From NCBI GenBank assembly GCA_028823235.1, contig JAPKBW010000008.1:62001-126000 (forward strand): a DNA stretch of 64,000 nt. The letters run 5' to 3'. The position numbers were made by a program, and so were the translations under genes. How positions within the stretch are numbered: the first letter of the stretch is position 1; each line of letters opens with the position of its first letter. Below are positions 1 through 64,000 of the stretch, in pieces. This DNA comes from Longimicrobiales bacterium. Its GTDB lineage: Bacteria > Gemmatimonadota > Gemmatimonadetes > Longimicrobiales > Gaopeijiaceae. The notes below the pieces were generated by a model. The model ran no database searches. It saw only the letters and a list, made by a program, of their open reading frames with translations, and was not told where the DNA came from.

Positions 1-604
1 TCCCTGTGGCGCCGTACACGAGCGCAATTCCGTACAGAAAGAATCCGGTCGAGAAAGCTCCGAGCAGGAAGTACTTGAGGCCCGCCTCCGCCGACTTCCT
101 GTCCCTCCGATTGAAGGCAGCCAATGCGTACACCGCGATCGACATGACCTCGAGACCGAGGAAGATGACGATTAGGTCACGCGCGCCGGCCATGAACATC
201 ATCCCTGCCGTGGCGAGCAGGATCAGGCCGTAGAATTCACCGGCCTGCAGCCGCTGCCGATACACATAGGCGAAAGAGACCAGAATGGTGAGAGCGGCCG
301 CCACAAGGAAAATCCAGTTAGCGAAGAGTCGGAACCCATCGATGGCGATCATCGAGGTCCGGCCGACTTCGGTGACCCCGTAAAGCCATCCGTTCGCAAG
401 AGCTGCAAGCAGGACCCCCGCGAGGGCTAGCCAACCGAGATCGGCGGCCCCACCAAAGCTCGGGTCATTCGAATCTTGTTCCATTCCCGGCTTGTGCTTC
501 CCGGATACGCCGGCAACGAGCACACCCATCCCCCACACGCAGAGGATCACCTCCGGCATGAGCGCGAAAAAAAAGTGGAGCTGACGGCTGAAGTCTAGTT
601 CCAT
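1..604 (-). CDS. nuoN: NADH-quinone oxidoreductase subunit N (partial, C-terminus beyond window)
   Basis: This is the antiporter-like membrane subunit of respiratory complex I, one of three homologous proton-pumping modules in the cytoplasmic membrane. The first 201 codons are present, and the frame stays open to base 1, so the C-terminal half is missing. It begins at an ATG 11 bases after the nuoM stop. Visible features are an N-terminal membrane segment, then segments around residues 55-75 and 85-110, and the NuoN-typical region with DLIVIFLGLEVMSIAVYAL (residues about 144-162) followed by GLKYFLLGAFSTGFFLYG. It is the last gene of the operon in reading order. The identification rests on this conserved core and on position directly after nuoM. 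Confidence 0.95.
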   Translation of the reverse strand, partial: MELDFSRQLHFFFALMPEVILCVWGMGVLVAGVSGKHKPGMEQDSNDPSFGGAADLGWLALAGVLLAALANGWLYGVTEVGRTSMIAIDGFRLFANWIFLVAAALTILVSFAYVYRQRLQAGEFYGLILLATAGMMFMAGARDLIVIFLGLEVMSIAVYALAAFNRRDRKSAEAGLKYFLLGAFSTGFFLYGIALVYGATG

Positions 605-615
605 GGTGATTCGGC

Positions 616-2289
616 CTATTCGTCGCCGTCGGCGATGACATCTGCTGCGTCATCGCTCGTGGGATCTGCAGTCGGGTCGTCGGACACTGCGTTCGCATCG
701 GACGAGCCCATTTCAATGAGGGCGGAAGTGGTTTCGCCCGGGAGGTCGAGGCCCTGCTCTTCAAGAAGCGACACCTGGGCGTTGGCTGACTCGACCCGCT
801 CGATCACGGCGCGCACGCTGGGCTCCATGCGTTCGAGAACCGGGGTCGGATTCCAGCCGAGGATGATCATGAGGGCACAAAGAGGCGCGAGGATGACCAT
901 CTCTCGCCGGCTGAGGTCTTCGATCTTCCGATTCTCTTCCGACTCAAGCTTGTTGAAGAAAACCGTCTGCACCATCGGTAGCATGTAGTAAGCTGCGAAG
1001 ATCACGCCCGTGGTCGCGAGAAAAGCCAGCACCGGGTGCGTTTCGAAGGCACCGAGCAGCACGAGGAACTCACCAACGAATCCGCTGGTCCCCGGCAGGC
1101 CGATGGATGCGAGTGCCGTGATCAGGAAGGCTGTTGCAAACCAGGGAGCGACGCGGGCGATACCACCGAATTCGGATATCGTCCTCGTATGCCTGCGCTC
1201 ATACAACATGCCGAGCAATAGAAACAAGGCACCCGTGCTGATTCCGTGAGAGATCATGACGAGCAAGCCGCCCTGTAGACCGTTCACAGTCAGCGCGAAT
1301 ATCCCAAGCACGACGAACCCCATGTGGGCTACAGACGTGTAGGCTACCAGTTTCTTCGCATCCGGCTGGACAGCTGCGACCCAAGCCGTATAGAGGATTC
1401 CGATGACCGCGAGCACCATCATAGTCGTCACGACCGTGGGGTGCTGCGCCGCGAGCGGGAAGAGCGGGAGTAGGAACCGGAGAAATCCATATGTCCCCAT
1501 TTTCAGCAATACAGCTGCCAGAATAACGGACCCAGGGGTCGGCGCTTCGACGTGGGCGTCAGGCAGCCATGTGTGAAAAGGGAATAGTGGGACCTTTACG
1601 CTGAAAGCCAATGCGAAGGCGGCAAAGAGCCACAGTTGCTCCGTGCCAGTGAGTGGTACCTGGAGAAGGTCCGCGTAGGCGAAGGTAGGGAAACCAAGGA
1701 GCGTCTTGGCCTTCCAGAAAAGGAAGAGGATCCCGACCAGCATCAGCAATGAGCCGAAGGCCGTGTAGAGGAAGAACTTGATGGCCGCGTAGATCCGGCG
1801 GTCACCGCCCCATACACCGATCATGAAGTACATCGGCACGAGGGTAAGCTCGAAGAATACGTAGAACAGGAATACGTCTGTCGCCGAGAAGACACCTATG
1901 ACGGCGGCTTCGAGCAGGAGCATGAGTGCGTAAAAAGCACGCTGCTTCTCGCCGATGTAGTTGAACGAACCCAGGATCGCGATGGAGGTGCTGAACGTCG
2001 TCAGCATCACCATGAACAGGCTGATCCCGTCGATACCCAGTGAGTAGTTCACACCCCACCCTAAAATCCAGGAGGTGGAACTCTCCATCTGCATGCCCAC
2101 GTGTGCCGGGTCGAAAGCCCACCACAACCCAAGGCTTAGCACGAAGACCCCGATGGACCACCAGAACGCGACGGTCTTCGCCTGGCCTTCTTCAGCCCAC
2201 AGGACGAGACCGATGCCGAGAACCGGAAGCCAGATCAGCGCGTGAAGTGCCCAGCCCGCGTATCCGATCGAATCAAGTAGTGAAGTCAT
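616..2289 (-). CDS. nuoM: NADH-quinone oxidoreductase subunit M
   Basis: This 557-residue integral membrane protein is a proton-pumping antiporter-like subunit of complex I. About 14 membrane segments are expected. The family core is visible as ELTLVPMYFMIGVWGG (residues about 148-163, with the essential Glu), then the conserved stretch KVPLFPFHTWLPDAHVEAPT (about 232-251). The ATG at 2289 lies 12 bases beyond the nuoL stop. The C-terminus carries an acidic tail of about 40 residues, rich in Asp, Ala and Ser and ending DAADVIADGDE. This tail is longer than in most NuoM proteins and is probably a disordered cytoplasmic or periplasmic extension. Confidence 0.97.
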   Translation of the reverse strand: MTSLLDSIGYAGWALHALIWLPVLGIGLVLWAEEGQAKTVAFWWSIGVFVLSLGLWWAFDPAHVGMQMESSTSWILGWGVNYSLGIDGISLFMVMLTTFSTSIAILGSFNYIGEKQRAFYALMLLLEAAVIGVFSATDVFLFYVFFELTLVPMYFMIGVWGGDRRIYAAIKFFLYTAFGSLLMLVGILFLFWKAKTLLGFPTFAYADLLQVPLTGTEQLWLFAAFALAFSVKVPLFPFHTWLPDAHVEAPTPGSVILAAVLLKMGTYGFLRFLLPLFPLAAQHPTVVTTMMVLAVIGILYTAWVAAVQPDAKKLVAYTSVAHMGFVVLGIFALTVNGLQGGLLVMISHGISTGALFLLLGMLYERRHTRTISEFGGIARVAPWFATAFLITALASIGLPGTSGFVGEFLVLLGAFETHPVLAFLATTGVIFAAYYMLPMVQTVFFNKLESEENRKIEDLSRREMVILAPLCALMIILGWNPTPVLERMEPSVRAVIERVESANAQVSLLEEQGLDLPGETTSALIEMGSSDANAVSDDPTADPTSDDAADVIADGDE

Positions 2290-2301
2290 GGTCAGCGTCC
2301 C

Positions 2302-4476
2302 CTAAAACAGGCTGGCGCCGAGGACGAACAACACCCCAACGGTGAGGATGAACGCATAGGTGTTAACGGATCCTGTCTGGAACATGCTCACGGCCCACCC
2401 AATCCCCTTCGCCAACCACCCGACTGCGTTCACAGTGCCGTCGATGATGCCCGCGTCGATGACCTTCCAGCAGAACCGGGAGGCAGAGATGATCGGCTGG
2501 ACGACAAAGCGATCGTATGCCTCGTCCACGTAGTATTTATTGTAAAGGAGTGCACTGATTCCGGTGAGTTCGGTCTTGTCTTGAGCGGCCGGGACAATCT
2601 CCTGCTTCCCGACGAACAGGATCGAGAGGAAGACCACGACGCCGGCGGCGACCGTGGAAATCACTGCCCAGACCACTTCTCCACCTCCAAACGGCGCACT
2701 CTCAGACACACTGCCAAGATTCACTTCCTGGATGTGATGGGCCTGAGCGGTGAGCGGCTCGAGCCAGTGATGCAGCCACTCGGTCATCGGAAGAAAGCCC
2801 ATACCGCCGAGGAACGAGTTCTGAATCGCCTCGGGGACGTTGATCCACCCGCCGAAAATCGAAAGCACGGCGAGGATCGCGAGCGGGATCCACATGACTG
2901 GCGGGGCCCCATGCAGGTGCTTGGCCTCTTCTTCGCCTGTACGGTTCGTTCCGTGGAAAGTCATGACCATCATGCGGGTCATGTAGAACGCGGTCAGCAT
3001 CGCGGCAGCGAGAGCAAGAATCCAATAGACCGTATAGAGGGTTGGATATGGGGCGTTCGCTGCGCCACCAAAGGCTGCGGTCTGCCAGATAATTTCATCT
3101 TTCGAGAAAAATCCGGCAAACGGCCAGATGCCGGCGATCGCGAATGTCGCGATCCACATTGTGGTCCATGTGATGGGCAAGAAGACCTTGAGCCCACCCA
3201 TGTTGCGCATGTCCTGTGCGTCTTCGTGGTTGTGCGTGTTGTGATACGCCTCATGCATTGAGTGAATCACAGCACCAGCCCCCATGAATAGAAGCGCCTT
3301 GAAGAAGGCGTGGGTCATGAGGTGGAAGACGCCCGCGGTGTACGCTCCCACTCCCACGGCGATGAACATGAATCCGAGCTGCGAGACCGTAGAGTAGGCA
3401 AGAACCTTCTTGATATCGTTCTGCTTGAGCGCGATGGTCGCCGCAAACAGCGCAGTCAGAACACCGATTCCTGCGACCACGGCACTCGTAACAGGCGAAA
3501 GTGCGAACAGCACCGACGACCGGACCACGAGATAGACGCCTGCGGTGACCATTGTCGCCGCGTGGATCAGGGCTGAGACCGGAGTCGGGCCTGCCATCGC
3601 GTCGGGCAGCCAGACGTACAACGGCATCTGCGCACTCTTTCCGACCGCGCCCAGGAAGAAGAAGAGCGTGATCGCCGTGACCAGACCACCCGCATACTCG
3701 AGTGTTTGTGCCTCATGGAAGACCTGGATGAAGTCGACCGTGCCGAACGCTTTGTACAGCAAGAACATCGCGATGAGGAAGCCGACGTCGCCGATGCGAT
3801 TTACGATGAACGCCTTCTTGCCGGCGTCCGCCTTTTCCCGGTCACTGAACCAATAGCCGATCAGGAGATAGGAACAGAGCCCCACTCCTTCCCAGCCGAC
3901 GAACATCAGCGCGTAGCTAGATCCCATGACGAGGACGAGCATGAAGAAGACGAAAAGATTCAGATATGCGAAATACCGCGGATATCCGGAATCTTCCTTC
4001 ATGTAGCCGACGCTAAAGATGTGAATCAGCGTTCCGACGCCCGTGACGACCATCATCATGATAATCGAGAGCTGATCGAGCTGGATCGCGGCGTTCACCG
4101 TGAAAGTGCCTGTGGCGATCCAGGTCCAATACTCAATGACCACAGGTGCTTCGAGGTGTGCCCCCAGCATCCGCGTGAAGTTCACGGCGGTGATCAGGAA
4201 GGCCAGCGCCATGACACCGGGGCCGATCCATGTGGGAAGCGTGTGCGTCGCAGGCCTCGACGACGAGTCTCCGAGGTCGAGTTCCCCACCGGCACGCACC
4301 GCATTTGCGGAGTCGCGGCCGTGCTGAAGGGCGAGCCACCCATTGGCCAGAAAGCCGAGTAGTGGCAACAAGATCACGAAGCCCGGGAAGAAAGGCTCGA
4401 AATGCGCGCCCTCGCCCGCGGCCTGTCCGCCTCCCTGCAGAAGGGCGATCAGCGAAGTCGTCATGCCGGTCACCAT
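2302..4476 (-). CDS. nuoL: NADH-quinone oxidoreductase subunit L
   Basis: This 724-residue subunit is the distal proton-pumping module of complex I and carries the long lateral helix. It contains [19 protein letters not shown] (residues about 192-210, essential Glu) and [20 protein letters not shown] (about 281-300), both diagnostic of NuoL. It is longer than the E. coli protein (613 residues), with extra sequence between the pump core and the C-terminal anchor. Two starts are possible, the ATG at 4476 overlapping the nuoK stop and the ATG at 4464. The first was chosen because it gives the tight overlap seen elsewhere in the operon. Confidence 0.97.
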
Positions 4477-4763
4477 TTCAAGACGTTGAAGCTGTCCACA
4501 TTCACCGTCTCATAGTGACGGAAAATCGAGATGATGATTGCGAGTCCGACCGCCGCCTCAGCAGCGGCCACCGTCATCACGAAAAACACAAAGATCTGGC
4601 CGTCGATGCCCCATACGCGCGAGAATGCGACGAAGCTCAAATTCACCGCGTTGAGCTGTAGCTCAATGCAGAGGAACATGATGATCGCGTTTCGGCGCAC
4701 GAGGACACCAAAGGTCCCGATGACGAAAAGGATCGCGCTGAGTACGAGCGCCTCGGTGACCAT
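4470..4763 (-). CDS. nuoK: NADH-quinone oxidoreductase subunit K
   Basis: This 97-residue membrane subunit of complex I has three membrane segments, the usual NuoK size. The conserved proton-path Glu lies in the second helix within the stretch [20 protein letters not shown] (residues about 28-47). The second membrane Glu lies in [20 protein letters not shown] (about 65-84). The start ATG shares its A with the nuoJ stop (TGATG), indicating translational coupling. The 3' end overlaps the chosen nuoL start by 7 bases. Confidence 0.97.
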
Positions 4764-5272
4764 CAGACGTCCCTCTTTGCGAGCACGAGTGCGCCCACGA
4801 TGGCTACGAGCAACAGGATTCCCGTGATCTCGAATGGCACCACGTAGGTCGTGTAAAGTGTTTCAGCAATCGCACCTACGGCGCCATGTTCGGCGATCGC
4901 TGCGTCGATCGCGACTCCGCCGGAGCCCGCCGTCATACCGGCACCTCCGAGGCGGGTGGCCAGGATGCCGGCGATCCCGCCGATGATGCCGAACGAAAGT
5001 ACGGCGAACGCCCCTCCCTTCAGGTCCTTCTGGTAGTCATGCCCGAGGTTCAGGAGCATGATCACAAACAGGAAGAGCACCATAATGGCGCCCGCGTATA
5101 CGATAATTTGGATCGCGGCGAGGAAGTGGGCCTCGAGCAGGACGAACGTCGCAGCCATGGCCCCAAGCGTTGTCACCATGAAGAGGAGACTTCCCACAGG
5201 GCTTTTTGCCATCACGACGCCGATCGCGCCACCGATTGCGAGTCCCGCGAAGAGGTAGAACAGGAAGATCAT
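4763..5272 (-). CDS. nuoJ: NADH-quinone oxidoreductase subunit J
   Basis: This 169-residue subunit is the membrane protein of complex I next to NuoK, with five membrane segments. The family core [20 protein letters not shown] (residues about 55-74) contains the conserved Tyr-Ala-Gly-Ala of the pi-bulge helix. It starts 9 bases after the nuoI stop and its own stop overlaps the nuoK start by one base. A loop of about 25 Gly/Ala-rich residues (about 108-135) between the last helices is somewhat longer than usual. Length and position agree with NuoJ. Confidence 0.96.
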
Positions 5273-5281
5273 GTCCGGCCG

Positions 5282-5782
5282 TTACTCCGAGTCGGGATCC
5301 GAGGGATCCCAGAGAAGTGTGGACGGGTGGTCTTGCTCCATGAGTCGATCCAGGTCGTAGACGAATCGGTCTCGCGTGTATTCGGCATTCTCGAAATGCT
5401 GGCCCACATGAATCGCTTCAACAGGGCACACTTCCTGGCACATGCCGCAAAAAATACAGCGAAATTCGTCGATCTCGTAGACGATCGGGTAACGATTCCC
5501 TTGGTCGTCTTCACCTCCGACGAGGCGGATGCAGTTTGCTGGGCATACCGTCGGGCACAGGCCACAAGCCACGCACTTTGGTCGACCGTCCGCATGGGTT
5601 TCCATGACGTGCGTGCCGCGCCATCGGGGGCTCAGGTCCGTCTGCTCCTCCGGGTACTGCTGTGTGATTTTGTTGGGATTGACCATGTGTTTAAAGGTCA
5701 ACGCCATTCCGCTCAGCGCGGCTCGCAGATACGACGTTGTATCCGGGTCCGGCCGGTGCATCACTTTGACAGAAATCGTCAT
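5282..5782 (-). CDS. nuoI: NADH-quinone oxidoreductase subunit I, two [4Fe-4S] clusters
   Basis: This 166-residue peripheral-arm subunit carries the N6a and N6b clusters that pass electrons towards N2. Both ferredoxin motifs are complete: C70-x2-C73-x2-C76-x3-C80 and C109-x2-C112-x2-C115-x3-C119. The frame is open upstream to 5950, but that extension lies inside nuoH in another frame. The ATG at 5782 gives the normal NuoI length and sits 4 bases after the nuoH stop, so it was preferred. The C-terminal tail after residue 125 is acidic. Confidence 0.95.
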   Translation of the reverse strand: MTISVKVMHRPDPDTTSYLRAALSGMALTFKHMVNPNKITQQYPEEQTDLSPRWRGTHVMETHADGRPKCVACGLCPTVCPANCIRLVGGEDDQGNRYPIVYEIDEFRCIFCGMCQEVCPVEAIHVGQHFENAEYTRDRFVYDLDRLMEQDHPSTLLWDPSDPDSE

Positions 5783-5786
5783 TTGA

Positions 5787-7106
5787 TCAGTCTCCGGCAG
5801 TGGCTGGCTCAGGCTGCTTGGAGGCTTCTCGCGCCGCCATTGCCTGAGGAATCGTCTTGATCTCGACCAATTGAGCACGCTGAGCTGCCCCACCCGTGAT
5901 TGTGCGACCACGGTCGAGGAAGAACATGAAAGCGAACGTGGCGGCGCCACTCACTGCGGTCAGCACCAGGCCGTAAGTGAAGCCATATGTCATACCCACT
6001 TCTTCAATGACCAGGATCGTCATTGCGACGAGCATGACGTAGGCGAGTGAGGTCGGCAGCATGACCTTCCAGCCCAACGCCATCACCTGGTCATAACGGA
6101 ACCGAGGTAGCGTCCACCGAATCCAAATGTAGAGCAGCAGGAAGAGTCCTGTCTTCGCCGCGAAGCCTCCGAACGTCGCCAGTGTCTTCAGCAGACTGGG
6201 CTGTGCGAGGATCACGCTGCCGTCCGCTGCGAAGCCTCTGATGAGCTGCCCGTTGAGCCAAAACGCATCATCCCAGGTCCCGGGCAAGTCCCATCCGCCG
6301 AGAAACAGCGTCGCCATGAGGGCGGAAGCCGTCACCATGTGGCCGAACTCGGAGATCATGAAAGCCGAGAACTTCATGGCCGAGTACTCGGTGTGATAGC
6401 CTGTGACAAGCTCGGACTCCGCCTCTGGCATATCGAACGGAAGTCGGTTGGTCTCCGCAAACGCTGAGATCACGAACAGAATGAACGCGAATGAAAGCGG
6501 GAACGCGTACCACATTCCAAGCTGTTGTTGCTTCCAGATGATCTCGGTCAGGGTCACGTTCCCAGACATCATGAGGACTGCGATCAATGACAGACCGAGC
6601 GCGACTTCGTAGCTGACCATCTGGGCCGAAGCCCGCAGCCCGCCAAGGAACGCATACTTGTTGTTCGATGCCCACCCGCCCAGCACGACCCCATATACGG
6701 CGAGAGAGCTGAAGGCCAGCACGTAGAGGATGCCGATGGGAACGTCCGCGATGACCATGTCGACCACACCCCATGGCGTTGGCAACGGAGCGGCGATCGG
6801 AATGACCGCGAAGGTCATCAGCGAAGGGACCAGCACTAGAATTGGTGCGAGCACGAAGAAAAAACGCGAGGCCGTAGCCGGCAGCGTTTCCTCCTTGAGG
6901 ATGTTCTTCACGCCGTCCGCGAGCGGCTGAAGAAGCCCGAACGGACCGACACGGTTCGGTCCGCGGCGATCCTGGATAAAGGCCGAGACTCGTCGCTCGG
7001 CAAGCGTCGCGTACGCCACCACCACAATCACGAGACCAAAAATGGTAGTGTTCTTCAGCACCATGGCGATGATCGCCGGCAGGCCCTCGATCGGTTGCAA
7101 GCCCAT
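5787..7106 (-). CDS. nuoH: NADH-quinone oxidoreductase subunit H with C-terminal extension
   Basis: This quinone-site membrane subunit of complex I is 439 residues long against about 325-340 usually. The standard part is clear: LAERRVSAFIQDRRGPNRVG (residues about 31-50), an ETNRLPFDMPEAESELVTGY segment (about 218-237) and RWTLPRFRYDQVMALGWKVM (about 337-356). After the usual end there is an additional pair of hydrophobic segments and a hydrophilic tail of about 45 residues ending in PEPATAGD. The gene lies between nuoG and nuoI with a 5-base gap to nuoG. The extension is seen directly; its role is unknown. Confidence 0.96.
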   Translation of the reverse strand: MGLQPIEGLPAIIAMVLKNTTIFGLVIVVVAYATLAERRVSAFIQDRRGPNRVGPFGLLQPLADGVKNILKEETLPATASRFFFVLAPILVLVPSLMTFAVIPIAAPLPTPWGVVDMVIADVPIGILYVLAFSSLAVYGVVLGGWASNNKYAFLGGLRASAQMVSYEVALGLSLIAVLMMSGNVTLTEIIWKQQQLGMWYAFPLSFAFILFVISAFAETNRLPFDMPEAESELVTGYHTEYSAMKFSAFMISEFGHMVTASALMATLFLGGWDLPGTWDDAFWLNGQLIRGFAADGSVILAQPSLLKTLATFGGFAAKTGLFLLLYIWIRWTLPRFRYDQVMALGWKVMLPTSLAYVMLVAMTILVIEEVGMTYGFTYGLVLTAVSGAATFAFMFFLDRGRTITGGAAQRAQLVEIKTIPQAMAAREASKQPEPATAGD

Positions 7107-7111
7107 ACCCC

Positions 7112-8707
7112 TCAGTCTCCCGTCAAGGAAACGGATTCGTTGATGACGGCCCCGCGGGACCCAACATCGTCGTAGCTGATGCCGCTAAATGCGGGCACCT
7201 GCTTTCCGACAGAAGCGAACGCGTCAGCCGCGCAGCGGAAGATGTCCCCACTGGACCGCTCAGCGCTCAACGCTCCGAGAATGAGCCACGCCGGGCGTGA
7301 CATGCCGGGGGCCTGAAGCGCGCCGTCAAAGTGCTGCACCCGGCCCTCAAAGTTCGTGAAGGTGCCTTCCGATTCAGCGTGGCTCGTCACGGGAAGAACG
7401 TAGTCCGCGTTCGACGCTGCAGGGCTGTCATGGGTTCCGAGGTAAATATAGAGGCCAGCGTTCTCACCGAAGTCCACCGGCTGATCCGGTAGTGAATCGC
7501 CGAGAACGATGACGATGCCGTCATGCCCGGCGACCGACTCGAGCCCTCCGGATGCGTCATCCGCACCAACCCTTGTCATGTTCATGAGGTCGGCCGCGGT
7601 AGCGTTCGGCGAGAGGTCCTTCCGTCGCACCAACTGCGGGAAGCCCTTCAGCGGAACTTCATCTCCTGCTGCAGAAGAGCGATACACGATGTCACCCCCG
7701 CCAAGGGCGTCCACCACACTCGAGAGGGCGGCCAGGTCCTCGTTGGAGGAAAAGGGCGAGGCGACTGCCTTGACCGACACGTTGTCGAGGCCATCTACCC
7801 TGTCGAGGAGGCCCTTGAGGGCGTCCTTCCAACCTGATGCCTCCGATAAGGAATCGACTCGTGCGAGCGGCTCATCCAGTCGGTTGCCTTGATTCATCCA
7901 TTCATAGTTGTGGCGCCCGTAATCGCAAATCCACCAGGCGTTTACGTCAAGGTTCTCACGTGGCTTGATTCGCTGAACCAGGTTGTCTCGGGAATGCAGG
8001 TCGATGTTGCAACCTTGCGAGCAGCTCGTGCAGACCGACGGAGTGTGCGTCAGGTCCCATGCCCGGGCTTTGTGCAAAAAGTCTTTGGAGACCAGCGCGC
8101 CGACCGGGCAAATGTCGACGATGTTGCCGTGCCAGTTCGTGCCTTCGAGTCCCTCGTCAAAGAACGTGTCGATCACCGAGCGATTGCCTCGCTCAACCAC
8201 CGTCAGTCGATGGTCTTGCTCGACCTCACTCATGAAGCGGACACAGCGCGTGCACATCACGCATCGGTCACCGTAGAACAGGATATCCCCACCGAAATCG
8301 TCGCGGCCGAAAACCCGCTTGGGTTCGCGCCCACGTCCGTGCTCACGACCCTCTGCGTGGACGTAATCCTGAAGATCGCACTCGCCCGACATGTCGCAGA
8401 TCGGGCAATCGAGCGGGTGATTGACGAGGTAGAACTCGAGCACGCCCTGGCGGTTGCTCTTCGCCTGCTCGGACTGAGTGTTGACGACCTGACCGTCCAT
8501 GACGGTGGTGACACACCCCGGCATCGGCTTCGGCGCACCCTCCACCTCTACCAGGCAGAGGCGGCACATCGCCGGAGAGGACATCCCGGGATGGTAGCAG
8601 TAATGGGGCACCTCCGACCCGATCGTCTTGGCGGCTTCGAGAATCGTGGTTCCCCGCGGAACCGAGACCTCGTGGCCATCGATCGTGAGATTGACCATCG
8701 CGGCCAT
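7112..8707 (-). CDS. nuoG: NADH-quinone oxidoreductase subunit G (short form, N7 ligands kept)
   Basis: This iron-sulfur subunit of the NADH arm is 531 residues long. Ligand sets read in order: [2Fe-2S] N1b with C37, C48, C51 and C65; N5 with H97, C101, C104 and C110; N4 with C149, C152, C155 and C200; and a fourth set C226-x2-C229-x3-C233-x27-C261, the off-pathway N7 motif. The molybdopterin-oxidoreductase-like domain after residue 280 is much shorter than in the roughly 900-residue E. coli protein. The ATG at 8707 overlaps the nuoF stop by one base; a GTG at 8710 and an ATG at 8698 are alternatives. Confidence 0.95.
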   Translation of the reverse strand: MAAMVNLTIDGHEVSVPRGTTILEAAKTIGSEVPHYCYHPGMSSPAMCRLCLVEVEGAPKPMPGCVTTVMDGQVVNTQSEQAKSNRQGVLEFYLVNHPLDCPICDMSGECDLQDYVHAEGREHGRGREPKRVFGRDDFGGDILFYGDRCVMCTRCVRFMSEVEQDHRLTVVERGNRSVIDTFFDEGLEGTNWHGNIVDICPVGALVSKDFLHKARAWDLTHTPSVCTSCSQGCNIDLHSRDNLVQRIKPRENLDVNAWWICDYGRHNYEWMNQGNRLDEPLARVDSLSEASGWKDALKGLLDRVDGLDNVSVKAVASPFSSNEDLAALSSVVDALGGGDIVYRSSAAGDEVPLKGFPQLVRRKDLSPNATAADLMNMTRVGADDASGGLESVAGHDGIVIVLGDSLPDQPVDFGENAGLYIYLGTHDSPAASNADYVLPVTSHAESEGTFTNFEGRVQHFDGALQAPGMSRPAWLILGALSAERSSGDIFRCAADAFASVGKQVPAFSGISYDDVGSRGAVINESVSLTGD

Positions 8708-9999
8708 CACGCAGCCCCCACTCTTTCACCGCGACGGATCAACGACAGGTACTCATCTCTGAATTTCTCGATGGACGATTGTACTGGAGCCGCGACGGAG
8801 TCACTAAGCACACAAATCGTGGTTCCGACCATCTGTTGCGTCATCTGCATGAGCGTATCTAGATCGCCCTCGGTGCCACGGCCATCCTCGATGCGCCGAA
8901 GAATCTGGGCAGTCCAAGCCGAACCTTCGCGACACGGTGTGCACTGGCCGCATGACTCATGTGCATAGAAGTCGACCATGCGTCGAACCTGCTTCACGAT
9001 GTCGGCGGTCTCGTCCATCACGATGACGGAGGCGCAGCCGAGCATCGTGCCGACTTCGACACAGCCTTCGTAGTCGAGCGTGCACCGACCAGCTTCTTCG
9101 GCATTGATGATCGGGACTGAAGATCCCCCGGGAATCACCGCTTTGAGCGCATTGCCATCGCGCATCCCACCACACACTTCCTCGATCAATTTCATGAGCG
9201 GGAAGCCGAGGGGGAGCTCGTAATTGCCGGGCTTGTTCACGTGTCCGCTAACGCAGAAAAGCTTTGTACCAGGGCTCTTTTCTGTGCCGTACTGACGATA
9301 CCACGCGCCGCCATTCGTCACGATGTGCGGTATCGCACAAAGGGTTTCGACGTTGTTGATGGTCGATGGCATGCCAAAGGCGCCCACAGCAGCCGGAAAC
9401 GGTGGCTTCACGCGAGGCTCCCCACGGCGGCCTTCGAGTGAGTTCATTAGACCGGTCTCTTCACCGCAAATATAGGCACCAGCCCCCTGATGCACCGTGA
9501 GGTCGAGGTCATTACCCGAGCCCATGATGTCCTTGCCGAGGTACCCCTTGGCGTAGGCGTCCTCTACCGCTCGGGCTAGTACCTGATTGGCTTCGAAGAA
9601 CTCGCCTCTGCAGTAGATATAGACATGCTGCGCTCCAATCGCGTAGGCGCCGATGAGGCACCCCTCGATGAGCTGGTGCGGATCCCACCGCATGAGCTCG
9701 CGATCCTTGAATGTGCCAGGCTCGGACTCATCTGCGTTGCAAAGCAGATAGTGTGGCCTTCCCGACTCCTTTGGCATGAACGACCACTTCACACCCGTCG
9801 GGAAGCCAGCTCCACCTCGGCCGCGCAGGCCCGATTCCTTCACCGTGTTCACCACGCCCTCCGAGCCCAATTCGAACGCCTTCTTCAGGGCCTGGTATCC
9901 GCCTCGCTCGACATAGGTGTCGATGCGACGCTGCATCGGGTCACCGAAGTACTTGCTGAGTACTTGGACTTCATGCTCGGAAACGTATGGGTAGGCCAT
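8707..9999 (-). CDS. nuoF: NADH-quinone oxidoreductase subunit F, FMN/NADH site
   Basis: This 430-residue subunit oxidises NADH with FMN and carries the N3 [4Fe-4S] cluster. It shows the nucleotide-binding GLRGRGGAGFPTG motif (residues about 58-70), the NADH-contact segment CNADESEPGTFKDR (about 87-100), the GAGAYICGEETGLMNSLEG segment (about 170-188) and the cluster motif ESCGQCTPCREG (about 350-361) with a fourth Cys near residue 400. Length matches the family. It starts 3 bases after the nuoE stop and its stop overlaps the nuoG start. Confidence 0.97.
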   Translation of the reverse strand: MAYPYVSEHEVQVLSKYFGDPMQRRIDTYVERGGYQALKKAFELGSEGVVNTVKESGLRGRGGAGFPTGVKWSFMPKESGRPHYLLCNADESEPGTFKDRELMRWDPHQLIEGCLIGAYAIGAQHVYIYCRGEFFEANQVLARAVEDAYAKGYLGKDIMGSGNDLDLTVHQGAGAYICGEETGLMNSLEGRRGEPRVKPPFPAAVGAFGMPSTINNVETLCAIPHIVTNGGAWYRQYGTEKSPGTKLFCVSGHVNKPGNYELPLGFPLMKLIEEVCGGMRDGNALKAVIPGGSSVPIINAEEAGRCTLDYEGCVEVGTMLGCASVIVMDETADIVKQVRRMVDFYAHESCGQCTPCREGSAWTAQILRRIEDGRGTEGDLDTLMQMTQQMVGTTICVLSDSVAAPVQSSIEKFRDEYLSLIRRGERVGAA

Positions 10000-10002
10000 C
10001 GA

Positions 10003-10656
10003 CTACTCCCCCTGTCCCTTGAGGTGCTCACAAATCTTAGGCACCTCGGTACGGGTCACGTTCTCGAAATATCGCGAGTTGATCTGTACGCAGGTCGGAT
10101 AGCCGCACGCTGCCAGGCATTCGGCCTCAATGACGGTGAACTCACCGTCTTCAGATGTCTCGCCCAATTCGGTATCGGTGTAGCGGAGGAACGCCTCTAC
10201 GACCTCGTCGGCACCCGCCAGATTGCAGGAGATATTCGTGCAGACCTGAACGAGGTGTCGGCCCACAGGGCGCTTGTTGTACATCGTGTAGAACGTGGCC
10301 ACCCCTCGTACATACGCCGGTGACAGTTCCAGTAGCTCCGCGACACGATCCATGGACTCGGGGCTAACATGCCCCCGCAGCTCCTGCGCCAAACCGAGCG
10401 CTGGCAAAAGAGCAGCCTGTTTGGTGGGATAGCGCGTAAGGATTTTCTCGAATCGCTCCTGATACTCACCCTCGAAAAGCGGTGCTTCCGGCTGCTTGTC
10501 TGCGAGCATGTATGGAAGGGTTCCCGCACCTGACGCATGTCCTCCGTGGGCGGGTCGATTTCCGACAAAGTCATCACCGCGGACCTGGTCTTCCGTGAGG
10601 TCGAATTCACCGGTGTTTCCGGCCCAGCCCGGGTTCTTGAAGGGGATATCGCTCAT
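10003..10656 (-). CDS. nuoE: NADH-quinone oxidoreductase subunit E, [2Fe-2S]
   Basis: This 217-residue thioredoxin-fold subunit of the NADH arm carries the N1a cluster. The four ligands are C139-x4-C144 and C180-x3-C184, in CTNISC and ECLAAC contexts. The first 55 residues form a Gly- and acid-rich extension that short NuoE proteins (about 165 residues) lack and that is probably disordered. The start ATG overlaps the nuoD stop by 4 bases (ATGA), which supports this start over a downstream Met. Confidence 0.96.
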   Translation of the reverse strand: MSDIPFKNPGWAGNTGEFDLTEDQVRGDDFVGNRPAHGGHASGAGTLPYMLADKQPEAPLFEGEYQERFEKILTRYPTKQAALLPALGLAQELRGHVSPESMDRVAELLELSPAYVRGVATFYTMYNKRPVGRHLVQVCTNISCNLAGADEVVEAFLRYTDTELGETSEDGEFTVIEAECLAACGYPTCVQINSRYFENVTRTEVPKICEHLKGQGE

Positions 10657-11933
10657 CTGTCGATCTCACCCAAGACGATGTCGAGACTGGCGTTGATCAT
10701 GATTAGGTCAGACAAGAGGTGCCCTGTCGCGAGTTTCGGGATCACCGAAAGGTTCACGAATGACGGCGGACGAACGCGCCACCGCACTGGCTTTGTGCTC
10801 CCCTCTTCCGCAACCACGTACATGCCGAGCTCGCCCTTGGATGCCTCGATTGCCATATAGCAGTCACCCTCGGGGGCAGGAATGCCCTCGGTGATCAACT
10901 TGAAGTGATGAATCATGCTCTCCATGTCGGACATCGCATCCGTCTTGGAAGGCAGAGAGATGTTCGGGTCTTCCACGTTGATCGGCCCATCGGGCAAACG
11001 CTTCATTGCCTGACGCAGGAGACCCACGGACTGTGTCATCTCCTCCATCCGGCACAGGTAGCGATCATAGCAATCGCCGTGCTCACCGATCGGGACTTCG
11101 AAATCGTAGGTTTCGTAGTCGTAGTAAGGGCGATCCTTGCGAACATCGTAGGCCACGCCAGCGGCACGCAGATTCGGGCCTGTGAAGCCGTAGTTGATGG
11201 CGTCAGCGGCAGAAATCGATCCGATGCCTTGCGTTCGCCCGATATGGATCTGGTTCCCGGTAAGAAGGCGGTGCACCTCACCCAGGGTTTTAGGGAACTC
11301 ATCCAGAAATTCGACGAGCTGATCAAGCCAGCCCTTCGGGAGATCAGCCATCATACCACCAACACGCGTTGCGGATGTGGTAATCCGGGCACCAGTTAGC
11401 GCCTCATGTAGCTGGTAGATCTTCTCGCGCTGCTGGAACGAATACAGGAAGGGGGTGAACGCGCCCACATCAATCGCAGTGGTCCCGAGCCAGAGGAGGT
11501 GCCCGAAGATTCGGTCCAGCTCCATGAGGATGACTCGGACGACCTTGCAGCGCTCCGTGACCTCAATGCCCATGAGCTTCTCGACGGACATGACGTACGC
11601 GCAGTTGTAGATCAGCGGCGCGAGGTAGTCCATCCGGTCAGTGAGCGGGACAATCTGGTTCCAAGTCCGGTACTCGCCGAGCTTCTCGAACGATGAGTGC
11701 AGGTAGCCGATGTGTGGTACGATCTCGGTTACGGTCTCACCATCAAGCTCGCACACGAGACGAAGTACACCGTGCGTCGCAGGGTGTTGTGGCCCGAGGT
11801 TAATGAGCATGCGCTCCGTTCCAATATCGGGCTCCGGGATGTCGAAGGGCGCGAGCGGACTCGGAGTCCCTGCCCCACCCACACCCATCTCCCGACCCTG
11901 TCCGATATTGAACTCGACGGTGTTGCTGGACAT
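10653..11933 (-). CDS. nuoD: NADH-quinone oxidoreductase subunit D
   Basis: This 426-residue subunit is the 49-kDa-type protein that forms the quinone-binding pocket with NuoB and NuoH. Diagnostic stretches are INLGPQHPATHGVLRLVCEL (residues about 45-64), HIGYLHSSFEKLGEYRTWNQ (about 76-95, containing the quinone-contacting His) and the C-terminal SLDIVLGEIDR. NuoC and NuoD are separate proteins here, not the enterobacterial NuoCD fusion. Its start overlaps the nuoC stop by one base. Confidence 0.97.
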   Translation of the reverse strand: MSSNTVEFNIGQGREMGVGGAGTPSPLAPFDIPEPDIGTERMLINLGPQHPATHGVLRLVCELDGETVTEIVPHIGYLHSSFEKLGEYRTWNQIVPLTDRMDYLAPLIYNCAYVMSVEKLMGIEVTERCKVVRVILMELDRIFGHLLWLGTTAIDVGAFTPFLYSFQQREKIYQLHEALTGARITTSATRVGGMMADLPKGWLDQLVEFLDEFPKTLGEVHRLLTGNQIHIGRTQGIGSISAADAINYGFTGPNLRAAGVAYDVRKDRPYYDYETYDFEVPIGEHGDCYDRYLCRMEEMTQSVGLLRQAMKRLPDGPINVEDPNISLPSKTDAMSDMESMIHHFKLITEGIPAPEGDCYMAIEASKGELGMYVVAEEGSTKPVRWRVRPPSFVNLSVIPKLATGHLLSDLIMINASLDIVLGEIDR

Positions 11934-12646
11934 CAGGTCTCTCCCCCGCCGGATTCACTGGGACTGATCGCTCCGCCGACTTCGGCGGCTGCTACTTCCT
12001 GGGGGGCACCACCACGAACGAGGTCCTCGGCGAGATAGAAGCGCTCTACATTCTGGTTCAGTGCCCGACGCGTCTGCTCGGCCCGAGAGAAGCGTCCGCG
12101 GAGCGGGAAGTCCTTCCGTAACGGATGGCCTTCCGCATAATCGTCCGGCATCAAGATTCGGCGATGGTCCGGGTGATTTCGGAAGGTTACCCCGAATAGG
12201 TCATAGACTTCTCGTTCAAGCCAGTTGGCGGCCTGCCAGAGGTCCACGACGGAATCGATCTCGAGGGCATCAAGCGGGAGTTCACACCGGATGCGCAGAG
12301 CGAGCTTATAAGTCGTCGAGTACATCTGGTAGACGACATTGATGGGACGGCCGTTCCCATAGTCGAGGCCCGTGACGTCGGACATCATGTCGTACAAGTG
12401 GTCCGGGTCATCCTTCAACCATTCGAGGATCTCGTGGCTGCGATCCGGCTTCATCCACACGACATACTGGTCACCAGCGTTCAGTCGATAGCGGACAATT
12501 TCATCCGGGTATCGGTCAAGAAGCGCCGCAAGCGTCGGGTGTTCGTCCGGTGACCCCGTAGACCCCTGGCCACCTCCACTGTCGGTGGACGATGAAACCG
12601 GGCCTTCCTCAACCGCGTCGAGCCCACTAATGCTGTCATCTGCCAT
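11933..12646 (-). CDS. nuoC: NADH-quinone oxidoreductase subunit C
   Basis: This 237-residue peripheral-arm subunit is the 30-kDa type. The family signature is the block WLEREVYDLFGVTFRNHPDH (residues about 145-164) followed by RRILMPDDYAEGHPLRKDFP (about 165-184). It carries an N-terminal extension of about 35 residues rich in Gly, Ser and Asp and a C-terminal tail of similar character, both probably disordered. It starts 4 bases after the nuoB stop. No catalytic residues are expected, since it is a structural subunit. Confidence 0.96.
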   Translation of the reverse strand: MADDSISGLDAVEEGPVSSSTDSGGGQGSTGSPDEHPTLAALLDRYPDEIVRYRLNAGDQYVVWMKPDRSHEILEWLKDDPDHLYDMMSDVTGLDYGNGRPINVVYQMYSTTYKLALRIRCELPLDALEIDSVVDLWQAANWLEREVYDLFGVTFRNHPDHRRILMPDDYAEGHPLRKDFPLRGRFSRAEQTRRALNQNVERFYLAEDLVRGGAPQEVAAAEVGGAISPSESGGGET

Positions 12647-12650
12647 GGTG

Positions 12651-13355
12651 TCAGGAGAGGAGGTCGTCGGGGACGGTGTCGGGAGCCACGATGATGCCCC
12701 CGGTCAACTGGTCCTGCTGCGTCGAATTTCCAAACGGACCCGTGAGGCCTACGACCTCGGCCGCACTGGCGCGAGGCAGGGCAACGAGCGCTGGGTCTTC
12801 GGCGCGATGCTCGAAGTGCTTGGAAAGGCTCTCCTCCCGGATCTTCTCCTGAATCATCATCAGACCGTAGATGAGTCCTTCAGGACGCGGCGGACAGCCC
12901 GGGATGTAGACATCCACGGGAATGATAGTGTCGATTCCCTGCACCATGGAGTAGACGTCGAAGACACCGCCCGAACTGGCGCAGGCACCCATCGAAATCG
13001 ACCATTTGGGCTGCGGCATTTGGTCCCAGATGCGGCGAAGGACCGGCGCGAGCTTGTAAGGGACCCGTCCAGCGCAAATCAGGACGTCCGCCTGGCGTGG
13101 GCTGAAGGACATCCGCTCCATACCAAAACGGGCGAGATCGTAGTTGGAAGCCGCCGACGCCATCATTTCAATGGCACAGCACGCAGTGCCGAAGGGCATC
13201 GGCCAGAGCGAGTTCATTCTGCCCCAGTTGATGAGTGCGTCGACCTTGCTGGTGAAGAATGTCGGAGTCTCCGCTCCAAATCCTCCGGTCGTGGCAGAAA
13301 CACCACCTCCGGGAAGAATGTCACCTAGTCCCACTCGAGACCTCCTTTCTTCCAC
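12651..13355 (-). CDS. nuoB: NADH-quinone oxidoreductase subunit B, N2 cluster
   Basis: This 234-residue subunit carries the terminal [4Fe-4S] cluster N2, which reduces quinone. The four ligands are visible as the tandem C59-C60, then C125 (MGACASSGG) and C154 ([10 protein letters not shown]). The ATG at 13355 makes the gene overlap nuoA by 31 bases; no later Met precedes the conserved core except one at residue 47. The C-terminal 60 residues extend past the usual end and are variable in this family. Length and ligand spacing fit a functional protein. Confidence 0.97.
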
Positions 13356-13681
13356 TCATACACGAGTCCGATCGCCAGAACGGCGACGAACATGGTCATC
13401 GACAAGAAGGCACTCCAGCCCAGCTCCCGCATGTGGACCGCCCAAGGGATCAGGAAGATCGTCTCCAAGTCAAAGACGATGAAGCTGATCGCCACCATAT
13501 AGAACTTCACGGAGAAACGCGCTCGGGTACTCCCGAGCGGGATCATGCCCGATTCGTAGGGCATCAGCTTCTGTGGTGTGTCACGACGCGGGTTGAAAAT
13601 GTGCGAAGTGACGACCATACCCAACGCGTTCACTATGGAGACGCAGAAGAGTACGAGTAGGGGGAGATAGGCTCCCGACAT
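13325..13681 (-). CDS. nuoA: NADH-quinone oxidoreductase subunit A
   Basis: This 118-residue membrane subunit has three membrane segments, the normal NuoA size. The conserved loop after the first helix ([20 protein letters not shown], residues about 39-58) and the [20 protein letters not shown] helix (about 59-78, with the acidic residues in FDLE) identify it. It is the first gene of the operon. No strong Shine-Dalgarno is visible before its ATG, and the candidate Rex operator lies 16-33 bases upstream of that ATG. Confidence 0.96.
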
Positions 13682-13696
13682 GTGGGCCGCTGGGGT

Positions 13697-13714
13697 TTGT
13701 GAAATATTTCACGA
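13697..13714. promoter_or_regulatory. Candidate Rex operator upstream of nuoA
   Basis: The 18 bases TTGTGAAATATTTCACGA form a near-perfect inverted repeat, of which the central 14 bases GTGAAATATTTCAC are exactly palindromic. This agrees at all but one fixed base with the Rex (redox-sensing repressor) consensus TTGTGAA-N4-TTCACAA as I know it. It lies 16-33 bases before the nuoA start, where a repressor would block transcription. Rex senses NADH/NAD+ and controls nuo in some actinobacteria. That Rex acts here is inference; no rex gene is in the window. Confidence 0.75.
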
Positions 13715-13909
13715 GCTATGCTGACCGCCGAAAAGGTACCCGACGCGCGGATGGAGTGTCAACCGCAGGAAGTGAGTATTTTCATAGGATTTCGCCGGTT
13801 TGACCGACCTTCCCAGTCTCGCCTATCTTGCCCCCCCCGCGGGATCCGGAATTCGGTTTCCAACACTTCGGTCCGCGTCCCTGCAAACCCGCCCGGAGAA
13901 CAGCAGTCG

Positions 13910-14464
13910 ATGTCGATCAAGAGTGACAAGTGGATACGCCGAATGTGCGAAGAGCAGCAGATGATCGAGCCCTTCGAGACCGGCCAAGTCCGGGACGGCA
14001 AGATTTCGTACGGCATCTCTTCGTATGGTTACGACATCCGGGTTTCGCCTGAGTTCAAGGTGTTCACCAACGTCCACAACACCGTTGTCGATCCGAAGCA
14101 TTTCGACGACCGCTCCTTTGTGGACATCGTGGGCCCTGAGTGCATCATCCCTCCAAATTCCTTTGCGCTTGCCCGCACCGAAGAGTATTTCCGGATTCCG
14201 CGAGATGTCCTGGTCCTGTGTGTCGGAAAGTCGACCTATGCCCGATGCGGGCTGATCGTGAACGTCACGCCGCTGGAGCCGACGTGGGAGGGCTACCTCA
14301 CACTCGAGATCTCGAACACGACCCCCCTGCCGGCGAAGGTCTACGGGGGTGAGGGTATTGCTCAATTGCTCTTCTTCCAAGGAGACGAAGAGCCGGAAAT
14401 CGCTTACGCTGACAGGAAAGGCAAATACATGAACCAGGTCGGGGTCACACTTCCCAAGATGTAG
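13910..14464 (+). CDS. dcd: dCTP deaminase
   Basis: This 184-residue cytoplasmic enzyme converts dCTP to dUTP (or directly to dUMP in bifunctional forms) for dTTP synthesis. Family motifs are [13 protein letters not shown] (residues about 31-43) and the active-site block [20 protein letters not shown] (about 106-125), which holds the conserved Ser, Arg and Glu. [12 protein letters not shown] follows. The frame is open further upstream, but the ATG at 13910 follows a GGAGA Shine-Dalgarno by about 9 bases and gives the normal family length. It is divergent from nuo, and no partner gene lies in the same direction. Confidence 0.95.
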
Positions 14465-14534
14465 GTTGGCCGTAAACCCCGATCGTCACAATCGTACGGT
14501 GTCGGTGACGCTCCATCTCCCCCGTGAGCACGCG

Positions 14535-15090
14535 ATGCGACGCTTCAGGATTCCGATCCTTTGGGCTGCAGGCATTTCCTGTCCGTCGGCAATCCCGGGT
14601 GCGGCGTAGTCGGAGGCCGGACTCCTGCCGAGCACGCAGGATCACCTCATTCAACTATTCGCGAAGATGGAGCGTCGACAGGCCAGCCAGTTGCTGACTC
14701 CGCTCTACTTCGTCGGGAACGGCCGGTTCGATTCCCTCGGGACGAGTTATGTCGAGGTGATGAAAAAGGAGACGACGTGCCCGCTCGGCCTGGCAGACAT
14801 CCGATCTGTGTCGGGCCCCTCACAGCACTAGGTTCCAGGGAGCTATTTCGGGAGGTGCCACCGGGATCCTGATCGGTGGAGTGACGGGGTTGATGGTGGC
14901 GATCGCAGGTTTCGTTATCGGCCGCTACTCCGTCTACTGGAAATCGTGTGTTCCCTGAGCTTTAGCCTCGCGGACTCAAATTCCGAGGAGGCTCGAATAT
15001 CCTCCGACGAAGGGCTAGCTAAGCAGGTCCAGGAAGAATTGGTTGGGAGCCCCGACCTCACCGAGGAGAAGATGGTCGCCGGAATTTGAA
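14535..15090 (+). pseudogene. Decayed coding sequence, family unknown
   Basis: The stretch from 14465 to 15315 has no intact gene but keeps coding-like fragments in changing plus-strand frames. An ATG at 14535 opens a signal-peptide-like segment (MRRFRIPILWAAG) that stops after 24 codons. A second frame reads ...HLIQLFAKMERRQASQLLTP... to a stop near 14830. A third gives a Gly-rich membrane helix (about 14839-14958), and a fourth an acidic LAKQVQEELVGSPDLTEEK segment ending at 15090. This is what an exported protein gene broken by several frameshifts would look like. I do not recognise the family, and 15091-15315 shows nothing further. Confidence 0.35.
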
Positions 15091-15315
15091 GGACCGGGAC
15101 GGTAAGGGCTTCACAGTCACCCCGCAGATGCTCAATCGAGGAGAGGTGGTGGGTTCAGGACTACGGAATCGACCAGACCTGATGCAATGGCCTGCTGGAT
15201 GCTGCAGAACTCGGGGTTGCGTGCTTTTACAAGTCCGTCCCTGTCCGATTCCTAGGGCGGATATGTCCCTGTCGTGATCTCGTTCCAAATCACATCTCGT
15301 CATTCTAGGCAAGCG

Positions 15316-16302
15316 TCACTCTGTCGACATACCAAAAATCAAAACGTAGTAACCGTCGGAATCTTCGATCCATCGATCGACCATGAGCCCAGAGCGGGCA
15401 AAAAGTGCGTCGATTGTCGGGCGATCATACTTGCAGCTGATCTCGGTGCGGATCGCCTCACCCTCCGCTAGGTGGACCGAGTCTCCGGCTTGGAACCGAA
15501 TAGTCTGCTCGGACGTCGCGGCTAGGGATGTCTCGATGCGGCCGGCTTCTGCGTTGTAGCATGATCGGTGTCGAAACGCTGAGGGGTCGAAATCACATCC
15601 GAACGCGTTGTTGAGGACCGAGAGGAGGTTCAGGCTGAATGCCGCGGTGACGCCCCCTGCGTCGTTGTACGCGAGCTCGATGCGCTCCGCGCTTTTTCCT
15701 TCCCCTGGTCGCAGGTCGACACCGAGGAGGAATCGATCCTCTTTTCGAAGAAGGGCAGCGACGCGCTGTAGCAGTTGACACGCCGGGCCTTCTTCAAAGT
15801 TGCCAAGAGTGCTTCCCAGAATGGCGACCCAAGTCGGACCGGTTAACCCCGCCGGCAGCCCCAGAGGCTCCGTGATGTCCGCGACGAGGGGGAGAATCTC
15901 TAGTGACGGATACTCCTGCTCAAGCGCAGCTGCCGTTGCAGTCAAAAAGTCGGCGGAGACGTCGACCGGTACGTAGGCACGGCCACAACCGTTGTCGACC
16001 ATCGCATCCAGCGCGACCCTCGACTTCTCTGAACTTCCTGCACCCAACTCCACGAGCGAGGCGGGCCGCAGCTCCTTGACCAGTTCAGGCATCCACTTCT
16101 CAAGGAGTGCCCGCTCTGCCCGTGTCGGGTAGTACTCCTCAAGGCAGGTGATCTCCTCGAAAAGCTCTGATCCGCGTTCGTCGTAATGATACTTCGACGG
16201 AATGCTTTTGAGGGGTTCGCCCAGTCCGGCGAGTACCTCATGCAGATCGACCCCAACTCTGGAGCCTGAGTTATTTGTCGTCACGTGCGCACCTGAATCC
16301 AT
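15316..16302 (-). CDS. egtD: L-histidine N-alpha-methyltransferase (EgtD)
   Basis: This enzyme trimethylates histidine to hercynine with S-adenosylmethionine, the first step of ergothioneine synthesis. The chosen start gives 328 residues, near the family norm. It shows the EgtD substrate segment CLEEYYPTRAE, the SAM motif VELGAGSSEKSR and the later GSTLGNFE block; a C-terminal EISCKYDR segment also fits. The frame is open to 16383, but the ATG at 16302 (or a GTG at 16284) starts within the end of egtB and gives the right length. Overlap with egtB indicates a two-gene operon. Confidence 0.93.
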   Translation of the reverse strand: MDSGAHVTTNNSGSRVGVDLHEVLAGLGEPLKSIPSKYHYDERGSELFEEITCLEEYYPTRAERALLEKWMPELVKELRPASLVELGAGSSEKSRVALDAMVDNGCGRAYVPVDVSADFLTATAAALEQEYPSLEILPLVADITEPLGLPAGLTGPTWVAILGSTLGNFEEGPACQLLQRVAALLRKEDRFLLGVDLRPGEGKSAERIELAYNDAGGVTAAFSLNLLSVLNNAFGCDFDPSAFRHRSCYNAEAGRIETSLAATSEQTIRFQAGDSVHLAEGEAIRTEISCKYDRPTIDALFARSGLMVDRWIEDSDGYYVLIFGMSTE

Positions 16303-17596
16303 TGAAAATCTGCCTGCGAATGGGGTAATCCCAGTTCCTATAGGTGTTCCGTATAGCGCCAAAACGCGTTGCCCACGCGCCACCTCGAAGAACCTTGTAT
16401 TCGTCTCCGAAAAATACCTCCGAGTACTCCGGGTATGGGAATGTCTCGTAGCCGGGCCAGGAACGAAAATCGCTGGACGTCCACTCCCAGACGTTGCCGA
16501 GCATGTCCCAACAGCCGAGAGCTGACTGACCCGATGGGTACGAGCCTACGGCAGTGGTCTCGAAGAGAAGTGCATCGAGGTTGGAGCGAGTCGGCGTCGG
16601 CGGATCGTCGCCCCACGGGTACACACGTGGTGTATCCGAGTCGGGATCCCAGCTGGCGGCAGTCTCCCACTCATACTCTGTCGGAAGTCTTCTCCCGGCC
16701 CATCGGGCATACGCCTGTGCTTCCCAATAGCAGACGTGCGATACGGGGCGGTCCATGTCGAGCTCGAGGGTCTGATCCATGAATCGTTCATGGACCTCCC
16801 CGTCCGATTCACTCCAGTACTTGGGGCCGATCAGCCCTGCGGCCTCTCGCCACGCCCAACCCTCGTTCGACCAGTGATCCGGATGGGTGTACCCCCCATC
16901 TCTAACGAACGCAGCATACTCACCATTCGTGACCGGGTGAACGTCGATCCAGAACGGAGGCATGTCCACGCGGTGGGCGGGTCGCTCGTTGTCGTAGGCC
17001 GCAGATCGGTCATCTGTACCCAGGATTACCGGTCCCCCAGGGAATCGGACCATCTCGCCGGCCGGCGGTGCGTCTGGCGCGACTCGTGGGGAGGTCAACT
17101 GCCGAGGAGGGAACCATTTTTCACCACGTTTCAACTGCAAGGTCTGGAGGATGGTCTCGTTGTGCTGGTACTCGTGCTGCAAGACCATACGATACACGAA
17201 GCCCCCTTCCAGGAGTCGGGTCCCGCCGGAGAGGTCGACACGATCCAGTTCCTCCAGGACGGCCCGTCGCACATCCCCGAGGTATCTCCGGGAATCCGTG
17301 AGCGAAGGAAGCGCGAGAGAACCCCGAGCAGCGCGAGGGTTCTCGAACGGGTTGTAGATACCACGGAGGCCCTCGGAACCCGTATCCGCACTCCTCAGAT
17401 TCTCCCGAAGCCAGATGTCTTCGAAATGGCCGATGTGCCCAAGATCCCAAACGATCGGACTCATGAGGGGATCATGCTGCAAACGGAGGTCCTCGTCCGA
17501 CAACGCCGCCGTCAGCAACAGCGTTCGCTCGCGGGCCTCGGTGAGTAGTGAGGAGATTTCGAAAACGGTCAGCGATCGACCGAGATGCACATCCAT
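16271..17596 (-). CDS. egtB: Ergothioneine biosynthesis sulfoxide synthase (EgtB)
   Basis: This non-haem iron enzyme couples hercynine to a cysteine-containing thiol using O2. The 441 residues comprise an N-terminal DinB-like domain (about 10-170) and a formylglycine-generating-enzyme-like C-terminal domain (about 190-440). Likely iron ligands are seen in GHIGHFED (H54/H57) and in H141-EYQ-H145. The C-terminal domain shows RLPTEYEWE, LGNVWEWTSSDF and the final GFRCARD typical of the fold. It precedes egtD. Neither the gamma-glutamyl cysteine synthetase EgtA, the amidase EgtC nor the lyase EgtE was recognised in the window. Confidence 0.93.
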   Translation of the reverse strand: MDVHLGRSLTVFEISSLLTEARERTLLLTAALSDEDLRLQHDPLMSPIVWDLGHIGHFEDIWLRENLRSADTGSEGLRGIYNPFENPRAARGSLALPSLTDSRRYLGDVRRAVLEELDRVDLSGGTRLLEGGFVYRMVLQHEYQHNETILQTLQLKRGEKWFPPRQLTSPRVAPDAPPAGEMVRFPGGPVILGTDDRSAAYDNERPAHRVDMPPFWIDVHPVTNGEYAAFVRDGGYTHPDHWSNEGWAWREAAGLIGPKYWSESDGEVHERFMDQTLELDMDRPVSHVCYWEAQAYARWAGRRLPTEYEWETAASWDPDSDTPRVYPWGDDPPTPTRSNLDALLFETTAVGSYPSGQSALGCWDMLGNVWEWTSSDFRSWPGYETFPYPEYSEVFFGDEYKVLRGGAWATRFGAIRNTYRNWDYPIRRQIFNGFRCARDDK

Positions 17597-17678
17597 GACA
17601 GGCGGGCTGAGGGAATCAGGAAGCTACGGTAACGGCTCACCCAGCTGGAGAAGTTCCCCGTCCGGGTGCAGGCCTCAG

Positions 17679-18941
17679 TCAGTTCGAGCCAACGGCCGCA
17701 CTGGCCATGGCCCGACTGAAGTCCGACCCGGCGGGTTCCTGGAATGCACGGAGACCGAACTCGGGAAGGATCGCGAGCAGGTGATCGAAAATATCACTCT
17801 GGATTCGCTCGTAGTTCGACCACTCGATGTCGTTCGTAAAGCAGTAGATCTCGATTGGAAGCCCTTGAGGGGACGATGCCAGCTGGCGAACAAGCAGCGT
17901 CATGTCTTCATGGATTAGGGGGTGAGCTCTCAGGTAGGCGTACACGTAGGCCCGGAAGGTTCCCACGTTCGTCAATCGGCGCACATCCTGGATCACCTCT
18001 TCCGCCATGTCTGACTTGTCTGCGGCATAAGCTTCCAGTTCGCCGCGTTTTCCGTCCATGTACCCCCGCAGAAGCTCGTAACGCCCAAGGCGCACTAACT
18101 CTTCTTCGGTCAGGAACCGAACGGTCGCGAGGTCCATGTTCAGTCCTCGCTTGATTCGGCGCCCACCTGATTCACTCATTCCGCGCCAGTTCTTGAATGA
18201 TTCGCTGATGAACTTGTGCGTGGGGATCGTCGATATCGTCTTGTCCCAGTTCTGGATTTTCACGATGTGTAGCGCGATATCGATCACGTCTCCATCGGCG
18301 TTCGATTGAGGCATCTCCACCCAGTCACCGATCCGGATCATGTCGTTTGACATAATCTGCATACTCGCGACCAGCGACAAAATTGTGTCACGGAACACCA
18401 GCATCAGTACGGCAGTTAGGGCGCCAAGCCCCGAGAGGAATACGATCGGTGACCGGTCGGCGAGGATCGAGACGATGACCACGCCGGCGGATATATAGGC
18501 GATCAAACCGATCACCTGCAGATACCCCTTGATGGGGCGACTATTCGCCTCCGAATACGAGGCATTGTAGATGTCGTTGATCGCTTCCAGTAGCGCGTTG
18601 AAGGACAGGACGGCGCTGAGCACGAGGACCGACAGAGCGACCCGCTGGACGACCAGGGCGACGAAGGCCGTCATCGTCCCGTCGGCAGACACATCCACGG
18701 GGCTGAACCCTAGAGCTGGCCCGATTCCAAAGTAGAGAATGACCGCTGGTACGGCGTTCGCGAGGCGCGCGAAGACGTTTCGATCGATGATGAGATCGTC
18801 CCACTGGGCCGTCGTGCGTGCTGCGGCCCGGCGAATGGCTCCTCGCCCCAATCGGACCGTGAGCCGATAGGCGATGGCCGCAACGAGGGCGAGGATAACC
18901 GTTATGCCGAGGTCGACCAGCCAGCTTGGGAGAGCGGCCAT
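17679..18941 (-). CDS. MscS-family mechanosensitive channel, YbdG type
   Basis: This 420-residue membrane protein most resembles E. coli YbdG (a miniconductance channel of about 415 residues). About five membrane segments (residues 5-25, 60-80, 90-115, 135-160, 165-190) precede the MscS beta domain. The pore helix region reads LSGLGALTAVLMLVFRDTIL (about 169-188), followed by the GDWVEMPQSNADGDV segment. The C-terminal region from about residue 240 contains the FKNWRGMSESGGRRIKR stretch typical of this subfamily. It follows the serine hydrolase gene with no gap, so the two are probably cotranscribed. Its role would be protection from osmotic downshock. Confidence 0.88.
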   Translation of the reverse strand: MAALPSWLVDLGITVILALVAAIAYRLTVRLGRGAIRRAAARTTAQWDDLIIDRNVFARLANAVPAVILYFGIGPALGFSPVDVSADGTMTAFVALVVQRVALSVLVLSAVLSFNALLEAINDIYNASYSEANSRPIKGYLQVIGLIAYISAGVVIVSILADRSPIVFLSGLGALTAVLMLVFRDTILSLVASMQIMSNDMIRIGDWVEMPQSNADGDVIDIALHIVKIQNWDKTISTIPTHKFISESFKNWRGMSESGGRRIKRGLNMDLATVRFLTEEELVRLGRYELLRGYMDGKRGELEAYAADKSDMAEEVIQDVRRLTNVGTFRAYVYAYLRAHPLIHEDMTLLVRQLASSPQGLPIEIYCFTNDIEWSNYERIQSDIFDHLLAILPEFGLRAFQEPAGSDFSRAMASAAVGSN

Positions 18942-20135
18942 CTATCGGTTCCCCAGCTCTTCAGCGAGGAGATCGAGTGCGAGGTTGCTCAGTCTCACGA
19001 GATGTGGGTGGGCCGCGTTCCCGTTCGTGAGAAACACGACACCGTGGCCTCGGCCGCGGTCACCCATGACGAAGGCCGTGTAGCCAGGGAGGCTTCCTGA
19101 GTGGGCAAAATATGCATCGCTCCCCCTCGTGGTGGTCCACCAGGTGAGCCCGTAGCCAGGGTTTTCGTATCCCCAACCACCTCCCATCGGATCTCCTGCC
19201 ATAGCGGGGAACTGCTGAGTTTGCATAAGCTCGAGCGTGGATTCCTGAAGGAGTCGGTGCTCCCCTGCCATACCATCGCCGAGGTTGAAACGCAGCCAGC
19301 GCGCCTGATCGTGAATCGTCCCGTACGTGATGCCCGCCGGCCAAACGTTCGCCTTCAATCGGGCCGTCGCGACCGGGCGGCCGGTGTTTTCGTCGGGCAC
19401 GTATGGGGTGACCAGACGCTCCTCCATCTCGGGCCGTAGATCGAAGGCAGTGCTCGTCATTCCGAGCGGTCCCCAAACGTTCTCACGGATGTACTGTTTG
19501 TAAGCTGTCCCGCTGAACTTCTCGACCATGTATGCGACCAGCGAATAGGCCATATTCGAGTACACGACACCTTCGAGCGGTGGCGTTGCTACCCGAAGGG
19601 AATCCGAGAGGTAGTCGGCCAGTGCCAGCGGCGCGGTCTCCCCCCAGACGAGGTGTGGCCCGAAGTCCACCGGCATGCCAGAGGTATGGGTCAGCAGGTT
19701 GCGAAAGAGGACGGGGTTCGTGGGGTCCTCCCCACGAATCGTCATTTCGTCGAGATAGTCGTGAACGGGGTCGTCGAGGTCGAATTTGCCCTGCTCCATC
19801 TGTTGCATAAGGGCGACCGTGGACTGCGCTTTGAACGTCGACCCGATGAGATACACGCTCTGGGTCGATGCCGGCGTTCCCGCCCACAGGTTGGACTCAC
19901 CGAACGCGGCGCTCCAGAGTTCACCGTCCCGGTCCGTGATCGCGATCGCAATCGAGGGGATCGTGCCATCGAGCATGGCCCTTCGAATTTCGGGCTCGAG
20001 CTGTGCGGTGACACGAGACACCGCCTGGGCCAGTTCGGGGTCGAGCTGAGCCTGGAGCGCGTCACACCCCGCCGCAAAGGCGAGCGTGATGATTCCGAGT
20101 GAGGCAAGTCGACGTCGCATTACAGATTCCTTCAT
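18942..20135 (-). CDS. Exported serine hydrolase, beta-lactamase class C fold
   Basis: This 397-residue protein belongs to the AmpC/esterase/D-aminopeptidase superfamily. An N-terminal signal (residues about 6-24) ends in AAGC, possibly a lipoprotein site, though the residue at -3 is not Leu. Catalytic motifs are S-T-F-K (IGSTFKAQS, about 93-101) as SxxK, Y-S-N as the YxN motif (VYSNMAYSLV) and H-S-G near the C-terminus (FAHSGSLPGYTAF). Its ATG overlaps the stop of the amidohydrolase gene by 4 bases. With that neighbour, action on D-amino-acid-containing peptides or wall fragments is plausible, but an esterase role cannot be excluded. Confidence 0.88.
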   Translation of the reverse strand: MKESVMRRRLASLGIITLAFAAGCDALQAQLDPELAQAVSRVTAQLEPEIRRAMLDGTIPSIAIAITDRDGELWSAAFGESNLWAGTPASTQSVYLIGSTFKAQSTVALMQQMEQGKFDLDDPVHDYLDEMTIRGEDPTNPVLFRNLLTHTSGMPVDFGPHLVWGETAPLALADYLSDSLRVATPPLEGVVYSNMAYSLVAYMVEKFSGTAYKQYIRENVWGPLGMTSTAFDLRPEMEERLVTPYVPDENTGRPVATARLKANVWPAGITYGTIHDQARWLRFNLGDGMAGEHRLLQESTLELMQTQQFPAMAGDPMGGGWGYENPGYGLTWWTTTRGSDAYFAHSGSLPGYTAFVMGDRGRGHGVVFLTNGNAAHPHLVRLSNLALDLLAEELGNR

Positions 20136-21838
20136 CGGGAGATCCCTCGGCCGGGGCCGTAAAGTACATGGCCCGGGCGGGCCCCTGTGTGTGTGCCCCC
20201 ATCCTCGATGACCACCACCCCGTTTACAAGGACGTATTCGATCCCTTCGGGAAACAGCACGGGTTCATCGTAGGTGGCTAGATCTTGGACTCGCTCGAGA
20301 TCAAAGATCGTGATGTCAGCCCAGGCGCCCTCCTGTATCACACCGCGGCGGTCCAGCCGCATTCGCGTGGCGGGCCACGAAGTCATCTTTCGCACGGCCT
20401 CTTCGAGTGAGAGAGTCCCAGTCTCACGTACATAGCGAGCAAGGATGCGGGGGAAGGTTCCATAACTCCGGGGATGCGGAAGACCGAGAGCATCCGTGAC
20501 GCCTGCTGAGAGGGCGGCTCCGGCATCGCTCCCGATGCTCGTCCAGGGGCGCTGTAGCGCCCACTGTACGTCTTCTTCGCTCATCATGTGATAGATGGCC
20601 ATAACCCGTCCGTTGCCCTCAGCCACGAGATCCCACGCTGCGTCGGCGGGATCCTTGCCGGTCTCCTGGGCGATCACCGAAATGCTTTTACCCTCGAGGT
20701 GAGCGTTCGCGGGGTTCCTCGCGTTCACCAGGACGATCCCGTCCCACCCTCCCGCGGACTCTACGATGTTCCACCAGCCATCAAAGCCGGACTCGACCTC
20801 GCGCTTCATGCGTTCACGGACTTCGGGCCGTGCAATTCGGGCCCGCACGGAGTCATTCCCGCCATCGAAGGCCCAGCTCGGTATCGTCGCCTCGAGCCCC
20901 GTGCCGCCGGCTGTATACGGATACATGTCGACGGCTACGTCCACGCCCCGGGCACGGGCGGCTTCGATCTCCACCGCGGCCTCCTTGATGACCGTGCCCC
21001 AGCCTGGTTCGAAGGCTGCCTTGTAGTGGAAGATCTCAACCGGCATTCCCGCGCGCTCACCGACCTCGATGGCTTCCTGGACCGCACCGACAAGGCCCTC
21101 GCCCTCATCGCGGATGTGACTCGCGTAGATCCCTCCGTATTCTGCGGCGACCCGGCCGACCTCAACAAGTTCGTCAGTCGTCGCGAAGGCGGAAGGTGGA
21201 TAGATGAGGGCCGTGGTCATTCCCATGGCGCCCTGACGCATCGCTGTCCGCATGATCCCCTGCATGCGTGCGAGCTCTGCGGCATCCGGTGCCCGGGCGG
21301 AATTCCCCAGCACCGCCACCCGTGCCTGTGTCTCGGAGAAGTAGCTGCCGAAGTTGATCGAGATACCCTGCTCCTCCAGGCGTCGGAAATACCCTTCGAT
21401 CGAGTCGGCCTGGACCGGGGTACCTCCTTCTCCACCGATCGCGGAAGTCACGCCCATCCGAAGTTTGTTCTCGGCAAGACCGTTTTGTGGCAGGACGCTC
21501 CCCGACTGGTCCATCATGTCGATGAAGCCCGGCGACACATACAGGCCGGTGGCGTCGATCTCGCGGCGTCCCCGCCCTACGACATGCCCAATCCGGACGA
21601 TTCTGCCGGCTCGGACCGCGACGTCTGCCGCGATCCACGGATTCCCTGCGCCGTCGAGTACACGGCCGTTCCGGATGACAACGTCATAGCTCGGCGGTGG
21701 TCTTTGCCCCAACACGTCGGTTGCCGGAAGTGCCAACGCGAAGGCGACGAGAGCTAACACTGCTCGTTTCCCTCGTGCGGGCAGTCTGCGTTTCACTCTA
21801 AGAGGAAAGTGGTCTCGCAGGCGAGTAAGAAGCTTCAT
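20132..21838 (-). CDS. Exported D-aminoacylase-type amidohydrolase with altered metal motif
   Basis: This enzyme of the N-acyl-D-amino-acid deacylase branch of the amidohydrolase superfamily has a signal peptide (hydrophobic core near VLALVAFALALPATDVLGQ). After the usual PGFID, the metal-binding H-x-H is absent and reads MMDQSGS; the usual Cys ligand region reads AIGGEGG, with Glu where the Cys is expected. The later ligands remain: SHIRDEG, the His in FHYKA, and Asp in GSDAG. This matches a known one-metal-like variant branch. The ATG at 21838 places the signal peptide correctly; the frame is open to 21871. It heads the operon with the serine hydrolase and MscS channel. Confidence 0.87.
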   Translation of the reverse strand: MKLLTRLRDHFPLRVKRRLPARGKRAVLALVAFALALPATDVLGQRPPPSYDVVIRNGRVLDGAGNPWIAADVAVRAGRIVRIGHVVGRGRREIDATGLYVSPGFIDMMDQSGSVLPQNGLAENKLRMGVTSAIGGEGGTPVQADSIEGYFRRLEEQGISINFGSYFSETQARVAVLGNSARAPDAAELARMQGIMRTAMRQGAMGMTTALIYPPSAFATTDELVEVGRVAAEYGGIYASHIRDEGEGLVGAVQEAIEVGERAGMPVEIFHYKAAFEPGWGTVIKEAAVEIEAARARGVDVAVDMYPYTAGGTGLEATIPSWAFDGGNDSVRARIARPEVRERMKREVESGFDGWWNIVESAGGWDGIVLVNARNPANAHLEGKSISVIAQETGKDPADAAWDLVAEGNGRVMAIYHMMSEEDVQWALQRPWTSIGSDAGAALSAGVTDALGLPHPRSYGTFPRILARYVRETGTLSLEEAVRKMTSWPATRMRLDRRGVIQEGAWADITIFDLERVQDLATYDEPVLFPEGIEYVLVNGVVVIEDGGTHTGARPGHVLYGPGRGISR

Positions 21839-21909
21839 CGGCGTGGGTTCCAGTCTGGGGTAGGCCGACACGATAGCGCAGCCACGTCGCAGGGTCTATT
21901 GTCGCCAGC

Positions 21910-23010
21910 ATGAGCCAGACTTCGATCTTCCGCCGCTACCTCCTGCCCGGGTTTCTCTTTCAATCAGTCCTCATTGGAGGGGGCTACGGCACGGGAGCTG
22001 AGCTGTCCACGTTCTTCCTCAGTCAGGGTCCCATGGGAGGGCTGCTCGGTATCCTCGCGAGCACCGTGATCTTCAGCGCGGTCTCGATGGCCACGTATGA
22101 GCTGGCCCGGCTTTGGGGAGCATTCGACTACCGGCACTTCTTTCAGGAATTGCTTGGGCGCGGTTGGTGGACGTTCGAAGTCTGCTACGTCGCCCTGACC
22201 CTCTTGGTTCTCGCCGTCGTCGCCGCGGCGGCCGGCTCGATTATGAGTGACACGTTCGGACTGAACTACTGGGTCGGGGTCGTCGCAGTCATGGTGGCCG
22301 TGGGCGGGCTCGTGTTCGGTGGAAATGAAACGGTCGAGCGTTTTTTCTCAGCATGGTCTTTCGTTCTTTACGGCTTGTACGCCATCCTCTTTGTTTGGTG
22401 CTTCCGCGTGCTCGGTGGGGATATCGTGGCGAACCTGAGCGCGGAGCCAGTCGGTAGCGGATGGGCGTGGGCCGGGCTGTCCTATGCTGGGTACAACCTC
22501 GCCGTGATCCCACCGGTTCTCGCCACGCTGCGACTCCACGAGACCCGACGTGAGACGTTCATCGCCGGCGCTCTGACCGGGCCCATCGCCATGATTCCCG
22601 GCCTTCTCTTCTTTCTCCCCATGATCGGCATGTACCCGGGGATCATGGATGCAGAAGTCCCATCGACCGTCCTGTTGGAAGCGCTCGGCTCTCGTGGCTT
22701 CCAGATCGGATTCCAGGTTGTGCTCTTCGGAACTCTGATCGAGACCGGGGCCGGGCTGATTCACGCGGTCAACGAGCGAATCTCAGGCCTTCAGACCGAC
22801 CGTGAGGGAGAGATGGCAAAGTGGGTTCGACCCGTGGTCGCCCTCGTCCTCCTTGGCCTCGGCACGGCAATCAGCAGCTTCGGACTCACCGGGCTGATCG
22901 CGAAAGGGTACGGAACCATGACCGTTGGGTTCATCGTGGTCTATGTGATCCCGGTCCTGACAATCGGGGTCTGGAAGATCCGTACGAGCGGGAGTCGGGC
23001 GGTCAGCTGA
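21910..23010 (+). CDS. YkvI-like membrane protein
   Basis: This 366-residue integral membrane protein has about ten hydrophobic segments. The start LLPGFLFQSVLIGGGYGTGA (residues about 11-30) and the loop SYAGYNLAVIPPVLATLRLH (about 191-210) resemble the uncharacterised YkvI family, distantly related to LeuT-fold amino-acid transporters. The ATG at 21910 lies 71 bases from the divergent amidohydrolase start. The stop overlaps the radical SAM gene start by one base (TGATG), so the two are coupled. Substrate is unknown; transport of an amino acid or small organic compound is a family-level guess only. Confidence 0.8.
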   Translation: MSQTSIFRRYLLPGFLFQSVLIGGGYGTGAELSTFFLSQGPMGGLLGILASTVIFSAVSMATYELARLWGAFDYRHFFQELLGRGWWTFEVCYVALTLLVLAVVAAAAGSIMSDTFGLNYWVGVVAVMVAVGGLVFGGNETVERFFSAWSFVLYGLYAILFVWCFRVLGGDIVANLSAEPVGSGWAWAGLSYAGYNLAVIPPVLATLRLHETRRETFIAGALTGPIAMIPGLLFFLPMIGMYPGIMDAEVPSTVLLEALGSRGFQIGFQVVLFGTLIETGAGLIHAVNERISGLQTDREGEMAKWVRPVVALVLLGLGTAISSFGLTGLIAKGYGTMTVGFIVVYVIPVLTIGVWKIRTSGSRAVS

Positions 23011-23879
23011 TGCGTTACGAAGGCAAGGTGTATCGTCCACCTTCCGAGGCGCATTCGTATATCGTCCAGGCGACGATCGGCTGCTCCCACAATCTCTGCA
23101 CGTACTGCGACATGTACCGCACGGTCGGGTATCGCGAGCGGCCCATCGGAGATGTTCTCGACGACATCGCGGAGGCCGGTCGAATCTTCCGGGATGCGGA
23201 CAAGGTGTTTGTCGCGGACGGAGATCCCTTGGGAATGTCCGTCGAGCGGTGGACGACGATCCTGGATGCCGCGCGAGATGCGTTCCCGCGCCTGCGGCGC
23301 GTGTCCTGCTATGCCACGGCGGACAACGTTCGCGACAAATCGACAGACGAGCTCAGGACCCTGCGTGAGCACGGACTGTCGTTGCTGTATATCGGCCCGG
23401 AGTCGGGTGATGACGAGACGCTTCGAAGGATCGTGAAGGGAGGTTCATTCGCGGAGCACGTCGAGGCCGCAGAGAAGGCCCATGCCGCCGGTATGGAGAT
23501 CAGCGTTATCACTCTGCTCGGTGCCGGAGGGGTGGAGAGGTCTGACATTCATGCCCGAGAAACCGCACGCCTGGTGACGGCGATGGACCCGGAATACCTC
23601 GCGTCCCTGACCCTGACTGTCATTCCCGGTACCCCGCTCGCAAGAATGGAAGAGAAGGGCCGCTTCGAGATGCCGGAGGTCGTAACGTTGTTGCGCGAGT
23701 TACGGACAATTGTGGCTGAGTCTCAGCCGCAAAACGCACTGTTCCGCACGAACCACGCCTCCAACTACGTCCCGATCGCCGGGCGGATTCCGGAAGACCG
23801 CGAGGCCCTCCTCGCCACGATCGACGCGGCGCTTACCGGTGACGTGCCTCTGCGCCCCGAGTTCATGAGGGGTCTGTAG
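23010..23879 (+). CDS. Radical SAM protein with CX4CX2C cluster motif
   Basis: This 289-residue protein has a radical S-adenosylmethionine fold. The cluster motif reads C25-S-H-N-L-C30-T-Y-C33, that is CX4CX2C and not the canonical CX3CX2C; the CSHN-x-C-T-x-C pattern is typical of one uncharacterised subfamily. SAM-binding elements follow as VFVADGDPLGM and LYIGPESGDDETL (residues about 128-140). There is no second cluster motif and no B12-binding domain. The start ATG overlaps the YkvI stop, and the 3' end overlaps the convergent symporter gene by 17 bases. Reaction and substrate are unknown. Confidence 0.88.
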   Translation: MRYEGKVYRPPSEAHSYIVQATIGCSHNLCTYCDMYRTVGYRERPIGDVLDDIAEAGRIFRDADKVFVADGDPLGMSVERWTTILDAARDAFPRLRRVSCYATADNVRDKSTDELRTLREHGLSLLYIGPESGDDETLRRIVKGGSFAEHVEAAEKAHAAGMEISVITLLGAGGVERSDIHARETARLVTAMDPEYLASLTLTVIPGTPLARMEEKGRFEMPEVVTLLRELRTIVAESQPQNALFRTNHASNYVPIAGRIPEDREALLATIDAALTGDVPLRPEFMRGL

Positions 23880-25080
23880 GACTCCCGCCGACCCACTTGT
23901 CGACGACCACCGCTGTTGTGATCTGACCCAGCAGGTTCGTCGTCGACCGGAACATATCTGGCACGCGGTCAATTCCGAGCAGAATCGACAACCCCGCGAG
24001 CGGTATCCCAACTGCGTCGAGCGCGGGCGCCAGTGTAACCACTCCCGAGGAAGGGACCGGCGCCACGGTCAGCGAGACCAGGAATGTGGCCAGCACCGCC
24101 CCGCCAAGTGCCGCCGGGGGAATTGGGACCTCGAAGAGGTGTGCAAGGAAGATGACGGCCGCACCCTGAAAGAGCGCTGACCCCGCGCGATACATGGACG
24201 CCCCGAGGGGGAGAACCAGATCGGCCACGGGCTCGGAGACTCCGAGCTTGAGCTTCGCCTCCTCGAGTGTGACTGGAAGCGCTGCAGCGGTGCTGGTGGT
24301 CGAGAATGCGATGGACGCGGCCCCGAACGTGCCACCAAGAAATTGGAGGGGTCCGATTCCGCCAACGAACTTCAGTAGCGGCAGGTACACGACACTGATG
24401 TAGATACCTAAGCCCACCACGACAGACACGACGAAGACGGCCAGGCTCTGAATGAGGCCCCATCCCAACTGTGCGGTTACCGGCGCGGCGAGTCCGAAAA
24501 TTCCGATGGGGGCAGTCCAGAGGATCCACCAGACGAGCTTAATCAGGGCCTCAGAGAGAGCCTCGGCGAACTGGACGAGCCGTAGGCGCTTTTCGTCCTC
24601 CAAAGTGCCGGCTGCGGCCGCGAGAAGCGCGGTGAAGACGATAAGTTGAAGCAGGGCGCCGTTCGCCGCGGCCGCAAAAGGGTTGTTGGGGATCAGAGCG
24701 ACGAGAAAATCCACCATACTGGGCAGCGTGGTCGCCTCGCGGGCCGCGGCTTCGGGCGCGGCCATTTCGGGCGCGAAGTTGAGCCCGAGCCACATCGTAC
24801 CCATGCCGATCACGATTGCCGGCACCACCGTCGCCCAGAAGAACACGAGTGTCGTGCCGCCGAGCTTCCCGAGTTTTCGGGGGTCGCCGAGGTTCGCCAC
24901 ACCGGTAAAGACCACGGCCATCACGAGTGGAATGATGACCATCCGGATCGCATTCATAAATGCGGTCCCGAACGGAGCGGATGCCAAGGCTATGGCGAGG
25001 AAGAAGTCTGAGCCGGCAGCTCCGAGGAGCCCTGTGGCCAGACCAAGAATGAGACCGGCTGCGATCGCAATGTGGAGCAT
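23863..25080 (-). CDS. Dicarboxylate/amino acid:cation symporter (DAACS family)
   Basis: This 405-residue inner-membrane symporter of the GltP/DctA family has about eight membrane segments and two re-entrant loops. The first half carries FMNAIRMVIIPLVMAVVFTG (residues about 41-60), with the family PLV motif. The serine-rich HP1-like region appears as FGAASIAFSTTSTAAALPVT (about 264-283). VLPLGASMYRAGSALFQGAA (about 303-322) corresponds to TM7, where most members read NLDG. The loss of the NMDG-like sequence suggests altered cation coupling or substrate. It is the last gene of the five-gene minus-strand operon. Confidence 0.87.
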   Translation of the reverse strand: MLHIAIAAGLILGLATGLLGAAGSDFFLAIALASAPFGTAFMNAIRMVIIPLVMAVVFTGVANLGDPRKLGKLGGTTLVFFWATVVPAIVIGMGTMWLGLNFAPEMAAPEAAAREATTLPSMVDFLVALIPNNPFAAAANGALLQLIVFTALLAAAAGTLEDEKRLRLVQFAEALSEALIKLVWWILWTAPIGIFGLAAPVTAQLGWGLIQSLAVFVVSVVVGLGIYISVVYLPLLKFVGGIGPLQFLGGTFGAASIAFSTTSTAAALPVTLEEAKLKLGVSEPVADLVLPLGASMYRAGSALFQGAAVIFLAHLFEVPIPPAALGGAVLATFLVSLTVAPVPSSGVVTLAPALDAVGIPLAGLSILLGIDRVPDMFRSTTNLLGQITTAVVVDKWVGGSPTDPS

Positions 25081-25119
25081 CAGACCCCGAATGGATTCGG
25101 ATATATGGTCGGGGCGGCG

Positions 25120-26379
25120 CTACCCCGTGGTCGAGGCGCGCGAAGTTAACCGATGGATTCGCTCGAGGCGACGAATGCTGGCGATTCCCAGCGCAGGCCC
25201 CATCGCGAGGCCCGCGAATGCCCACCGCCATTCCACAGCATCAACGAGGACAGGTACCGCCTGAATCGTGACCATGGTCAAGAGGAATCCGAGCGACGTC
25301 TGTATCATCAGCGCGGTCCCGACCGATTCGGCGGGCGCCACCTCAGTGACCAGCGCGCTGAACTGGGGCGAGTCCGCCACGACAAAAAAGCCCCACACGA
25401 GCGCCAAGATCGCGACGAGGAAGAACGGACCCGACAGGATGAGTCCCGACAGGACGCAGCACGTCCCCGAAACCCCCATTGCGAGCTTCACGACACGTCC
25501 TCGCCCAATCCGATCTGCCGCCAGTCCGCCCCAGATGCATCCAAGGCCGCCCGACGCAATCGCTCCGAATGCGACCAGATCGACGGTGAAGGCTGAGACC
25601 CGACCGGCGCCCGCAACCGCAAGGAAGGTCGGCACCCACGCCCACATCGCGTACAACTCGAACATGTGCCCGAGGTAGCCACCCGTGACGAGCATCGTTT
25701 CGCGGTGGCCAAGAATCCGCCGGACTCGGGCCCACTCGAAGGGACGGCTCGGAAAGGGGTACGGCCCCTCGCGGTAAGCGACGGCGACGAGGAGTGCCCC
25801 CAGCAAGCCCGCAATGGATGCACCACCGACCACGCGTTCCAGGTCGGCGCCGCCCAGAGCCTTGAGCAGGTACGGCATCGACTTTCCGATGGTAAGGGCT
25901 CCGACCACCGTGCCGATCGCCATGCCTCGGGCGGACCGGAACCAGGTCGAAATCATCTTCATTCCGGGGGGATAAACGCCAGCGAGAAAGGCGCCGGTCA
26001 GGAAACGGGCCAAGAGTGCTGATTCATAGGATGGTGACAACAGGAGCGCGGCGTTCGCGACGGCGGCGAGTGCGCCTGATGCCGCGAAAAGGACCCGGGC
26101 CGGAATGACATCAGCAAGGTTCAGGATCGCCGCTATGGCGGTGCCAGCGACGAAGCCCAGTTGTACCACTGTGGTGAGAAGTCCGACCTGACTCGACGAC
26201 AGTGCCCATCTCAGCTGTAGGTCGCCCCCAATGGCGGTCGCAGTCATCCAAGAGGACAGAGACAGCAGCATCGCACACGATACCATGGCCAGCGCACGCC
26301 ATCTCAGTGGGTCCGCATCTGCAATCCCCCTCTGATCATGCACGGTGGGTATTCGGGGGTGCTCATCTCCCCCAGTCAT
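25120..26379 (-). CDS. Major facilitator superfamily transporter
   Basis: This 419-residue membrane protein has twelve predicted membrane segments in two halves separated by a loop near residues 205-225. The cytoplasmic loop-2/3 region of the first half is atypical (LNLADVIPARVLFAA). In the second half the corresponding loop reads GGLAADRIGRGRVVKLAMGV (about 282-301), a recognisable MFS DRxGR motif. It follows the proline dehydrogenase gene without a gap, and a 39-base gap separates it from the symporter. Context suggests amino-acid, peptide or cyanate-type transport, but the sequence does not show the substrate. Confidence 0.87.
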   Translation of the reverse strand: MTGGDEHPRIPTVHDQRGIADADPLRWRALAMVSCAMLLSLSSWMTATAIGGDLQLRWALSSSQVGLLTTVVQLGFVAGTAIAAILNLADVIPARVLFAASGALAAVANAALLLSPSYESALLARFLTGAFLAGVYPPGMKMISTWFRSARGMAIGTVVGALTIGKSMPYLLKALGGADLERVVGGASIAGLLGALLVAVAYREGPYPFPSRPFEWARVRRILGHRETMLVTGGYLGHMFELYAMWAWVPTFLAVAGAGRVSAFTVDLVAFGAIASGGLGCIWGGLAADRIGRGRVVKLAMGVSGTCCVLSGLILSGPFFLVAILALVWGFFVVADSPQFSALVTEVAPAESVGTALMIQTSLGFLLTMVTIQAVPVLVDAVEWRWAFAGLAMGPALGIASIRRLERIHRLTSRASTTG

Positions 26380-27294
26380 CTATCTGACCAGCTGCTTCGC
26401 GACGAACAGGAGGTTGGCCGGACGCTCAGCGAGGCGGCGCATGTACCATGGGAACCAAGCCGCGCCGTAGCTCACGAGTACACGGACCTTGTGACCCGTT
26501 CTGGCGAGTCGGACTTGTTCGTCACGCTGGATGCCGAACAGCATCGCGAACTCGTGCCGATCCTTCTCCAGGCCCAACTCTAAGGCGATCCGGTTCGCTT
26601 CGCCGATCATGTTCGGATCGTGCGTGCCGAAAACAGGTCTACCGGCACTTCCGCCCAGGCGTGCACGAAGGAGCGTCTGGGAAAGTTTCACGAAGTTGCG
26701 GTCGACGTCGGACTTCTTTGGGAATGCGACCTCCGGAGGCTCGTTGTACGCCCCTTTTACGACCCTGATGTCAGGCTGAAGCGGCATCAATGCCTGGAGG
26801 TCCGCCTCGGTGCGGTGGAGGTAAGACTGAATGCAGAGTCCTACGTTGCCCTGCTCTTCCTTCACAGTTCTGAAGATATCGAGCGTGCGGTCGACATACT
26901 CCGAACTCTCCATGTCGACCCAGACGAGAGACGTGGTCGATGCTGCGATCTGCCCGAGTCGCTTCCGCGCCTCGTCGACCCCGAAGTCGATCCCGATCTG
27001 CGTGGGCTTCACCGAGATCTCGACATCGAGCCCCCGCGCCTCGATCTCTTTCAGGCCGCCGACGTAGTGATCGACGACTCTGTCGGCCTCATCCAGCGAT
27101 ACGAGATTCTCGCCGAGTAGCGTGGTCGTAGTCGTCACGCCGTTCGCCGCAAGGGCTTTCGCCTCGACTAGGGCCGCATCGAGATCCGCCCCTGGCATGA
27201 ATCGCTTCGTCGCCCTCTGAACGAAGCGGTACGTCGGAAGTTTCTTCGCCAGAAAGGGATTCGTGGATGCCCAGAGGAGTGTGTTTCGAAGCAT
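26380..27294 (-). CDS. Proline dehydrogenase (monofunctional)
   Basis: This 304-residue FAD enzyme oxidises proline to pyrroline-5-carboxylate and passes electrons to quinone at the membrane. It is the short monofunctional form. Key segments are DIRVVKGAYNEPPEVAFPKK (residues about 173-192) and the C-terminal YGAAWFPWYMRRLAERPANL (about 276-295), which holds the substrate-binding Tyr and the RR pair. It starts 12 bases after the M55 peptidase gene. No P5C dehydrogenase was seen in the window. Its position with a D-aminopeptidase and two transporters fits peptide-derived proline use. Confidence 0.93.
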   Translation of the reverse strand: MLRNTLLWASTNPFLAKKLPTYRFVQRATKRFMPGADLDAALVEAKALAANGVTTTTTLLGENLVSLDEADRVVDHYVGGLKEIEARGLDVEISVKPTQIGIDFGVDEARKRLGQIAASTTSLVWVDMESSEYVDRTLDIFRTVKEEQGNVGLCIQSYLHRTEADLQALMPLQPDIRVVKGAYNEPPEVAFPKKSDVDRNFVKLSQTLLRARLGGSAGRPVFGTHDPNMIGEANRIALELGLEKDRHEFAMLFGIQRDEQVRLARTGHKVRVLVSYGAAWFPWYMRRLAERPANLLFVAKQLVR

Positions 27295-27306
27295 GTGCGA
27301 AGCGTC

Positions 27307-28242
27307 TCAGATTTGCACGAAGCGGTACATGAGGCGGATGAGGCGGTAGGCCTGATCGGCATTGTCGGCGTTGTACTGGACCGTGAAGCCGTCGACCTTC
27401 GTCACTCCCGGAATAGACATCAAGATGTCGACATGGGTGGTCGAGGCGAAGCGCATACGGATTTCGACCGGTCCGCCGAAGTCCCACGGCTCAAACCCAC
27501 CCCGGTCGAGGCGGTCGAGCGCGCGACCCACGCCATCGCGCAGCATCTCAACGACCAGCTGTGGATGAATGAGACGCGCGGAGGATGGCGACTCGGCAGT
27601 CTTAGTGGTGACCGTCTCTGATCCGAGCAGGGCCGAGAGTTCCGCCGTCGCTGCGGAATCGCCCGCAACGAAGATGACCGGGACACCTTGTGATCCGGCA
27701 AAGGCCGCGTTCATGCCGCCTTCTCCGACCTCCACACCGTTGAGCCACAGACCCTTTACAGACCCGCTTCCCGTGTGGGCGAGGAATCCATCTGGGTCGC
27801 CCGCCTTCGCATGATACCCGATGAAGACGGCGCCATCGAACGAGGCATCGAGTCCCTGGACCATACCCAAAGGCTTGATCGCTCCCTGGATGTACACCAC
27901 CCGAGGGTCAAATTGAGTGTGCAGCGCATTCTGATGATCGCCGTGAGAGTCGTTCACCAGAATGGCAGCACTCGGTGAGTGGGCATAGATCGCCTCGACC
28001 ACTGCGTTCACCTCGTCGGTGAGCAGCTGTCTAGCGGTACCGTAGTCCTTTCCGTTGGAGGAAGTCATCAGCGGGCTCCCGACACCACCGATCCCCTCCA
28101 GGTCCACGGAGATGAAGATCCGGGGAGATCCGTCCTGGGCCGAGAGTCCTGGCGTGCCGATCGCGACTGTCGCGATCAGGAGCCACATCCCGGCCACCCT
28201 ACGCCACATCGACAAAATCGAACCGCTCCTCGAATGTCTCAT
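27307..28242 (-). CDS. Exported M55 family D-aminopeptidase (DppA-like)
   Basis: This 311-residue protein carries the zinc-peptidase fold of DppA. Metal-site motifs are visible as FISVDLEGIGGV (S-x-D-x-E-G), VNDSHGDHQ and GYHAKAG, followed by HTGSGSV. B. subtilis DppA is cytoplasmic, but here an N-terminal signal (hydrophobic core about residues 18-35, ending at LSAQD) indicates export. The ATG overlaps the stop of the large BNR gene by 4 bases. The enzyme probably removes N-terminal D-amino acids from wall-derived peptides outside the membrane. Substrate and exact location are inferred. Confidence 0.88.
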   Translation of the reverse strand: MRHSRSGSILSMWRRVAGMWLLIATVAIGTPGLSAQDGSPRIFISVDLEGIGGVGSPLMTSSNGKDYGTARQLLTDEVNAVVEAIYAHSPSAAILVNDSHGDHQNALHTQFDPRVVYIQGAIKPLGMVQGLDASFDGAVFIGYHAKAGDPDGFLAHTGSGSVKGLWLNGVEVGEGGMNAAFAGSQGVPVIFVAGDSAATAELSALLGSETVTTKTAESPSSARLIHPQLVVEMLRDGVGRALDRLDRGGFEPWDFGGPVEIRMRFASTTHVDILMSIPGVTKVDGFTVQYNADNADQAYRLIRLMYRFVQI

Positions 28243-31200
28243 CGGTCACCTCCAAAGGGTGTATAGCCGGCGGCGAGCAGCGCAGTACGATACGCGGCTA
28301 CGTCTGTGTTCATGAGTTGGTCGACGTCTTCAGAGATCGAGTTCGCCGCAGTGCGCGCCTGGTCCATCATGTTACGTGTGTTCGCGGACGGGCCGTCGGG
28401 GTCACTCGCGATGCGTCCATTGGGGGATTGAACCGCCCGTATGGTGAGTCGCCCACGACAGTTGCCCTGGCACTCGGGACCCGTGAAGTGCCGCCGCATC
28501 ACAGCATCGACTGCCTCGGCCAGAGCGGTCCCCTCTTCACGCAATGAGTCCGCACCGTCCTCAAGCGTCGACAGCACGAGATCGACCCCCTCGGCTGTTC
28601 TCTCGAGGGCCGCTCTCGCATCGGTGGCGACCTTCATGATCGTCTGCATTTCCTGGAATGCAGCGATCTGAGCCGCATGAGCCCTGGGCGAGATAGGATT
28701 CCGAGGGTCTGGCAGAACTTCGAAGACAGTCGAGGACGCCTCTCCATTGGCCGTCACCGTGAACGTGTAGTCTCCGGGAAGCACGGCGACCTGGCGCGGG
28801 AGCGACTCGGCGGCGTCCCCGCCGGGACGAAGATCCCACACGGTGCGCTGAATCCCCTGGCCGGAACCTGAGCCCGACCAGACGAGGTCCCCACCGCCAT
28901 CCGTTACCTCGAGGCGAGCATCCGAAGAACGCTCCGTCCACCAGTTGAGAAGAGCGCCCACCGGGCGAGTCTCTGCCTGCTGCATGGCATGACCGGTCGA
29001 ACGGTAGCCGATGGCCTCCGCCACGTTGGCGCGGATCGCGGGGGCAGGTCCGAACGCGTGCACCGTCCGCTCGTGGAGGTCCGGCGCATCCGCGAATTCC
29101 CGGAGAGGCCGAATGTCGTCGACGATGATGATCGCTCGGCCATGGGTCCCGAGGACCAGGTCGCCATCCCGTCGATGCACCTGCAAATCTCGGATCGGCA
29201 CAGCGGGAACACCCGCCGTGAAGGGCATCCAGTTCTGGCCCCGGTCCGTGCTGACTCTCAGTCCGAACTCGGTGCCCAGGAAGAGAAGATTCGGGCTCGC
29301 CGGATCCTCTTCTACCGCGTGGACGAAGCCGTCGATTTCGTCGGTCGCGAGCGATGTCCAATTTTCGCCGTAGTCCTCGGTCACCCACACGAAGGGAGTC
29401 CAGTCACCCCGTCGGTGGTCTTCCGCGACTAAATAGGCGCGTCCCGCGACGTGCTTTGACGGTTGAACATCGGGCACCCAGATCCCTTCGGGGAGGCCCG
29501 GGACGTTCTCACGGACGTTCGTCCAGCTTGCCCCACCGTCGCGGGTGACCTGGACGTTGCCATCATCGGTCCCGACCCAGATGAGATCGTCTTCCAGGTG
29601 GCTGGGGCCAACGGAAATGATGGTCGTGTGCATTTCCGCACCTGATGCATCGAAGGTCAGGCCCCCGCTCAGATAAGCACCCTGCTTTTCAACGTCGTTC
29701 GTGGTCAGGTCCGGGGAGATAATTTCCCAGCTTCGACCTTGGTCCACAGTCCGGTGCAGGAACTGGCTACCCAAGTACGTCGTACCCGGCGACTGCGGAT
29801 CCCACGTAAGCCCGGCGTTCCAGTTGAAACGAAGCGGCACTCCGTCAGGGTGGATCGGCTGAATGCTTCGCCGCGCACCCGTGAGCTTGTCGAAGTGCTG
29901 GAGGTTTCCACCCTGCGACATCGAATAACCGTATCGCTCGGGGTCCGCACGGTCCGGCATCACGCTGAATCCGTCACCACTCCCGACCCGGGTCCAATGC
30001 GCGTTGAGGATGCCCTTGTTCTCCCAGACCGTGGACGGCCCGAACCAGGACCCGTTGTCCTGTAGTCCACCGTAGACATTGAACGGCACAGCATCGTCCA
30101 GCTCGATATGGTAGAACTGGGCAAGGCCAAGGTTCTCTACAAACCGCCACTTGTCGCCTCGGTCGTAGGTGAAAGCGATTCCTCCGTCCTCGCCAAGAAT
30201 CATCCGCCGCGGGTCGTCAGGATCGATCCAGAGCTCATGGATATCCCCATGGATGATCCCACTCGGGACCACGGTGCTCCACGTACGACCCTGGTCTTCG
30301 CTGACCTGCACCGCCGAATGCAACGAGTAGATCCGGTTTTCGTTCAACGGGTCCACCCGGATATCTGCGTAGTAGAACGGGCGTGGAACGATGCCTGGAT
30401 CGTCATTGATCGTCGTCCAGCTTCGTCCTCCGTCATCCGACCGTATGAGCTCGGAGCGGGCAGCCTCCACGACCGCATACACGACGTCCGGATTCGAGGC
30501 CGACACGGCCACTCCTATGCGACCCAGTTCCCCGGGAGGCATCCCATCGGCTTCGGTGAGTCGCCGCCAGGAATCACCACCGTCGTAAGTGACGTAGAGG
30601 CCAGATCCCACGCCGCCGGACGTCAAGAACCATGGGTCACGACGGAACTCCCACATCGCCGCGAAAATCTTGTCCGGGTTCGTCGGGTCCATGACCATAT
30701 CGGCCACACCAGTGCGTTCGTTCTCCCACAACACCCGCTCCCAGCTCTCGCCACCGTCACGAGTCCGGTAGACGCCACGTTCCTGACCGTCAGACCAGGC
30801 CGGGCCGAGCACTCCCACGTAAACCACCTCTGGGTCAGTCGGGTGTGTCAACACGCGGTGGATTCGCTCCGAGTCTCCGAAGCCCATGTCCCGCCAAGTG
30901 CGACCGCCATCTACAGACTTGAAGAGGCCCCTTCCGACGCCGGCACTGTTTCGCGGATTACCCTCTCCGGTCCCGACCCACACGATGTCAGGATTTGGTT
31001 GGAAAACCGCGATATGGCCCACCCCGAGGGCGGGTTGTTCGTCGAACACGGGATCCCAGGTGAGTCCGCCATCCGTCGATTTGAATACCCCACCCGTTGC
31101 GGCACCTACGTAGATCACGCTGCGATCGGAGAGGACGACTTCCACGTCGGACACACGCCCGCTCATGCCCGCAGGGCCAATCTCACGAGCCTGCATTGCA

Positions 31201-31286
31201 GCGAATGGCGGCTTGTGATCCTGAGCCGAGGCGGGCGCAGCTGCGGCGCATGCGGTGATCAGCGTCGCGGCGCGGAGGAACCTCAT
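28239..31286 (-). CDS. Secreted VPS10/BNR-repeat beta-propeller protein
   Basis: This 1015-residue protein starts with a signal peptide (MRFLRAATLITACAAAAPAS) and continues as sialidase-type BNR/VPS10 (sortilin-like) propeller repeats. The Asp-box pattern recurs many times, for example STDGGLTWD, SVDGGRTWR, TRDGGESWE, TYDGGDSWR, SDDGGRSWT, SEDQGRTWS and STDRGQNWM. The region after about residue 750 is a separate beta domain and helical C-terminus. The ATG at 31286 follows an AGGAG Shine-Dalgarno; an upstream in-frame Met at 31367 would add a non-signal extension. It heads the five-gene operon. Such proteins are common in Gemmatimonadota; binding or hydrolytic activity is unproven. Confidence 0.88.
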   Translation of the reverse strand: MRFLRAATLITACAAAAPASAQDHKPPFAAMQAREIGPAGMSGRVSDVEVVLSDRSVIYVGAATGGVFKSTDGGLTWDPVFDEQPALGVGHIAVFQPNPDIVWVGTGEGNPRNSAGVGRGLFKSVDGGRTWRDMGFGDSERIHRVLTHPTDPEVVYVGVLGPAWSDGQERGVYRTRDGGESWERVLWENERTGVADMVMDPTNPDKIFAAMWEFRRDPWFLTSGGVGSGLYVTYDGGDSWRRLTEADGMPPGELGRIGVAVSASNPDVVYAVVEAARSELIRSDDGGRSWTTINDDPGIVPRPFYYADIRVDPLNENRIYSLHSAVQVSEDQGRTWSTVVPSGIIHGDIHELWIDPDDPRRMILGEDGGIAFTYDRGDKWRFVENLGLAQFYHIELDDAVPFNVYGGLQDNGSWFGPSTVWENKGILNAHWTRVGSGDGFSVMPDRADPERYGYSMSQGGNLQHFDKLTGARRSIQPIHPDGVPLRFNWNAGLTWDPQSPGTTYLGSQFLHRTVDQGRSWEIISPDLTTNDVEKQGAYLSGGLTFDASGAEMHTTIISVGPSHLEDDLIWVGTDDGNVQVTRDGGASWTNVRENVPGLPEGIWVPDVQPSKHVAGRAYLVAEDHRRGDWTPFVWVTEDYGENWTSLATDEIDGFVHAVEEDPASPNLLFLGTEFGLRVSTDRGQNWMPFTAGVPAVPIRDLQVHRRDGDLVLGTHGRAIIIVDDIRPLREFADAPDLHERTVHAFGPAPAIRANVAEAIGYRSTGHAMQQAETRPVGALLNWWTERSSDARLEVTDGGGDLVWSGSGSGQGIQRTVWDLRPGGDAAESLPRQVAVLPGDYTFTVTANGEASSTVFEVLPDPRNPISPRAHAAQIAAFQEMQTIMKVATDARAALERTAEGVDLVLSTLEDGADSLREEGTALAEAVDAVMRRHFTGPECQGNCRGRLTIRAVQSPNGRIASDPDGPSANTRNMMDQARTAANSISEDVDQLMNTDVAAYRTALLAAGYTPFGGDR

Positions 31287-31777
31287 CTTGTACTCCTGTC
31301 GTGATCCGTTGGGCGGTTCGAAACGAGGGCGTGAAACTGTCGCCGTCCCCGGCTGGAAGCCAGACACACGGATCCGAGCCAGACCCTTAGAAAGACAGTG
31401 TGATTCGGAAGTGCGCGGTCATGTACCGGAAGGCCAGTTCCTCACCGGTCGGCAGACTTGCATGGACGGCAGAGAAGGTTGCGACCGGTGAAATCAAGAT
31501 CATGCACGCTGCTCAGACATCGACCTCGACCTCGCCACCCAACAGCTCGAGCGCCAGGCCGGCTTCCAGAGCGGATAGCGCAGGTGTAGACCACACGGCC
31601 CCCAGTACGGCGGTCCGACGGGAGAGCGTTCGCACGAGCGGGCTCTTGTTGGGCCGAAGGGAATCATGGGACGCCGAATGCTATCGCCGACCCTCGACCC
31701 CGCCAATCGACCGGTTGCACCACCCACGGAAGCAGTCCATCATGGCGCTCGCTTCCATCGGCCCAGACTAAATTCCC
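31287..31777. other. Intergenic region without a clear gene
   Basis: These 491 bases separate the divergent BNR operon and the aminotransferase gene and should hold both promoters, but no convincing -35/-10 pair was found. One small minus-strand frame (31513-31635, GTG start, 40 residues, Leu- and Glu-rich at its end) has codon use resembling a gene. It lacks a Shine-Dalgarno and any recognised homology, so it is not called. Confidence 0.4.
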
Positions 31778-32953
31778 ATGACGAATCCCCTGCACCGTAC
31801 AGCCGCACGCACGCACGCATTCACCGAGTCGGTAATCCGAGAGATGACGAGAGTGGCGCGAGAACACGACGCTGTGAATCTAGCCCAGGGCTTTCCGGAC
31901 TTTCCTGCGCCAGACCTGCTTAAGGAGGCGGCGTGCAAGGCGATTCGGGAAGATGTGAACCAATACGCCATCACCTGGGGGGCGCCCAACATGCGTCATG
32001 CGCTCGCGCGGAAGTACAGCGAGCACTACGGCATGGAGGTCGATACGGAACGTGAAATCACGATCACCTGCGGAGGCACGGAGGCGATGGCGGCCGTCAT
32101 GCTCGCCGTCGTCGACCCCGGTGAGGAGGTCATCGTCTTCGAGCCGTTCTACGAGAACTACGGCCCTGATGCCATTCTTTGCCAAGCGAAGCCAGTCTTT
32201 GTCACACTGGAGGGGCCGGAGTACCGCTTGGAGAAGGCGATGCTGGACGAGGTTGTCACCGCGAAGACGAGAGCCATCGTCATCAACACGCCGAACAACC
32301 CGACGGGGCGTGTCTTCTCCCGCGCGGAGCTGCAGGCGATCGCCGATGTGTGCATCGAGCACGACATCATCGCGATCACAGATGAGATCTATGAGCATAT
32401 CTACTACGAAGGAGAGCACCTTCCACTGGCCACCTTCGATGGGATGCGCGATCGCACTATCACGATCTCAGGCCTCTCCAAGACGTTCAGTGTGACGGGG
32501 TGGCGGATCGGAACAGTCATCGCGCCCCCGGCCCTTACTCACGCGATTCGGAAGGTCCATGACTTCCTCACTGTTGGGGCACCCGCGCCTCTTCAAGAAG
32601 CCTGCGCAGTGGGGTTGAACGAGCTCGGCCCGGAGTACTACTCGGACATGGTGGCCGGGTACAAGGCTCGCGGCGAGGTGCTGGTGCCCGCGCTCAAGGA
32701 TGCCGGATTCAAGTGCTCATATCCACAGGGTGCCTATTATGTTCTCGCGGACTTCAGCGATCTGTCGGACGAAGACTCCATGACGTTCGGAAAACGCCTG
32801 ACCGCGGAAGCGGGGGTGGCCCCGGTTCCGGGCGGAAGCTTCTTCAGTGTTCCTGAGCGGGGCCATTCGCTGGTGCGCTTTGTCTTTTGCAAGCAGATCG
32901 AGACGCTTCAGGAGGCGGGTGAGCGACTGCGTGCCTTCGCGTCACGCGGATAG
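31778..32953 (+). CDS. Class I/II pyridoxal-phosphate aminotransferase
   Basis: This 391-residue cytoplasmic enzyme is of the fold-type I aspartate aminotransferase class, closest in pattern to the kynurenine/methionine (YbdL, KAT) group. The N-terminal AVNLAQGFPDFPAP segment (residues about 30-43), the NTPNNPTGRVFS segment (about 170-181), and the PLP-lysine motif SGLSKTFSVTGWRIG (about 230-244) are complete. The C-terminal LVRFVFCK holds the carboxylate-binding Arg. The downstream zinc-ribbon gene begins 5 bases later. The exact amino-acid preference cannot be told from sequence. Confidence 0.93.
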   Translation: MTNPLHRTAARTHAFTESVIREMTRVAREHDAVNLAQGFPDFPAPDLLKEAACKAIREDVNQYAITWGAPNMRHALARKYSEHYGMEVDTEREITITCGGTEAMAAVMLAVVDPGEEVIVFEPFYENYGPDAILCQAKPVFVTLEGPEYRLEKAMLDEVVTAKTRAIVINTPNNPTGRVFSRAELQAIADVCIEHDIIAITDEIYEHIYYEGEHLPLATFDGMRDRTITISGLSKTFSVTGWRIGTVIAPPALTHAIRKVHDFLTVGAPAPLQEACAVGLNELGPEYYSDMVAGYKARGEVLVPALKDAGFKCSYPQGAYYVLADFSDLSDEDSMTFGKRLTAEAGVAPVPGGSFFSVPERGHSLVRFVFCKQIETLQEAGERLRAFASRG

Positions 32954-32958
32954 ATCCA

Positions 32959-33366
32959 ATGCCAGATCCACCCACGTTCGAGGTAGAGGCTGAAGCTACG
33001 GTCTTCGGGTTTAACCCGACTCCGCTGCATGCGGTAATTACACCTCGCTCGCACTCATGGAGAGTCGGAGGAGCCGCCAGAACCATCGGCGTTTCGATCA
33101 TTCTCGCGCCCGTAGTAGCTATCTTTCCCCCGCACGCGGTCTGGCCCATCGGAGCCCTGCTGACGGGCGGAGTGCTAGCCCGGAAGCGGTATGTCGAACG
33201 GTTCACGCTAGAGACCGTGAAAGGAAGCTGCCCGAAGTGCGGCGACGCTCTTACGACCCAGTCGACGATGCTCCGCACACCCCATGAGTTGCCATGCGAT
33301 GGCTGTCACCACGCTTCGATTCTGCGCCTTCCCGACGGTACGCTGGAGGCGAACGCCGCGGACTGA
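32959..33366 (+). CDS. Small membrane protein with zinc ribbon
   Basis: I do not recognise this 135-residue protein. It has a short N-terminal beta-like region, a hydrophobic hairpin (residues about 45-75) and then a C-terminal zinc-ribbon-like pair of C-x2-C motifs, CPKC (about 92-95) and CDGC (about 115-118), separated by 19 residues. It starts 5 bases after the aminotransferase stop, so both are probably cotranscribed. It ends 8 bases before the convergent ybbP stop. A regulatory or metal-binding membrane role is possible but not shown. Confidence 0.7.
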   Translation: MPDPPTFEVEAEATVFGFNPTPLHAVITPRSHSWRVGGAARTIGVSIILAPVVAIFPPHAVWPIGALLTGGVLARKRYVERFTLETVKGSCPKCGDALTTQSTMLRTPHELPCDGCHHASILRLPDGTLEANAAD

Positions 33367-33373
33367 GCCTCTT

Positions 33374-35950
33374 CTACTCCGGCGCCTCGCGCAGTACTGG
33401 AAGCGGTGGTCGGCGAAGCAGATCACGCGACCCGACCAGGCCGGTCAGGACGGTGAGTGAAACCACCACCAGCCAGATGACCCCGACTGAGCCGAGACGG
33501 ACTGTATAGTCGATCTCAAATACCTGCGGAACGACGATTGCCGAGGCGCCGATGGCGAGGAGTAACCCGCTTGCCGTCGCTATCGAACCCAGAGCGAGGT
33601 ACTCCGCAAACAGGACGGTCATGACCTGATTGCGCCGAGCGCCGAGCGTTTTCAGCAGTGCTCCTTCTCGGAGTCGCTGCATCCGTGATGTAGCCAGGGC
33701 CCCGGTTAGCACGATGATCCCGGCGAGCGCACTGAATCCGCCCAGGAACGCGACAGCTTGTCGCACCCGCGAGAGGACCGACTCGATCGCCTCCTGAACC
33801 CGGGAAAAATCCAGCGCCGATACATTCGGGAAGACCCCCACTAGGTCCCGCTGCACACGCGCTCGCTCTTCGTCACTCGGAATTCGTGCCACCAAGAGAA
33901 TGTTCTGTGGCGCATCGTCGAGCACACCCGGCTCAAAGATCGCAAAGAAATTCGGCTCCAGTCGGCCCCAATCTACGCGCCGCAAACTTGTGATCACGGT
34001 TTCGATCTGGGTGCCTGAAATATCCCAACCGATGGTGTCACCAAGGCCCACTCGAAGGCTCTCTGCCACGTCCTGCTCGATGGAGACCCGCGGGAGTCTC
34101 CCGTAGTCAACGCGCGTCCCATCCTCTGTGCCTGGCGTGCCATCCCACCACTGTCCGGAAATGAGGGTCTCGGCACGGCCTAGGGTGGCGCGGTAGGTAT
34201 TTCGATATTCGCGCCGGACCGCCCATGCATCTGGCCGCTGCTCCGGGTCCGGGTTCGCCCGCAGTGAGTCCACTGAAATGCGGTTGATCTGAGCCACCCG
34301 TCCGGTCACCAGCGGAGAGACGTCGGCCTGCGCGTCCTCGCCCACGAGCTCCAGGATTCCGGCAAGCTGATCGGTCTGGATGTCGAAGAGGAGCAGGTTC
34401 GGCTGTCCATCTCCGGCTGACATCGTCAGGTCGTCTCTCAGGCTCGCTTCGACTTGCACGATCATACCGATGACAAAGGCACCAAGGCCAAGCGCGAGCG
34501 TCACGGAGACTGTCTGGTTCTGGGGCCGAAAAAGGTTTGAGACCCCCTGACGAACAGGATAGGATGCGCGCGCAGGAAAGAAGCGCCGGGTCAGGTGAGT
34601 CAAGCCCAGGCCCACTGCTGCGATCGTGCCTCCTGCCACGGCCAGCCCCAGAGCGAAGCCAATGCCTATCTCAGGCTCAGGGGCCTCTAGGGCGCACAAC
34701 AGGAGTACGCTCGCGGCAACAATCAGGTACGAGGCCAGACGCGGCAGATCGAATCGTCGTCGTCGTGCCTCGAAGTCCTGTCGGATGGCCGCGAGCGGTG
34801 CCACATCGCGCACCTGTAGAAGTGGGATCAGCGCGAAGACAACAGCGACCCACACCCCGATGCCAAGGCCCGCCGCGATGGAAGGGAGAGACAGACGCGT
34901 GTTCACGTCTACCGGCAAGACGCCGGCCAGGACGATCGGCATGACCTCCTGAAGCACGACCCCAAGTACCACACCACCCGAGGCTCCGAGCAGACCGAGC
35001 CACGCGGCCTGAATCAGGTACGCGAGAAACGCAGTGCTCTGCCCTGCACCGATGCAGCGAAGGACTGCGATCCCCGGTCGTCGCTCGCGGATATACACGT
35101 GAATCGCGCTCGCGACGCCCACACCCCCAAGGAGAAGGGCCGCGAGTCCTACGAGAGCGAGGAATCTCCCAAGGAACCGAACGCCATTCGCCAGGCTTTG
35201 TGCCTGTTCTTCGGCGAGGCGATAGCTCACACCAGATGCCCGCAGCACCTCACCGTATCGGTCCCGCAGACCGCCTCTTTCATTCTGGTCGGGGAGCCGC
35301 AGGTAGACCTCGTAGCGTGCCAAACTGCCGAAGCCGATGAGGCCAGCTCGCTCCATGGACTCTTGCGAGATGTGAATACGTGGGCCGATGGCGGCCTGAA
35401 AAGCGACGTCAGTCGGGAGGTCGTCGACGGTGCCCGCGATCACGAGACGCACCGTCCCGACGACCAGCGAGTCCCCAATCGAGACCCTGAGTTGCGTCAG
35501 CACAGCAGGATCCACGAGAACCTTGCCGGGCTCCAGGTGCGCGCCCCAGACACCGGCAGGTTCCGTCGCGACGTCGCCGTAGTACGGATACCCCTGGTCA
35601 AGCGCACGGACCTGAAGAAGGCGCACGACATCACTGGTGGGCGCCAGGATCATCGACGAGGCCGTCGTGACCCGAGCCGACTCCACTCCTTCGTCACGGA
35701 GGGAGTCGATAACAGCCTGAATCTCCGGTCCGATCGGCTTGTCATCCGCGAAGCGAGCGTTCGCCCCCATAAGGACGTCCGCCTCCTCCTGAACCGACCG
35801 GGAAAAGTCGTCGCGGAATGAATGAATCGAAACGAGCGCAGCGACGCCCAGCGTGATCGAGGCCATGTAGACGCCGACACGACGAAACCCGTATCGACTC
35901 TCCCGCAAAGCCAACTTCAGGGCGAACCCTGGGCGAAGAGGTGCCCTCAC
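33374..35950 (-). CDS. ybbP: ABC transporter permease, FtsX-like (YbbP type)
   Basis: This 858-residue permease has an N-terminal membrane segment, a large periplasmic domain (residues about 50-250), a first FtsX domain with three segments (about 265-400), further segments, a second periplasmic domain (about 500-720) and a final FtsX domain ending at RRPPLPVLREAPE. This two-FtsX-domain layout is the YbbP/LolE-like long form. Its start overlaps the ybbA stop by 4 bases. Together with YbbA it should form a type VII (MacB/Lol-like) mechanotransmission complex, not a classical importer. The divergent tesA neighbour matches the E. coli tesA-ybbA-ybbP arrangement. Confidence 0.88.
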   Translation of the reverse strand: MRAPLRPGFALKLALRESRYGFRRVGVYMASITLGVAALVSIHSFRDDFSRSVQEEADVLMGANARFADDKPIGPEIQAVIDSLRDEGVESARVTTASSMILAPTSDVVRLLQVRALDQGYPYYGDVATEPAGVWGAHLEPGKVLVDPAVLTQLRVSIGDSLVVGTVRLVIAGTVDDLPTDVAFQAAIGPRIHISQESMERAGLIGFGSLARYEVYLRLPDQNERGGLRDRYGEVLRASGVSYRLAEEQAQSLANGVRFLGRFLALVGLAALLLGGVGVASAIHVYIRERRPGIAVLRCIGAGQSTAFLAYLIQAAWLGLLGASGGVVLGVVLQEVMPIVLAGVLPVDVNTRLSLPSIAAGLGIGVWVAVVFALIPLLQVRDVAPLAAIRQDFEARRRRFDLPRLASYLIVAASVLLLCALEAPEPEIGIGFALGLAVAGGTIAAVGLGLTHLTRRFFPARASYPVRQGVSNLFRPQNQTVSVTLALGLGAFVIGMIVQVEASLRDDLTMSAGDGQPNLLLFDIQTDQLAGILELVGEDAQADVSPLVTGRVAQINRISVDSLRANPDPEQRPDAWAVRREYRNTYRATLGRAETLISGQWWDGTPGTEDGTRVDYGRLPRVSIEQDVAESLRVGLGDTIGWDISGTQIETVITSLRRVDWGRLEPNFFAIFEPGVLDDAPQNILLVARIPSDEERARVQRDLVGVFPNVSALDFSRVQEAIESVLSRVRQAVAFLGGFSALAGIIVLTGALATSRMQRLREGALLKTLGARRNQVMTVLFAEYLALGSIATASGLLLAIGASAIVVPQVFEIDYTVRLGSVGVIWLVVVSLTVLTGLVGSRDLLRRPPLPVLREAPE

Positions 35951-36642
35951 AGGGGCCCGGAGTCGGTCCCGGGTCGGTCAGAAGCGACCCGGCCACCGGC
36001 GAGACCCACGACGCGGTGTGCTCGCTCAGCGAGGCTGAGGTCATGCGTCACCAGCACAAGAGTGGTGTAAGCCTCGCGATTCAGCTCTTCGAGCATCTCA
36101 ACGATGGAAGCGCCCGTCTCGCGATCCAGATTCCCGGTTGGTTCATCGGCGAAGAGAATCTTCGGGCGATTCGCAAAAGCTCGGGCGAGCGCGACACGTT
36201 GTTGTTCTCCGCCCGAGAGCTGAGCCGGATAGTGGTCGAGCCGGTCACCAAGTCCGACTCTTTCGAGCAGCGCCTCAGCGCCCCCCCGGGCAGACCTGCC
36301 CTCACCGCGGAGTTCGAGGGGGACGAGCACGTTCTCGAGTGCAGTAAGCGTTGGCAGTAGATGGAAGGTCTGGAAGACAAAGCCGACGTTCTGCGACCGA
36401 AATTCAGCGCGCCCGTCCTCTGTCAGGCTGAACATGTCGACCCCATCGAGAACGACCCGGCCCCCGCTCGGCTCGTCGAGTCCTGCGAGCAGGCCAAGTA
36501 ATGTCGTCTTCCCGCTACCAGACGGCCCCACCACCGAAACGAACGACTCTGCCTCGATCTGGAGATCTAGTGAACGCAGTACGGGTAGAGGTCTGCCGCC
36601 GCTGGTGTAGGTTTTCTCAAGTCCCTCGGCAACGATCATCAT
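35947..36642 (-). CDS. ybbA: ABC transporter ATPase (YbbA/LolD type)
   Basis: This 231-residue cytoplasmic ATPase has all ABC motifs: Walker [13 protein letters not shown] (residues about 40-51), signature [14 protein letters not shown], Walker [13 protein letters not shown] and switch His in LVLVTHD. It belongs with the MacB/LolD group that drives FtsX-type permeases, and its partner ybbP follows with a 4-base overlap. The start ATG at 36642 overlaps the opposing tesA ATG within the tetranucleotide CATG. A second Met codon immediately follows and could be the real start. Confidence 0.92.
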
Positions 36643-37354
36643 GAAAAGCGCTCTCTACTCCATTCTGGCACTGTCGCTCGCCGCATGCACGGCGACGGAT
36701 ACGGTACCGTCTTCGGGCGAACCCGGGCTCGATTCCGCTATGGTGGTCGACCCTTCGACGATGGTTCCATCGGATGATCGCCCGACCGTCGTCTTCCTTG
36801 GCACCAGCCTCACTGCGGGCCTTGGCCTGGAGCGCGCCGCCGACACCTACGTTTCCGTACTCGCCGCGATGGCAGACTCTGCAGGAAAGCCATTTCGAGC
36901 GCTAAATGCAGGCGTGTCCGGAGAGACGAGCGCAGGAGGGTTGAGGCGACTCGACTGGATATTGCGAGAGCCATTTGACGTCCTGTTCCTCGAGCTCGGT
37001 GCCAACGATGGACTTCGAGGGCAGGACCCGCGTGCCCTGGCGTCGAATCTGACCGGGATCATTCGGAGGACTCGCACCCGTTACCCTGATGTACGCGTGG
37101 TCGTCGCTGGCATGGAGGCTCCACCCAATCTGGGCGACCTCTACACTTCGGCTTTCCGCAGTGTGTTCCGTGCTGTTGCCGAGTCAGAGGAGACTGATCT
37201 CATCCCATTCCTGCTCGATGGCGTGGCTGGCATCCCGGAACTCAACCAGGCGGACCGAATTCATCCGACGACCGAAGGACACAGGCGCACCGCGGCGAAT
37301 GCGTGGCCAGTGCTCGAGGCCGTTCTAGACGGTGTGGAGAAAGAGGGAGCATGA
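36641..37354 (+). CDS. tesA: Arylesterase/acyl-CoA thioesterase I-like lipoprotein (TesA family)
   Basis: This 237-residue SGNH/GDSL hydrolase carries a lipoprotein signal ([16 protein letters not shown], Cys16). Catalytic blocks are visible: FLGTSLTAGLG as block I with the nucleophile Ser, the Gly in NAGVSGETSAGGL, LELGANDGLRG as block III with Asn, and DRIHPTTEGH with the Asp-His pair. E. coli TesA is a soluble periplasmic enzyme, so the lipid anchor is a difference. It is head-to-head with ybbA, as in E. coli. Its stop overlaps the next start by 4 bases (ATGA). Lysophospholipase, esterase and thioesterase activities are all known in the family. Confidence 0.9.
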   Translation: MKSALYSILALSLAACTATDTVPSSGEPGLDSAMVVDPSTMVPSDDRPTVVFLGTSLTAGLGLERAADTYVSVLAAMADSAGKPFRALNAGVSGETSAGGLRRLDWILREPFDVLFLELGANDGLRGQDPRALASNLTGIIRRTRTRYPDVRVVVAGMEAPPNLGDLYTSAFRSVFRAVAESEETDLIPFLLDGVAGIPELNQADRIHPTTEGHRRTAANAWPVLEAVLDGVEKEGA

Positions 37355-37980
37355 TCAAACGACTGTTCGTGGGCGTCTTCGGAGGACTCTTCGGGCCCGG
37401 CACCATCGTCCTTGGCGGTATTTCGATTTTGCTCTGTACTCTCCTCGTCGTCGGATTCTTCCTGCCGACGAATTGGTCGGCGAGTGTGGAGACGCGGCTG
37501 GACGCCACTCCCGGCGAGGTCCTCCTCTTCATGGACTCACCAGAGGGCTGGCTACTCTGGACCGCCTGGCCGGACTCTACCACGCGAACCGGACCGCAAC
37601 GTGGAGCCGGGACTGCCATCGTCTGGGACGATCCAGAGCTTGGTGCTGGCACCTTCCACATCGATGGAGTGTCCGAGCGAGGCGTGACCTACTCAGTCGA
37701 GGTCGCGGGCGCCGGTGACGTAGTCATGCGAACCAGTGGGACAGTCGAATTGACGACTGACGGCGCGGTAACAGTGGTGGCTTGGCGTGAAAGGGGTGAT
37801 CTGGGCAGAAACCCACTCATGGGTTATTGGGCAATGGTTATGGAGCGTGCCCAGAGTCGGGAGATGGCAAAGAGCCTCACCCAGCTGGCGTCCGTAGTAG
37901 CCAAGTCCGACGGACCACCTGCTGGAGACGAGGACCCACGAGAAACGCCCGCTGACTCTTCGTCGACGGGCGCTTCCTGA
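37351..37980 (+). CDS. Membrane-anchored SRPBCC (polyketide cyclase-like) protein
   Basis: This 209-residue protein has an N-terminal membrane segment (residues about 18-40) and then a START/SRPBCC-like ligand-binding domain. The pattern begins with VETRLDATPGEVLLFMDSPE and has Trp-rich LLWTAWP; such domains are common in membrane-anchored relatives of polyketide cyclase. The ATG at 37351 overlaps the tesA stop, so it is coupled to tesA. The C-terminal 25 residues are Pro-, Asp- and Ser-rich and probably disordered. The ligand is unknown; a lipid or lipid product is a context-based guess. Confidence 0.78.
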   Translation: MIKRLFVGVFGGLFGPGTIVLGGISILLCTLLVVGFFLPTNWSASVETRLDATPGEVLLFMDSPEGWLLWTAWPDSTTRTGPQRGAGTAIVWDDPELGAGTFHIDGVSERGVTYSVEVAGAGDVVMRTSGTVELTTDGAVTVVAWRERGDLGRNPLMGYWAMVMERAQSREMAKSLTQLASVVAKSDGPPAGDEDPRETPADSSSTGAS

Positions 37981-38010
37981 TCTACCGCGGGAGACGGAAC
38001 CCTCCGCCCT

Positions 38011-39483
38011 CTATGACGACCGGTTTCGGGCCCAGTCGATGAGGTCCCGATTCGTGCTGGTCTTCTTCATTGCGCCCAGGAGATCAACCATCGCCTCCGT
38101 GGGGCCCATTCCAGCCAGCTGACGCCGCATCGCGTGAGAAACCCAGAGTTGATCGTCGTCGAGAAGGAGTTCTTCTTTCCGAGTCGCCGACCCAACGAGA
38201 TCGATCGCCGGGTAGATACGCCTGTCGGCGAGATCCCTCGACAGCACCAATTCGCTGTTCCCGGTCCCTTTGAATTCCTCGAAGATCACCTGGTCCATGC
38301 GTGATCCTGTATCTACGAGCGCAGTTCCGATGATCGTCAAAGAACCACCGCCCTGGCTGGCGGCGATCTTCCGAGCGCTGCCTAGGAATCGCTTCGGTTT
38401 CTCGAGGGCGTTGGAGTCGAGACCACCTGACATCGTCCGCCCACTACCACCCTTGAGTGAGTTATAGGCTCGAGCCATACGGGTGATCGAGTCGAGAATG
38501 ATGACGACATCTTCGCCCTGCTCCACCCGTCGGCGAGCACGTTCCAATGTCATCTCAGTGACCTGGACGTGACGCTCCGGAGGCCGGTCGAAGGTCGAAG
38601 CGATGACCTCACCGAACCCGCACTGCTCCATCTCCGTGACTTCCTCAGGACGTTCGTCCACGAGAAGAATCATGAGATGACACTCGGGATTGTTCTTGAC
38701 GATCCCCTCTGCGACAGCCTGCATGACCATAGTCTTACCGGCCTTCGCAGGAGCGACGATCATGGCTCGCTGCCCCTTTCCGAATGGGCAGAAGAGGTCG
38801 ATGACCCGGTTGGTGAACTCGGGCTCACCGCGCCAGGTGCGTCCGCACTCCAGAATCAACTGTTCGTCCGGGTGCGTTGCACTCAGGCGGCCAAACTCAG
38901 GTCGTCGGGCAGCTTCCTCAGGCGGACGGTCGTTCACCAGCGCGACGTGTGCGAGGGGCGGACTCTTGCCTGCCCGCACGGATGCCGCGACAACACCCAT
39001 GAGTTCGTCGCCGATCCTCAGACCAAACTTCTGAATGACTCGCGGCGGCACATAGATATCGTCATCACTGGGGGCGTAGCCGTAATCGCGACGGCGAACG
39101 AATCCAGAACCGGATCCTAGGACCTCGAGCAACCCGAGTGGACGGGAAAGCGCCATCAGCTCGTCGGGATCTTCGGGAAGGCCCGCCATGAGCTCGGTGT
39201 CCGACGGTCCTCCGCCGTCCACGCCACGGCCGCCACCGCCGCCACCGCCACCCTCACCGCCCTTACGGCGGCGGCCTCGACGGCGGCGCTTGTTCCGTCG
39301 AGGACGATCGCCGGCCTTGGCGGATTGATTGCCGCGACCGCGTCCCCCGGAGGAGCCACCGTCAGCTGACGCACTTTCTGTGGATGAGTTTTCCGCGGGG
39401 GCAGCAGCTTCGGAAGGCGCTGAATCAGCCGGCGGAGATTCTTTTTTTTGTGCTTCTGGTGTGTCTGACACGTATACAGCCAA
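38011..39483 (-). CDS. rho: Transcription termination factor Rho with basic, Gly-rich N-terminal extension
   Basis: This 490-residue hexameric RNA helicase ends transcripts. The RNA-binding and motor domains are complete: FGRLSATHPDEQLILE, Walker A VAPAKAGKTMVMQ (P-loop), Walker B VVIILDSITRMARAYNS, the Q-loop GSLTIIGTALVDTGSRMD and the R-loop. The first about 95 residues are an extra region: Ala/Ser/Glu-rich, then Arg/Lys-rich (RRNKRRRRGRRRKGG), then a nine-Gly run. Similar inserts are known in high-GC and actinobacterial Rho. The gene is monocistronic and convergent with the SRPBCC gene 30 bases away. Confidence 0.96.
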   Translation of the reverse strand: MAVYVSDTPEAQKKESPPADSAPSEAAAPAENSSTESASADGGSSGGRGRGNQSAKAGDRPRRNKRRRRGRRRKGGEGGGGGGGGRGVDGGGPSDTELMAGLPEDPDELMALSRPLGLLEVLGSGSGFVRRRDYGYAPSDDDIYVPPRVIQKFGLRIGDELMGVVAASVRAGKSPPLAHVALVNDRPPEEAARRPEFGRLSATHPDEQLILECGRTWRGEPEFTNRVIDLFCPFGKGQRAMIVAPAKAGKTMVMQAVAEGIVKNNPECHLMILLVDERPEEVTEMEQCGFGEVIASTFDRPPERHVQVTEMTLERARRRVEQGEDVVIILDSITRMARAYNSLKGGSGRTMSGGLDSNALEKPKRFLGSARKIAASQGGGSLTIIGTALVDTGSRMDQVIFEEFKGTGNSELVLSRDLADRRIYPAIDLVGSATRKEELLLDDDQLWVSHAMRRQLAGMGPTEAMVDLLGAMKKTSTNRDLIDWARNRSS

Positions 39484-39687
39484 AGGGACGGACTGCGTCA
39501 GTTGAGCCCGAATGACTCATCGGCGCCCGTCAGTAGATGAATCCACGCTAGCTACTTCTCGCGGACTGTCCCATCAGCGGGCCGACTGGCCGCGCCGCTG
39601 CCGACCGCGATTCGCGCGTCGGCTGAACACAAGCAATGTTGGACGAAGTTCCCTGCGGATCAAGTCACAATTACTTGGAGCTGTTCG

Positions 39688-40995
39688 ATGCATCGTACTC
39701 GGACCACCCGTCGCGGCTTTCTGGGAGCCCTTGCGGCGGCCGGCGCCGGAGCCCCGCTGCTGGCGCGTGCAGAGGCCATCGAGGCCGCTGTCCTCGACGA
39801 TGGGCAGGCCTCCGGCTCCACAGTCTTTGACGCCGACGGTCGCCTATCCATCCGGAGGCTTCGCGAGCAGTACCTGCTCTCGGGTGACCTCATTTACCTG
39901 AACCACGCATCGATCGGCACCGTCCCTGCGGCAGTACATCGTGCCCACGCCGGATACCTCGAACTGTGCGAGTCCTTCCCGTCGCTATACGTCTGGGGAT
40001 CCGTCTGGAGGGACGTCACGGAGACGACCCGAGGCCTCGCTGCAGATCTTCTTGGATGTGAGGCAGATGACCTCGCGATCACCCACAATACAACGGAGGG
40101 CTTCAACGTCCTGGCCCACGGTCTCCCTCTGGTCAGTGGTGACGAGGTTCTCTTCAGCTCGCTGAATCATCCAGGGGCTTCGGTGGCGTGGCGTGGCGTG
40201 GCTGCCCGCCGGGGCTTCACGGTACGGGACTTCGATTTCCCCATCCTGCGCGGTGAGGAGATGACGGTCGAAGAGGTCGTCGACCTGCACATGGCGGCGA
40301 TTCGGCCAAAAACCAGAGCTTTGGTGGTGCCGCACGTCGACAACTCAATTGGACTGACCCACCCTCTGAAGGAGATCGCGGAGGCTGCGCGAGCGCGTGG
40401 GGTCGAGTTCATACTCGTGGATGGAGCCCAGTCCGCCGGAATGATCCCCGTGGATCTGGGTTCTGCCGGGGTCGATGCCTACGCCATGAGCCCACACAAA
40501 TGGATTCAGGCTCCCAAGGGCACAGGACTCTTCTGGGTGGCGCCAAGCCTGCGGGACCGACTTCCGAGAATGTGGTACCGGACCGCAGGAGAACGCATCA
40601 GGGGCTCGGCGAGGAAATACGAAGATTATTCAACTCGTGCCTGGCCTGCCGTCGTGGCCCTTGGAGACGCACTCGCCTTCCAGGCCTCGATCGGCGCTGA
40701 CGAGAAACAGCGCCGCTACCGGGCCTTATGGAGTCAGGTGTACGAGCGGACTCAGGCGGATCGGGCGCTGGCCTGGCGTTCGCCGGTGGATCCGGAGTTG
40801 AGGTCTGTGATTATGGCGGTGGAAGTCCGCGGTGCGGCCGCGCCAGAGGTGGGGAGTGCGCTATTGGAAGGTCACGGGGCTGTGGTTCGATCCTTCGGCG
40901 GGCCGCTGAACACGCTGCGCGTCTCGCCGAACGTGATGACCGAAGATGTTGACATCACACGATTCCTGGACGCTGCCGCGGCTCAGGGAAGCTAG
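39688..40995 (+). CDS. Tat-exported class V PLP enzyme (isopenicillin-N-epimerase/cysteine desulfurase-like)
   Basis: This 435-residue fold-type I PLP enzyme starts with a twin-arginine signal (TTRRGFLGALAAAGAG, cleavage near ARA). The catalytic core shows YLNHASIGTVP (residues about 70-80), the DGAQSAGMIPVD segment (about 250-261) with the PLP-binding Asp, and the Schiff-base lysine in AMSPHKWIQAPKGTG. Export by Tat agrees with folding around PLP before translocation. Periplasmic PLP enzymes of this class are unusual. It stands alone between rho and the sigma-54 promoter. It is not obviously EgtE, because EgtE is cytoplasmic and lies elsewhere. Confidence 0.88.
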   Translation: MHRTRTTRRGFLGALAAAGAGAPLLARAEAIEAAVLDDGQASGSTVFDADGRLSIRRLREQYLLSGDLIYLNHASIGTVPAAVHRAHAGYLELCESFPSLYVWGSVWRDVTETTRGLAADLLGCEADDLAITHNTTEGFNVLAHGLPLVSGDEVLFSSLNHPGASVAWRGVAARRGFTVRDFDFPILRGEEMTVEEVVDLHMAAIRPKTRALVVPHVDNSIGLTHPLKEIAEAARARGVEFILVDGAQSAGMIPVDLGSAGVDAYAMSPHKWIQAPKGTGLFWVAPSLRDRLPRMWYRTAGERIRGSARKYEDYSTRAWPAVVALGDALAFQASIGADEKQRRYRALWSQVYERTQADRALAWRSPVDPELRSVIMAVEVRGAAAPEVGSALLEGHGAVVRSFGGPLNTLRVSPNVMTEDVDITRFLDAAAAQGS

Positions 40996-41119
40996 GTTGC
41001 CGAGTGTCCCATTACCCGCTCCTGTGTCCAGGAATCGGGACATTCACCCACCTCCCACACCTAATGACATGTATCCCGTAACTCCCTGCCATACAGCGTT
41101 TTGTGCCACACGCAACCCC

Positions 41120-41138
41120 TTGGCACGCCACGTGCATT
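41120..41138 (+). promoter_or_regulatory. Candidate sigma-54 promoter (-24/-12)
   Basis: The sequence TTGGCACGCCACGTGCATT matches the sigma-54 consensus TGGCACG-N4-TTGCA at all but one base, with the invariant GG and GC exactly 12 bases apart. A start near 41147 would give a leader of about 25 bases containing AAGGAGG before the GTG at 41172. Such a promoter needs an enhancer-binding activator; none is in the window. Confidence 0.72.
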
Positions 41139-41171
41139 ATTCTCGGGTAGATTCCAGCGAAGGAGGACACG

Positions 41172-42764
41172 GTGGGTAGGACAGCCCGACTAACCGCAAT
41201 TATGGCCTTGATGGCGGCCTTCATTTCACTCTCGGCGAGCGCGCAAGTCAGCGTTGATTTTTCGCTTCCCGCAGGCACCCTGTTCACCGGGGTGTCCTTC
41301 GGAGTTGCTGGCCCAGTTCACGCAACCTCCTCGGTCTTCTTCGGTGCACCGTATGGTGAAGCGAACGGGCCCAAATACGGTGTGTACGGAAGCCCCAACT
41401 CCTACGGGAGCTGCTGGGACGCGTACTACATGTATTACGACCACTGCGTGGTGCAGACTTCCTATGCGCCCGTCTACTACTCGTACGGCGGCTGGGCCCG
41501 AAGCTGGTACGGCCATGCCGGCTACTACAGTCCCGGTTATTACCAGCCCAGTTACTACGCGTATGTCTCGGACCCGTGGGGTCCACGTTGGGGGCCGTTC
41601 TGGGCCTACGATCCGTGGGACTCGTACTGGAATAGCTATTGGGATGGCTCCTATGCAGGCTCCTGGTACGGCGGACGTTCCTCTTACGCAGCCACATACC
41701 ATGTGCCTGCCTACTACCCGAATAGCGCTACGTACTACGCAGGGAACACTCAGTACAAGGACAGCCCGGGCACTGGCACTACAGGCCGGACCGCTCGGCA
41801 CCGCACTCCCACCGCTTCACCGACCGCACCTTCCCGCACCTCAGTGGCTGCCGCGGCAAAGGCTCGCCCGCGTAGCACCACTTCAGTGAACCGGCGTGCG
41901 CCAGAAGTCGATGGCCCGGCAGGGGCCGCTCGCTCCGGGTCCGGTGCGCGATCTGCGACAGCTGGTGTGGGTTTGTCCAGGTCCGGTGGCCGCACCGGAG
42001 TGTCCGGTACCGGAACGACCGCTGGTGATCGGGCAGTTCGCACTCCAACCGTAGGCAGAAAGCCGCTTTCCGTCGCCCGGAGCAATCGCGGTGGTCCCGG
42101 CAGCCGTCCGTCAGCCGGCCTACCCCGTCGCGTGCCGACTTCAGATGGCGATGCGCGGAGCACATCAGGCACGCGAGGAAACGCGTCCAGAACCACCGGT
42201 GCCGGTAAAGGCGTCGCGCGCGCTCGTGGGACACGTGGCGGATCGCGCCCGATCTTGAATCGGCGCCCACCTGCGTCCCAGTCGGGTCAGGCCGCCCGGG
42301 CTGGATCATCGACGACCCGTTCCGGGGCGGCGGCGCGGACCACCCCTGTCCGAGAACAGGCTTCCCCGCGAGCGGGGACTTCCAGCACTCGCCCGGCTCG
42401 TGCGGGGGCCACGCCGAGCCGGGCGCCTAGCCGCACAAGGTCGTCCCCCAGGTCCAGGTCGACCCGGGCAACGACAACACGCGCTCCAGGTGCTCAGTCT
42501 GCGCCCGCTCGCGGCAGCCGTGCACGTCAGACTCCGAGCCGGCGTCCCACCCGTGTGCGCACCGTCCCCTCTCGCGGCGCGCGGAGCACACCGACCCGAG
42601 CTGCAGCCCCCAGCTCAGTTGGGAACGCTCGCTCGGCGCCCTCTAGGGCCCCTTCAGCACGCCGCACAAGCGGCTCTCCAACTGCGCGCGCGGCACCGTC
42701 CCGGCCGGCTACGGCTCCTCGGGTGGCTGCCCGCGGCGGGGGGATCGACTCGGCGTCGCAATAA
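41172..42764 (+). CDS. Secreted Tyr-rich/Arg-rich low-complexity protein
   Basis: I do not recognise this 530-residue protein. A signal peptide (core LTAIMALMAAFISLSASAQ) is followed by a domain of about 170 residues exceptionally rich in Tyr, Trp, Gly and Ser (repeats such as SYYAY, YYSPGYYQ, DSYWNSYWDGSY). From about residue 205 to the end it is Arg/Ser/Thr/Ala/Pro-rich, with many SRAPS-, TR- and RS-type repeats and almost no hydrophobic residues. It would be strongly basic and disordered. The GTG start follows a perfect AAGGAGG. The layout suggests an adhesive, matrix- or envelope-binding role. It is regulated, apparently, by sigma-54. Confidence 0.8.
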   Translation: MGRTARLTAIMALMAAFISLSASAQVSVDFSLPAGTLFTGVSFGVAGPVHATSSVFFGAPYGEANGPKYGVYGSPNSYGSCWDAYYMYYDHCVVQTSYAPVYYSYGGWARSWYGHAGYYSPGYYQPSYYAYVSDPWGPRWGPFWAYDPWDSYWNSYWDGSYAGSWYGGRSSYAATYHVPAYYPNSATYYAGNTQYKDSPGTGTTGRTARHRTPTASPTAPSRTSVAAAAKARPRSTTSVNRRAPEVDGPAGAARSGSGARSATAGVGLSRSGGRTGVSGTGTTAGDRAVRTPTVGRKPLSVARSNRGGPGSRPSAGLPRRVPTSDGDARSTSGTRGNASRTTGAGKGVARARGTRGGSRPILNRRPPASQSGQAARAGSSTTRSGAAARTTPVREQASPRAGTSSTRPARAGATPSRAPSRTRSSPRSRSTRATTTRAPGAQSAPARGSRARQTPSRRPTRVRTVPSRGARSTPTRAAAPSSVGNARSAPSRAPSARRTSGSPTARAAPSRPATAPRVAARGGGIDSASQ

Positions 42765-42778
42765 CCACTAGACGCCGG

Positions 42779-44005
42779 TCAGCGCACCCGGCTCCCGGCG
42801 ACCCAGACACCGACACAGGGATTTGCGCCGACCCAGTAAGTGAGTTCTACCGGACTCTCGATGCTCCAGGCCGCAAGGTCTGCACGCATTCCAATTTCGA
42901 GCGCCCCTCGGTCTTGGTAACCAAGAACCGGCGCCGCATTTCGAGTCATCCCGATAAGCGTCTCCTCGGGAGTCAGACCAAACAGGACACTCGCCATGTT
43001 CATGGCTAGAAGAGGCGAGGCCAATGGAGACGACCCTGGGTTCAGGTCGGTGGCTACGACTATGGGCACCCCATGCTCGCGAAATGTCGAGACGGGTGGC
43101 TTTTGCGTCTCACCCAGGTAGTAAAAAGCGCCCGGGAGAAGGACCGCTGCCGTCCCAGACGCGGCCATAGACCGCGCGCCGGGGCCTGACGCGTATTCGA
43201 GGTGATCTGCCGATCGGGCACCCAGGCGCGCCGCCAGTGCAGCTCCGCCCGAGTCAGACAGTTGGTCCGCATGGAGGCGAACACCCATCCCTAGATCAGC
43301 CCCCGTTTCGAGCACCCGGGCGCACTCTGTAGAGTTGAAAGCGATCCCCTCGCAGAACGCGTCCACCCCGTCAGCCAGACCCGCACGAGCTGCCTCAGGG
43401 ATCATCTCCTTACAGATCAGGTCGAGGTATCCCTCCCGATCGTAACGAAACTCCGGAGGAAGCGCGTGCGCAGCGAGCAATGTCGTCGAGACGGATACGC
43501 CTTGATCCGCCCCGGCGGTTTTTGCGGCGCGGAGCATTCGCAGCTCACTCTCGAGATCCAGCCCATAGCCGGACTTGATCTCGACACTCGTGCAGCCACT
43601 GTCGACCAGCCACCCGAGCCTGCGAGCCCCCGATGAGGCCAGTTCGCTGTCGCTGGCGCCCCTGGTGGCTGAAACTGAGGAGAGGATGCCGCCACCCGCT
43701 CGGGCGATTTCTTCGTAAGTTGCGCCGCCCAGCCTCTGTTCGAACTCGCTCGCCCGGTTGCCACCGAATACCAAATGCGTGTGCGCATCGATCAGGCCCG
43801 GCGTCAGCCACCCTCCACCCAAATCGAGCACCTCGTGTGCATCGGCGGCGATACCCTCAGGAGCGGCACTCTCAGATCCGATCCAAGAAATGCGTCCACC
43901 ACTCACCGCCAGGAGGCCGTTCCGGATCGTCCCGTATGGCTCCGCCGACCCAGCTGACATTGTCGCAATGTGGCAGTTCTTGACCACGAGCTCGCTGCTG
44001 ACCAA
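42779..44005 (-). CDS. hutI: Imidazolonepropionase
   Basis: This 408-residue amidohydrolase opens the ring of imidazolone-5-propionate to N-formimidoyl-L-glutamate, the third step of histidine breakdown. Metal and substrate motifs are LTPGLIDAHTHLVFGGNR (HxH), the segment EFEQRLGGATYEEIARAGGG and VATDLNPGSSP (metal Asp). It starts at a TTG, preceded by GGAGG at about 7 bases; no ATG fits. The divergent hutF start is 50 bases away, so the two share a control region. The gene is distant from hutU-hutH by one gene. Confidence 0.93.
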   Translation of the reverse strand: MVSSELVVKNCHIATMSAGSAEPYGTIRNGLLAVSGGRISWIGSESAAPEGIAADAHEVLDLGGGWLTPGLIDAHTHLVFGGNRASEFEQRLGGATYEEIARAGGGILSSVSATRGASDSELASSGARRLGWLVDSGCTSVEIKSGYGLDLESELRMLRAAKTAGADQGVSVSTTLLAAHALPPEFRYDREGYLDLICKEMIPEAARAGLADGVDAFCEGIAFNSTECARVLETGADLGMGVRLHADQLSDSGGAALAARLGARSADHLEYASGPGARSMAASGTAAVLLPGAFYYLGETQKPPVSTFREHGVPIVVATDLNPGSSPLASPLLAMNMASVLFGLTPEETLIGMTRNAAPVLGYQDRGALEIGMRADLAAWSIESPVELTYWVGANPCVGVWVAGSRVR

Positions 44006-44017
44006 ATACCCTCCTCG

Positions 44018-44047
44018 TTGACGCCGCGTCCGCCCTGAATCTACACT
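44018..44047 (+). promoter_or_regulatory. Candidate promoter of hutF (leaderless)
   Basis: A TTGACG (-35) and TACACT (-10) pair with an 18-base spacer ends 8 bases before the hutF ATG. Transcription would therefore start at or next to the start codon, and no Shine-Dalgarno lies before it. A leaderless hutF transcript is inferred. Confidence 0.6.
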
Positions 44048-44055
44048 CGCTCGAC

Positions 44056-45459
44056 ATGTCCGACCTTTTTTTCGATACTGCGTTCCTTTCGGGGAGCTGG
44101 GCCCACGATGTACGCCTCACGGTGGACAGCGGTGGGTGGATTACGTCGGTTGAGTCCGAAACGACTCCCCGGGGCGCCCGGCACTTTCGAGGTATCGCTG
44201 TCCCGGGGGTTCCCAACGTCCATTCCCACGTCTTTCAGCGGGCGATGGCCGGGCTGGCAGAGCGCGGGTCTCCATCAGGCGATTCCTTCTGGTCCTGGCG
44301 GGAGCGAATGTACGGCTTCCTTCGCACACTCGACCCGGATGCAGTCGAGGTAATCGCAGGCCAGTTGTTCTCCGAACTCCTGCGGCATGGCTTCACGTCC
44401 GTGGCCGAGTTCCACTACCTCAGAAACGACGTCCTCGGCCACGCTTATGCCGATCCGGTAGAGATGGGGCGCCGTATTTTGGCGGCAGCGGAACGTGCGG
44501 GGATGGGCATCACGATGTTGCCGACCGTCTATCGAACGTCAGACTTCGGCGGCGCGGAAGCGCAGGTCAGCCAGCGCAGATTTGTGGCATCCGTGGAGGA
44601 CCTGCTCGGCGATATAGCGGTTCTCGGGGCTGGCGCGAGCGCCGGCACGACTCGGATCGGTCTAGCCCTTCATTCGCTGCGGGCGGTCCCGCCCAAAGCA
44701 TTAACCGTCGCAGTCGAGGCTGCACGCAGCATGGACCCGGAGCTTCCCGTACACATCCACGTGGCGGAGCAGCAGAAAGAGGTCGAACGATGCCTCGAAT
44801 GGTCGGGCGCCCGGCCGGTTCAGTGGCTTCTCGATAACGCGCCGGTTGATCGGCACTGGTGCCTGATTCACGCGACCCATCTGGATGCTTCCGAGGTAGC
44901 GGGGATCGGCGCTTCGGGAGCCGTGGTCGGCCTCTGTCCGACGACGGAGGCGAATCTGGGCGACGGCATTTTTCCATTCACAGACTTTGAGCACGCGCGG
45001 GGTTCCTGGGGAATCGGGACGGATTCCCACATCGGACGCAGTCCTGTGGGTGAACTCCGGACTCTCGAATATGGGCAGCGATTGACGCTCCAGAGCCGAA
45101 ACGTGGCGGCTGGCCCCTACCACCGATCGACCGGGCGATCGCTTCTGGAGTCTGCGTGGAACGGTGGCGCTGCCGCATGTGGGCGAAGAATCGGACAGAT
45201 CGCCCCAGGCTTCCGGGCGGACGCGGTCGTGCTGGACCCGAACCACCCGTCGCTGTGCGGCCGTTCAGGAGACGACGTCCTCGATTCCTGGGTCTTTTCC
45301 GGGGATGCCACCCCTGTGTCCGACGTCATCGTCGGGGGGCGTCAGGTGGTAGAGGCGGGACGTCACGTCCTCTCCACAGAATTGTCTAAAAGGTACCGGA
45401 GCGTGGCTCATGCCTTGGTGGGAGACAACCCGCAGCTGGCCCTGAATCTGGACGAGTAG
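44056..45459 (+). CDS. hutF: Formimidoylglutamate deiminase
   Basis: This 467-residue amidohydrolase removes ammonia from N-formimidoyl-L-glutamate to give N-formyl-L-glutamate, the fourth step of the five-step Hut pathway. Motifs in order are PNVHSHVFQRAMAGLAERG (HxH, typical of HutF), HIHVAEQQKEV (metal His and Glu), LIHATHLDASEV and GTDSHIGRSPVGELRTLEYG (metal Asp). Length fits the family. It is the only plus-strand hut gene and ends 3 bases from the convergent hutU stop. The next enzyme, HutG formylglutamate deformylase, was not found in the window. Confidence 0.93.
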   Translation: MSDLFFDTAFLSGSWAHDVRLTVDSGGWITSVESETTPRGARHFRGIAVPGVPNVHSHVFQRAMAGLAERGSPSGDSFWSWRERMYGFLRTLDPDAVEVIAGQLFSELLRHGFTSVAEFHYLRNDVLGHAYADPVEMGRRILAAAERAGMGITMLPTVYRTSDFGGAEAQVSQRRFVASVEDLLGDIAVLGAGASAGTTRIGLALHSLRAVPPKALTVAVEAARSMDPELPVHIHVAEQQKEVERCLEWSGARPVQWLLDNAPVDRHWCLIHATHLDASEVAGIGASGAVVGLCPTTEANLGDGIFPFTDFEHARGSWGIGTDSHIGRSPVGELRTLEYGQRLTLQSRNVAAGPYHRSTGRSLLESAWNGGAAACGRRIGQIAPGFRADAVVLDPNHPSLCGRSGDDVLDSWVFSGDATPVSDVIVGGRQVVEAGRHVLSTELSKRYRSVAHALVGDNPQLALNLDE

Positions 45460-45461
45460 AG

Positions 45462-47138
45462 CTAGATCTCTCGTCTCATCGGTATCCGGATGCCCTCTCG
45501 CTCCGCTGTCGCTTCGGCAATCGCGTATCCGGCGTCGACGTGCCGCATGACACCGGTTCCCGGATCGTTCGTCAGTACCCGCTCGAGGCGAACGCCCATC
45601 TCAGGTGTCCCATCGGCCACGATGACCTGCCCTGCATGCAATGAATTGCCGATCCCGACTCCACCACCGTGGTGGAAAGAGACCCAACTCGCCCCGGACG
45701 CCGTATTCAGCAGCGCGTTAAGAATGGGCCAGTCGGCTACGGCATCGGATCCGTCCTTCATGGCTTCGGTTTCACGGTTGGGTGATGCGACCGAGCCGGT
45801 ATCGAGGTGATCTCGTCCGATCACGATCGGGGCGCTCACCTCACCACTCGCGACGAGGTCATTCAAGGCGAGGCCGAACCGGGCTCGCGCACCCTGTCCC
45901 AGCCAGCAGATCCGGGACGGGAGTCCTTGGAACGCCACACGCTCCTGCGCCAACCTAATCCAGCGGCAGAGGTGTTCATCCTCGGGGAACATCTCCAGGA
46001 CCAGCTCATCGGTCCGGTGGATGTCTTTCGGGTCGCCGGACAGTGCCACCCAACGGAAGGGGCCCTTCCCTTCGCAAAACAGATCCCGAATATAGGCCGG
46101 AACGAAGCCAGGATAGGAAAACGCCTCGGTGAACCCCGCGTCCTTTGCGTACCCACGCAGATTGTTGCCATAATCCACCGCAACCGCGCCGGCGTTCTGC
46201 ATGTCGACGATCGCCTCACAATGAATTCTCATCGACTTCATCGACTGCCTCAAGTACTCCTCGGCGTCGGACTCGCGCAGCACCGCGGCCTGCCCGACAC
46301 CCATGCCGGCGGGGACGTATCCGTGCACCGGGTCATGAGCGGACGTCTGATCCGTCACGATATCCGGTGTGACGCCCCTCCGAACGAGCTCCGGGAGTAC
46401 GTCGGCACAGTTCCCGACCAGTCCGATGGATAGCGCCTCGCCCGCTGTGGTGGCCTCGTTTACCCAGCGGAGTGCCTCTTCGAGGTCATGTGTCATGCGA
46501 TCGCAGTAACGGGTATCAAGCCTGCGCTGGATACGGGTCGGATCGACCTCGACGCAGAGCATGACCCCTTGGTTCATCGTCGTGGCGAGAGGCTGGGCGC
46601 CGCCCATGCCCCCCATACCCCCGGTGAGGATCCACTTACCCTTCAAAGAACCGTCGAAATGCTTGTCGGCCATCGCACCGAACGTCTCGTACGTCCCCTG
46701 TAGAATCCCTTGGGTGCCTATGTAGATCCAGGACCCGGCCGTCATCTGTCCGTACATCATCAGGCCCTTCCGCTCGAGCTCTCGGAAGTGCTCCCACGTG
46801 GCCCAGCGACCTACCAGGTTGGAGTTCGCAATGAGCACGCGAGGCGCATGTTCGTGCGTCCGAAAGATCCCCACGGGCTTCCCCGACTGCACCAAGAGTG
46901 TCTCGTCGTTCTCGAGGTCGCGAAGGGATTCGACGATGGTATCGAATGCCGCCCAACTTCGGGCAGCACGACCTGTCCCGCCGTATACAATTAGTTGGTC
47001 CGGGTGCTCGGCCACATCCGGGTCGAGGTTATTCATCAGCATCCGCAGCGCAGCCTCCTGCGCCCATCCCTTGCAACTCAGTTCGTTGCCATGCGGCGCG
47101 CGCACGGTGCGTGGATCACTCTTCGTATCTGATGTCAT
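45462..47138 (-). CDS. hutU: Urocanate hydratase
   Basis: This 558-residue NAD-dependent enzyme hydrates urocanate to imidazolone propionate, the second Hut step. Diagnostic stretches are [20 protein letters not shown] (residues about 86-105), the NAD-site loop [11 protein letters not shown] and catalytic-Cys region [13 protein letters not shown] (about 408-420). [20 protein letters not shown] and [10 protein letters not shown] close the family signature. Its ATG overlaps the hutH stop by 4 bases. The length and all landmarks are normal. Confidence 0.96.
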
Positions 47139-48664
47139 ACCAGTTCCTCAGCGATACCGGAGAAGGTCCCCGCTCTGACGGCCGATGTGAGCGCATCCAG
47201 ATCGGGGCCTAACATGCGATCCCCATTCAGACGGTCCACTTGAGCTCGTACGCGGCCATAGGCGATTTCCACACCGCGGCCGCCGAGAAGTGGGCGACGG
47301 TATTCGATCCCCTCAGCAGCGCACATGAGTTCCGTCGCCAAGACACGCTCCAGGCACCCCACTGCGCGTCGGGCTTTCCTGGCCGCTGCGAGCCCCATCG
47401 AGACGTGATCTTCCTGATTCGCGCTGGTTGTGACGGAGTCCACCGATGCCGGGTGCGAGAGCACCCGAATCTCGGCGAGCAGGTCGACCGCAGTCACCTG
47501 GGCGATCATGAAGCCGCTTTCCAGGCCCGGCTGGGAGGCGAGGAAGGCGGGCAGCCCCATGGACAGGTCCGGATTGAGCAGTCGCTCCACACGGCGCTCT
47601 GAGATCGAAGCCAGATCCGCCACCGCTATGGTCAGCAGGTCGAGGGCCTGTGATACGATCTGGGCGTGGAAGTTTCCGCCGCTCACGATGACTCCGGAGT
47701 CCGGAAAGACGAGCGGATTGTCCGTTGCGCTGTTCGCCTCGGTCTCCAGAATCCCACGTATGTATGCCAACGCGTGGCGACCGGCCCCGTGGACCTGAGG
47801 CACGCATCGGAGTGCATAGGCGTCCTGTACGCGAGGATCATCTTCGCGATGCGATTCGCGGATTTCCGATCCTTCGAGCAACGATCTCAAGATCGCGGCA
47901 GAGCGAATCTGCCCTGCGTGCGGCCGGGCTTCGTGGATCTCTGCCCGGTAGGCCTCCGGTGTTCCAAGAAGCGCTTCCATCGACATCGCGGCCACGGCCT
48001 CCGCCGTCTCTAGCGCTCGCTCGGCTCGGAGCAGCGCGAGCACACCGAGTCCCGTTGTTGCCTGGGTTCCATTGATCAGAGCGAGCCCCTCCTTCAAGCT
48101 CAAGACGATCGGAGTGATCCCCTCGGCCTCAAGACACTCCCCCGCAGGGCGACGCTCGCCTTTGTACTCGACTTCACCTTCCCCCAACAGTCCGAGTGCA
48201 ACATGCGCCAACGGGGCGAGATCTCCGCTCGCCCCGACCGAACCAAATTCGGGAACCCGCGGATGGATACCGGCGTTCAGGAGCGCCAAGAGGCCTTCGA
48301 TCACGTCTGTGCGACAACCTGACACTCCGCGAGCTAACGCGTTGGCCCGCAACACCATGAGCGCACGGACAGATGGCTGGCTCATCGGGTCGCCCATGCC
48401 CGAAGCGTGTGACCGAACCAAGTTGTGCTGGAGGGTCGCTCGCTGGTCCGCAGGGATGGAGATATCCGCGAGCCGGCCGAACCCCGTGGTGACTCCATAC
48501 ACAGGCTCTCCCGTCGCCACCTTCGCCTCTATGAAGTCGCGGGATGCCTTAACACGCTCCCGTGCGGTGTCGTCCAGTGTCACCCGGACACTTGGGTCAC
48601 GTGCCACCGCCTCAATCGCCTCAAGCGTGAGGGTCCTCCCGTCGACTGCAATGGATCTGGTCAC
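47135..48664 (-). CDS. hutH: Histidine ammonia-lyase
   Basis: This 509-residue enzyme deaminates histidine to urocanate and is the committed step of catabolism. The self-formed MIO cofactor tripeptide is A145-S146-G147 in [14 protein letters not shown], and the Tyr at the start (YGVTTGFG, about residue 56) is conserved. [20 protein letters not shown] and the SATDNPLVF loop follow. The start is a GTG that overlaps the TGA stop of the AhpD-like selenoprotein candidate (GTGA), so hutH is likely translationally coupled to it. Confidence 0.96.
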
Positions 48665-49302
48665 GGGTTCTCCCCTTCACGTCGAGGTGGATCTCGGTCG
48701 CCCGCGCGGCGGGCCATCCGGATAGCAGCGAACTCCTCTTCAGTCACCGTCAACTCCTCAGTGTTCCAGAATTTCTCAAGTCCGACACCCAGGCCGTCGG
48801 CCAGGCGGTTCACATAGTTGTAGTACGACACGACCTGACAGATATCCAAAACTGCAGTGTCGCTGAAGCCTGCTTTAAGCAGTCGGCCGGCATCACTGCT
48901 GCTCATCGCCCACGGCTCGTGGGTGAGCTTCACAGCATACCGGAGCATCTCTGCATCCTGCTCCGAGACGTCTGCACTTCGAAAATCCCGCGCCAGGGCG
49001 CGGGAGAGCCCCAGACTGCCAGTCAACGTACGGAGTCCCGCCCCGTGATGATTGATTCAGTAGAAGCAGTCGTTCTCCGCTGAGACCGTCACAGCGAGCA
49101 TCTCGCGCTGGGTTCGGGACAGCGGCGATCTCCCCCGCATCAGGTGGGAATAGAGTCGCGCGTGGTCCCTGAGGGACCTAGGATTCAGAGAGTGAATCCG
49201 AAGGATATTGTCGACCACACCGTGCTCGTTCCGGTGATCGTCGTAGAGTTCAGATAGCAGCCCCTCCGCTTCGTCATCCGAGACGTATGGGATGTGGGCC
49301 AC
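48661..49302 (-). CDS. AhpD/carboxymuconolactone decarboxylase-family protein, candidate selenoprotein (in-frame TGA = Sec82)
   Basis: This gene reads as one 213-residue protein if TGA at 49057-49059 is selenocysteine. The frame matches the peroxidase-related AhpD-like family throughout: VDNILRIHSLNPRSLRDHA, REMLAVTVSAENDCFY, then TGA, then INHHGAGLRTL, and YYNYVNRLADGLGVGLE at the end. Relatives have Cys at exactly the TGA position, giving the redox motif CxxC; here it would be C79-F-Y-U82. Protein continues 131 residues past TGA with normal codon use. The GTG start has GGAGGT upstream. The real stop overlaps hutH. A pseudogene or sequencing error is the alternative, but the position makes that unlikely. 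Confidence 0.82.
49030..49046 (-). promoter_or_regulatory. Candidate bacterial SECIS hairpin
   Basis: The minus strand reads ACGGGG-CGGGA-CTCCGT: a 6-bp stem (including one G-T wobble) closed by a five-base loop with G in the second position. The stem starts 10 nt and the loop 16 nt after the TGA, inside the 16-37 nt window and loop-G rule I recall for bacterial SECIS elements. A stronger 8-bp hairpin (48986-49005) lies 51 nt away, outside that range. Confidence 0.6.
49057..49059 (-). other. In-frame TGA, candidate selenocysteine codon
   Basis: Read on the minus strand this TGA follows TGC-TTC-TAC (C-F-Y) and precedes ATC-AAT-CAT-CAC (I-N-H-H). It replaces the second Cys of the family CxxC motif, and no frameshift accompanies it. 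Confidence 0.8.
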
Positions 49303-49515
49303 AGGACCTCCAGAGACTCGGCGTCGACTTTCACGTTGCGTGAAGTGAGCGTGGAACCTGACTCGGGGCAAGACTTTGCGCCGCGTGCGTAAATTGAGGG
49401 CTCCGGGGCACATACTCGGGCCTTCATACCCGTTTTTCCAAGACACGTCATCCCGGCGCTCCCCCACTGCCGTCCGCACAATCCGTTAAGGCGGCCGCCC
49501 CCGCCCCACAGCGGG

Positions 49516-49716
49516 TCAGAGGATGCGGAGTACGGCCTCTGAGAGCGCCCATACGACCATCGACCCCAGCGACATGGAAGTCGCGATCATCGTGACGGGC
49601 TGATCAGCGAACAACTTTCTCAGCAGGGTGTCGTCGTCCGAAAAGACCTTCCGCAGGCTATCGATCATCAGGTAGCCAACGAAGGGGCTGGGGATGAGAA
49701 TCCAGAGGATGCTCAC
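49516..49716 (-). CDS. Small two-helix membrane protein
   Basis: I do not recognise this 66-residue protein. Two hydrophobic helices (residues about 2-20 and 44-64) flank a charged linker, MIDSLRKVFSDDDTLLRKLF. A GTG start with GGAG about 9 bases upstream gives the compact form; an in-frame extension to 49899 overlaps the ankyrin gene and has poor codon character, so it was rejected. It lies between the Sec/hut unit and the ankyrin gene; function is unknown. Confidence 0.6.
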   Translation of the reverse strand: MSILWILIPSPFVGYLMIDSLRKVFSDDDTLLRKLFADQPVTMIATSMSLGSMVVWALSEAVLRIL

Positions 49717-49771
49717 CGAGCGAACTCCGGGGCAAAAATCATCGGACCCCCACCCCGGACCGCATCTATCG

Positions 49772-51742
49772 TTACTGCTGGCAGCTGACGCAATTGTTAC
49801 TGTTAGCCGAGCCCAAGCTCTCGAGCAACGCCACTGTCTCAGGGATAGGAGAGACCCGTGACACAGGCCCGTTTGCCATGTCCGCGGTTGTCTGCCCACG
49901 GCGACTGACCATGGTTACGTCACCACCGTGCTCAACCAAGTAGAGTATCAGGTCGTTGTCACCGCGCGCTGCCGCATGATGAATGGCTGTGTAGCCACCA
50001 TGATCCCGCATATTGACGTCCATCCCGACTTCTTCGATCAGGAACTTCACCGCCGGCATCCAACCATTCTCGACGTGTCGGTGGGCGTTTCCTGCAAAAC
50101 CCTCACCGTACCCGACCCCGGACGCGGCGTGGATCGCTGATACCGCCGGACCACCAGTCGGAATTGGCGGAAGGCCGGTAGGATCAGGCTCGGCAGCCTT
50201 CACCGAGTCCTGGCGTTGGGCGTGTGCAACGATGTCCTCACGGAAGTCTCCCGGGGTGGCCCGAACATCTTCCTCCGCCATCTCTGCCTTGATGGAGTCA
50301 GGAAGATCCTGCCAAATGGTGACCACGGAGGTTGCCTGCGTGGAATCACTCATCACAGCGAAACTGTCCGCGTCGGCGATCTGATCAATCTGGAGGGCCC
50401 GCTGCCTCTGCTCGGGGGTCTGACGCTGCCGCCTCTGAGGAGCCTTGGTTGGGATCGATGGATCTGCACCCCACGTTTTTAGAAGCGCCATCGCGGCGAC
50501 ATCGGTCGCATACGACGCGCGAAGGAACGGGGTCGCCCCATTTGTATCGATTAGACCACAGTTTCCGTTGCCGCACCCTGTGTACTCCATGTACCAGGGA
50601 TGCATTGTCATCCGGGTGTCGGGGTCGGCTCCTGCTTCAAGGAGCGCCTCAAGGACGTCGAGGTAGCCGACCTGTTGGGCCGAGCGCTCCTGTGGCTGAG
50701 GATAACGCGTCCGCGGCTGCCACTCGGAGTTGATCGTTGCGAGTAAAGGTGTGGCACCGTTGAGGGTCGAACTCCCATTCGGGTCAGCACCACGCTGGAG
50801 CAGCGACATCGCGGCATCGAACTGACCATTGATGGTCGCCATGAGGAGTGGTGACGTCCCGTCTCCTCCACCCACCCGATCAATCTCGGCTCCGCGATCG
50901 AGAAGTGCCTCCATTGCTTCGAGGTGCCCTTGACGAGCCGCATGCAGGAGAGGCGTCAGTCCGCCCTTGGAAGTGATCCGGACCTGCCGCTGGAACCGAC
51001 TGTTCATGCGGGCCTTGCGAGGTTCTGGCGCATCTGTCTCATACGCGGCGCGACCTGCACGCACCGCCGCCTGCACCTGCGACGACGTGGGCTGCCACTC
51101 ACCCTCATTCGTGAAGGCGTTGATAACGTCGGCCTGACGACGGTTCGCCTCGGCATCGAGCCGGCCCATCGCGGTCAGGTCCATCCCCACCGCTGCGATG
51201 TTCGGGTCGGCGCCTCCGTCTAGGAGCGCATTGATCGCGTCCACGCGGTTCCAGGCGGCCGCAAAGATCAGCGGCGTCTGCGACCACTGGGCCTCGACAC
51301 TGTTCGGGTCGACACCTGCATCCAGAAGCGCCTGAACAACAGCTCTATTGCCGGACACGGCAGCAAGGTGTAACGCCGTTGAGCCACTCGGAGCGGTGAC
51401 TGCGTGCACATCTGCTCCGGCGGAGATCAGGTGCGTGACTGCGTCTGCACTTCCGTTCCGGCTGGCGATGTGTAGGGGGGTGTAGAGCCCAATCCGCGTC
51501 ACGGACTGAATTTCCGCACCGGCGTAAACAAGGATGTCGACGAGTTCGGCATCACCCCGTTCGGCCGCCCAATGCAACGCACTCATGCCGTCGCCCTGAG
51601 CCGCGTTCACATCTGCCCCATCTCGAAGCAGCGCCCGCACTGTCTCCACATCGCCGCGCATTGCGGCGTCGGCGACAGGCGCCTCGACGGGCGCCCAGGC
51701 CATGACCGCCAAGGTAAACAGCGCCCCGAGTAAACTTGTCAC
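49772..51742 (-). CDS. Exported ankyrin-repeat protein
   Basis: This 656-residue protein has a signal peptide (SLLGALFTLAVMAWAPVEA) and about nine ankyrin repeats in two blocks (residues about 25-200 and 255-430), followed by a low-complexity Gln/Arg linker and two last repeats (about 560-640). Typical repeat phrases are GMSALHWAAERGDAELVDIL, GLYTPLHIASRNGSADAVTH and GGLTPLLHAARQGHLEAMEA. It ends with NNCVSCQQ, a C-x2-C that could bind metal or form a disulfide. It starts one base after the DUF1552 stop, so the two are cotranscribed. Presumably a periplasmic binding scaffold for the neighbouring complex. Confidence 0.88.
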   Translation of the reverse strand: MTSLLGALFTLAVMAWAPVEAPVADAAMRGDVETVRALLRDGADVNAAQGDGMSALHWAAERGDAELVDILVYAGAEIQSVTRIGLYTPLHIASRNGSADAVTHLISAGADVHAVTAPSGSTALHLAAVSGNRAVVQALLDAGVDPNSVEAQWSQTPLIFAAAWNRVDAINALLDGGADPNIAAVGMDLTAMGRLDAEANRRQADVINAFTNEGEWQPTSSQVQAAVRAGRAAYETDAPEPRKARMNSRFQRQVRITSKGGLTPLLHAARQGHLEAMEALLDRGAEIDRVGGGDGTSPLLMATINGQFDAAMSLLQRGADPNGSSTLNGATPLLATINSEWQPRTRYPQPQERSAQQVGYLDVLEALLEAGADPDTRMTMHPWYMEYTGCGNGNCGLIDTNGATPFLRASYATDVAAMALLKTWGADPSIPTKAPQRRQRQTPEQRQRALQIDQIADADSFAVMSDSTQATSVVTIWQDLPDSIKAEMAEEDVRATPGDFREDIVAHAQRQDSVKAAEPDPTGLPPIPTGGPAVSAIHAASGVGYGEGFAGNAHRHVENGWMPAVKFLIEEVGMDVNMRDHGGYTAIHHAAARGDNDLILYLVEHGGDVTMVSRRGQTTADMANGPVSRVSPIPETVALLESLGSANSNNCVSCQQ

Positions 51743-53167
51743 CTAGTGAGTCTCCTGCGCAGTCGTGCGACCTGAAGACTTGAGCATCAGGCCGCCGGTG
51801 CTATCACCGAAGTTCTCCATGTCCGTATGCCCAAGCTCCTGCATCAGTGTAAGCATGGCATTCGCCATGGGCGTTCCGTCTGCCGTCTTGAGGTGCAGGT
51901 TGCCCTCGAGAATGCCCCCGCCCTTACCGAGGAATACGAGCGGTGCGCGCCGATGGTTGTGCAGGTTAGAGTCGGCCATGGGAGAACCGAACATCACGAC
52001 AGATTTGTCGAGGAGATTCATGTCCCCGTCCATCGTCGCCTTCAGCTTGTCCAGCAGATACGGGAGCATGCTCACCCGGTACTGACAGATCTTGTTGAAC
52101 TCCAGGACGGCCTCTTCGCGCCCACCATGATGCGACGCAGGATGGAACGGCCGGTCCGACCCGGACTCGGGGAACACTCGATTCTCTGAATCACGCCCCG
52201 TCTTGAAGGTGATGACGCGGGTCATATCCGTCTGGATGGCAAGAACCTGGAGGTCGAACATGAGCTCCATGTGCTCACGGTAGGAATCTGGCACGCCAGC
52301 CGGAGCTTCTGGAATCACTCGTTCCTCACCGCTGGTGTTGCCCGATTCAACCATCTGAATACGACGTTCGATCTCCCGCACATTGTTCAAGTACTGCTCC
52401 ATCCGCATGCGATCTTCGGAGCCAAGCTGGCGGTTCATCGAGGAGACTTCGCCGCCTATCCAGTCGAGGATGCTGGAGCGCATTGCACGACGTTCTGCTC
52501 TGTCGGCCGGCGACGAGCCCGCACCGAAAAGCATGTCGAAGGCGACACGCGGATCACGAATCATCGGCAGCGGCTCACTTGGCGACGCCCAGCTCAGGGA
52601 GTCCGTGTACGCACATGAATAGTTGTACGTGCACCCACCGGCCTGATCGATGTTCGGGATGGTGAACTGCATCGACGGAAGCGGTGTGTCCTGACCGAAC
52701 CGTTTCGCGTAAATCTGGTCCAATGACGTACCGACGAACAAATCCGACCCCTGGGTCTGTTTGGGGTGCGACTGGGTGAGAAACACGGCACTGGATCGGA
52801 AGTGATCGCCTCCAATCTCTGGCGCGGTGAACGCCTCGGCCATGCGGACGTCGGTGTTGCTGACGATGGTCAGGTAGTCCTGATAAGGCTCGAGAGAGAT
52901 CAAGGCACTGTTCGGTGCCATCTCGAAGTCCTTGCCGATGATCTCGGGCGCGTAGAGGTGCTGAGTCGCACCCCAGTCATTACACCCAGCCAGGCCGTGA
53001 ACCTCTTCGATCGCGATCAGCGGCGTGCGGTCGTTATTCGCCCGCATCACGGGTCCGCTCATGCGTCCGGCCGGAACCATCGCGTCAAGGTGCGGGAGCG
53101 CGACAGCAGCGCCCAAGCCACGCAAAAAGGTCCTGCGGTCCAAGTGTTTCCCGGTGATGAACTCCAT
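51743..53167 (-). CDS. Tat-exported DUF1552 protein
   Basis: This 474-residue protein has a Tat motif near its start (DRRTFLRGLGAAVALP) and is a DUF1552 member: no catalytic activity is established for the family. Recognisable parts are the LDKLKATMDGDMNLLDKSVV region (about 389-408) and the DSNLHNHRRAPLVFLGKGGG region (about 418-437), with alkaline-phosphatase/sulfatase-like features around LLDKSVVMFGSPM. It lies between the di-haem DUF1592 gene and the ankyrin gene, in that conserved order. The three are probably one exported complex. Confidence 0.87.
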   Translation of the reverse strand: MEFITGKHLDRRTFLRGLGAAVALPHLDAMVPAGRMSGPVMRANNDRTPLIAIEEVHGLAGCNDWGATQHLYAPEIIGKDFEMAPNSALISLEPYQDYLTIVSNTDVRMAEAFTAPEIGGDHFRSSAVFLTQSHPKQTQGSDLFVGTSLDQIYAKRFGQDTPLPSMQFTIPNIDQAGGCTYNYSCAYTDSLSWASPSEPLPMIRDPRVAFDMLFGAGSSPADRAERRAMRSSILDWIGGEVSSMNRQLGSEDRMRMEQYLNNVREIERRIQMVESGNTSGEERVIPEAPAGVPDSYREHMELMFDLQVLAIQTDMTRVITFKTGRDSENRVFPESGSDRPFHPASHHGGREEAVLEFNKICQYRVSMLPYLLDKLKATMDGDMNLLDKSVVMFGSPMADSNLHNHRRAPLVFLGKGGGILEGNLHLKTADGTPMANAMLTLMQELGHTDMENFGDSTGGLMLKSSGRTTAQETH

Positions 53168-53218
53168 CGTCCCGTTACTCCTCGAAAGTTGGGATCTGGT
53201 CTTCGTATTCGTGTCCGT

Positions 53219-55636
53219 CTAGTGCCCTGCTTCGGTCACAACCGCTTCGGCCGCCTGTTTCATTCGGAAGGCATCACTCGTGACGACACCCAGAATGAGC
53301 GACTGCATCTTGTACTGTCCGTTTTTTTCGGCATCTGCCACGATCGTTCGGATCGTCGGCTGATCGAAGTATTGCACCCGACGCGCAAGCCCGTAGGCCA
53401 TCAGATTCTCGGTTAGTGACCGCATGAGGGGCACCGGACGGGAGAGAAGCGCGTTTGCGACCTCTTTCGGTGTGGTGATCGCAGTCCCGTCGTAGAACTC
53501 TCCACGCGTGTCGAGCGCCATCCCGTTCTCGCGAAGCCTCCACTGCCCGGTCACATCGAAGTTGTCTAAAGCGAGGCCGATCGGGTCCATGAATCGGTGG
53601 CAGGCATTACACGTGGGATTCGATCGGTGCATCTCCATGCGCTCCCGAGTGGTCAGACGCTGGCCCTCGACCGTACCCTCGGTGTCCTCGAGATCTGGCA
53701 CTCCCGGTGGCGGCGGCGGTGGCGGCGTGCCCATGAGCACTTCCATGACCCATTTGCCTCGGAGAACTGGGGATGTCCGATTCGCCAGCGAAGTCAGGAC
53801 AAGAACACTACCGTGCCCAAGCAGTCCCGCGCGTACTCCGTCCGTATACTCGACCTGCCGAAACTGCCGCCCCGCGACCCCTTCCATGCCGTAGTGATTC
53901 GCCAGGCGCTCATTCACGAAGGTGTAGTTCGCAGTGAACAACTCGAGAGCATCGCGATCTTCCCGAACTAGGTGGTTAAAGAAGATCAGACTCTCATCTC
54001 GCATCGCGTCGGCGAGCGTCTCGTCAAAATTCGGGAAAAAATTCGGATCCGGGCGAACCTTGTACAGGTCCTGGAGCCTTAGCCACTGGGAGGCGAAACG
54101 GGTTCCCAGTGCCTCCGATTTCGGATCGGCAAGCATTCTCCGGGTTTGTGCCTTGAGCTCCTTGTCCTTCGTCAGGTCTCCCTCACGTGCGATGCGAAGG
54201 AGTTCGTCGTCCGGTGGAGTCCCCCAGAGGAAGAAGGAGAGGCGCGACGCGAGTTCGATGTCACCGAGTTCATAGGTTTCGCCGGGATCGACGTTGCCTG
54301 GCTGTCGCTCCAGTCGGAGAACAAACAATGGCGACGCGAGCACGGCTTCCAGAGCCTCCCGTACGCCGCGTTCAAATCCACCCCTCGAGAGGCCACTCTC
54401 GTAGAACGTCATAAGACCATCGAGCTCTCCACTCGTGGCCGTCCGGCGGTATGCGCGCGTGGCCAGATTCTCCACAATGTCACGAGCGCATGCCTCTTCC
54501 TCACTCGGGGCAGTAGGTCGACAGATGAAGATTTTTGACCGCGAGGACGTGTCGGAAAGTCCCATAACGTCGCTGGGCCCACCCACCATCAGATCCTGAA
54601 GATGGGGGAGCGTGGTTACGCCTGCCCCACCCGATCCACCACCAGCCATGGACCAGTCGTGCGGCCTGATCAGGTCTTCATAAGGACCATCGGACCTACG
54701 AATGAACGCCGCTGAGATACTCTGCTGCCCGGCCCGGATAAAGATCGGCTCCGTCCACATCGCACCACCACCGCGATTATCGGCCGCCACAACCCCTCTA
54801 TGGAAAGCCATGAGCGCAACGCGATCTCCATCGATGGAGATATCAATGTCCTCGAATCGGGTGTTACCTCCCGATGAGAACGTCATTCCCAAGGAGTACA
54901 TCCCGTCGGCAGGAAAAACGTGCTCGATGACCACGCCTCCGCGGGTCCCGTACGGCGCGCCCTCCACATGATCCCAGGGATGCTGAGACCGATACTGGGA
55001 AATCTTGTAGTTGACGTTGATGGACGGCGCGTCCCGATCTCCTACAGCCATGCGGCTGATGTCGGCAGCCGCGTTGAGGTAGGCCTCTAGGAGCAGGGGC
55101 GACAACGCCTGCACATCGGCAATGTTGTCGAAATTGGCACTCATCTGATCCAACGGGAGCCAGTCACCAGCGTTCACCTCTATATTGAGAAGATCACTGA
55201 TGGCCTGCTCGAATTCCGGGCGATTCAACCTCTGGAAAGTCCGCGAGCCCGAGTTCGGATTCCGGCGCGCTTCCGCGTCCATTACGTCCTCGAGCTGCTG
55301 GACGAACTTCATGAGTGTGTCGCCCTCAGGAGCCCGGACTCCGGGAGGTGGCATCATCCCAGCCCGGACCTTGCGAATCATGCGCTCGATCACCTCGGCA
55401 TTGTCAGCCGCCTCGGCGATATCGAATCCCTCGAGCGAAAGATTCCCGCGGAGCCGAGAATCACTATGGCACCGGACACACGTCTCCGTAACGATGTCGT
55501 TCGGATCGACTGCGGCGGCCACCCCTAAATGGGGGATCGCATCCGTCACAAGGATGGGGGTGCTCGAAACTGTGATCTCGCCCACCAGCATGAGCGACAT
55601 GCCAAGTGCAGCGGATGTCAAAACAAGTGACTTCAT
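53219..55636 (-). CDS. Exported di-haem cytochrome with DUF1587/DUF1592/DUF1588/DUF1585-type domains
   Basis: This 805-residue secreted protein has two CxxCH haem sites: C53-VR-C56-H57 after the signal peptide, and CNACH at about residue 690. Its domain order follows the well-known PSCyt/PSD family: N-terminal haem, then RLNRPEFEQAISDLLNIEVN (DUF1587), a carbohydrate-binding-like middle, the DUF1592 part (ELASRLSFFLWGTPPDDELL) and the DUF1588 part with CxxCH, ending in DUF1585. Members are common with DUF1552 proteins in Planctomycetes and Gemmatimonadota. It is the first gene of the three-gene operon; electron or cofactor transfer to DUF1552 protein is inferred. Confidence 0.88.
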   Translation of the reverse strand: MKSLVLTSAALGMSLMLVGEITVSSTPILVTDAIPHLGVAAAVDPNDIVTETCVRCHSDSRLRGNLSLEGFDIAEAADNAEVIERMIRKVRAGMMPPPGVRAPEGDTLMKFVQQLEDVMDAEARRNPNSGSRTFQRLNRPEFEQAISDLLNIEVNAGDWLPLDQMSANFDNIADVQALSPLLLEAYLNAAADISRMAVGDRDAPSINVNYKISQYRSQHPWDHVEGAPYGTRGGVVIEHVFPADGMYSLGMTFSSGGNTRFEDIDISIDGDRVALMAFHRGVVAADNRGGGAMWTEPIFIRAGQQSISAAFIRRSDGPYEDLIRPHDWSMAGGGSGGAGVTTLPHLQDLMVGGPSDVMGLSDTSSRSKIFICRPTAPSEEEACARDIVENLATRAYRRTATSGELDGLMTFYESGLSRGGFERGVREALEAVLASPLFVLRLERQPGNVDPGETYELGDIELASRLSFFLWGTPPDDELLRIAREGDLTKDKELKAQTRRMLADPKSEALGTRFASQWLRLQDLYKVRPDPNFFPNFDETLADAMRDESLIFFNHLVREDRDALELFTANYTFVNERLANHYGMEGVAGRQFRQVEYTDGVRAGLLGHGSVLVLTSLANRTSPVLRGKWVMEVLMGTPPPPPPPGVPDLEDTEGTVEGQRLTTRERMEMHRSNPTCNACHRFMDPIGLALDNFDVTGQWRLRENGMALDTRGEFYDGTAITTPKEVANALLSRPVPLMRSLTENLMAYGLARRVQYFDQPTIRTIVADAEKNGQYKMQSLILGVVTSDAFRMKQAAEAVVTEAGH

Positions 55637-55669
55637 CCGGGCCGACTCCCCGAGGGTACGAACGGTTTA

Positions 55670-55698
55670 TAATAGGCCGATTCGCGGTTTTCCTGCAA
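55670..55698 (-). promoter_or_regulatory. Candidate sigma-70 promoter of the DUF1592 operon
   Basis: On the minus strand, TTGCAG (55698-55693) and TATTAT (55675-55670) are separated by 17 bases, close to the TTGACA-N17-TATAAT pattern. The expected start lies about 30 bases before the ATG at 55636. Confidence 0.6.
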
Positions 55699-56028
55699 GG
55701 ACATCGCTAGCCACACTATTGTTGAAGTCAGGCCGTTTGAAGATCGGCAGCCGAACGAATCTCAATGGATGAAGTGACCAAGGAAGGGGCTGCTGACCTC
55801 TGCGTCTGCCTCGTGTGACTCAGAACACAATGATCCCGCACTAGTTGAAGAAGCCGAATTCATTCGAAACACCCGTGGCCCCTCGGCACACCTCAACAGC
55901 GCATAGGGCTCACGAGAGAACCATCTCATCGAGCTGAGTGCTCGGCCCGTCACACGGCCGGAATGCCGTCCACGGTGATCAGACCAAGATCGATCGGGTC
56001 AGTGGATGTCGCTCTTCGTGCCTGTCTA
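55699..56028. other. Intergenic region, no gene seen
   Basis: This stretch between the DUF1592 operon promoter and the end of the convergent-direction permease gene contains only short frames of low codon quality. No repeat, hairpin with T-run, or RNA gene is evident. Confidence 0.5.
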
Positions 56029-58161
56029 TCACTCGGCCTCTCCGCCGAACCTCAGGTTGAGTTGGGAAATACCCTCGGCTCGCCCGAGCACGGTAAGGCG
56101 GTCACCCGTCTCGAGCACCGTGTCCCCCTTCGGAATGATCATCTCACCCTCTCGGCGGATCATTGCAATCAAGGTCCCTTCTGGCAGTGCGATTGCTTTG
56201 ATCTCAGCGCCGATCAACTCCTGACACTTCGTATCATCGGAGAGGCGAATGACCAGCAGTTGCTCATTCCGGAAAAGAGCCTCCTTGAGGTGTGTGGATC
56301 CTTTTGCAGCCAGCCACTCGGGCATGAAGGCATCTTGGTCCACACGTCGAGCGATCTGAGCCAGAATCCTGAGGTGTCGGCCAGGGTCTCCCTCTGGACC
56401 GATGAGGAAGAATACTGCTCGGACAGTGTCGTCTCCCTCCCGTATTGCCGACTGCGACACATTATCAAAGCGAACACCGCCGGGAGCCCTCGCCATGAGA
56501 AGATGTGCCTCCTTGATCTGCTCCTTGCGAACATGCGGGAGCGCTGCCCCATGAGACACCGGCGTCGCACCAATTCGGGTTCCCTTCAGGAAGCCTTCCG
56601 CGAGATCCGTCGCGGAAACAGGCACATCCGACGCGAGTTCACTTGCTGCAGCAAAGGCCAGTGACTCGAAGTCGATATCGCCCTCAATGTCGAGAACCTT
56701 GGCCCCCGTAAACAGGGCATCGAAGGGATCGGCGGCACGCGGCCCCCGATCCTTGATGACCTCCCGAAGCTCAGCGTCGAGTCGGTCATCTCGTTGCCGC
56801 CCCAGCCGCTCGAACACGTGGAAGATCGCCCCCTCTCGATCGACGCGATCCTTGGCATAATACGTAAACCACATTGCGCCGAAGAAGATGAGGCCGGTGG
56901 TGAAGAGGACTGGGAGCATTCCCATCTCTACTATGAGCATGAACGGCATCAGAATCCCGAGAATCTGGATGCCAGGGTAGAGAGGCGAACGATAACCCGG
57001 ATCGTAGGACTCAATCCTGCTTTCCCTCATCACGATGACCGCGAGACAGGCCAACGCGAACATTACCAGTTGGAAGGCGCTCGCCAGCTTCGCGATCTTG
57101 GTCGGATCAAAGATCGTTACGAACAGGATGATCAGTGCCACCGTGGTAACGATCCCAACCGTAGGCGTCCCCCGCTTCCCAACACGGCCGAACACTTCAG
57201 GGATCAGTCGATCCCGGCCCATGGCGAGGGGATATCTGGAGGCACTCAGAATCCCGGCGTTCCCCACCGATGAAAACGCGAGAATTGCGGCTACGGTCAT
57301 GATGAGCTTTCCGTAGGGAAGCCCCATGATGACCGCGACATCAGCGACGGGCGTGAGCCCCCCACCATTGGCAGCCAGTCGTTCCACCCCAGCGACCCCA
57401 ATCATGACACTCGTCCCGACTACGTACACAATGATGATTGTCCCAAACGCCATGAACATGCCGAGGGGAAGATTTCGCTCTGGATTCTCCACTTCCTCAG
57501 CGACGCTGGCGACCTTGGTAAGCCCCATGTAGCTGACGATGACCAGCCCCGCGGTACTCATGACGCCAGAGGCTTTCGCATCGAAAATGCCAGCGAAAGC
57601 GGCAGCCTCGACTTGAAAGATGCCCACTCCGCAAAACCAGAGAAGCAGGATCATGACGCCAATCAGGAGGAGAATTTGGAACGTGCCGCTCTTCTTGGCT
57701 CCGAAGTAGTTGATAACGCCAAAAACAATCGCCAGCCCAGCAGCTATGGGGCTCATCGGAACCGAGGGAAGAAACAACTCTAGGTACGCCCCGATGCCGA
57801 TCAAGGCGAACGACGACTTCAGGATCAGTGATACCCATGTGCCGAAACCACCAATGGTACCTACCAACGGGCCCATACTGCGGTCGAGGAAGTAGTAGAT
57901 CCCCCCGGCCTTCGGCATAGCCGTAGCCAACTCGACCATGCTGAACAGGCCCGGTAGGAGAACCATTCCCGCCAGCACGTACGCGATCGGCATCGCAGCC
58001 CCGGCCCCAGCGGCAGCAAGACCGGGCAGGAGAAAGAATCCCGAACTCAGCGTAGCACCTGTGGCCAGTGCATACACTTCCCAGAGGCCCAACTGCTTTT
58101 TCAGCTGGGTGTGTTTCAGTGTGGCCGGGGCCGGGGTCGTCTCGGGGTCCATGCTCGACAT
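56029..58161 (-). CDS. APC-family permease fused to PTS EIIA-like and RCK_C domains
   Basis: This 710-residue protein combines an N-terminal amino acid/polyamine/organocation transporter (about residues 20-450, twelve membrane segments) with two soluble domains. Residues about 480-625 look like a PTS EIIA type-2/fructose-like domain, containing ALPHVRKEQIKEAHLL with the conserved His. Residues about 635-710 resemble the RCK_C/TrkA-C domain (ALPEGTLIAMIRREGEMIIP-type pattern). The start is well placed. The combination suggests transport gated by phosphorylation or a small ligand. It is monocistronic. Confidence 0.85.
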   Translation of the reverse strand: MSSMDPETTPAPATLKHTQLKKQLGLWEVYALATGATLSSGFFLLPGLAAAGAGAAMPIAYVLAGMVLLPGLFSMVELATAMPKAGGIYYFLDRSMGPLVGTIGGFGTWVSLILKSSFALIGIGAYLELFLPSVPMSPIAAGLAIVFGVINYFGAKKSGTFQILLLIGVMILLLWFCGVGIFQVEAAAFAGIFDAKASGVMSTAGLVIVSYMGLTKVASVAEEVENPERNLPLGMFMAFGTIIIVYVVGTSVMIGVAGVERLAANGGGLTPVADVAVIMGLPYGKLIMTVAAILAFSSVGNAGILSASRYPLAMGRDRLIPEVFGRVGKRGTPTVGIVTTVALIILFVTIFDPTKIAKLASAFQLVMFALACLAVIVMRESRIESYDPGYRSPLYPGIQILGILMPFMLIVEMGMLPVLFTTGLIFFGAMWFTYYAKDRVDREGAIFHVFERLGRQRDDRLDAELREVIKDRGPRAADPFDALFTGAKVLDIEGDIDFESLAFAAASELASDVPVSATDLAEGFLKGTRIGATPVSHGAALPHVRKEQIKEAHLLMARAPGGVRFDNVSQSAIREGDDTVRAVFFLIGPEGDPGRHLRILAQIARRVDQDAFMPEWLAAKGSTHLKEALFRNEQLLVIRLSDDTKCQELIGAEIKAIALPEGTLIAMIRREGEMIIPKGDTVLETGDRLTVLGRAEGISQLNLRFGGEAE

Positions 58162-58337
58162 GTACGGGCGAATGGCTTCGGCTGCATCGTTTGGAGATTT
58201 CCGAACGCTACAGGGGCGGGTCTAGCGAGGCGCTCTGGTCCTTACCCATCCAAGAGGGATCGGTTCAGCTACGAACGGGAGATTGTGCTGTTCCCTGGCT
58301 TGGGGCAAGCACCCGGTGGTTAGCCCGTGGCAGCAGA

Positions 58338-58592
58338 CTAGCCGTCCGGGGAAGCAAGGCCTGCTGGGCTGTCGGGAGAGCGTAACTCCTTAAAGAAGTC
58401 GCGCTCTTCTTCGAGATCGACGATGCGTTGAGTCAATTCATCTATCGTGTCCTGGAGCCGTATTACCTCGGGCGAAATCGCCCCATGGTCCACCTCACGC
58501 CACTGCTTTCCGGGGCCAGGAAGGGTCTGCATGGTCGCAAAAAGTATTCCGAGCAGTGGGATCAGAATCAGAAACAAGACTGAGAAGGACAT
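58338..58592 (-). CDS. Small protein with membrane helix and coiled coil
   Basis: This 84-residue protein has an N-terminal membrane helix (residues about 3-22, SFSVLFLILIPLLGILFATM) and a heptad-like coiled coil (about 42-72, DTIDELTQRIVDLEEERDFF). This layout is like PspB/PspC-type or LPS-associated small proteins, but no homology is claimed. It is not in an operon with neighbours, as both gaps exceed 90 bases. Confidence 0.65.
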   Translation of the reverse strand: MSFSVLFLILIPLLGILFATMQTLPGPGKQWREVDHGAISPEVIRLQDTIDELTQRIVDLEEERDFFKELRSPDSPAGLASPDG

Positions 58593-58690
58593 GACGTACT
58601 CAGCGTGCTCCGGGGTGAGTAGAGGGACTCAAGACCCCTACGACCGATAGCTTGCCAAGTTTCAATTCGGGCATCTGTCTTCTCGCACGG

Positions 58691-59068
58691 TCAGATCCAC
58701 AGGTCAGACTTGGCCGTGCGACGTCCACCCTCTTCACCGGTGTTCACAACCCCACGCGGCTCGATCAGCATGATTTTCACCTCTAGCTCCGCATACGGCT
58801 TGTGTTTCACGCCCTTCGGCACGACGTACAGTTCCCCGGCAGATACGTTTACGAAACCGTCCGGCAGGTCAATCCTGAGCGTGCCCTCGAGTACGAAGAA
58901 CGCTTCATCGGTGTCCGGGTGATCGTGCCAGATGAAGTCACCCTGGACGCGGGCAATCTTGAACTGGTAGTCGTTCATCTCCGCGATCACCCTTGGTTGC
59001 CATTGGTCCGCGAAGAGGTCGAATTTTCCACTCAAGTTGATCGCGTCGTGCTCTTCCTCAATCATCAT
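58691..59068 (-). CDS. Cupin-domain protein
   Basis: This 125-residue protein is a single-domain cupin. Motif 1 is HDHPDTDEAFFVLEGTLRI (residues about 48-66) with the H-x-H and Glu, and motif 2 is VVPKGVKHKPYA with the third His. The metal site appears intact. The start overlaps the DUF2277 stop by 4 bases, so both are cotranscribed. Substrate is unknown; many small cupins of this kind bind or isomerise sugar-like or aromatic compounds. Confidence 0.88.
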   Translation of the reverse strand: MMIEEEHDAINLSGKFDLFADQWQPRVIAEMNDYQFKIARVQGDFIWHDHPDTDEAFFVLEGTLRIDLPDGFVNVSAGELYVVPKGVKHKPYAELEVKIMLIEPRGVVNTGEEGGRRTAKSDLWI

Positions 59069-59277
59069 GCGGTCGCCGTGGTGCTGAACCGTTTCGTGGC
59101 CCTCTCACTAGGCGCGCCGTAAACCGTCTCGATGACATGGTCGAACGCGACCTGATTCGCAACAGAAGGCTTGTTGAATCCCGAAGTCTTCCGCACGAAT
59201 TCCAGCGCGGCCGCATGGACCTCAGCGTCTATCGCTGGGTGCTCACAATTGTAGATAGTCCCGATGTTCCTGCACAT
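59065..59277 (-). CDS. DUF2277 family protein
   Basis: This 70-residue protein begins MCRNIGTIYNCEHPAIDAEV, the DUF2277 signature (MCRNIKxLFNF), and continues with ALEFVRKTSGFNKPS. The function of the family is not known to me. An ATG at 59277 with a GGAGG about 7 bases upstream was preferred to an upstream in-frame start at 59313. It is coupled to the cupin gene by a 4-base overlap. Confidence 0.9.
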   Translation of the reverse strand: MCRNIGTIYNCEHPAIDAEVHAAALEFVRKTSGFNKPSVANQVAFDHVIETVYGAPSERATKRFSTTATA

Positions 59278-59598
59278 ATGTCGCCTCCGTTGCTCAGTTG
59301 CGTTTGTGATCAATCATTTGGGAGTGACTTCGCGCACAAGCCCTCCCTGACTTCACTCCGACCGCCTTCCCAGGCTGGGCCGCTTTCCCGAAAGACCCAT
59401 GCCTCAGCTTCCGACGTGTACCAGACGCGGGCAAACCCGAGATCGCCGAGTGGAAAGCAGAGCCCCCGCTGAAGCACAACCTCGAGCGCCAGGATCACTC
59501 GCGACTGCAGGCCTCACCTGCTTTCATCGGACTTTCGCCTTCATGGGCGGTCGGCACGAGGGACTTCCCACGGCCCCAGGCAGGCAGGGCGCAATACC
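59278..59598. other. Gene-poor stretch upstream of the DUF2277 gene
   Basis: This stretch should hold the promoter of the DUF2277-cupin pair. One minus-strand frame (59310-59498, GTG start) encodes 62 residues containing GLCFPLGDLGFARVWYTSEA, with gene-like codon use. It has no Shine-Dalgarno and no recognised family, so it may be a fragment of a lost gene. Nothing else was seen. Confidence 0.4.
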
Positions 59599-59730
59599 TC
59601 ACCTTGGGCCTCCGAACTCTTTGCCTCGTTTACGGCCCAGAGCCCGTCCAACATCCATGAGCGGCGAATTGCGGCGGCCCTCGATCGCCCGCTCGTCATC
59701 GGCGGCGGAACGGACGTGTCTTATCAGCAT
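59599..59730 (-). pseudogene. Remnant of a histidine phosphatase (phosphoglycerate-mutase-like) gene
   Basis: These 43 codons read MLIRHVRSAADDERAIEGRR then NSPLMDVGRALGRKRGKEFG, the N-terminal block of the histidine phosphatase family: the catalytic R-H pair, then a GRxNSPLxDxG stretch. The frame then hits a TGA, and no C-terminal half with the second catalytic His was found. The family expects about 180-230 residues. The sequence upstream in frame lies within the GIY-YIG gene and is not coding. Confidence 0.6.
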
Positions 59731-59764
59731 CAGGTCGATTCGACCGGAGCGCTCGCTCGCGGAC

Positions 59765-60088
59765 TCAGTACCGTCGCTCTTTCGGCAGATCGAGTTTCTC
59801 CACCCACAATTCTTCCATGACCGCCAGGTCCTCGGCCGGGTTGTAATCATTCCCTTCAGGAATCTCCAGCAGTTCCAGAACCTCGAATGAGAATCCGTCT
59901 ACCCCGTCTGCCTCCCAGTCGGCCTGGAGAGCACTCTTGGGGTGCCCCTTCATTCGCAGCTGGGCCCGTATCCGATTCAGCATCGCTGGAGCATCGGGGC
60001 TCGACCCCACGAGTGTGCGACCGCTCGCAGCATGTGTGACACGAAACACTCCCGCCGGGCGGGGAGTGTCGCGATACGCTCTGACCAT
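59765..60088 (-). CDS. GIY-YIG nuclease-family protein
   Basis: This 107-residue protein is like the small GIY-YIG-type proteins with the variant GVFRVTHAASGRTLVGSSPD (about residues 14-33) where GIY and YIG motifs fall, followed by LRMKGHPKSALQADWEADG. The C-terminal EDLAVMEELWVEKLD carries the conserved acidic residue. The ATG at 60088 starts the protein near the DRKA-MVRAYRD segment; an upstream CTG is possible. In this subgroup the YIG tyrosine is replaced by Val (LVG), so nuclease activity is uncertain. It lies just after a damaged lipoprotein gene. Confidence 0.75.
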   Translation of the reverse strand: MVRAYRDTPRPAGVFRVTHAASGRTLVGSSPDAPAMLNRIRAQLRMKGHPKSALQADWEADGVDGFSFEVLELLEIPEGNDYNPAEDLAVMEELWVEKLDLPKERRY

Positions 60089-60107
60089 CGCTTTGCGATC
60101 CAGGTCT

Positions 60108-60514
60108 CTAATCCTGGCCGGAATACGACACGAAGTGAACGACGGGCCGTGTCCCGCATTTCGGATCTCGCGGGACATCGAGCGTGCCGGTGCCGTCAGG
60201 CGCCGGGCACGGCACGAAGCGCCGGACGACATCTCGGACAGGTACAAGCTCAACCCACGGAATCCGCTCGTTGAAGCTGCTTCGCGGGACACCTGCCGGC
60301 CCCGCGAAGCTCGAATCGACATAGGCCTCACGCTCACGCTGTGTCCACGTCGATCGCAACTCCTGAAAGGCTACGATATTGGTATCGAGGCAAGCGCAGC
60401 TCCGCTCACTGGCTCGAGGTTGGCGCTGTTCGAGGAGCCCGTCGACACACAGGCGGTGAGACTGAGTACGATCCACCCTTTGAGGCAAAATGCAGCCGGT
60501 CGAGTAGTGAGCAT
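60108..60514 (-). pseudogene. Frameshifted lipoprotein gene
   Basis: An ATG at 60514 opens a lipoprotein signal, MLTTRPAAFCLKGWIVLSLT followed by AC, that stops after 48 codons. A second frame, entered near 60380, carries a high-GC3 reading (ELRSTWTQREREAYVDSSFA ... VRRFVPCPAPDGTGT) to a stop at 60108. A single frameshift would join them into one exported protein of about 130 residues. I do not recognise the family. Confidence 0.4.
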
Positions 60515-60546
60515 GTTTCTCTGGTCCCGAAGGTAAACGCACACGG

Positions 60547-61278
60547 TCAGTACTTGATGTCGGATCGACCGACGGTCATCCCAATGTTTCCGACACGCTC
60601 ACCCATAGTGTAGTGCTCACCACTCCCAGCGGTCATGCCGAAGAAAGGCACACCTGGAACGATAAGTCGCCCCGTGTCATCGACGGCGCCGGCCCGGGCT
60701 GTCGTGGCGACCACCTCTGCGACGAAGATCTTCCTCATGGGTGGAACCTCAAGCGAGCCGATCGTCCGGCATTCGCAATGGATCGGAGCCTCTTCAATGG
60801 TCGGGGCATCTACCATGGTCGCGGTTCCGCGCGTGAGACCACTCAGTGCGTACTTGTCACCGACTCGGCTCGAGTTCATGTCGATGGTGTCGAAGGCTTG
60901 GATCATGGAAGCGACGGGAACGTTCAGGACGAACTCGTCATGTTGCTCCAACAGGCGTCGGGCGAGGTGCTCCGACCCCGCGGCCACTCCGATCTGAGGC
61001 GGATCGCCATTAACGACGAAAGTCCAGAGGACGGATAGCTCCTCGGGATCGCCGTCCGCTCCGTTGATGGATAGAAGGATGGCAGGAACGGGCGGGACCA
61101 TAGGCCCGGGCTCAGCCAGGGTCCGCCGAGGCCCGCTCGTCAGGTCCGCCTGTGGCCCGCTCCAATCCGAAGCAGTCGGGGCATCGGAGTCAGTCTGTTG
61201 CGATCCGCACCCCCAAATCGCCGAAACCGCAGCCGCAGTCGATCCGGCTTCCATGAAGCGCCGTCGGGACCAGTTCAC
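60547..61278 (-). CDS. Exported flavin reductase-like FMN-binding protein
   Basis: This 243-residue protein has a twin-arginine signal (WSRRRFMEAGSTAAA) and a Cys at GC that might be lipidated. The mature part resembles the flavin reductase-like (PF01613) split-barrel: ILLSINGADGDPEELSVLWT, VVNGDPPQIGVAAGSEHLAR and EFVLNVPVASMIQAFDTI in the expected order. Cytoplasmic homologues reduce or bind FMN; a Tat-exported version is unusual and would need flavin on the outside. No oxygenase partner is adjacent; the next gene is DUF2164. Confidence 0.82.
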   Translation of the reverse strand: MNWSRRRFMEAGSTAAAVSAIWGCGSQQTDSDAPTASDWSGPQADLTSGPRRTLAEPGPMVPPVPAILLSINGADGDPEELSVLWTFVVNGDPPQIGVAAGSEHLARRLLEQHDEFVLNVPVASMIQAFDTIDMNSSRVGDKYALSGLTRGTATMVDAPTIEEAPIHCECRTIGSLEVPPMRKIFVAEVVATTARAGAVDDTGRLIVPGVPFFGMTAGSGEHYTMGERVGNIGMTVGRSDIKY

Positions 61279-61341
61279 GTCTTCACCTTCCGTTCGATGG
61301 TGTTTGGGCTGCAGTTGGCGGACAGCTCTTCTCGACCTTGA

Positions 61342-61578
61342 TCACGTCGTCTCGGGTTCGTGCACTTCGCCGTCCAGGTCGTCGAGTTTACGCACCATGA
61401 AACCACGGGCGTCCTGAACCGCCTGGTTGTAGATGGGCGGCCCGAGGCTCTCGAGTACGAAGTCCAATAGCTGCGACGCACGAAATTCGCTCAGCGTCTC
61501 GTCGAATTCCTCAAGGAAGAATCCGCGTAGACCTGATGTGATCTCGTGACGGCGGGCATCATCAAGAGAAAGTGCCAT
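61342..61578 (-). CDS. DUF2164 family protein
   Basis: This 78-residue protein matches DUF2164: the pattern LRGFFLEEFDETLSEFRASQ then LLDFVLESLGPPIYNQAVQD, with YNQAVQDAR near residue 50, is characteristic. The protein is cytoplasmic, with no signal. It starts 10 bases after the methyltransferase stop, so the two form an operon. Function unknown. Confidence 0.88.
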   Translation of the reverse strand: MALSLDDARRHEITSGLRGFFLEEFDETLSEFRASQLLDFVLESLGPPIYNQAVQDARGFMVRKLDDLDGEVHEPETT

Positions 61579-61588
61579 GTGCCATGCG

Positions 61589-62245
61589 TTATGGATGTGG
61601 GGTCATGGACTGATGCTGGTCGTTTCGGAACACCCAGGTCGTCATGGCCCTGAGGTTCTGGACGTTCGTGGTCTTGAGAGGATCGAGGAGTGTTCCGCCG
61701 ACAGCAGCCGTGGTCTGAAGGAGATACGCTTCATCTACAAGAAAGCGGTCGCTCCCGTCGGGAAGCGAGTACCAGCGGCCCCGCATGTGAGACACGTGTG
61801 TCTCGAGGCCGATGGTCGAAGCGAGTCTTGTGAAGAGAACGCCGCCGACCCGAAGTACGCGGACGAGTTCGGCTACGGAGGACTCGAACTCGACTTCGTC
61901 TTCGGAGAAATGGAGGACCGCGTTGCAAATCACAGCGTCAAAGTGCTGATCGGGGAATGGTAGTGACCGAAGCTCGGCGACCTCGAAGTGGGTTGGCGGC
62001 ACGTCGGGGGCTGCCCGCTTGGCGAGCTCGCGCACGTGTTCGACCTGAGCTGGATCCCGGTCGACCCCGTAGATATCGGTGCCGGCCTTCAACAAATATT
62101 CGACGTTGCGACCACGCCCACATCCCGCGTCCAAGACTCGCATGTCGGATGTGATGCGACCACGCATAAGCTGGTCAAAAAGGTAGATGTCGATACGACC
62201 GAACTGATCCAGGATTGGGTTCGTGTCAGCCACCTGGTCGCTCAT
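61589..62245 (-). CDS. SAM-dependent class I methyltransferase
   Basis: This 218-residue cytoplasmic protein is a methyltransferase-11-type enzyme. Motif I is VLDAGCGRGRNVEYLL (residues about 38-53), motif II is IYGVDRDPAQVEHVRE and the motif after is FDAVICNAVLHFSEDEVEFE. The C-terminal VFRNDQHQSMTPHP tail is normal. Substrate is not evident. It starts the pair with DUF2164. Confidence 0.85.
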   Translation of the reverse strand: MSDQVADTNPILDQFGRIDIYLFDQLMRGRITSDMRVLDAGCGRGRNVEYLLKAGTDIYGVDRDPAQVEHVRELAKRAAPDVPPTHFEVAELRSLPFPDQHFDAVICNAVLHFSEDEVEFESSVAELVRVLRVGGVLFTRLASTIGLETHVSHMRGRWYSLPDGSDRFLVDEAYLLQTTAAVGGTLLDPLKTTNVQNLRAMTTWVFRNDQHQSMTPHP

Positions 62246-62384
62246 CCAAAGTCTCTTTGAAATAAACTTCTAGTGACTCGACACCAGAACCGACTCGTGG
62301 CGAGACTGAGATGATAGTGCCGACCATGGCGGGCTCGCCTCCTGGAAAGGTCACCGTGGTCACACACCCGACGAGAAGGTTCGT

Positions 62385-62413
62385 TAAAAAGAGGACCCGC
62401 CCATCTTCGGGTC
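62385..62413 (-). terminator. Intrinsic terminator after the 62412-62834 gene
   Basis: On the minus strand GACCCG (62413-62408) and CGGGTC (62399-62394) form a perfect 6-bp stem with an 8-base loop, followed by CTCTTTTT. It overlaps the gene stop codon. Confidence 0.65.
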
Positions 62414-62834
62414 ATGTAGCCTCCCCGGCGCGGGCCCCTACCTTCGAAGTCGTGTGCTTCCACGGTGCCATCCTAATGACGTGGCTGAAAGCGCCTGACT
62501 GCAGTGCAAAAACCGCGACAAGGACCCACGCTCGAGAGCTCAGTCGCTCGTCCAGAACGGCCGACGCCAAGGTCGTCGCCGATATTATCCCGTAACCGAA
62601 ATTAGCGAGCACGATGGGGCGGCCGTAAATACCACCGTAGATCGCACTGCGCCCCACCCAGTTGAGAGCCGCGAATCCCAGCAATCCGGCTGCAAGCAAT
62701 TGGACGCCCACGGGCGGCAGTAGATCGAGTCCGACCATCGGGCCTCCTGCCTCCGGAATGAACAAAAACGCAAGCCCAAGCACCGCGAGTACGGAGGCGG
62801 AGACAGACATAACGTTGCGCGTGGTCGAATTCAT
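62412..62834 (-). CDS. Four-helix membrane protein
   Basis: I do not recognise this 140-residue protein. Four hydrophobic segments (residues about 8-28, 38-58, 68-92 and 102-122) and a short basic tail suggest a small integral membrane protein of the DoxX-like or DUF4345-like size, but no family motif is visible. It starts shortly after the 49-residue membrane protein and ends in an intrinsic terminator. Confidence 0.7.
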   Translation of the reverse strand: MNSTTRNVMSVSASVLAVLGLAFLFIPEAGGPMVGLDLLPPVGVQLLAAGLLGFAALNWVGRSAIYGGIYGRPIVLANFGYGIISATTLASAVLDERLSSRAWVLVAVFALQSGAFSHVIRMAPWKHTTSKVGARAGEAT

Positions 62835-62853
62835 GCGGCGCCCGCATGCGTTC

Positions 62854-63003
62854 TCATGGGATCAACCCCTTTGTGACCCGCCGAATGGCGTACATGCCTA
62901 GCCCCATGCCCACGACACTGACGAGGAACGCAACGAACACCGACACGAATGCGCCGACCCACCAGCCGATCGTCAAGCCGATGAAACCCATGACCTTCTT
63001 CAC
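62854..63003 (-). CDS. Small membrane protein (49 residues)
   Basis: A GTG at 63003 opens a 49-residue protein, MKKVMGFIGLTIGWWVGAFV then further hydrophobic residues, ending in RRVTKGLIP. It is one long or two short helices with a basic C-terminus. It starts 10 bases after the NHL-protein stop (63014) and 19 bases before the next gene, so it is in the same transcription unit. The GTG has GGTTCT-type weak upstream context; coding status rests on hydrophobicity and operon position. Confidence 0.6.
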   Translation of the reverse strand: MKKVMGFIGLTIGWWVGAFVSVFVAFLVSVVGMGLGMYAIRRVTKGLIP

Positions 63004-63013
63004 GGGTTCTGCC

Positions 63014-64000
63014 TCAGTTCGAGAGAACCAAGGATTGGCCGATCACCTTCGCAGGATCGGCGTCTGACCTTGGGGTGAACTTGTCGAGCCAACCGCCATC
63101 CCAGCTCGCGATATAGAGGTTGCCCTCCTGGTCGACGTCGATCTGGTGAGGACGGGACAGCCCGCCGGCGAAGCCCCCACGAGTTCCGCCAAACGCGCCA
63201 AGGTAGTATTGGAGCTCGCCTTGAAGGTTGTACTTGAGAATACGATTGAGCCGGGCCGAAGTGACCCAAACGGCGTCGTGCTCGTCGATGAACACACCCA
63301 CTGGATCGGAAATGTCCGGCCATTCCTCGATGAACTCACCGTCTTCTGTGAATACCTGAATCCGGTTGTTCGCCCGGTCGCCCACATAGACGCGATGCTC
63401 GCGATCCACCGCGAGGCCGTGAACGAGGTCGAACTGTCCAGGGCCATTACCCAGCTCGCCCCACTCCATCAGGTACTCACCTTCGGCGCTGTACTTCACA
63501 ATCCGTGAGTGCCAGTAACCGTCGCCAAGGAAGAAACTCCCGTCGGGAAGGAACGCCAGCACTGCGGGATCACCGTACGTGTAGGGTCCAGGAGTCGGGT
63601 TTGCGCGAGCCTCTGCCCGTGTGGTGGGGTGGTCGGGGTCGACCAGCCGCATGACGAGCTCGCTGCCGTCGTTCGTGAACTTGAGAATCTGCATGTTCAC
63701 CCCACGGCCACCCCCTCGCTCCACGACCCAGACGTGACGCTCCGGATCATATGGACTGATGTAGATCTGGTGCGGTTTGTTGAAGATCGAATCCCACTGC
63801 GACCAGTTCTCCGTGATGTTTCCGTTCCGATCAACCACGACCAGATAGTTCGAGCCACCGGGACGCTCGCGGCGTTCGGCGTCGCGATCTCCCCAGATTC
63901 CGACGATGATCCGGTCTGGATTGTCCACGGCCAAACCGGACACCTCTCCCCAGCCCCACGGTTCCTCGTGGTCGGGAGCGGGTTTCCACCAACCCTCCGC
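63014..64000 (-). CDS. NHL-repeat beta-propeller protein (partial, N-terminus beyond window)
   Basis: The frame is open to the window end, so the N-terminus is missing; 328 residues are visible. It is a chain of NHL/six-blade-propeller repeats of the peptidyl-alpha-hydroxyglycine alpha-amidating lyase type: DLVHGLAVDREHRVYVGDRA, NNRIQVFTEDGEFIEEWPDI, and LSRPHQIDVDQEGNLYIASW. Export is likely for such proteins but the signal is outside the window. The gene ends 10 bases before the small membrane protein. Confidence 0.87.
   Translation of the reverse strand, partial: AEGWWKPAPDHEEPWGWGEVSGLAVDNPDRIIVGIWGDRDAERRERPGGSNYLVVVDRNGNITENWSQWDSIFNKPHQIYISPYDPERHVWVVERGGGRGVNMQILKFTNDGSELVMRLVDPDHPTTRAEARANPTPGPYTYGDPAVLAFLPDGSFFLGDGYWHSRIVKYSAEGEYLMEWGELGNGPGQFDLVHGLAVDREHRVYVGDRANNRIQVFTEDGEFIEEWPDISDPVGVFIDEHDAVWVTSARLNRILKYNLQGELQYYLGAFGGTRGGFAGGLSRPHQIDVDQEGNLYIASWDGGWLDKFTPRSDADPAKVIGQSLVLSN

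Follow-up and report, generated by a model that had tools for sequence, protein, structure and literature searches.

A predicted operator for the NADH-responsive repressor Rex before the complex I genes of a Longimicrobiales bacterium (Gemmatimonadota)

The palindrome at positions 13697 to 13714 of the window (the 64,000-nt stretch of a Longimicrobiales genome analyzed here as a whole) is very likely an operator for the Rex repressor encoded by the same genome, located within the nuoA-N operon leader, where it would subject complex I to NADH-responsive repression. Several features were observed directly: the site itself, its promoter context, a rex gene with an operator of its own, the conservation of the site and its loss together with rex. 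The preliminary description had already read the palindrome as a near-consensus Rex operator, one base off and 16 to 33 bases before nuoA. Its sequence and coordinates were confirmed, and the reading gained support from the presence of rex, from the same operator at rex, from the conservation of the site at nuoA and from its absence in most genomes that lack an ordinary rex (five of seven). In a limited search of the open literature, we found no report of Rex in Gemmatimonadota, the phylum to which the known Rex circuit can very probably be extended.

On the forward strand the palindrome reads TTGTGAAATATTTCACGA (TCGTGAAATATTTCACAA on the nuo strand), and a motif scan gave a single mismatch to TTGTGAA-N4-TTCACAA (TTGTGAANNNNTTCACAA), located in the arm distal to nuoA. 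It lies at -16 to -33 relative to the nuoA ATG (13681, minus strand) and is the only match to the consensus with fewer than three mismatches in the window. Matches with at most one mismatch numbered three in the 3.14-Mb genome (before nuoA, before rex and at C14:18277), the chance expectation being 0.11 per genome under a composition model with 61% GC. Predicted -35 and -10 elements lie upstream of the operator (Table 1), which puts it shortly past the presumed start of transcription. A promoter of the form TTGAC[AC]-N17/18-TAnnnT was predicted upstream of the nuo operator in 58 of 64 genomes, and in all but one of these 58 the operator adjoins it, starting 8 to 19 nt past the predicted -10 (18 nt in the source genome), so that Rex would occupy the DNA at, or slightly beyond, the point where transcription starts. 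The family-model search covered nuoA alone among the nuo genes, and nuoN is truncated by the edge of the window. The divergent dcd-like gene is not expected to be under the control of the nuo operator, since a promoter-like TTGACC-N18-TATCTT at 13800-13829, clear of the operator, faces it.

Table 1. Features of the nuo region, in window positions
Feature	Position	Strand	Basis or remark
Predicted Rex operator, nuo leader	13697..13714	minus	1 mismatch to consensus and conservation before nuoA
-10 element TACCTT, predicted nuo promoter	13733..13738	minus	upstream of operator
-35 element TTGACA, predicted nuo promoter	13757..13762	minus	18-bp spacer to -10
nuoA, first gene of complex I operon	13325..13681	minus	NCBIfam NuoA models, E 2e-30, below curated cut-offs
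nuoB	12651-13355	minus	contiguous same-strand ORF; name from sequence and gene order
nuoC	11933-12646	minus	contiguous same-strand ORF; name from sequence and gene order
nuoD	10653-11933	minus	contiguous same-strand ORF; name from sequence and gene order
nuoE	10003-10656	minus	contiguous same-strand ORF; name from sequence and gene order
nuoF	8707-9999	minus	contiguous same-strand ORF; name from sequence and gene order
nuoG through nuoN, in that order	2..8710	minus	contiguous same-strand ORFs; names inferred from gene order
dcd-like gene (dCTP deaminase), divergent	13910..14464	plus	name from translated sequence

The lack of a rex homologue had been named beforehand as an outcome that would speak against this assignment, and a single rex gene was found. 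Its product of 216 amino acids scored over the cut-off with both the winged-helix model PF06971 (61.9 bits) and the NCBIfam Rex model NF003995 (232.7 bits versus a cut-off of 126), and could be aligned over nearly its full length, winged-helix and NAD-binding domains included, to solved Rex structures. Twelve DNA-contacting residues have been listed for Thermotoga maritima Rex (PMC8836258), and 11 of them are identical in the source-genome protein, among them Arg48 and Lys49, the two that read the bases. The protein also keeps Tyr100, Asp115 and Lys120, which contact NAD(H), while Lys43 is replaced by Thr and Asn92 by Arg. The named records closest to it come from metagenome genomes of Gemmatimonadota, some of them labelled Longimicrobiales or Gemmatimonadales. 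The operator of rex itself, TCGTGAAGAATTTCACAA, has one mismatch to the consensus and is found 22 nt before the predicted TTG start, and in many relatives the rex operator overlaps the -10 region of the gene.

Conservation was evaluated in the region upstream of nuoA in an order-level sample of 70 genomes from three families, counting as a site any match with up to two mismatches; nuoA orthologues were recovered from 73 of 79 genomes. The site was present in 64 of the 70 and appeared again upstream of nuoA in several more families elsewhere in the class, and the palindrome thus withstood the other test set in advance, its conservation before nuoA. The distance to the start codon was mostly 13 to 30 nt, with 33 to 94 nt in a few genera. 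Across the 64 sites, positions 3 to 6 (GTGA) and 12 to 17 (TTCACA) are invariant, and the 24 columns preceding the site average about 0.2 bits. The six genomes lacking the site comprise three without rex (G020, G023 and G059), two with only a divergent Rex (G031 and G041) and one exception, G021, in which an ordinary rex is present. Overall, 62 of 63 genomes that carry an ordinary rex have the site, versus two of seven without such a gene (P = 1e-5, shared ancestry ignored), and the assemblies of these two are 63% and 72% complete. In the wider class, the rex-less members G122, G149, G146 and G151 have no site at nuoA, and some members possess rex although no site immediately precedes the nuoA examined. 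Among 150 genomes sampled from the phylum, strict sites were wholly absent from 9 of the 14 rex-less ones versus 2 of the 136 that have rex (P = 1e-9, shared ancestry ignored, and with one genus counted four times in the rex-less set beside unrelated genera). This natural series of genomes, in which rex and the site were lost together, is one reason why the system deserves attention.

The only Rex of G031 and G041 is 32 to 33% identical to that of the source genome; the nuoA site is altered to GTGACCGATTTCAC in both, and no good site was found near their divergent rex genes. A coevolution of regulator and site in these two genomes is possible.

Other explanations of the palindrome appear improbable to different degrees. 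A regulator of the CRP/FNR family would recognize TGTGA-N6-TCACA, which shares its core and spacing with the Rex site, so that the two motifs overlap in sequence, and the genome does have one CRP-type helix-turn-helix match over the cut-off (PF13545, 44.8 bits). However, the left arm of the nuo sites is CGTGA or AGTGA, and TGTGA, needed in both arms, is found there in 0 of 64; moreover, the same motif precedes rex itself, and the loss of the site tracks that of rex. We therefore rejected a CRP/FNR site on the grounds of the left-arm sequence and the co-loss with rex, and consider it very unlikely.

The palindrome might also act as an RNA hairpin that controls translation or termination instead of as a protein-binding DNA site, since it falls in the presumed transcribed leader and could form a 5-bp hairpin. 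This is slightly less probable still. It was rejected because folding was no better than that of shuffled sequences (z = -1.0). In addition, we found no intrinsic terminator, position 2 (C or A) never pairs with position 17 (A), the arms are invariant instead of covarying, and in relatives the motif at rex overlaps the -10 region of that gene. As for a chance palindrome, nothing beyond the single mismatch to the consensus can be said in its favor; with 3e-6 such matches expected per 100 bp of upstream sequence, and with a conservation throughout the order that already refutes it, its probability is negligible.

Under the Rex operator reading, which we prefer, binding of Rex at the nuo site, its release by NADH and the resulting repression are inferred from the behavior of the family. 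At a low ratio of NADH to NAD+, Rex would bind immediately past the nuo promoter and block initiation or early elongation of nuo transcription. A build-up of NADH would make Rex leave the site, allowing complex I to be produced and NADH to be re-oxidized. Among the closest known parallels is Streptomyces avermitilis, where the Rex regulon (nuoA1-N1, atp and rex) was established by electrophoretic mobility shift assay (EMSA), ChIP and footprints, with direct repression of nuoA1-N1, atp, cyd and rex, and where NADH lowers Rex binding (PMC5355995). The protein family, the TTGTGAANNNNTTCACAA motif before nuoA1-N1, atpI and rex, and nearly the same set of targets are shared with that species, although its nuo operator covers the -35 element and spacer (PMC5355995), whereas that of the source lineage is downstream of the predicted -10. 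The Rex family repressors of Bacillota, Thermus and Thermotoga, whose consensus (Ravcheev et al. 2012) is quoted in PMC5317091 and PMC13077300, also share the protein family, the DNA-contact residues and the motif with the source-genome system. As is generally known, and in line with these papers, they act mainly on fermentation, hydrogen and cytochrome bd genes, in contrast to the aerobic respiratory chain operons predicted as targets in the source lineage. The oxidative phosphorylation operons of Gemmatimonadota, a widespread, little-cultured phylum, would come under the control of a known NADH sensor.

Position 2 distinguishes the operators of nuo from those of rex. Each of the 64 nuo sites has C or A there and none has T (position 1 being T or A), while T is found at position 2 in 59 of 63 rex operators (P = 7e-32, of descriptive value only, since the genomes are related). 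The rex operator of the source genome also has C at this position, and the contrast is therefore a property of the order and not one found within this genome. Because position 2 of the nuo operator is always off consensus, its affinity may be below that at rex, and together with the position downstream of the -10 this suggests that the nuo operator is the weaker of the two and of a roadblock type. A more specific proposal, possible but rather doubtful, is that Rex in this lineage serves almost solely to regulate its own gene and complex I, with ATP synthase as a further target, and that the nuo operator, a roadblock past the start site, has been held weaker than that of rex, its position 2 never being T, so that complex I would be derepressed at lower NADH than rex. 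The consistent difference between the nuo and rex sites lends itself to testing whether a gradation of operator strength has been maintained over long evolutionary times.

To define the extent of the regulon, strict matches were taken as GTGAANNNNTTCACAA in whole-genome searches. In 16 of 20 genomes all of them were explained by nuoA and/or rex, with both present in 13 of these 16. Sites at cyd, ndh and adhE, anticipated in the preliminary description, were absent at high stringency, as were, in the source lineage, the cyd, ndh and hppA sites known from S. avermitilis (PMC5355995); the remaining recurrent sites lie at atp and close to a cox cluster. Roughly half of the relatives examined have a degenerate asymmetric site, TTGCGNNNNNTTTCACAA, before the ATP synthase operon, represented in the source genome by TTGCGCTTTTTTTCACAA at C15:34086-34103, 774 nt before atpB. 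The left arm of the atp site may at the same time serve as a -35 element; in the rex-less G059, this arm is retained and the TTCACAA arm is lost. Sites with two or three mismatches in the source genome are mostly inside genes and look like chance.

Another Rex-like palindrome, at C12:27455, falls within the opening codons of a DUF192-like lipoprotein gene that is divergent from a cluster of small protein, cytochrome c, coxB and coxA genes. This palindrome is conserved in the genus while the encoded residues vary, and the source-genome version has two mismatches. The site at C14:18277 lies between a gene for a secreted TPR protein and a thioesterase-like gene, and is slightly altered (TTGCGAATTTATTCACAA) in two other members of the genus. 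Finally, genomes of one genus of the family, g25, contain 15 to 40 strict matches each, on both strands and often at gene starts or within genes (G037, and also G123, G128, G129, G131, G134, G137, G162, G189 and G198), which could mean either that the Rex regulon has expanded or that the palindrome is spreading.

Follow-up and report, generated by a model that had tools for sequence, protein, structure and literature searches.

The gene for a secreted protein of 530 amino acids, located on the plus strand at 41172..42764 of the window (the whole 64,000-nucleotide stretch of Longimicrobiales DNA analyzed), is in our estimate, with a probability of roughly 85%, transcribed from a genuine enhancer-dependent sigma-54 promoter that belongs to a regulon and would be activated, by the scheme proposed below, most probably by an enhancer-binding protein (EBP) of the C15 type. 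A preliminary description had proposed a sigma-54 promoter at this position; that observation holds and extends further than first reported, to a conserved enhancer and to a composite of enhancer and promoter that recurs across the order.

Promoter element and upstream sites

The -24/-12 element TGGCACGCCACGTGCA (41121-41136, plus strand) has a single mismatch to TGGCAC-N5-TTGCW, as originally described, and consists of a -24 element, TGGCAC (41121..41126, plus strand), and a -12 element, GTGCA (41132..41136, plus strand), with GG at -25/-24 and GC at -13/-12 spaced by ten bases, the arrangement of sigma-54 promoters. Consensus geometry, counted from the -12 position, predicts a transcription start at the G at 41147 (plus strand), and the short leader already noted does carry AAGGAGG at 41160..41166 (plus strand), five bases before the GTG start codon at 41172. 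The match by itself is not significant. When up to two mismatches were allowed, 16 -24/-12 matches were found in the window versus 23.4 expected from shuffles, and the genome contains 16 copies of TGGCACN6TGCW versus 31 of the reversed pattern; both frequencies are at chance level, and the trust initially placed in the bare match was not warranted.

Homologues of the gene were identified by protein search in 10/59 genomes (its own, seven of the same genus, and two of the same family). At all ten loci, the best sigma-54-like element lies directly before the Shine-Dalgarno sequence and reads YGGCAY-N6-TGCM, with YGGCAY at -24 and NTGCM at -12 in every case (at L011, the true start lies upstream of the matched part, and the element is then in register). 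The upstream activator site expected of a sigma-54 promoter, which the preliminary description had proposed to look for but overlooked, is present as a conserved palindrome, TGTCCAGGAATCGGGACA (TGTCY-N8-RGACA; 41025..41042, plus strand), a predicted activator site centered at about -113 from the predicted start. The palindrome begins 95 to 97 bp upstream of the element in 10/10 loci and has no mismatch in five, one in three, and two in two of them, while the DNA flanking it is mostly unalignable. Because the element is conserved together with an enhancer at a fixed distance upstream, we consider the promoter to be real. The frequencies at or below control levels in window and genome would also be expected if the match were fortuitous and the gene were under a housekeeping or ECF promoter; the retention of the element in 10/10 homologues amid unalignable flanks and the order-wide enrichment of the composite (see below) leave this explanation a negligible probability, and a chance match was rejected on the conservation of element and enhancer.

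Enhancer and promoter were combined into one composite pattern, TGTC-N10-GACA-N74..82-GGCAY-N6-TGC, which was searched for in 154 genomes of the order and gave 52 matches in 46 genomes, compared with 8 matches for the reversed pattern. All but one of the matches (51/52) fell in family f1 (45/121 genomes), and the remaining one was found in the other two families (1/33 genomes). Positions left free by the pattern were biased as well: C at position 5 and G at position 14 of the palindrome were each present in 41/52 composites, T preceded GGCAY in 34/52, and G followed it in 41/52.

Two further sites lie in the same control region, which starts after the end of a class-V aminotransferase gene (40995) and is contained within 176 bases. 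A distal enhancer half-site, TGTCC (41005..41009, plus strand), is found 20 bp upstream of the palindrome and recurs about 20 bp further up at several of the ten homologous loci; TGTC 17 to 24 bp 5' of the palindrome is present in 30/49 composites versus 2/49 for a control stretch. The IHF core consensus is YAR-N4-TTR, and an IHF-like site of this form, CAGCGTTTTG (41094..41103, plus strand), places by sequence an IHF core between enhancer and promoter, as in an IHF-bent promoter. Counted from the element, YAR-N4-TTR was located at -28 to -26 in 25/49 composites, compared with 0.9 (at most 6) in a shuffle control covering -36 to -24. (Both counts are based on the 52 composites minus L047, L156, and L143.) The genome contains two genes of the HU/IHF family, which may encode either HU or IHF. 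An inverted repeat, GTGCCA/TGGCAC, at 41103-41126 was noticed by eye and was not evident among the homologues.

Predicted target genes and the ECF sigma operon

A start codon follows the composite at 20 to 60 nt in 45/52 cases, and all 45 of the corresponding products have a hydrophobic N terminus; aromatic residues make up at least 20% of the sequence in 32/45. The products are mainly aromatic-rich proteins with Arg-rich tails and also include beta-barrels and lipoproteins, such as an outer-membrane beta-barrel at L145 (PF13505, 29.7 bits; cutoff, 28.7) and a lipoprotein-like product with a weak fn3 match below the cutoff at L064. The composites at L047 and L156 look like chance matches, the one at L055, before a gene for an MscS-like membrane protein, may be another, and no usable frame follows the composite at L063. 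In genome G138 (L143:1257-1480, contig C7), enhancer, sigma-54 element, and the GTGCGTACC start are kept beside rho and the secreted-protein gene is gone, so that this composite is a promoter relic. Sigma-54-like sites in EBP-poor genomes were mostly located within genes. Two other sigma-54-like elements of the genome under study lie near gene starts without a TGTC/GACA enhancer, at G000:C15:48108 (L025; full consensus) and at G000:C6:89201 (L019).

One of the 16 TGGCACN6TGCW sites of the genome (G000:C9:112910; L022) sits before an ECF sigma gene (Sigma70_r2, Sigma70_r4_2), which is followed by a zf-HC2 anti-sigma gene, and an enhancer of the same type is found at -58 of this promoter. Since the ECF promoter carries the enhancer too, one enhancer type would drive both this operon and the secreted-protein gene, each from a different distance. 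Searching 30 chosen genomes for the ECF locus gave a match in 29, and with the locus of the genome itself 30 loci were compared, of which 27 have a sigma-54 element, the last candidate element being taken at each locus. When the three loci without the element were excluded, [CT]GTC-N10-GAC[AG] was present upstream of the element in 24/27 promoters, versus 0.23 (at most 3) in the shuffle control. The enhancer was positioned at -56 to -59 or -68/-70 at 22 loci and at -114 in G093; in G090 it lies at -58 in the exact TGTCC-N8-GGACA form. A distal TGTC was detected 21 to 24 bp above the core in 23 of the 27 promoters. The ECF promoter of G138 retains CGTCACTCCCAGTGGATG, a single base off the enhancer core.

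The enhancer would be common to a limited set of genes for exported proteins and, in the majority of the genomes compared, to the ECF sigma/anti-sigma operon. Through this shared enhancer, a single signal would control envelope components and, at the same time, a second sigma factor. A conserved switch before genes for secreted and other cell-surface proteins points to a shared, previously undescribed program for building the outer surface.

RpoN and the candidate activators

The genome was searched for rpoN, as had been proposed at the outset, and the gene was found at G000:C8:32218-33678 (403.9 bits; cutoff, 277.35), with activator-interacting, core-binding, and DNA-binding domains. Together with the conserved element and enhancer, its presence supports sigma-54 dependence at the level of sequence. 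In the proposed mechanism, RpoN-RNA polymerase would be held at -24/-12 as a closed complex, and the activator, as a dimer or oligomer, would bind both the palindrome (TGTCY-N8-RGACA) and the half-site lying 20 bp further upstream. Bending of the DNA at the IHF-like site would loop the activator onto the polymerase, and ATP hydrolysis by the activator would then open the promoter.

Three intact EBPs and a broken one are encoded in the genome. The broken one is a decayed gene (G000:C34:10977-11340; L031 and L032) with a Fis-type C terminus and broken frames, in which GAFTGA has become GSLAGA. The C15-type EBP (G000:C15:12668-14257) has an AAA+ sigma-54 domain (PF00158, 236.1 bits) containing GAFTGA and a Fis-type helix-turn-helix (HTH_8, 50.7 bits), the makeup of an enhancer-binding protein. 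A model of its N-terminal domain (mean pLDDT, 83.8) matched receivers in the PDB (best E value, 3.4e-04; TM score, about 0.6 to 0.7), and no Response_reg match was found up to an E value of 0.01. The position that we take to be that of the phospho-Asp is occupied by a Thr in 22/22 sequences, and Thr-His occupies the presumed position of the acidic pair, which leaves the modeled receiver fold without a phosphorylatable Asp. With Thr in place of the phospho-Asp, the C15-type EBP would therefore not be switched by phosphorylation. Atypical receivers that act independently of phosphorylation (Helicobacter pylori HP1043; 2pln and 2hqr) were among the fold-search matches and resemble this N-terminal domain; in contrast to them, the C15-type domain is part of a protein that also contains an AAA+ sigma-54 activator domain.

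Co-occurrence alone distinguishes poorly between activators that are both near universal, the C15 type being present in 142/154 genomes, including most of those free of the composite, and the C3 type in 141/154. The C15 type was present in 45/46 composite-bearing genomes and was not found in the carrier G071. It is the sole EBP of G138, although an elimination of activators based on this genome alone is weakened, since the gene behind its relic composite has been lost. The C35 type was rejected as the activator, being absent from the composite carriers G133 and G093. G026 and G095 encode EBPs of the C15 and C35 types, yet their ECF promoters have no recognizable enhancer. No palindrome was found near EBP genes in the 73 loci searched. 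We favor the C15-type EBP as the probable activator because it is present in 45/46 carriers and is the only EBP of G138, whereas the C35 type is missing from two carriers and the C3 type lacks a clear orthologue in the carrier G134.

The C3-type EBP (G000:C3:173269-174627) is an NtrX-like response regulator that scored 453.5 bits, under the cutoff of 600. If it were the activator, with promoter and enhancer unchanged, the regulon would be under phosphorelay control. Its intact receiver match and HTH_8 match are compatible with such a role, as are its presence in the composite carriers G133 and G093 and the lack of both this EBP and the composite in the g14 genomes G026, G094, and G095. In G134 (97% complete), however, it lacks a clear orthologue, the best E value there being 2.8e-123 compared with 1e-223 to 1e-243 in four sisters; G134 carries the composite, the intact gene, and the ECF enhancer, and its C1 EBP is of the C35 type. 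The NtrX-like EBP is also absent from G138, with its near version of the enhancer at the ECF promoter, and its sigma-54 contact loop is GSFTGA, although the same loop is found in some C15-type proteins. We consider it unlikely that this regulator is the activator. A regulator other than an EBP, either a repressor or a second activator, might instead bind the palindrome, which would then merely lie near sigma-54 promoters; the palindrome is a predicted EBP site, and it occurs at five other places in the genome, none of which was found to be a promoter. Its near-fixed distance to -24/-12 in 52 composites and its recurrence before the ECF operon, at a second near-fixed distance, argue against this. 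In addition, sigma-54 promoters require an EBP, for which the palindrome is the sole conserved upstream site seen. We consider a non-EBP regulator less probable still than the NtrX-like one.

The secreted protein and related systems

The 530-amino-acid protein begins with a signal-peptide-like stretch (amino acids 1 to 24), followed by an acidic Tyr/Trp/Gly-rich block (amino acids 25 to 200; 176 residues, 18% Tyr and 6% Trp) and an Arg/Ala/Ser/Thr/Pro-rich tail (amino acids 201 to 530; 330 residues, 18.5% Arg and a net charge of +57). Signal peptide, tail, and a pI of 11.5 for the whole protein bear out the earlier view of a secreted, basic, low-complexity product. No match was found in Pfam, NCBIfam, or PHROGs, and the AlphaFold model of the aromatic domain was poorly folded (mean pLDDT, 40.6), with no relative in the PDB (best E value, 0.5). 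A Tyr-rich block followed by an Arg-rich disordered tail resembles sticker-type condensing proteins. This architecture, together with the signal for export and the envelope genes that share the enhancer, makes a role at the surface or in a matrix the most likely one for the product. Of the earlier suggestion of a matrix, adhesin, or envelope component, the envelope link is strengthened by the secreted proteins, beta-barrels, and lipoproteins among the cotargets, whereas the matrix or adhesin part found no family or structure match in its support. A bolder reading, possible if doubtful, is that a phosphorylation-independent pseudo-receiver sigma-54 activator runs a family-wide surface program in which two-block exported sticker polymers condense into an extracellular matrix and an ECF sigma factor adapts the envelope. 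If so, fast-evolving exported proteins would be held under a conserved switch while their sequences drifted almost past recognition.

The protein search missed G001, G003, and G008, and the composite is present in all three despite the missed match, so that the promoter may serve as a handle for finding homologous surface proteins after their sequences have diverged. In G008 the composite precedes a beta-barrel gene. In G001 and G003, strongly diverged secreted proteins with Arg-rich tails lie under the composite promoter (L067 and L069). Many homologues (L007, L008, L042, L044, L046, L050, L056, L060, L070, and L158) end in RRPGG or RRGG, their tails being otherwise of low complexity, and this ending may serve for sorting or anchoring. 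It is absent from the window protein, which ends in GGGIDSASQ.

Gemmatimonadota are widespread and poorly studied. Among the open-access matches listed, there was no paper on a sigma-54 promoter or activator of this phylum beyond the listing in Francke 2011, which presents sigma-54 as a controller of the bacterial exterior, a tendency seen across phyla (PMC3162934). What is predicted here for Gemmatimonadota follows the general theme of envelope targets but is specific in its enhancer, its proposed activator, and the genes it would control, all of which can be tested.

The closest parallel is the PEP-CTERM/PrsK-PrsR sigma-54 regulon of Proteobacteria, for which Haft 2006 (PMC1569441) describes exported proteins encoded mostly in single-gene operons, promoters composed of a 17-nt upstream motif that ends in TTTACA, a spacer of 62.8 ± 10.6 nt, and a -24/-12 motif, and a predicted Fis-type EBP. 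The two systems share exported targets, the order of upstream motif, spacer, and -24/-12 motif, and a Fis-type EBP. The regulon described here is a sigma-54 "exterior" regulon that resembles the PEP-CTERM/PrsR one and has its own enhancer (TGTCY-N8-RGACA), spacing (74 to 82 nt), and targets, the latter including an ECF operon that shares the enhancer. Identity with the PEP-CTERM system was rejected: no PEP-CTERM sorting signal was found in the product with Pfam or NCBIfam, and the three intact EBPs (318.4, 362.2, and 400.6 bits) stayed below the PrsR cutoff (TIGR02915, 502.6 bits). The pepA gene of Aquincola tertiaricarbonis, which encodes an exported protein required for flocs and has a mapped RpoN-dependent promoter (TGGCAC/CTGCTT; PMC9850573), is similar in that its -12 box lacks the usual first T, as does the element in the window, and different in that it encodes a PEP-CTERM protein and belongs to another phylum. 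In Pseudomonas syringae, the HrpRS/sigma-54/HrpL cascade is reported likewise to place an ECF sigma gene under a sigma-54 promoter (PMC5263251); in contrast to that cascade, a zf-HC2 anti-sigma gene follows here, and no link to a secretion system was seen.

Elsewhere in the window, the minus strand at 38011-39483 carries what is by sequence a rho gene, whose product has a basic N-terminal extension of low complexity that is rich in Gly and Arg, and the genes directly 3' of the secreted-protein gene (42779-47138) resemble those of histidine utilization (hutI, formimidoylglutamate deiminase, and hutU).
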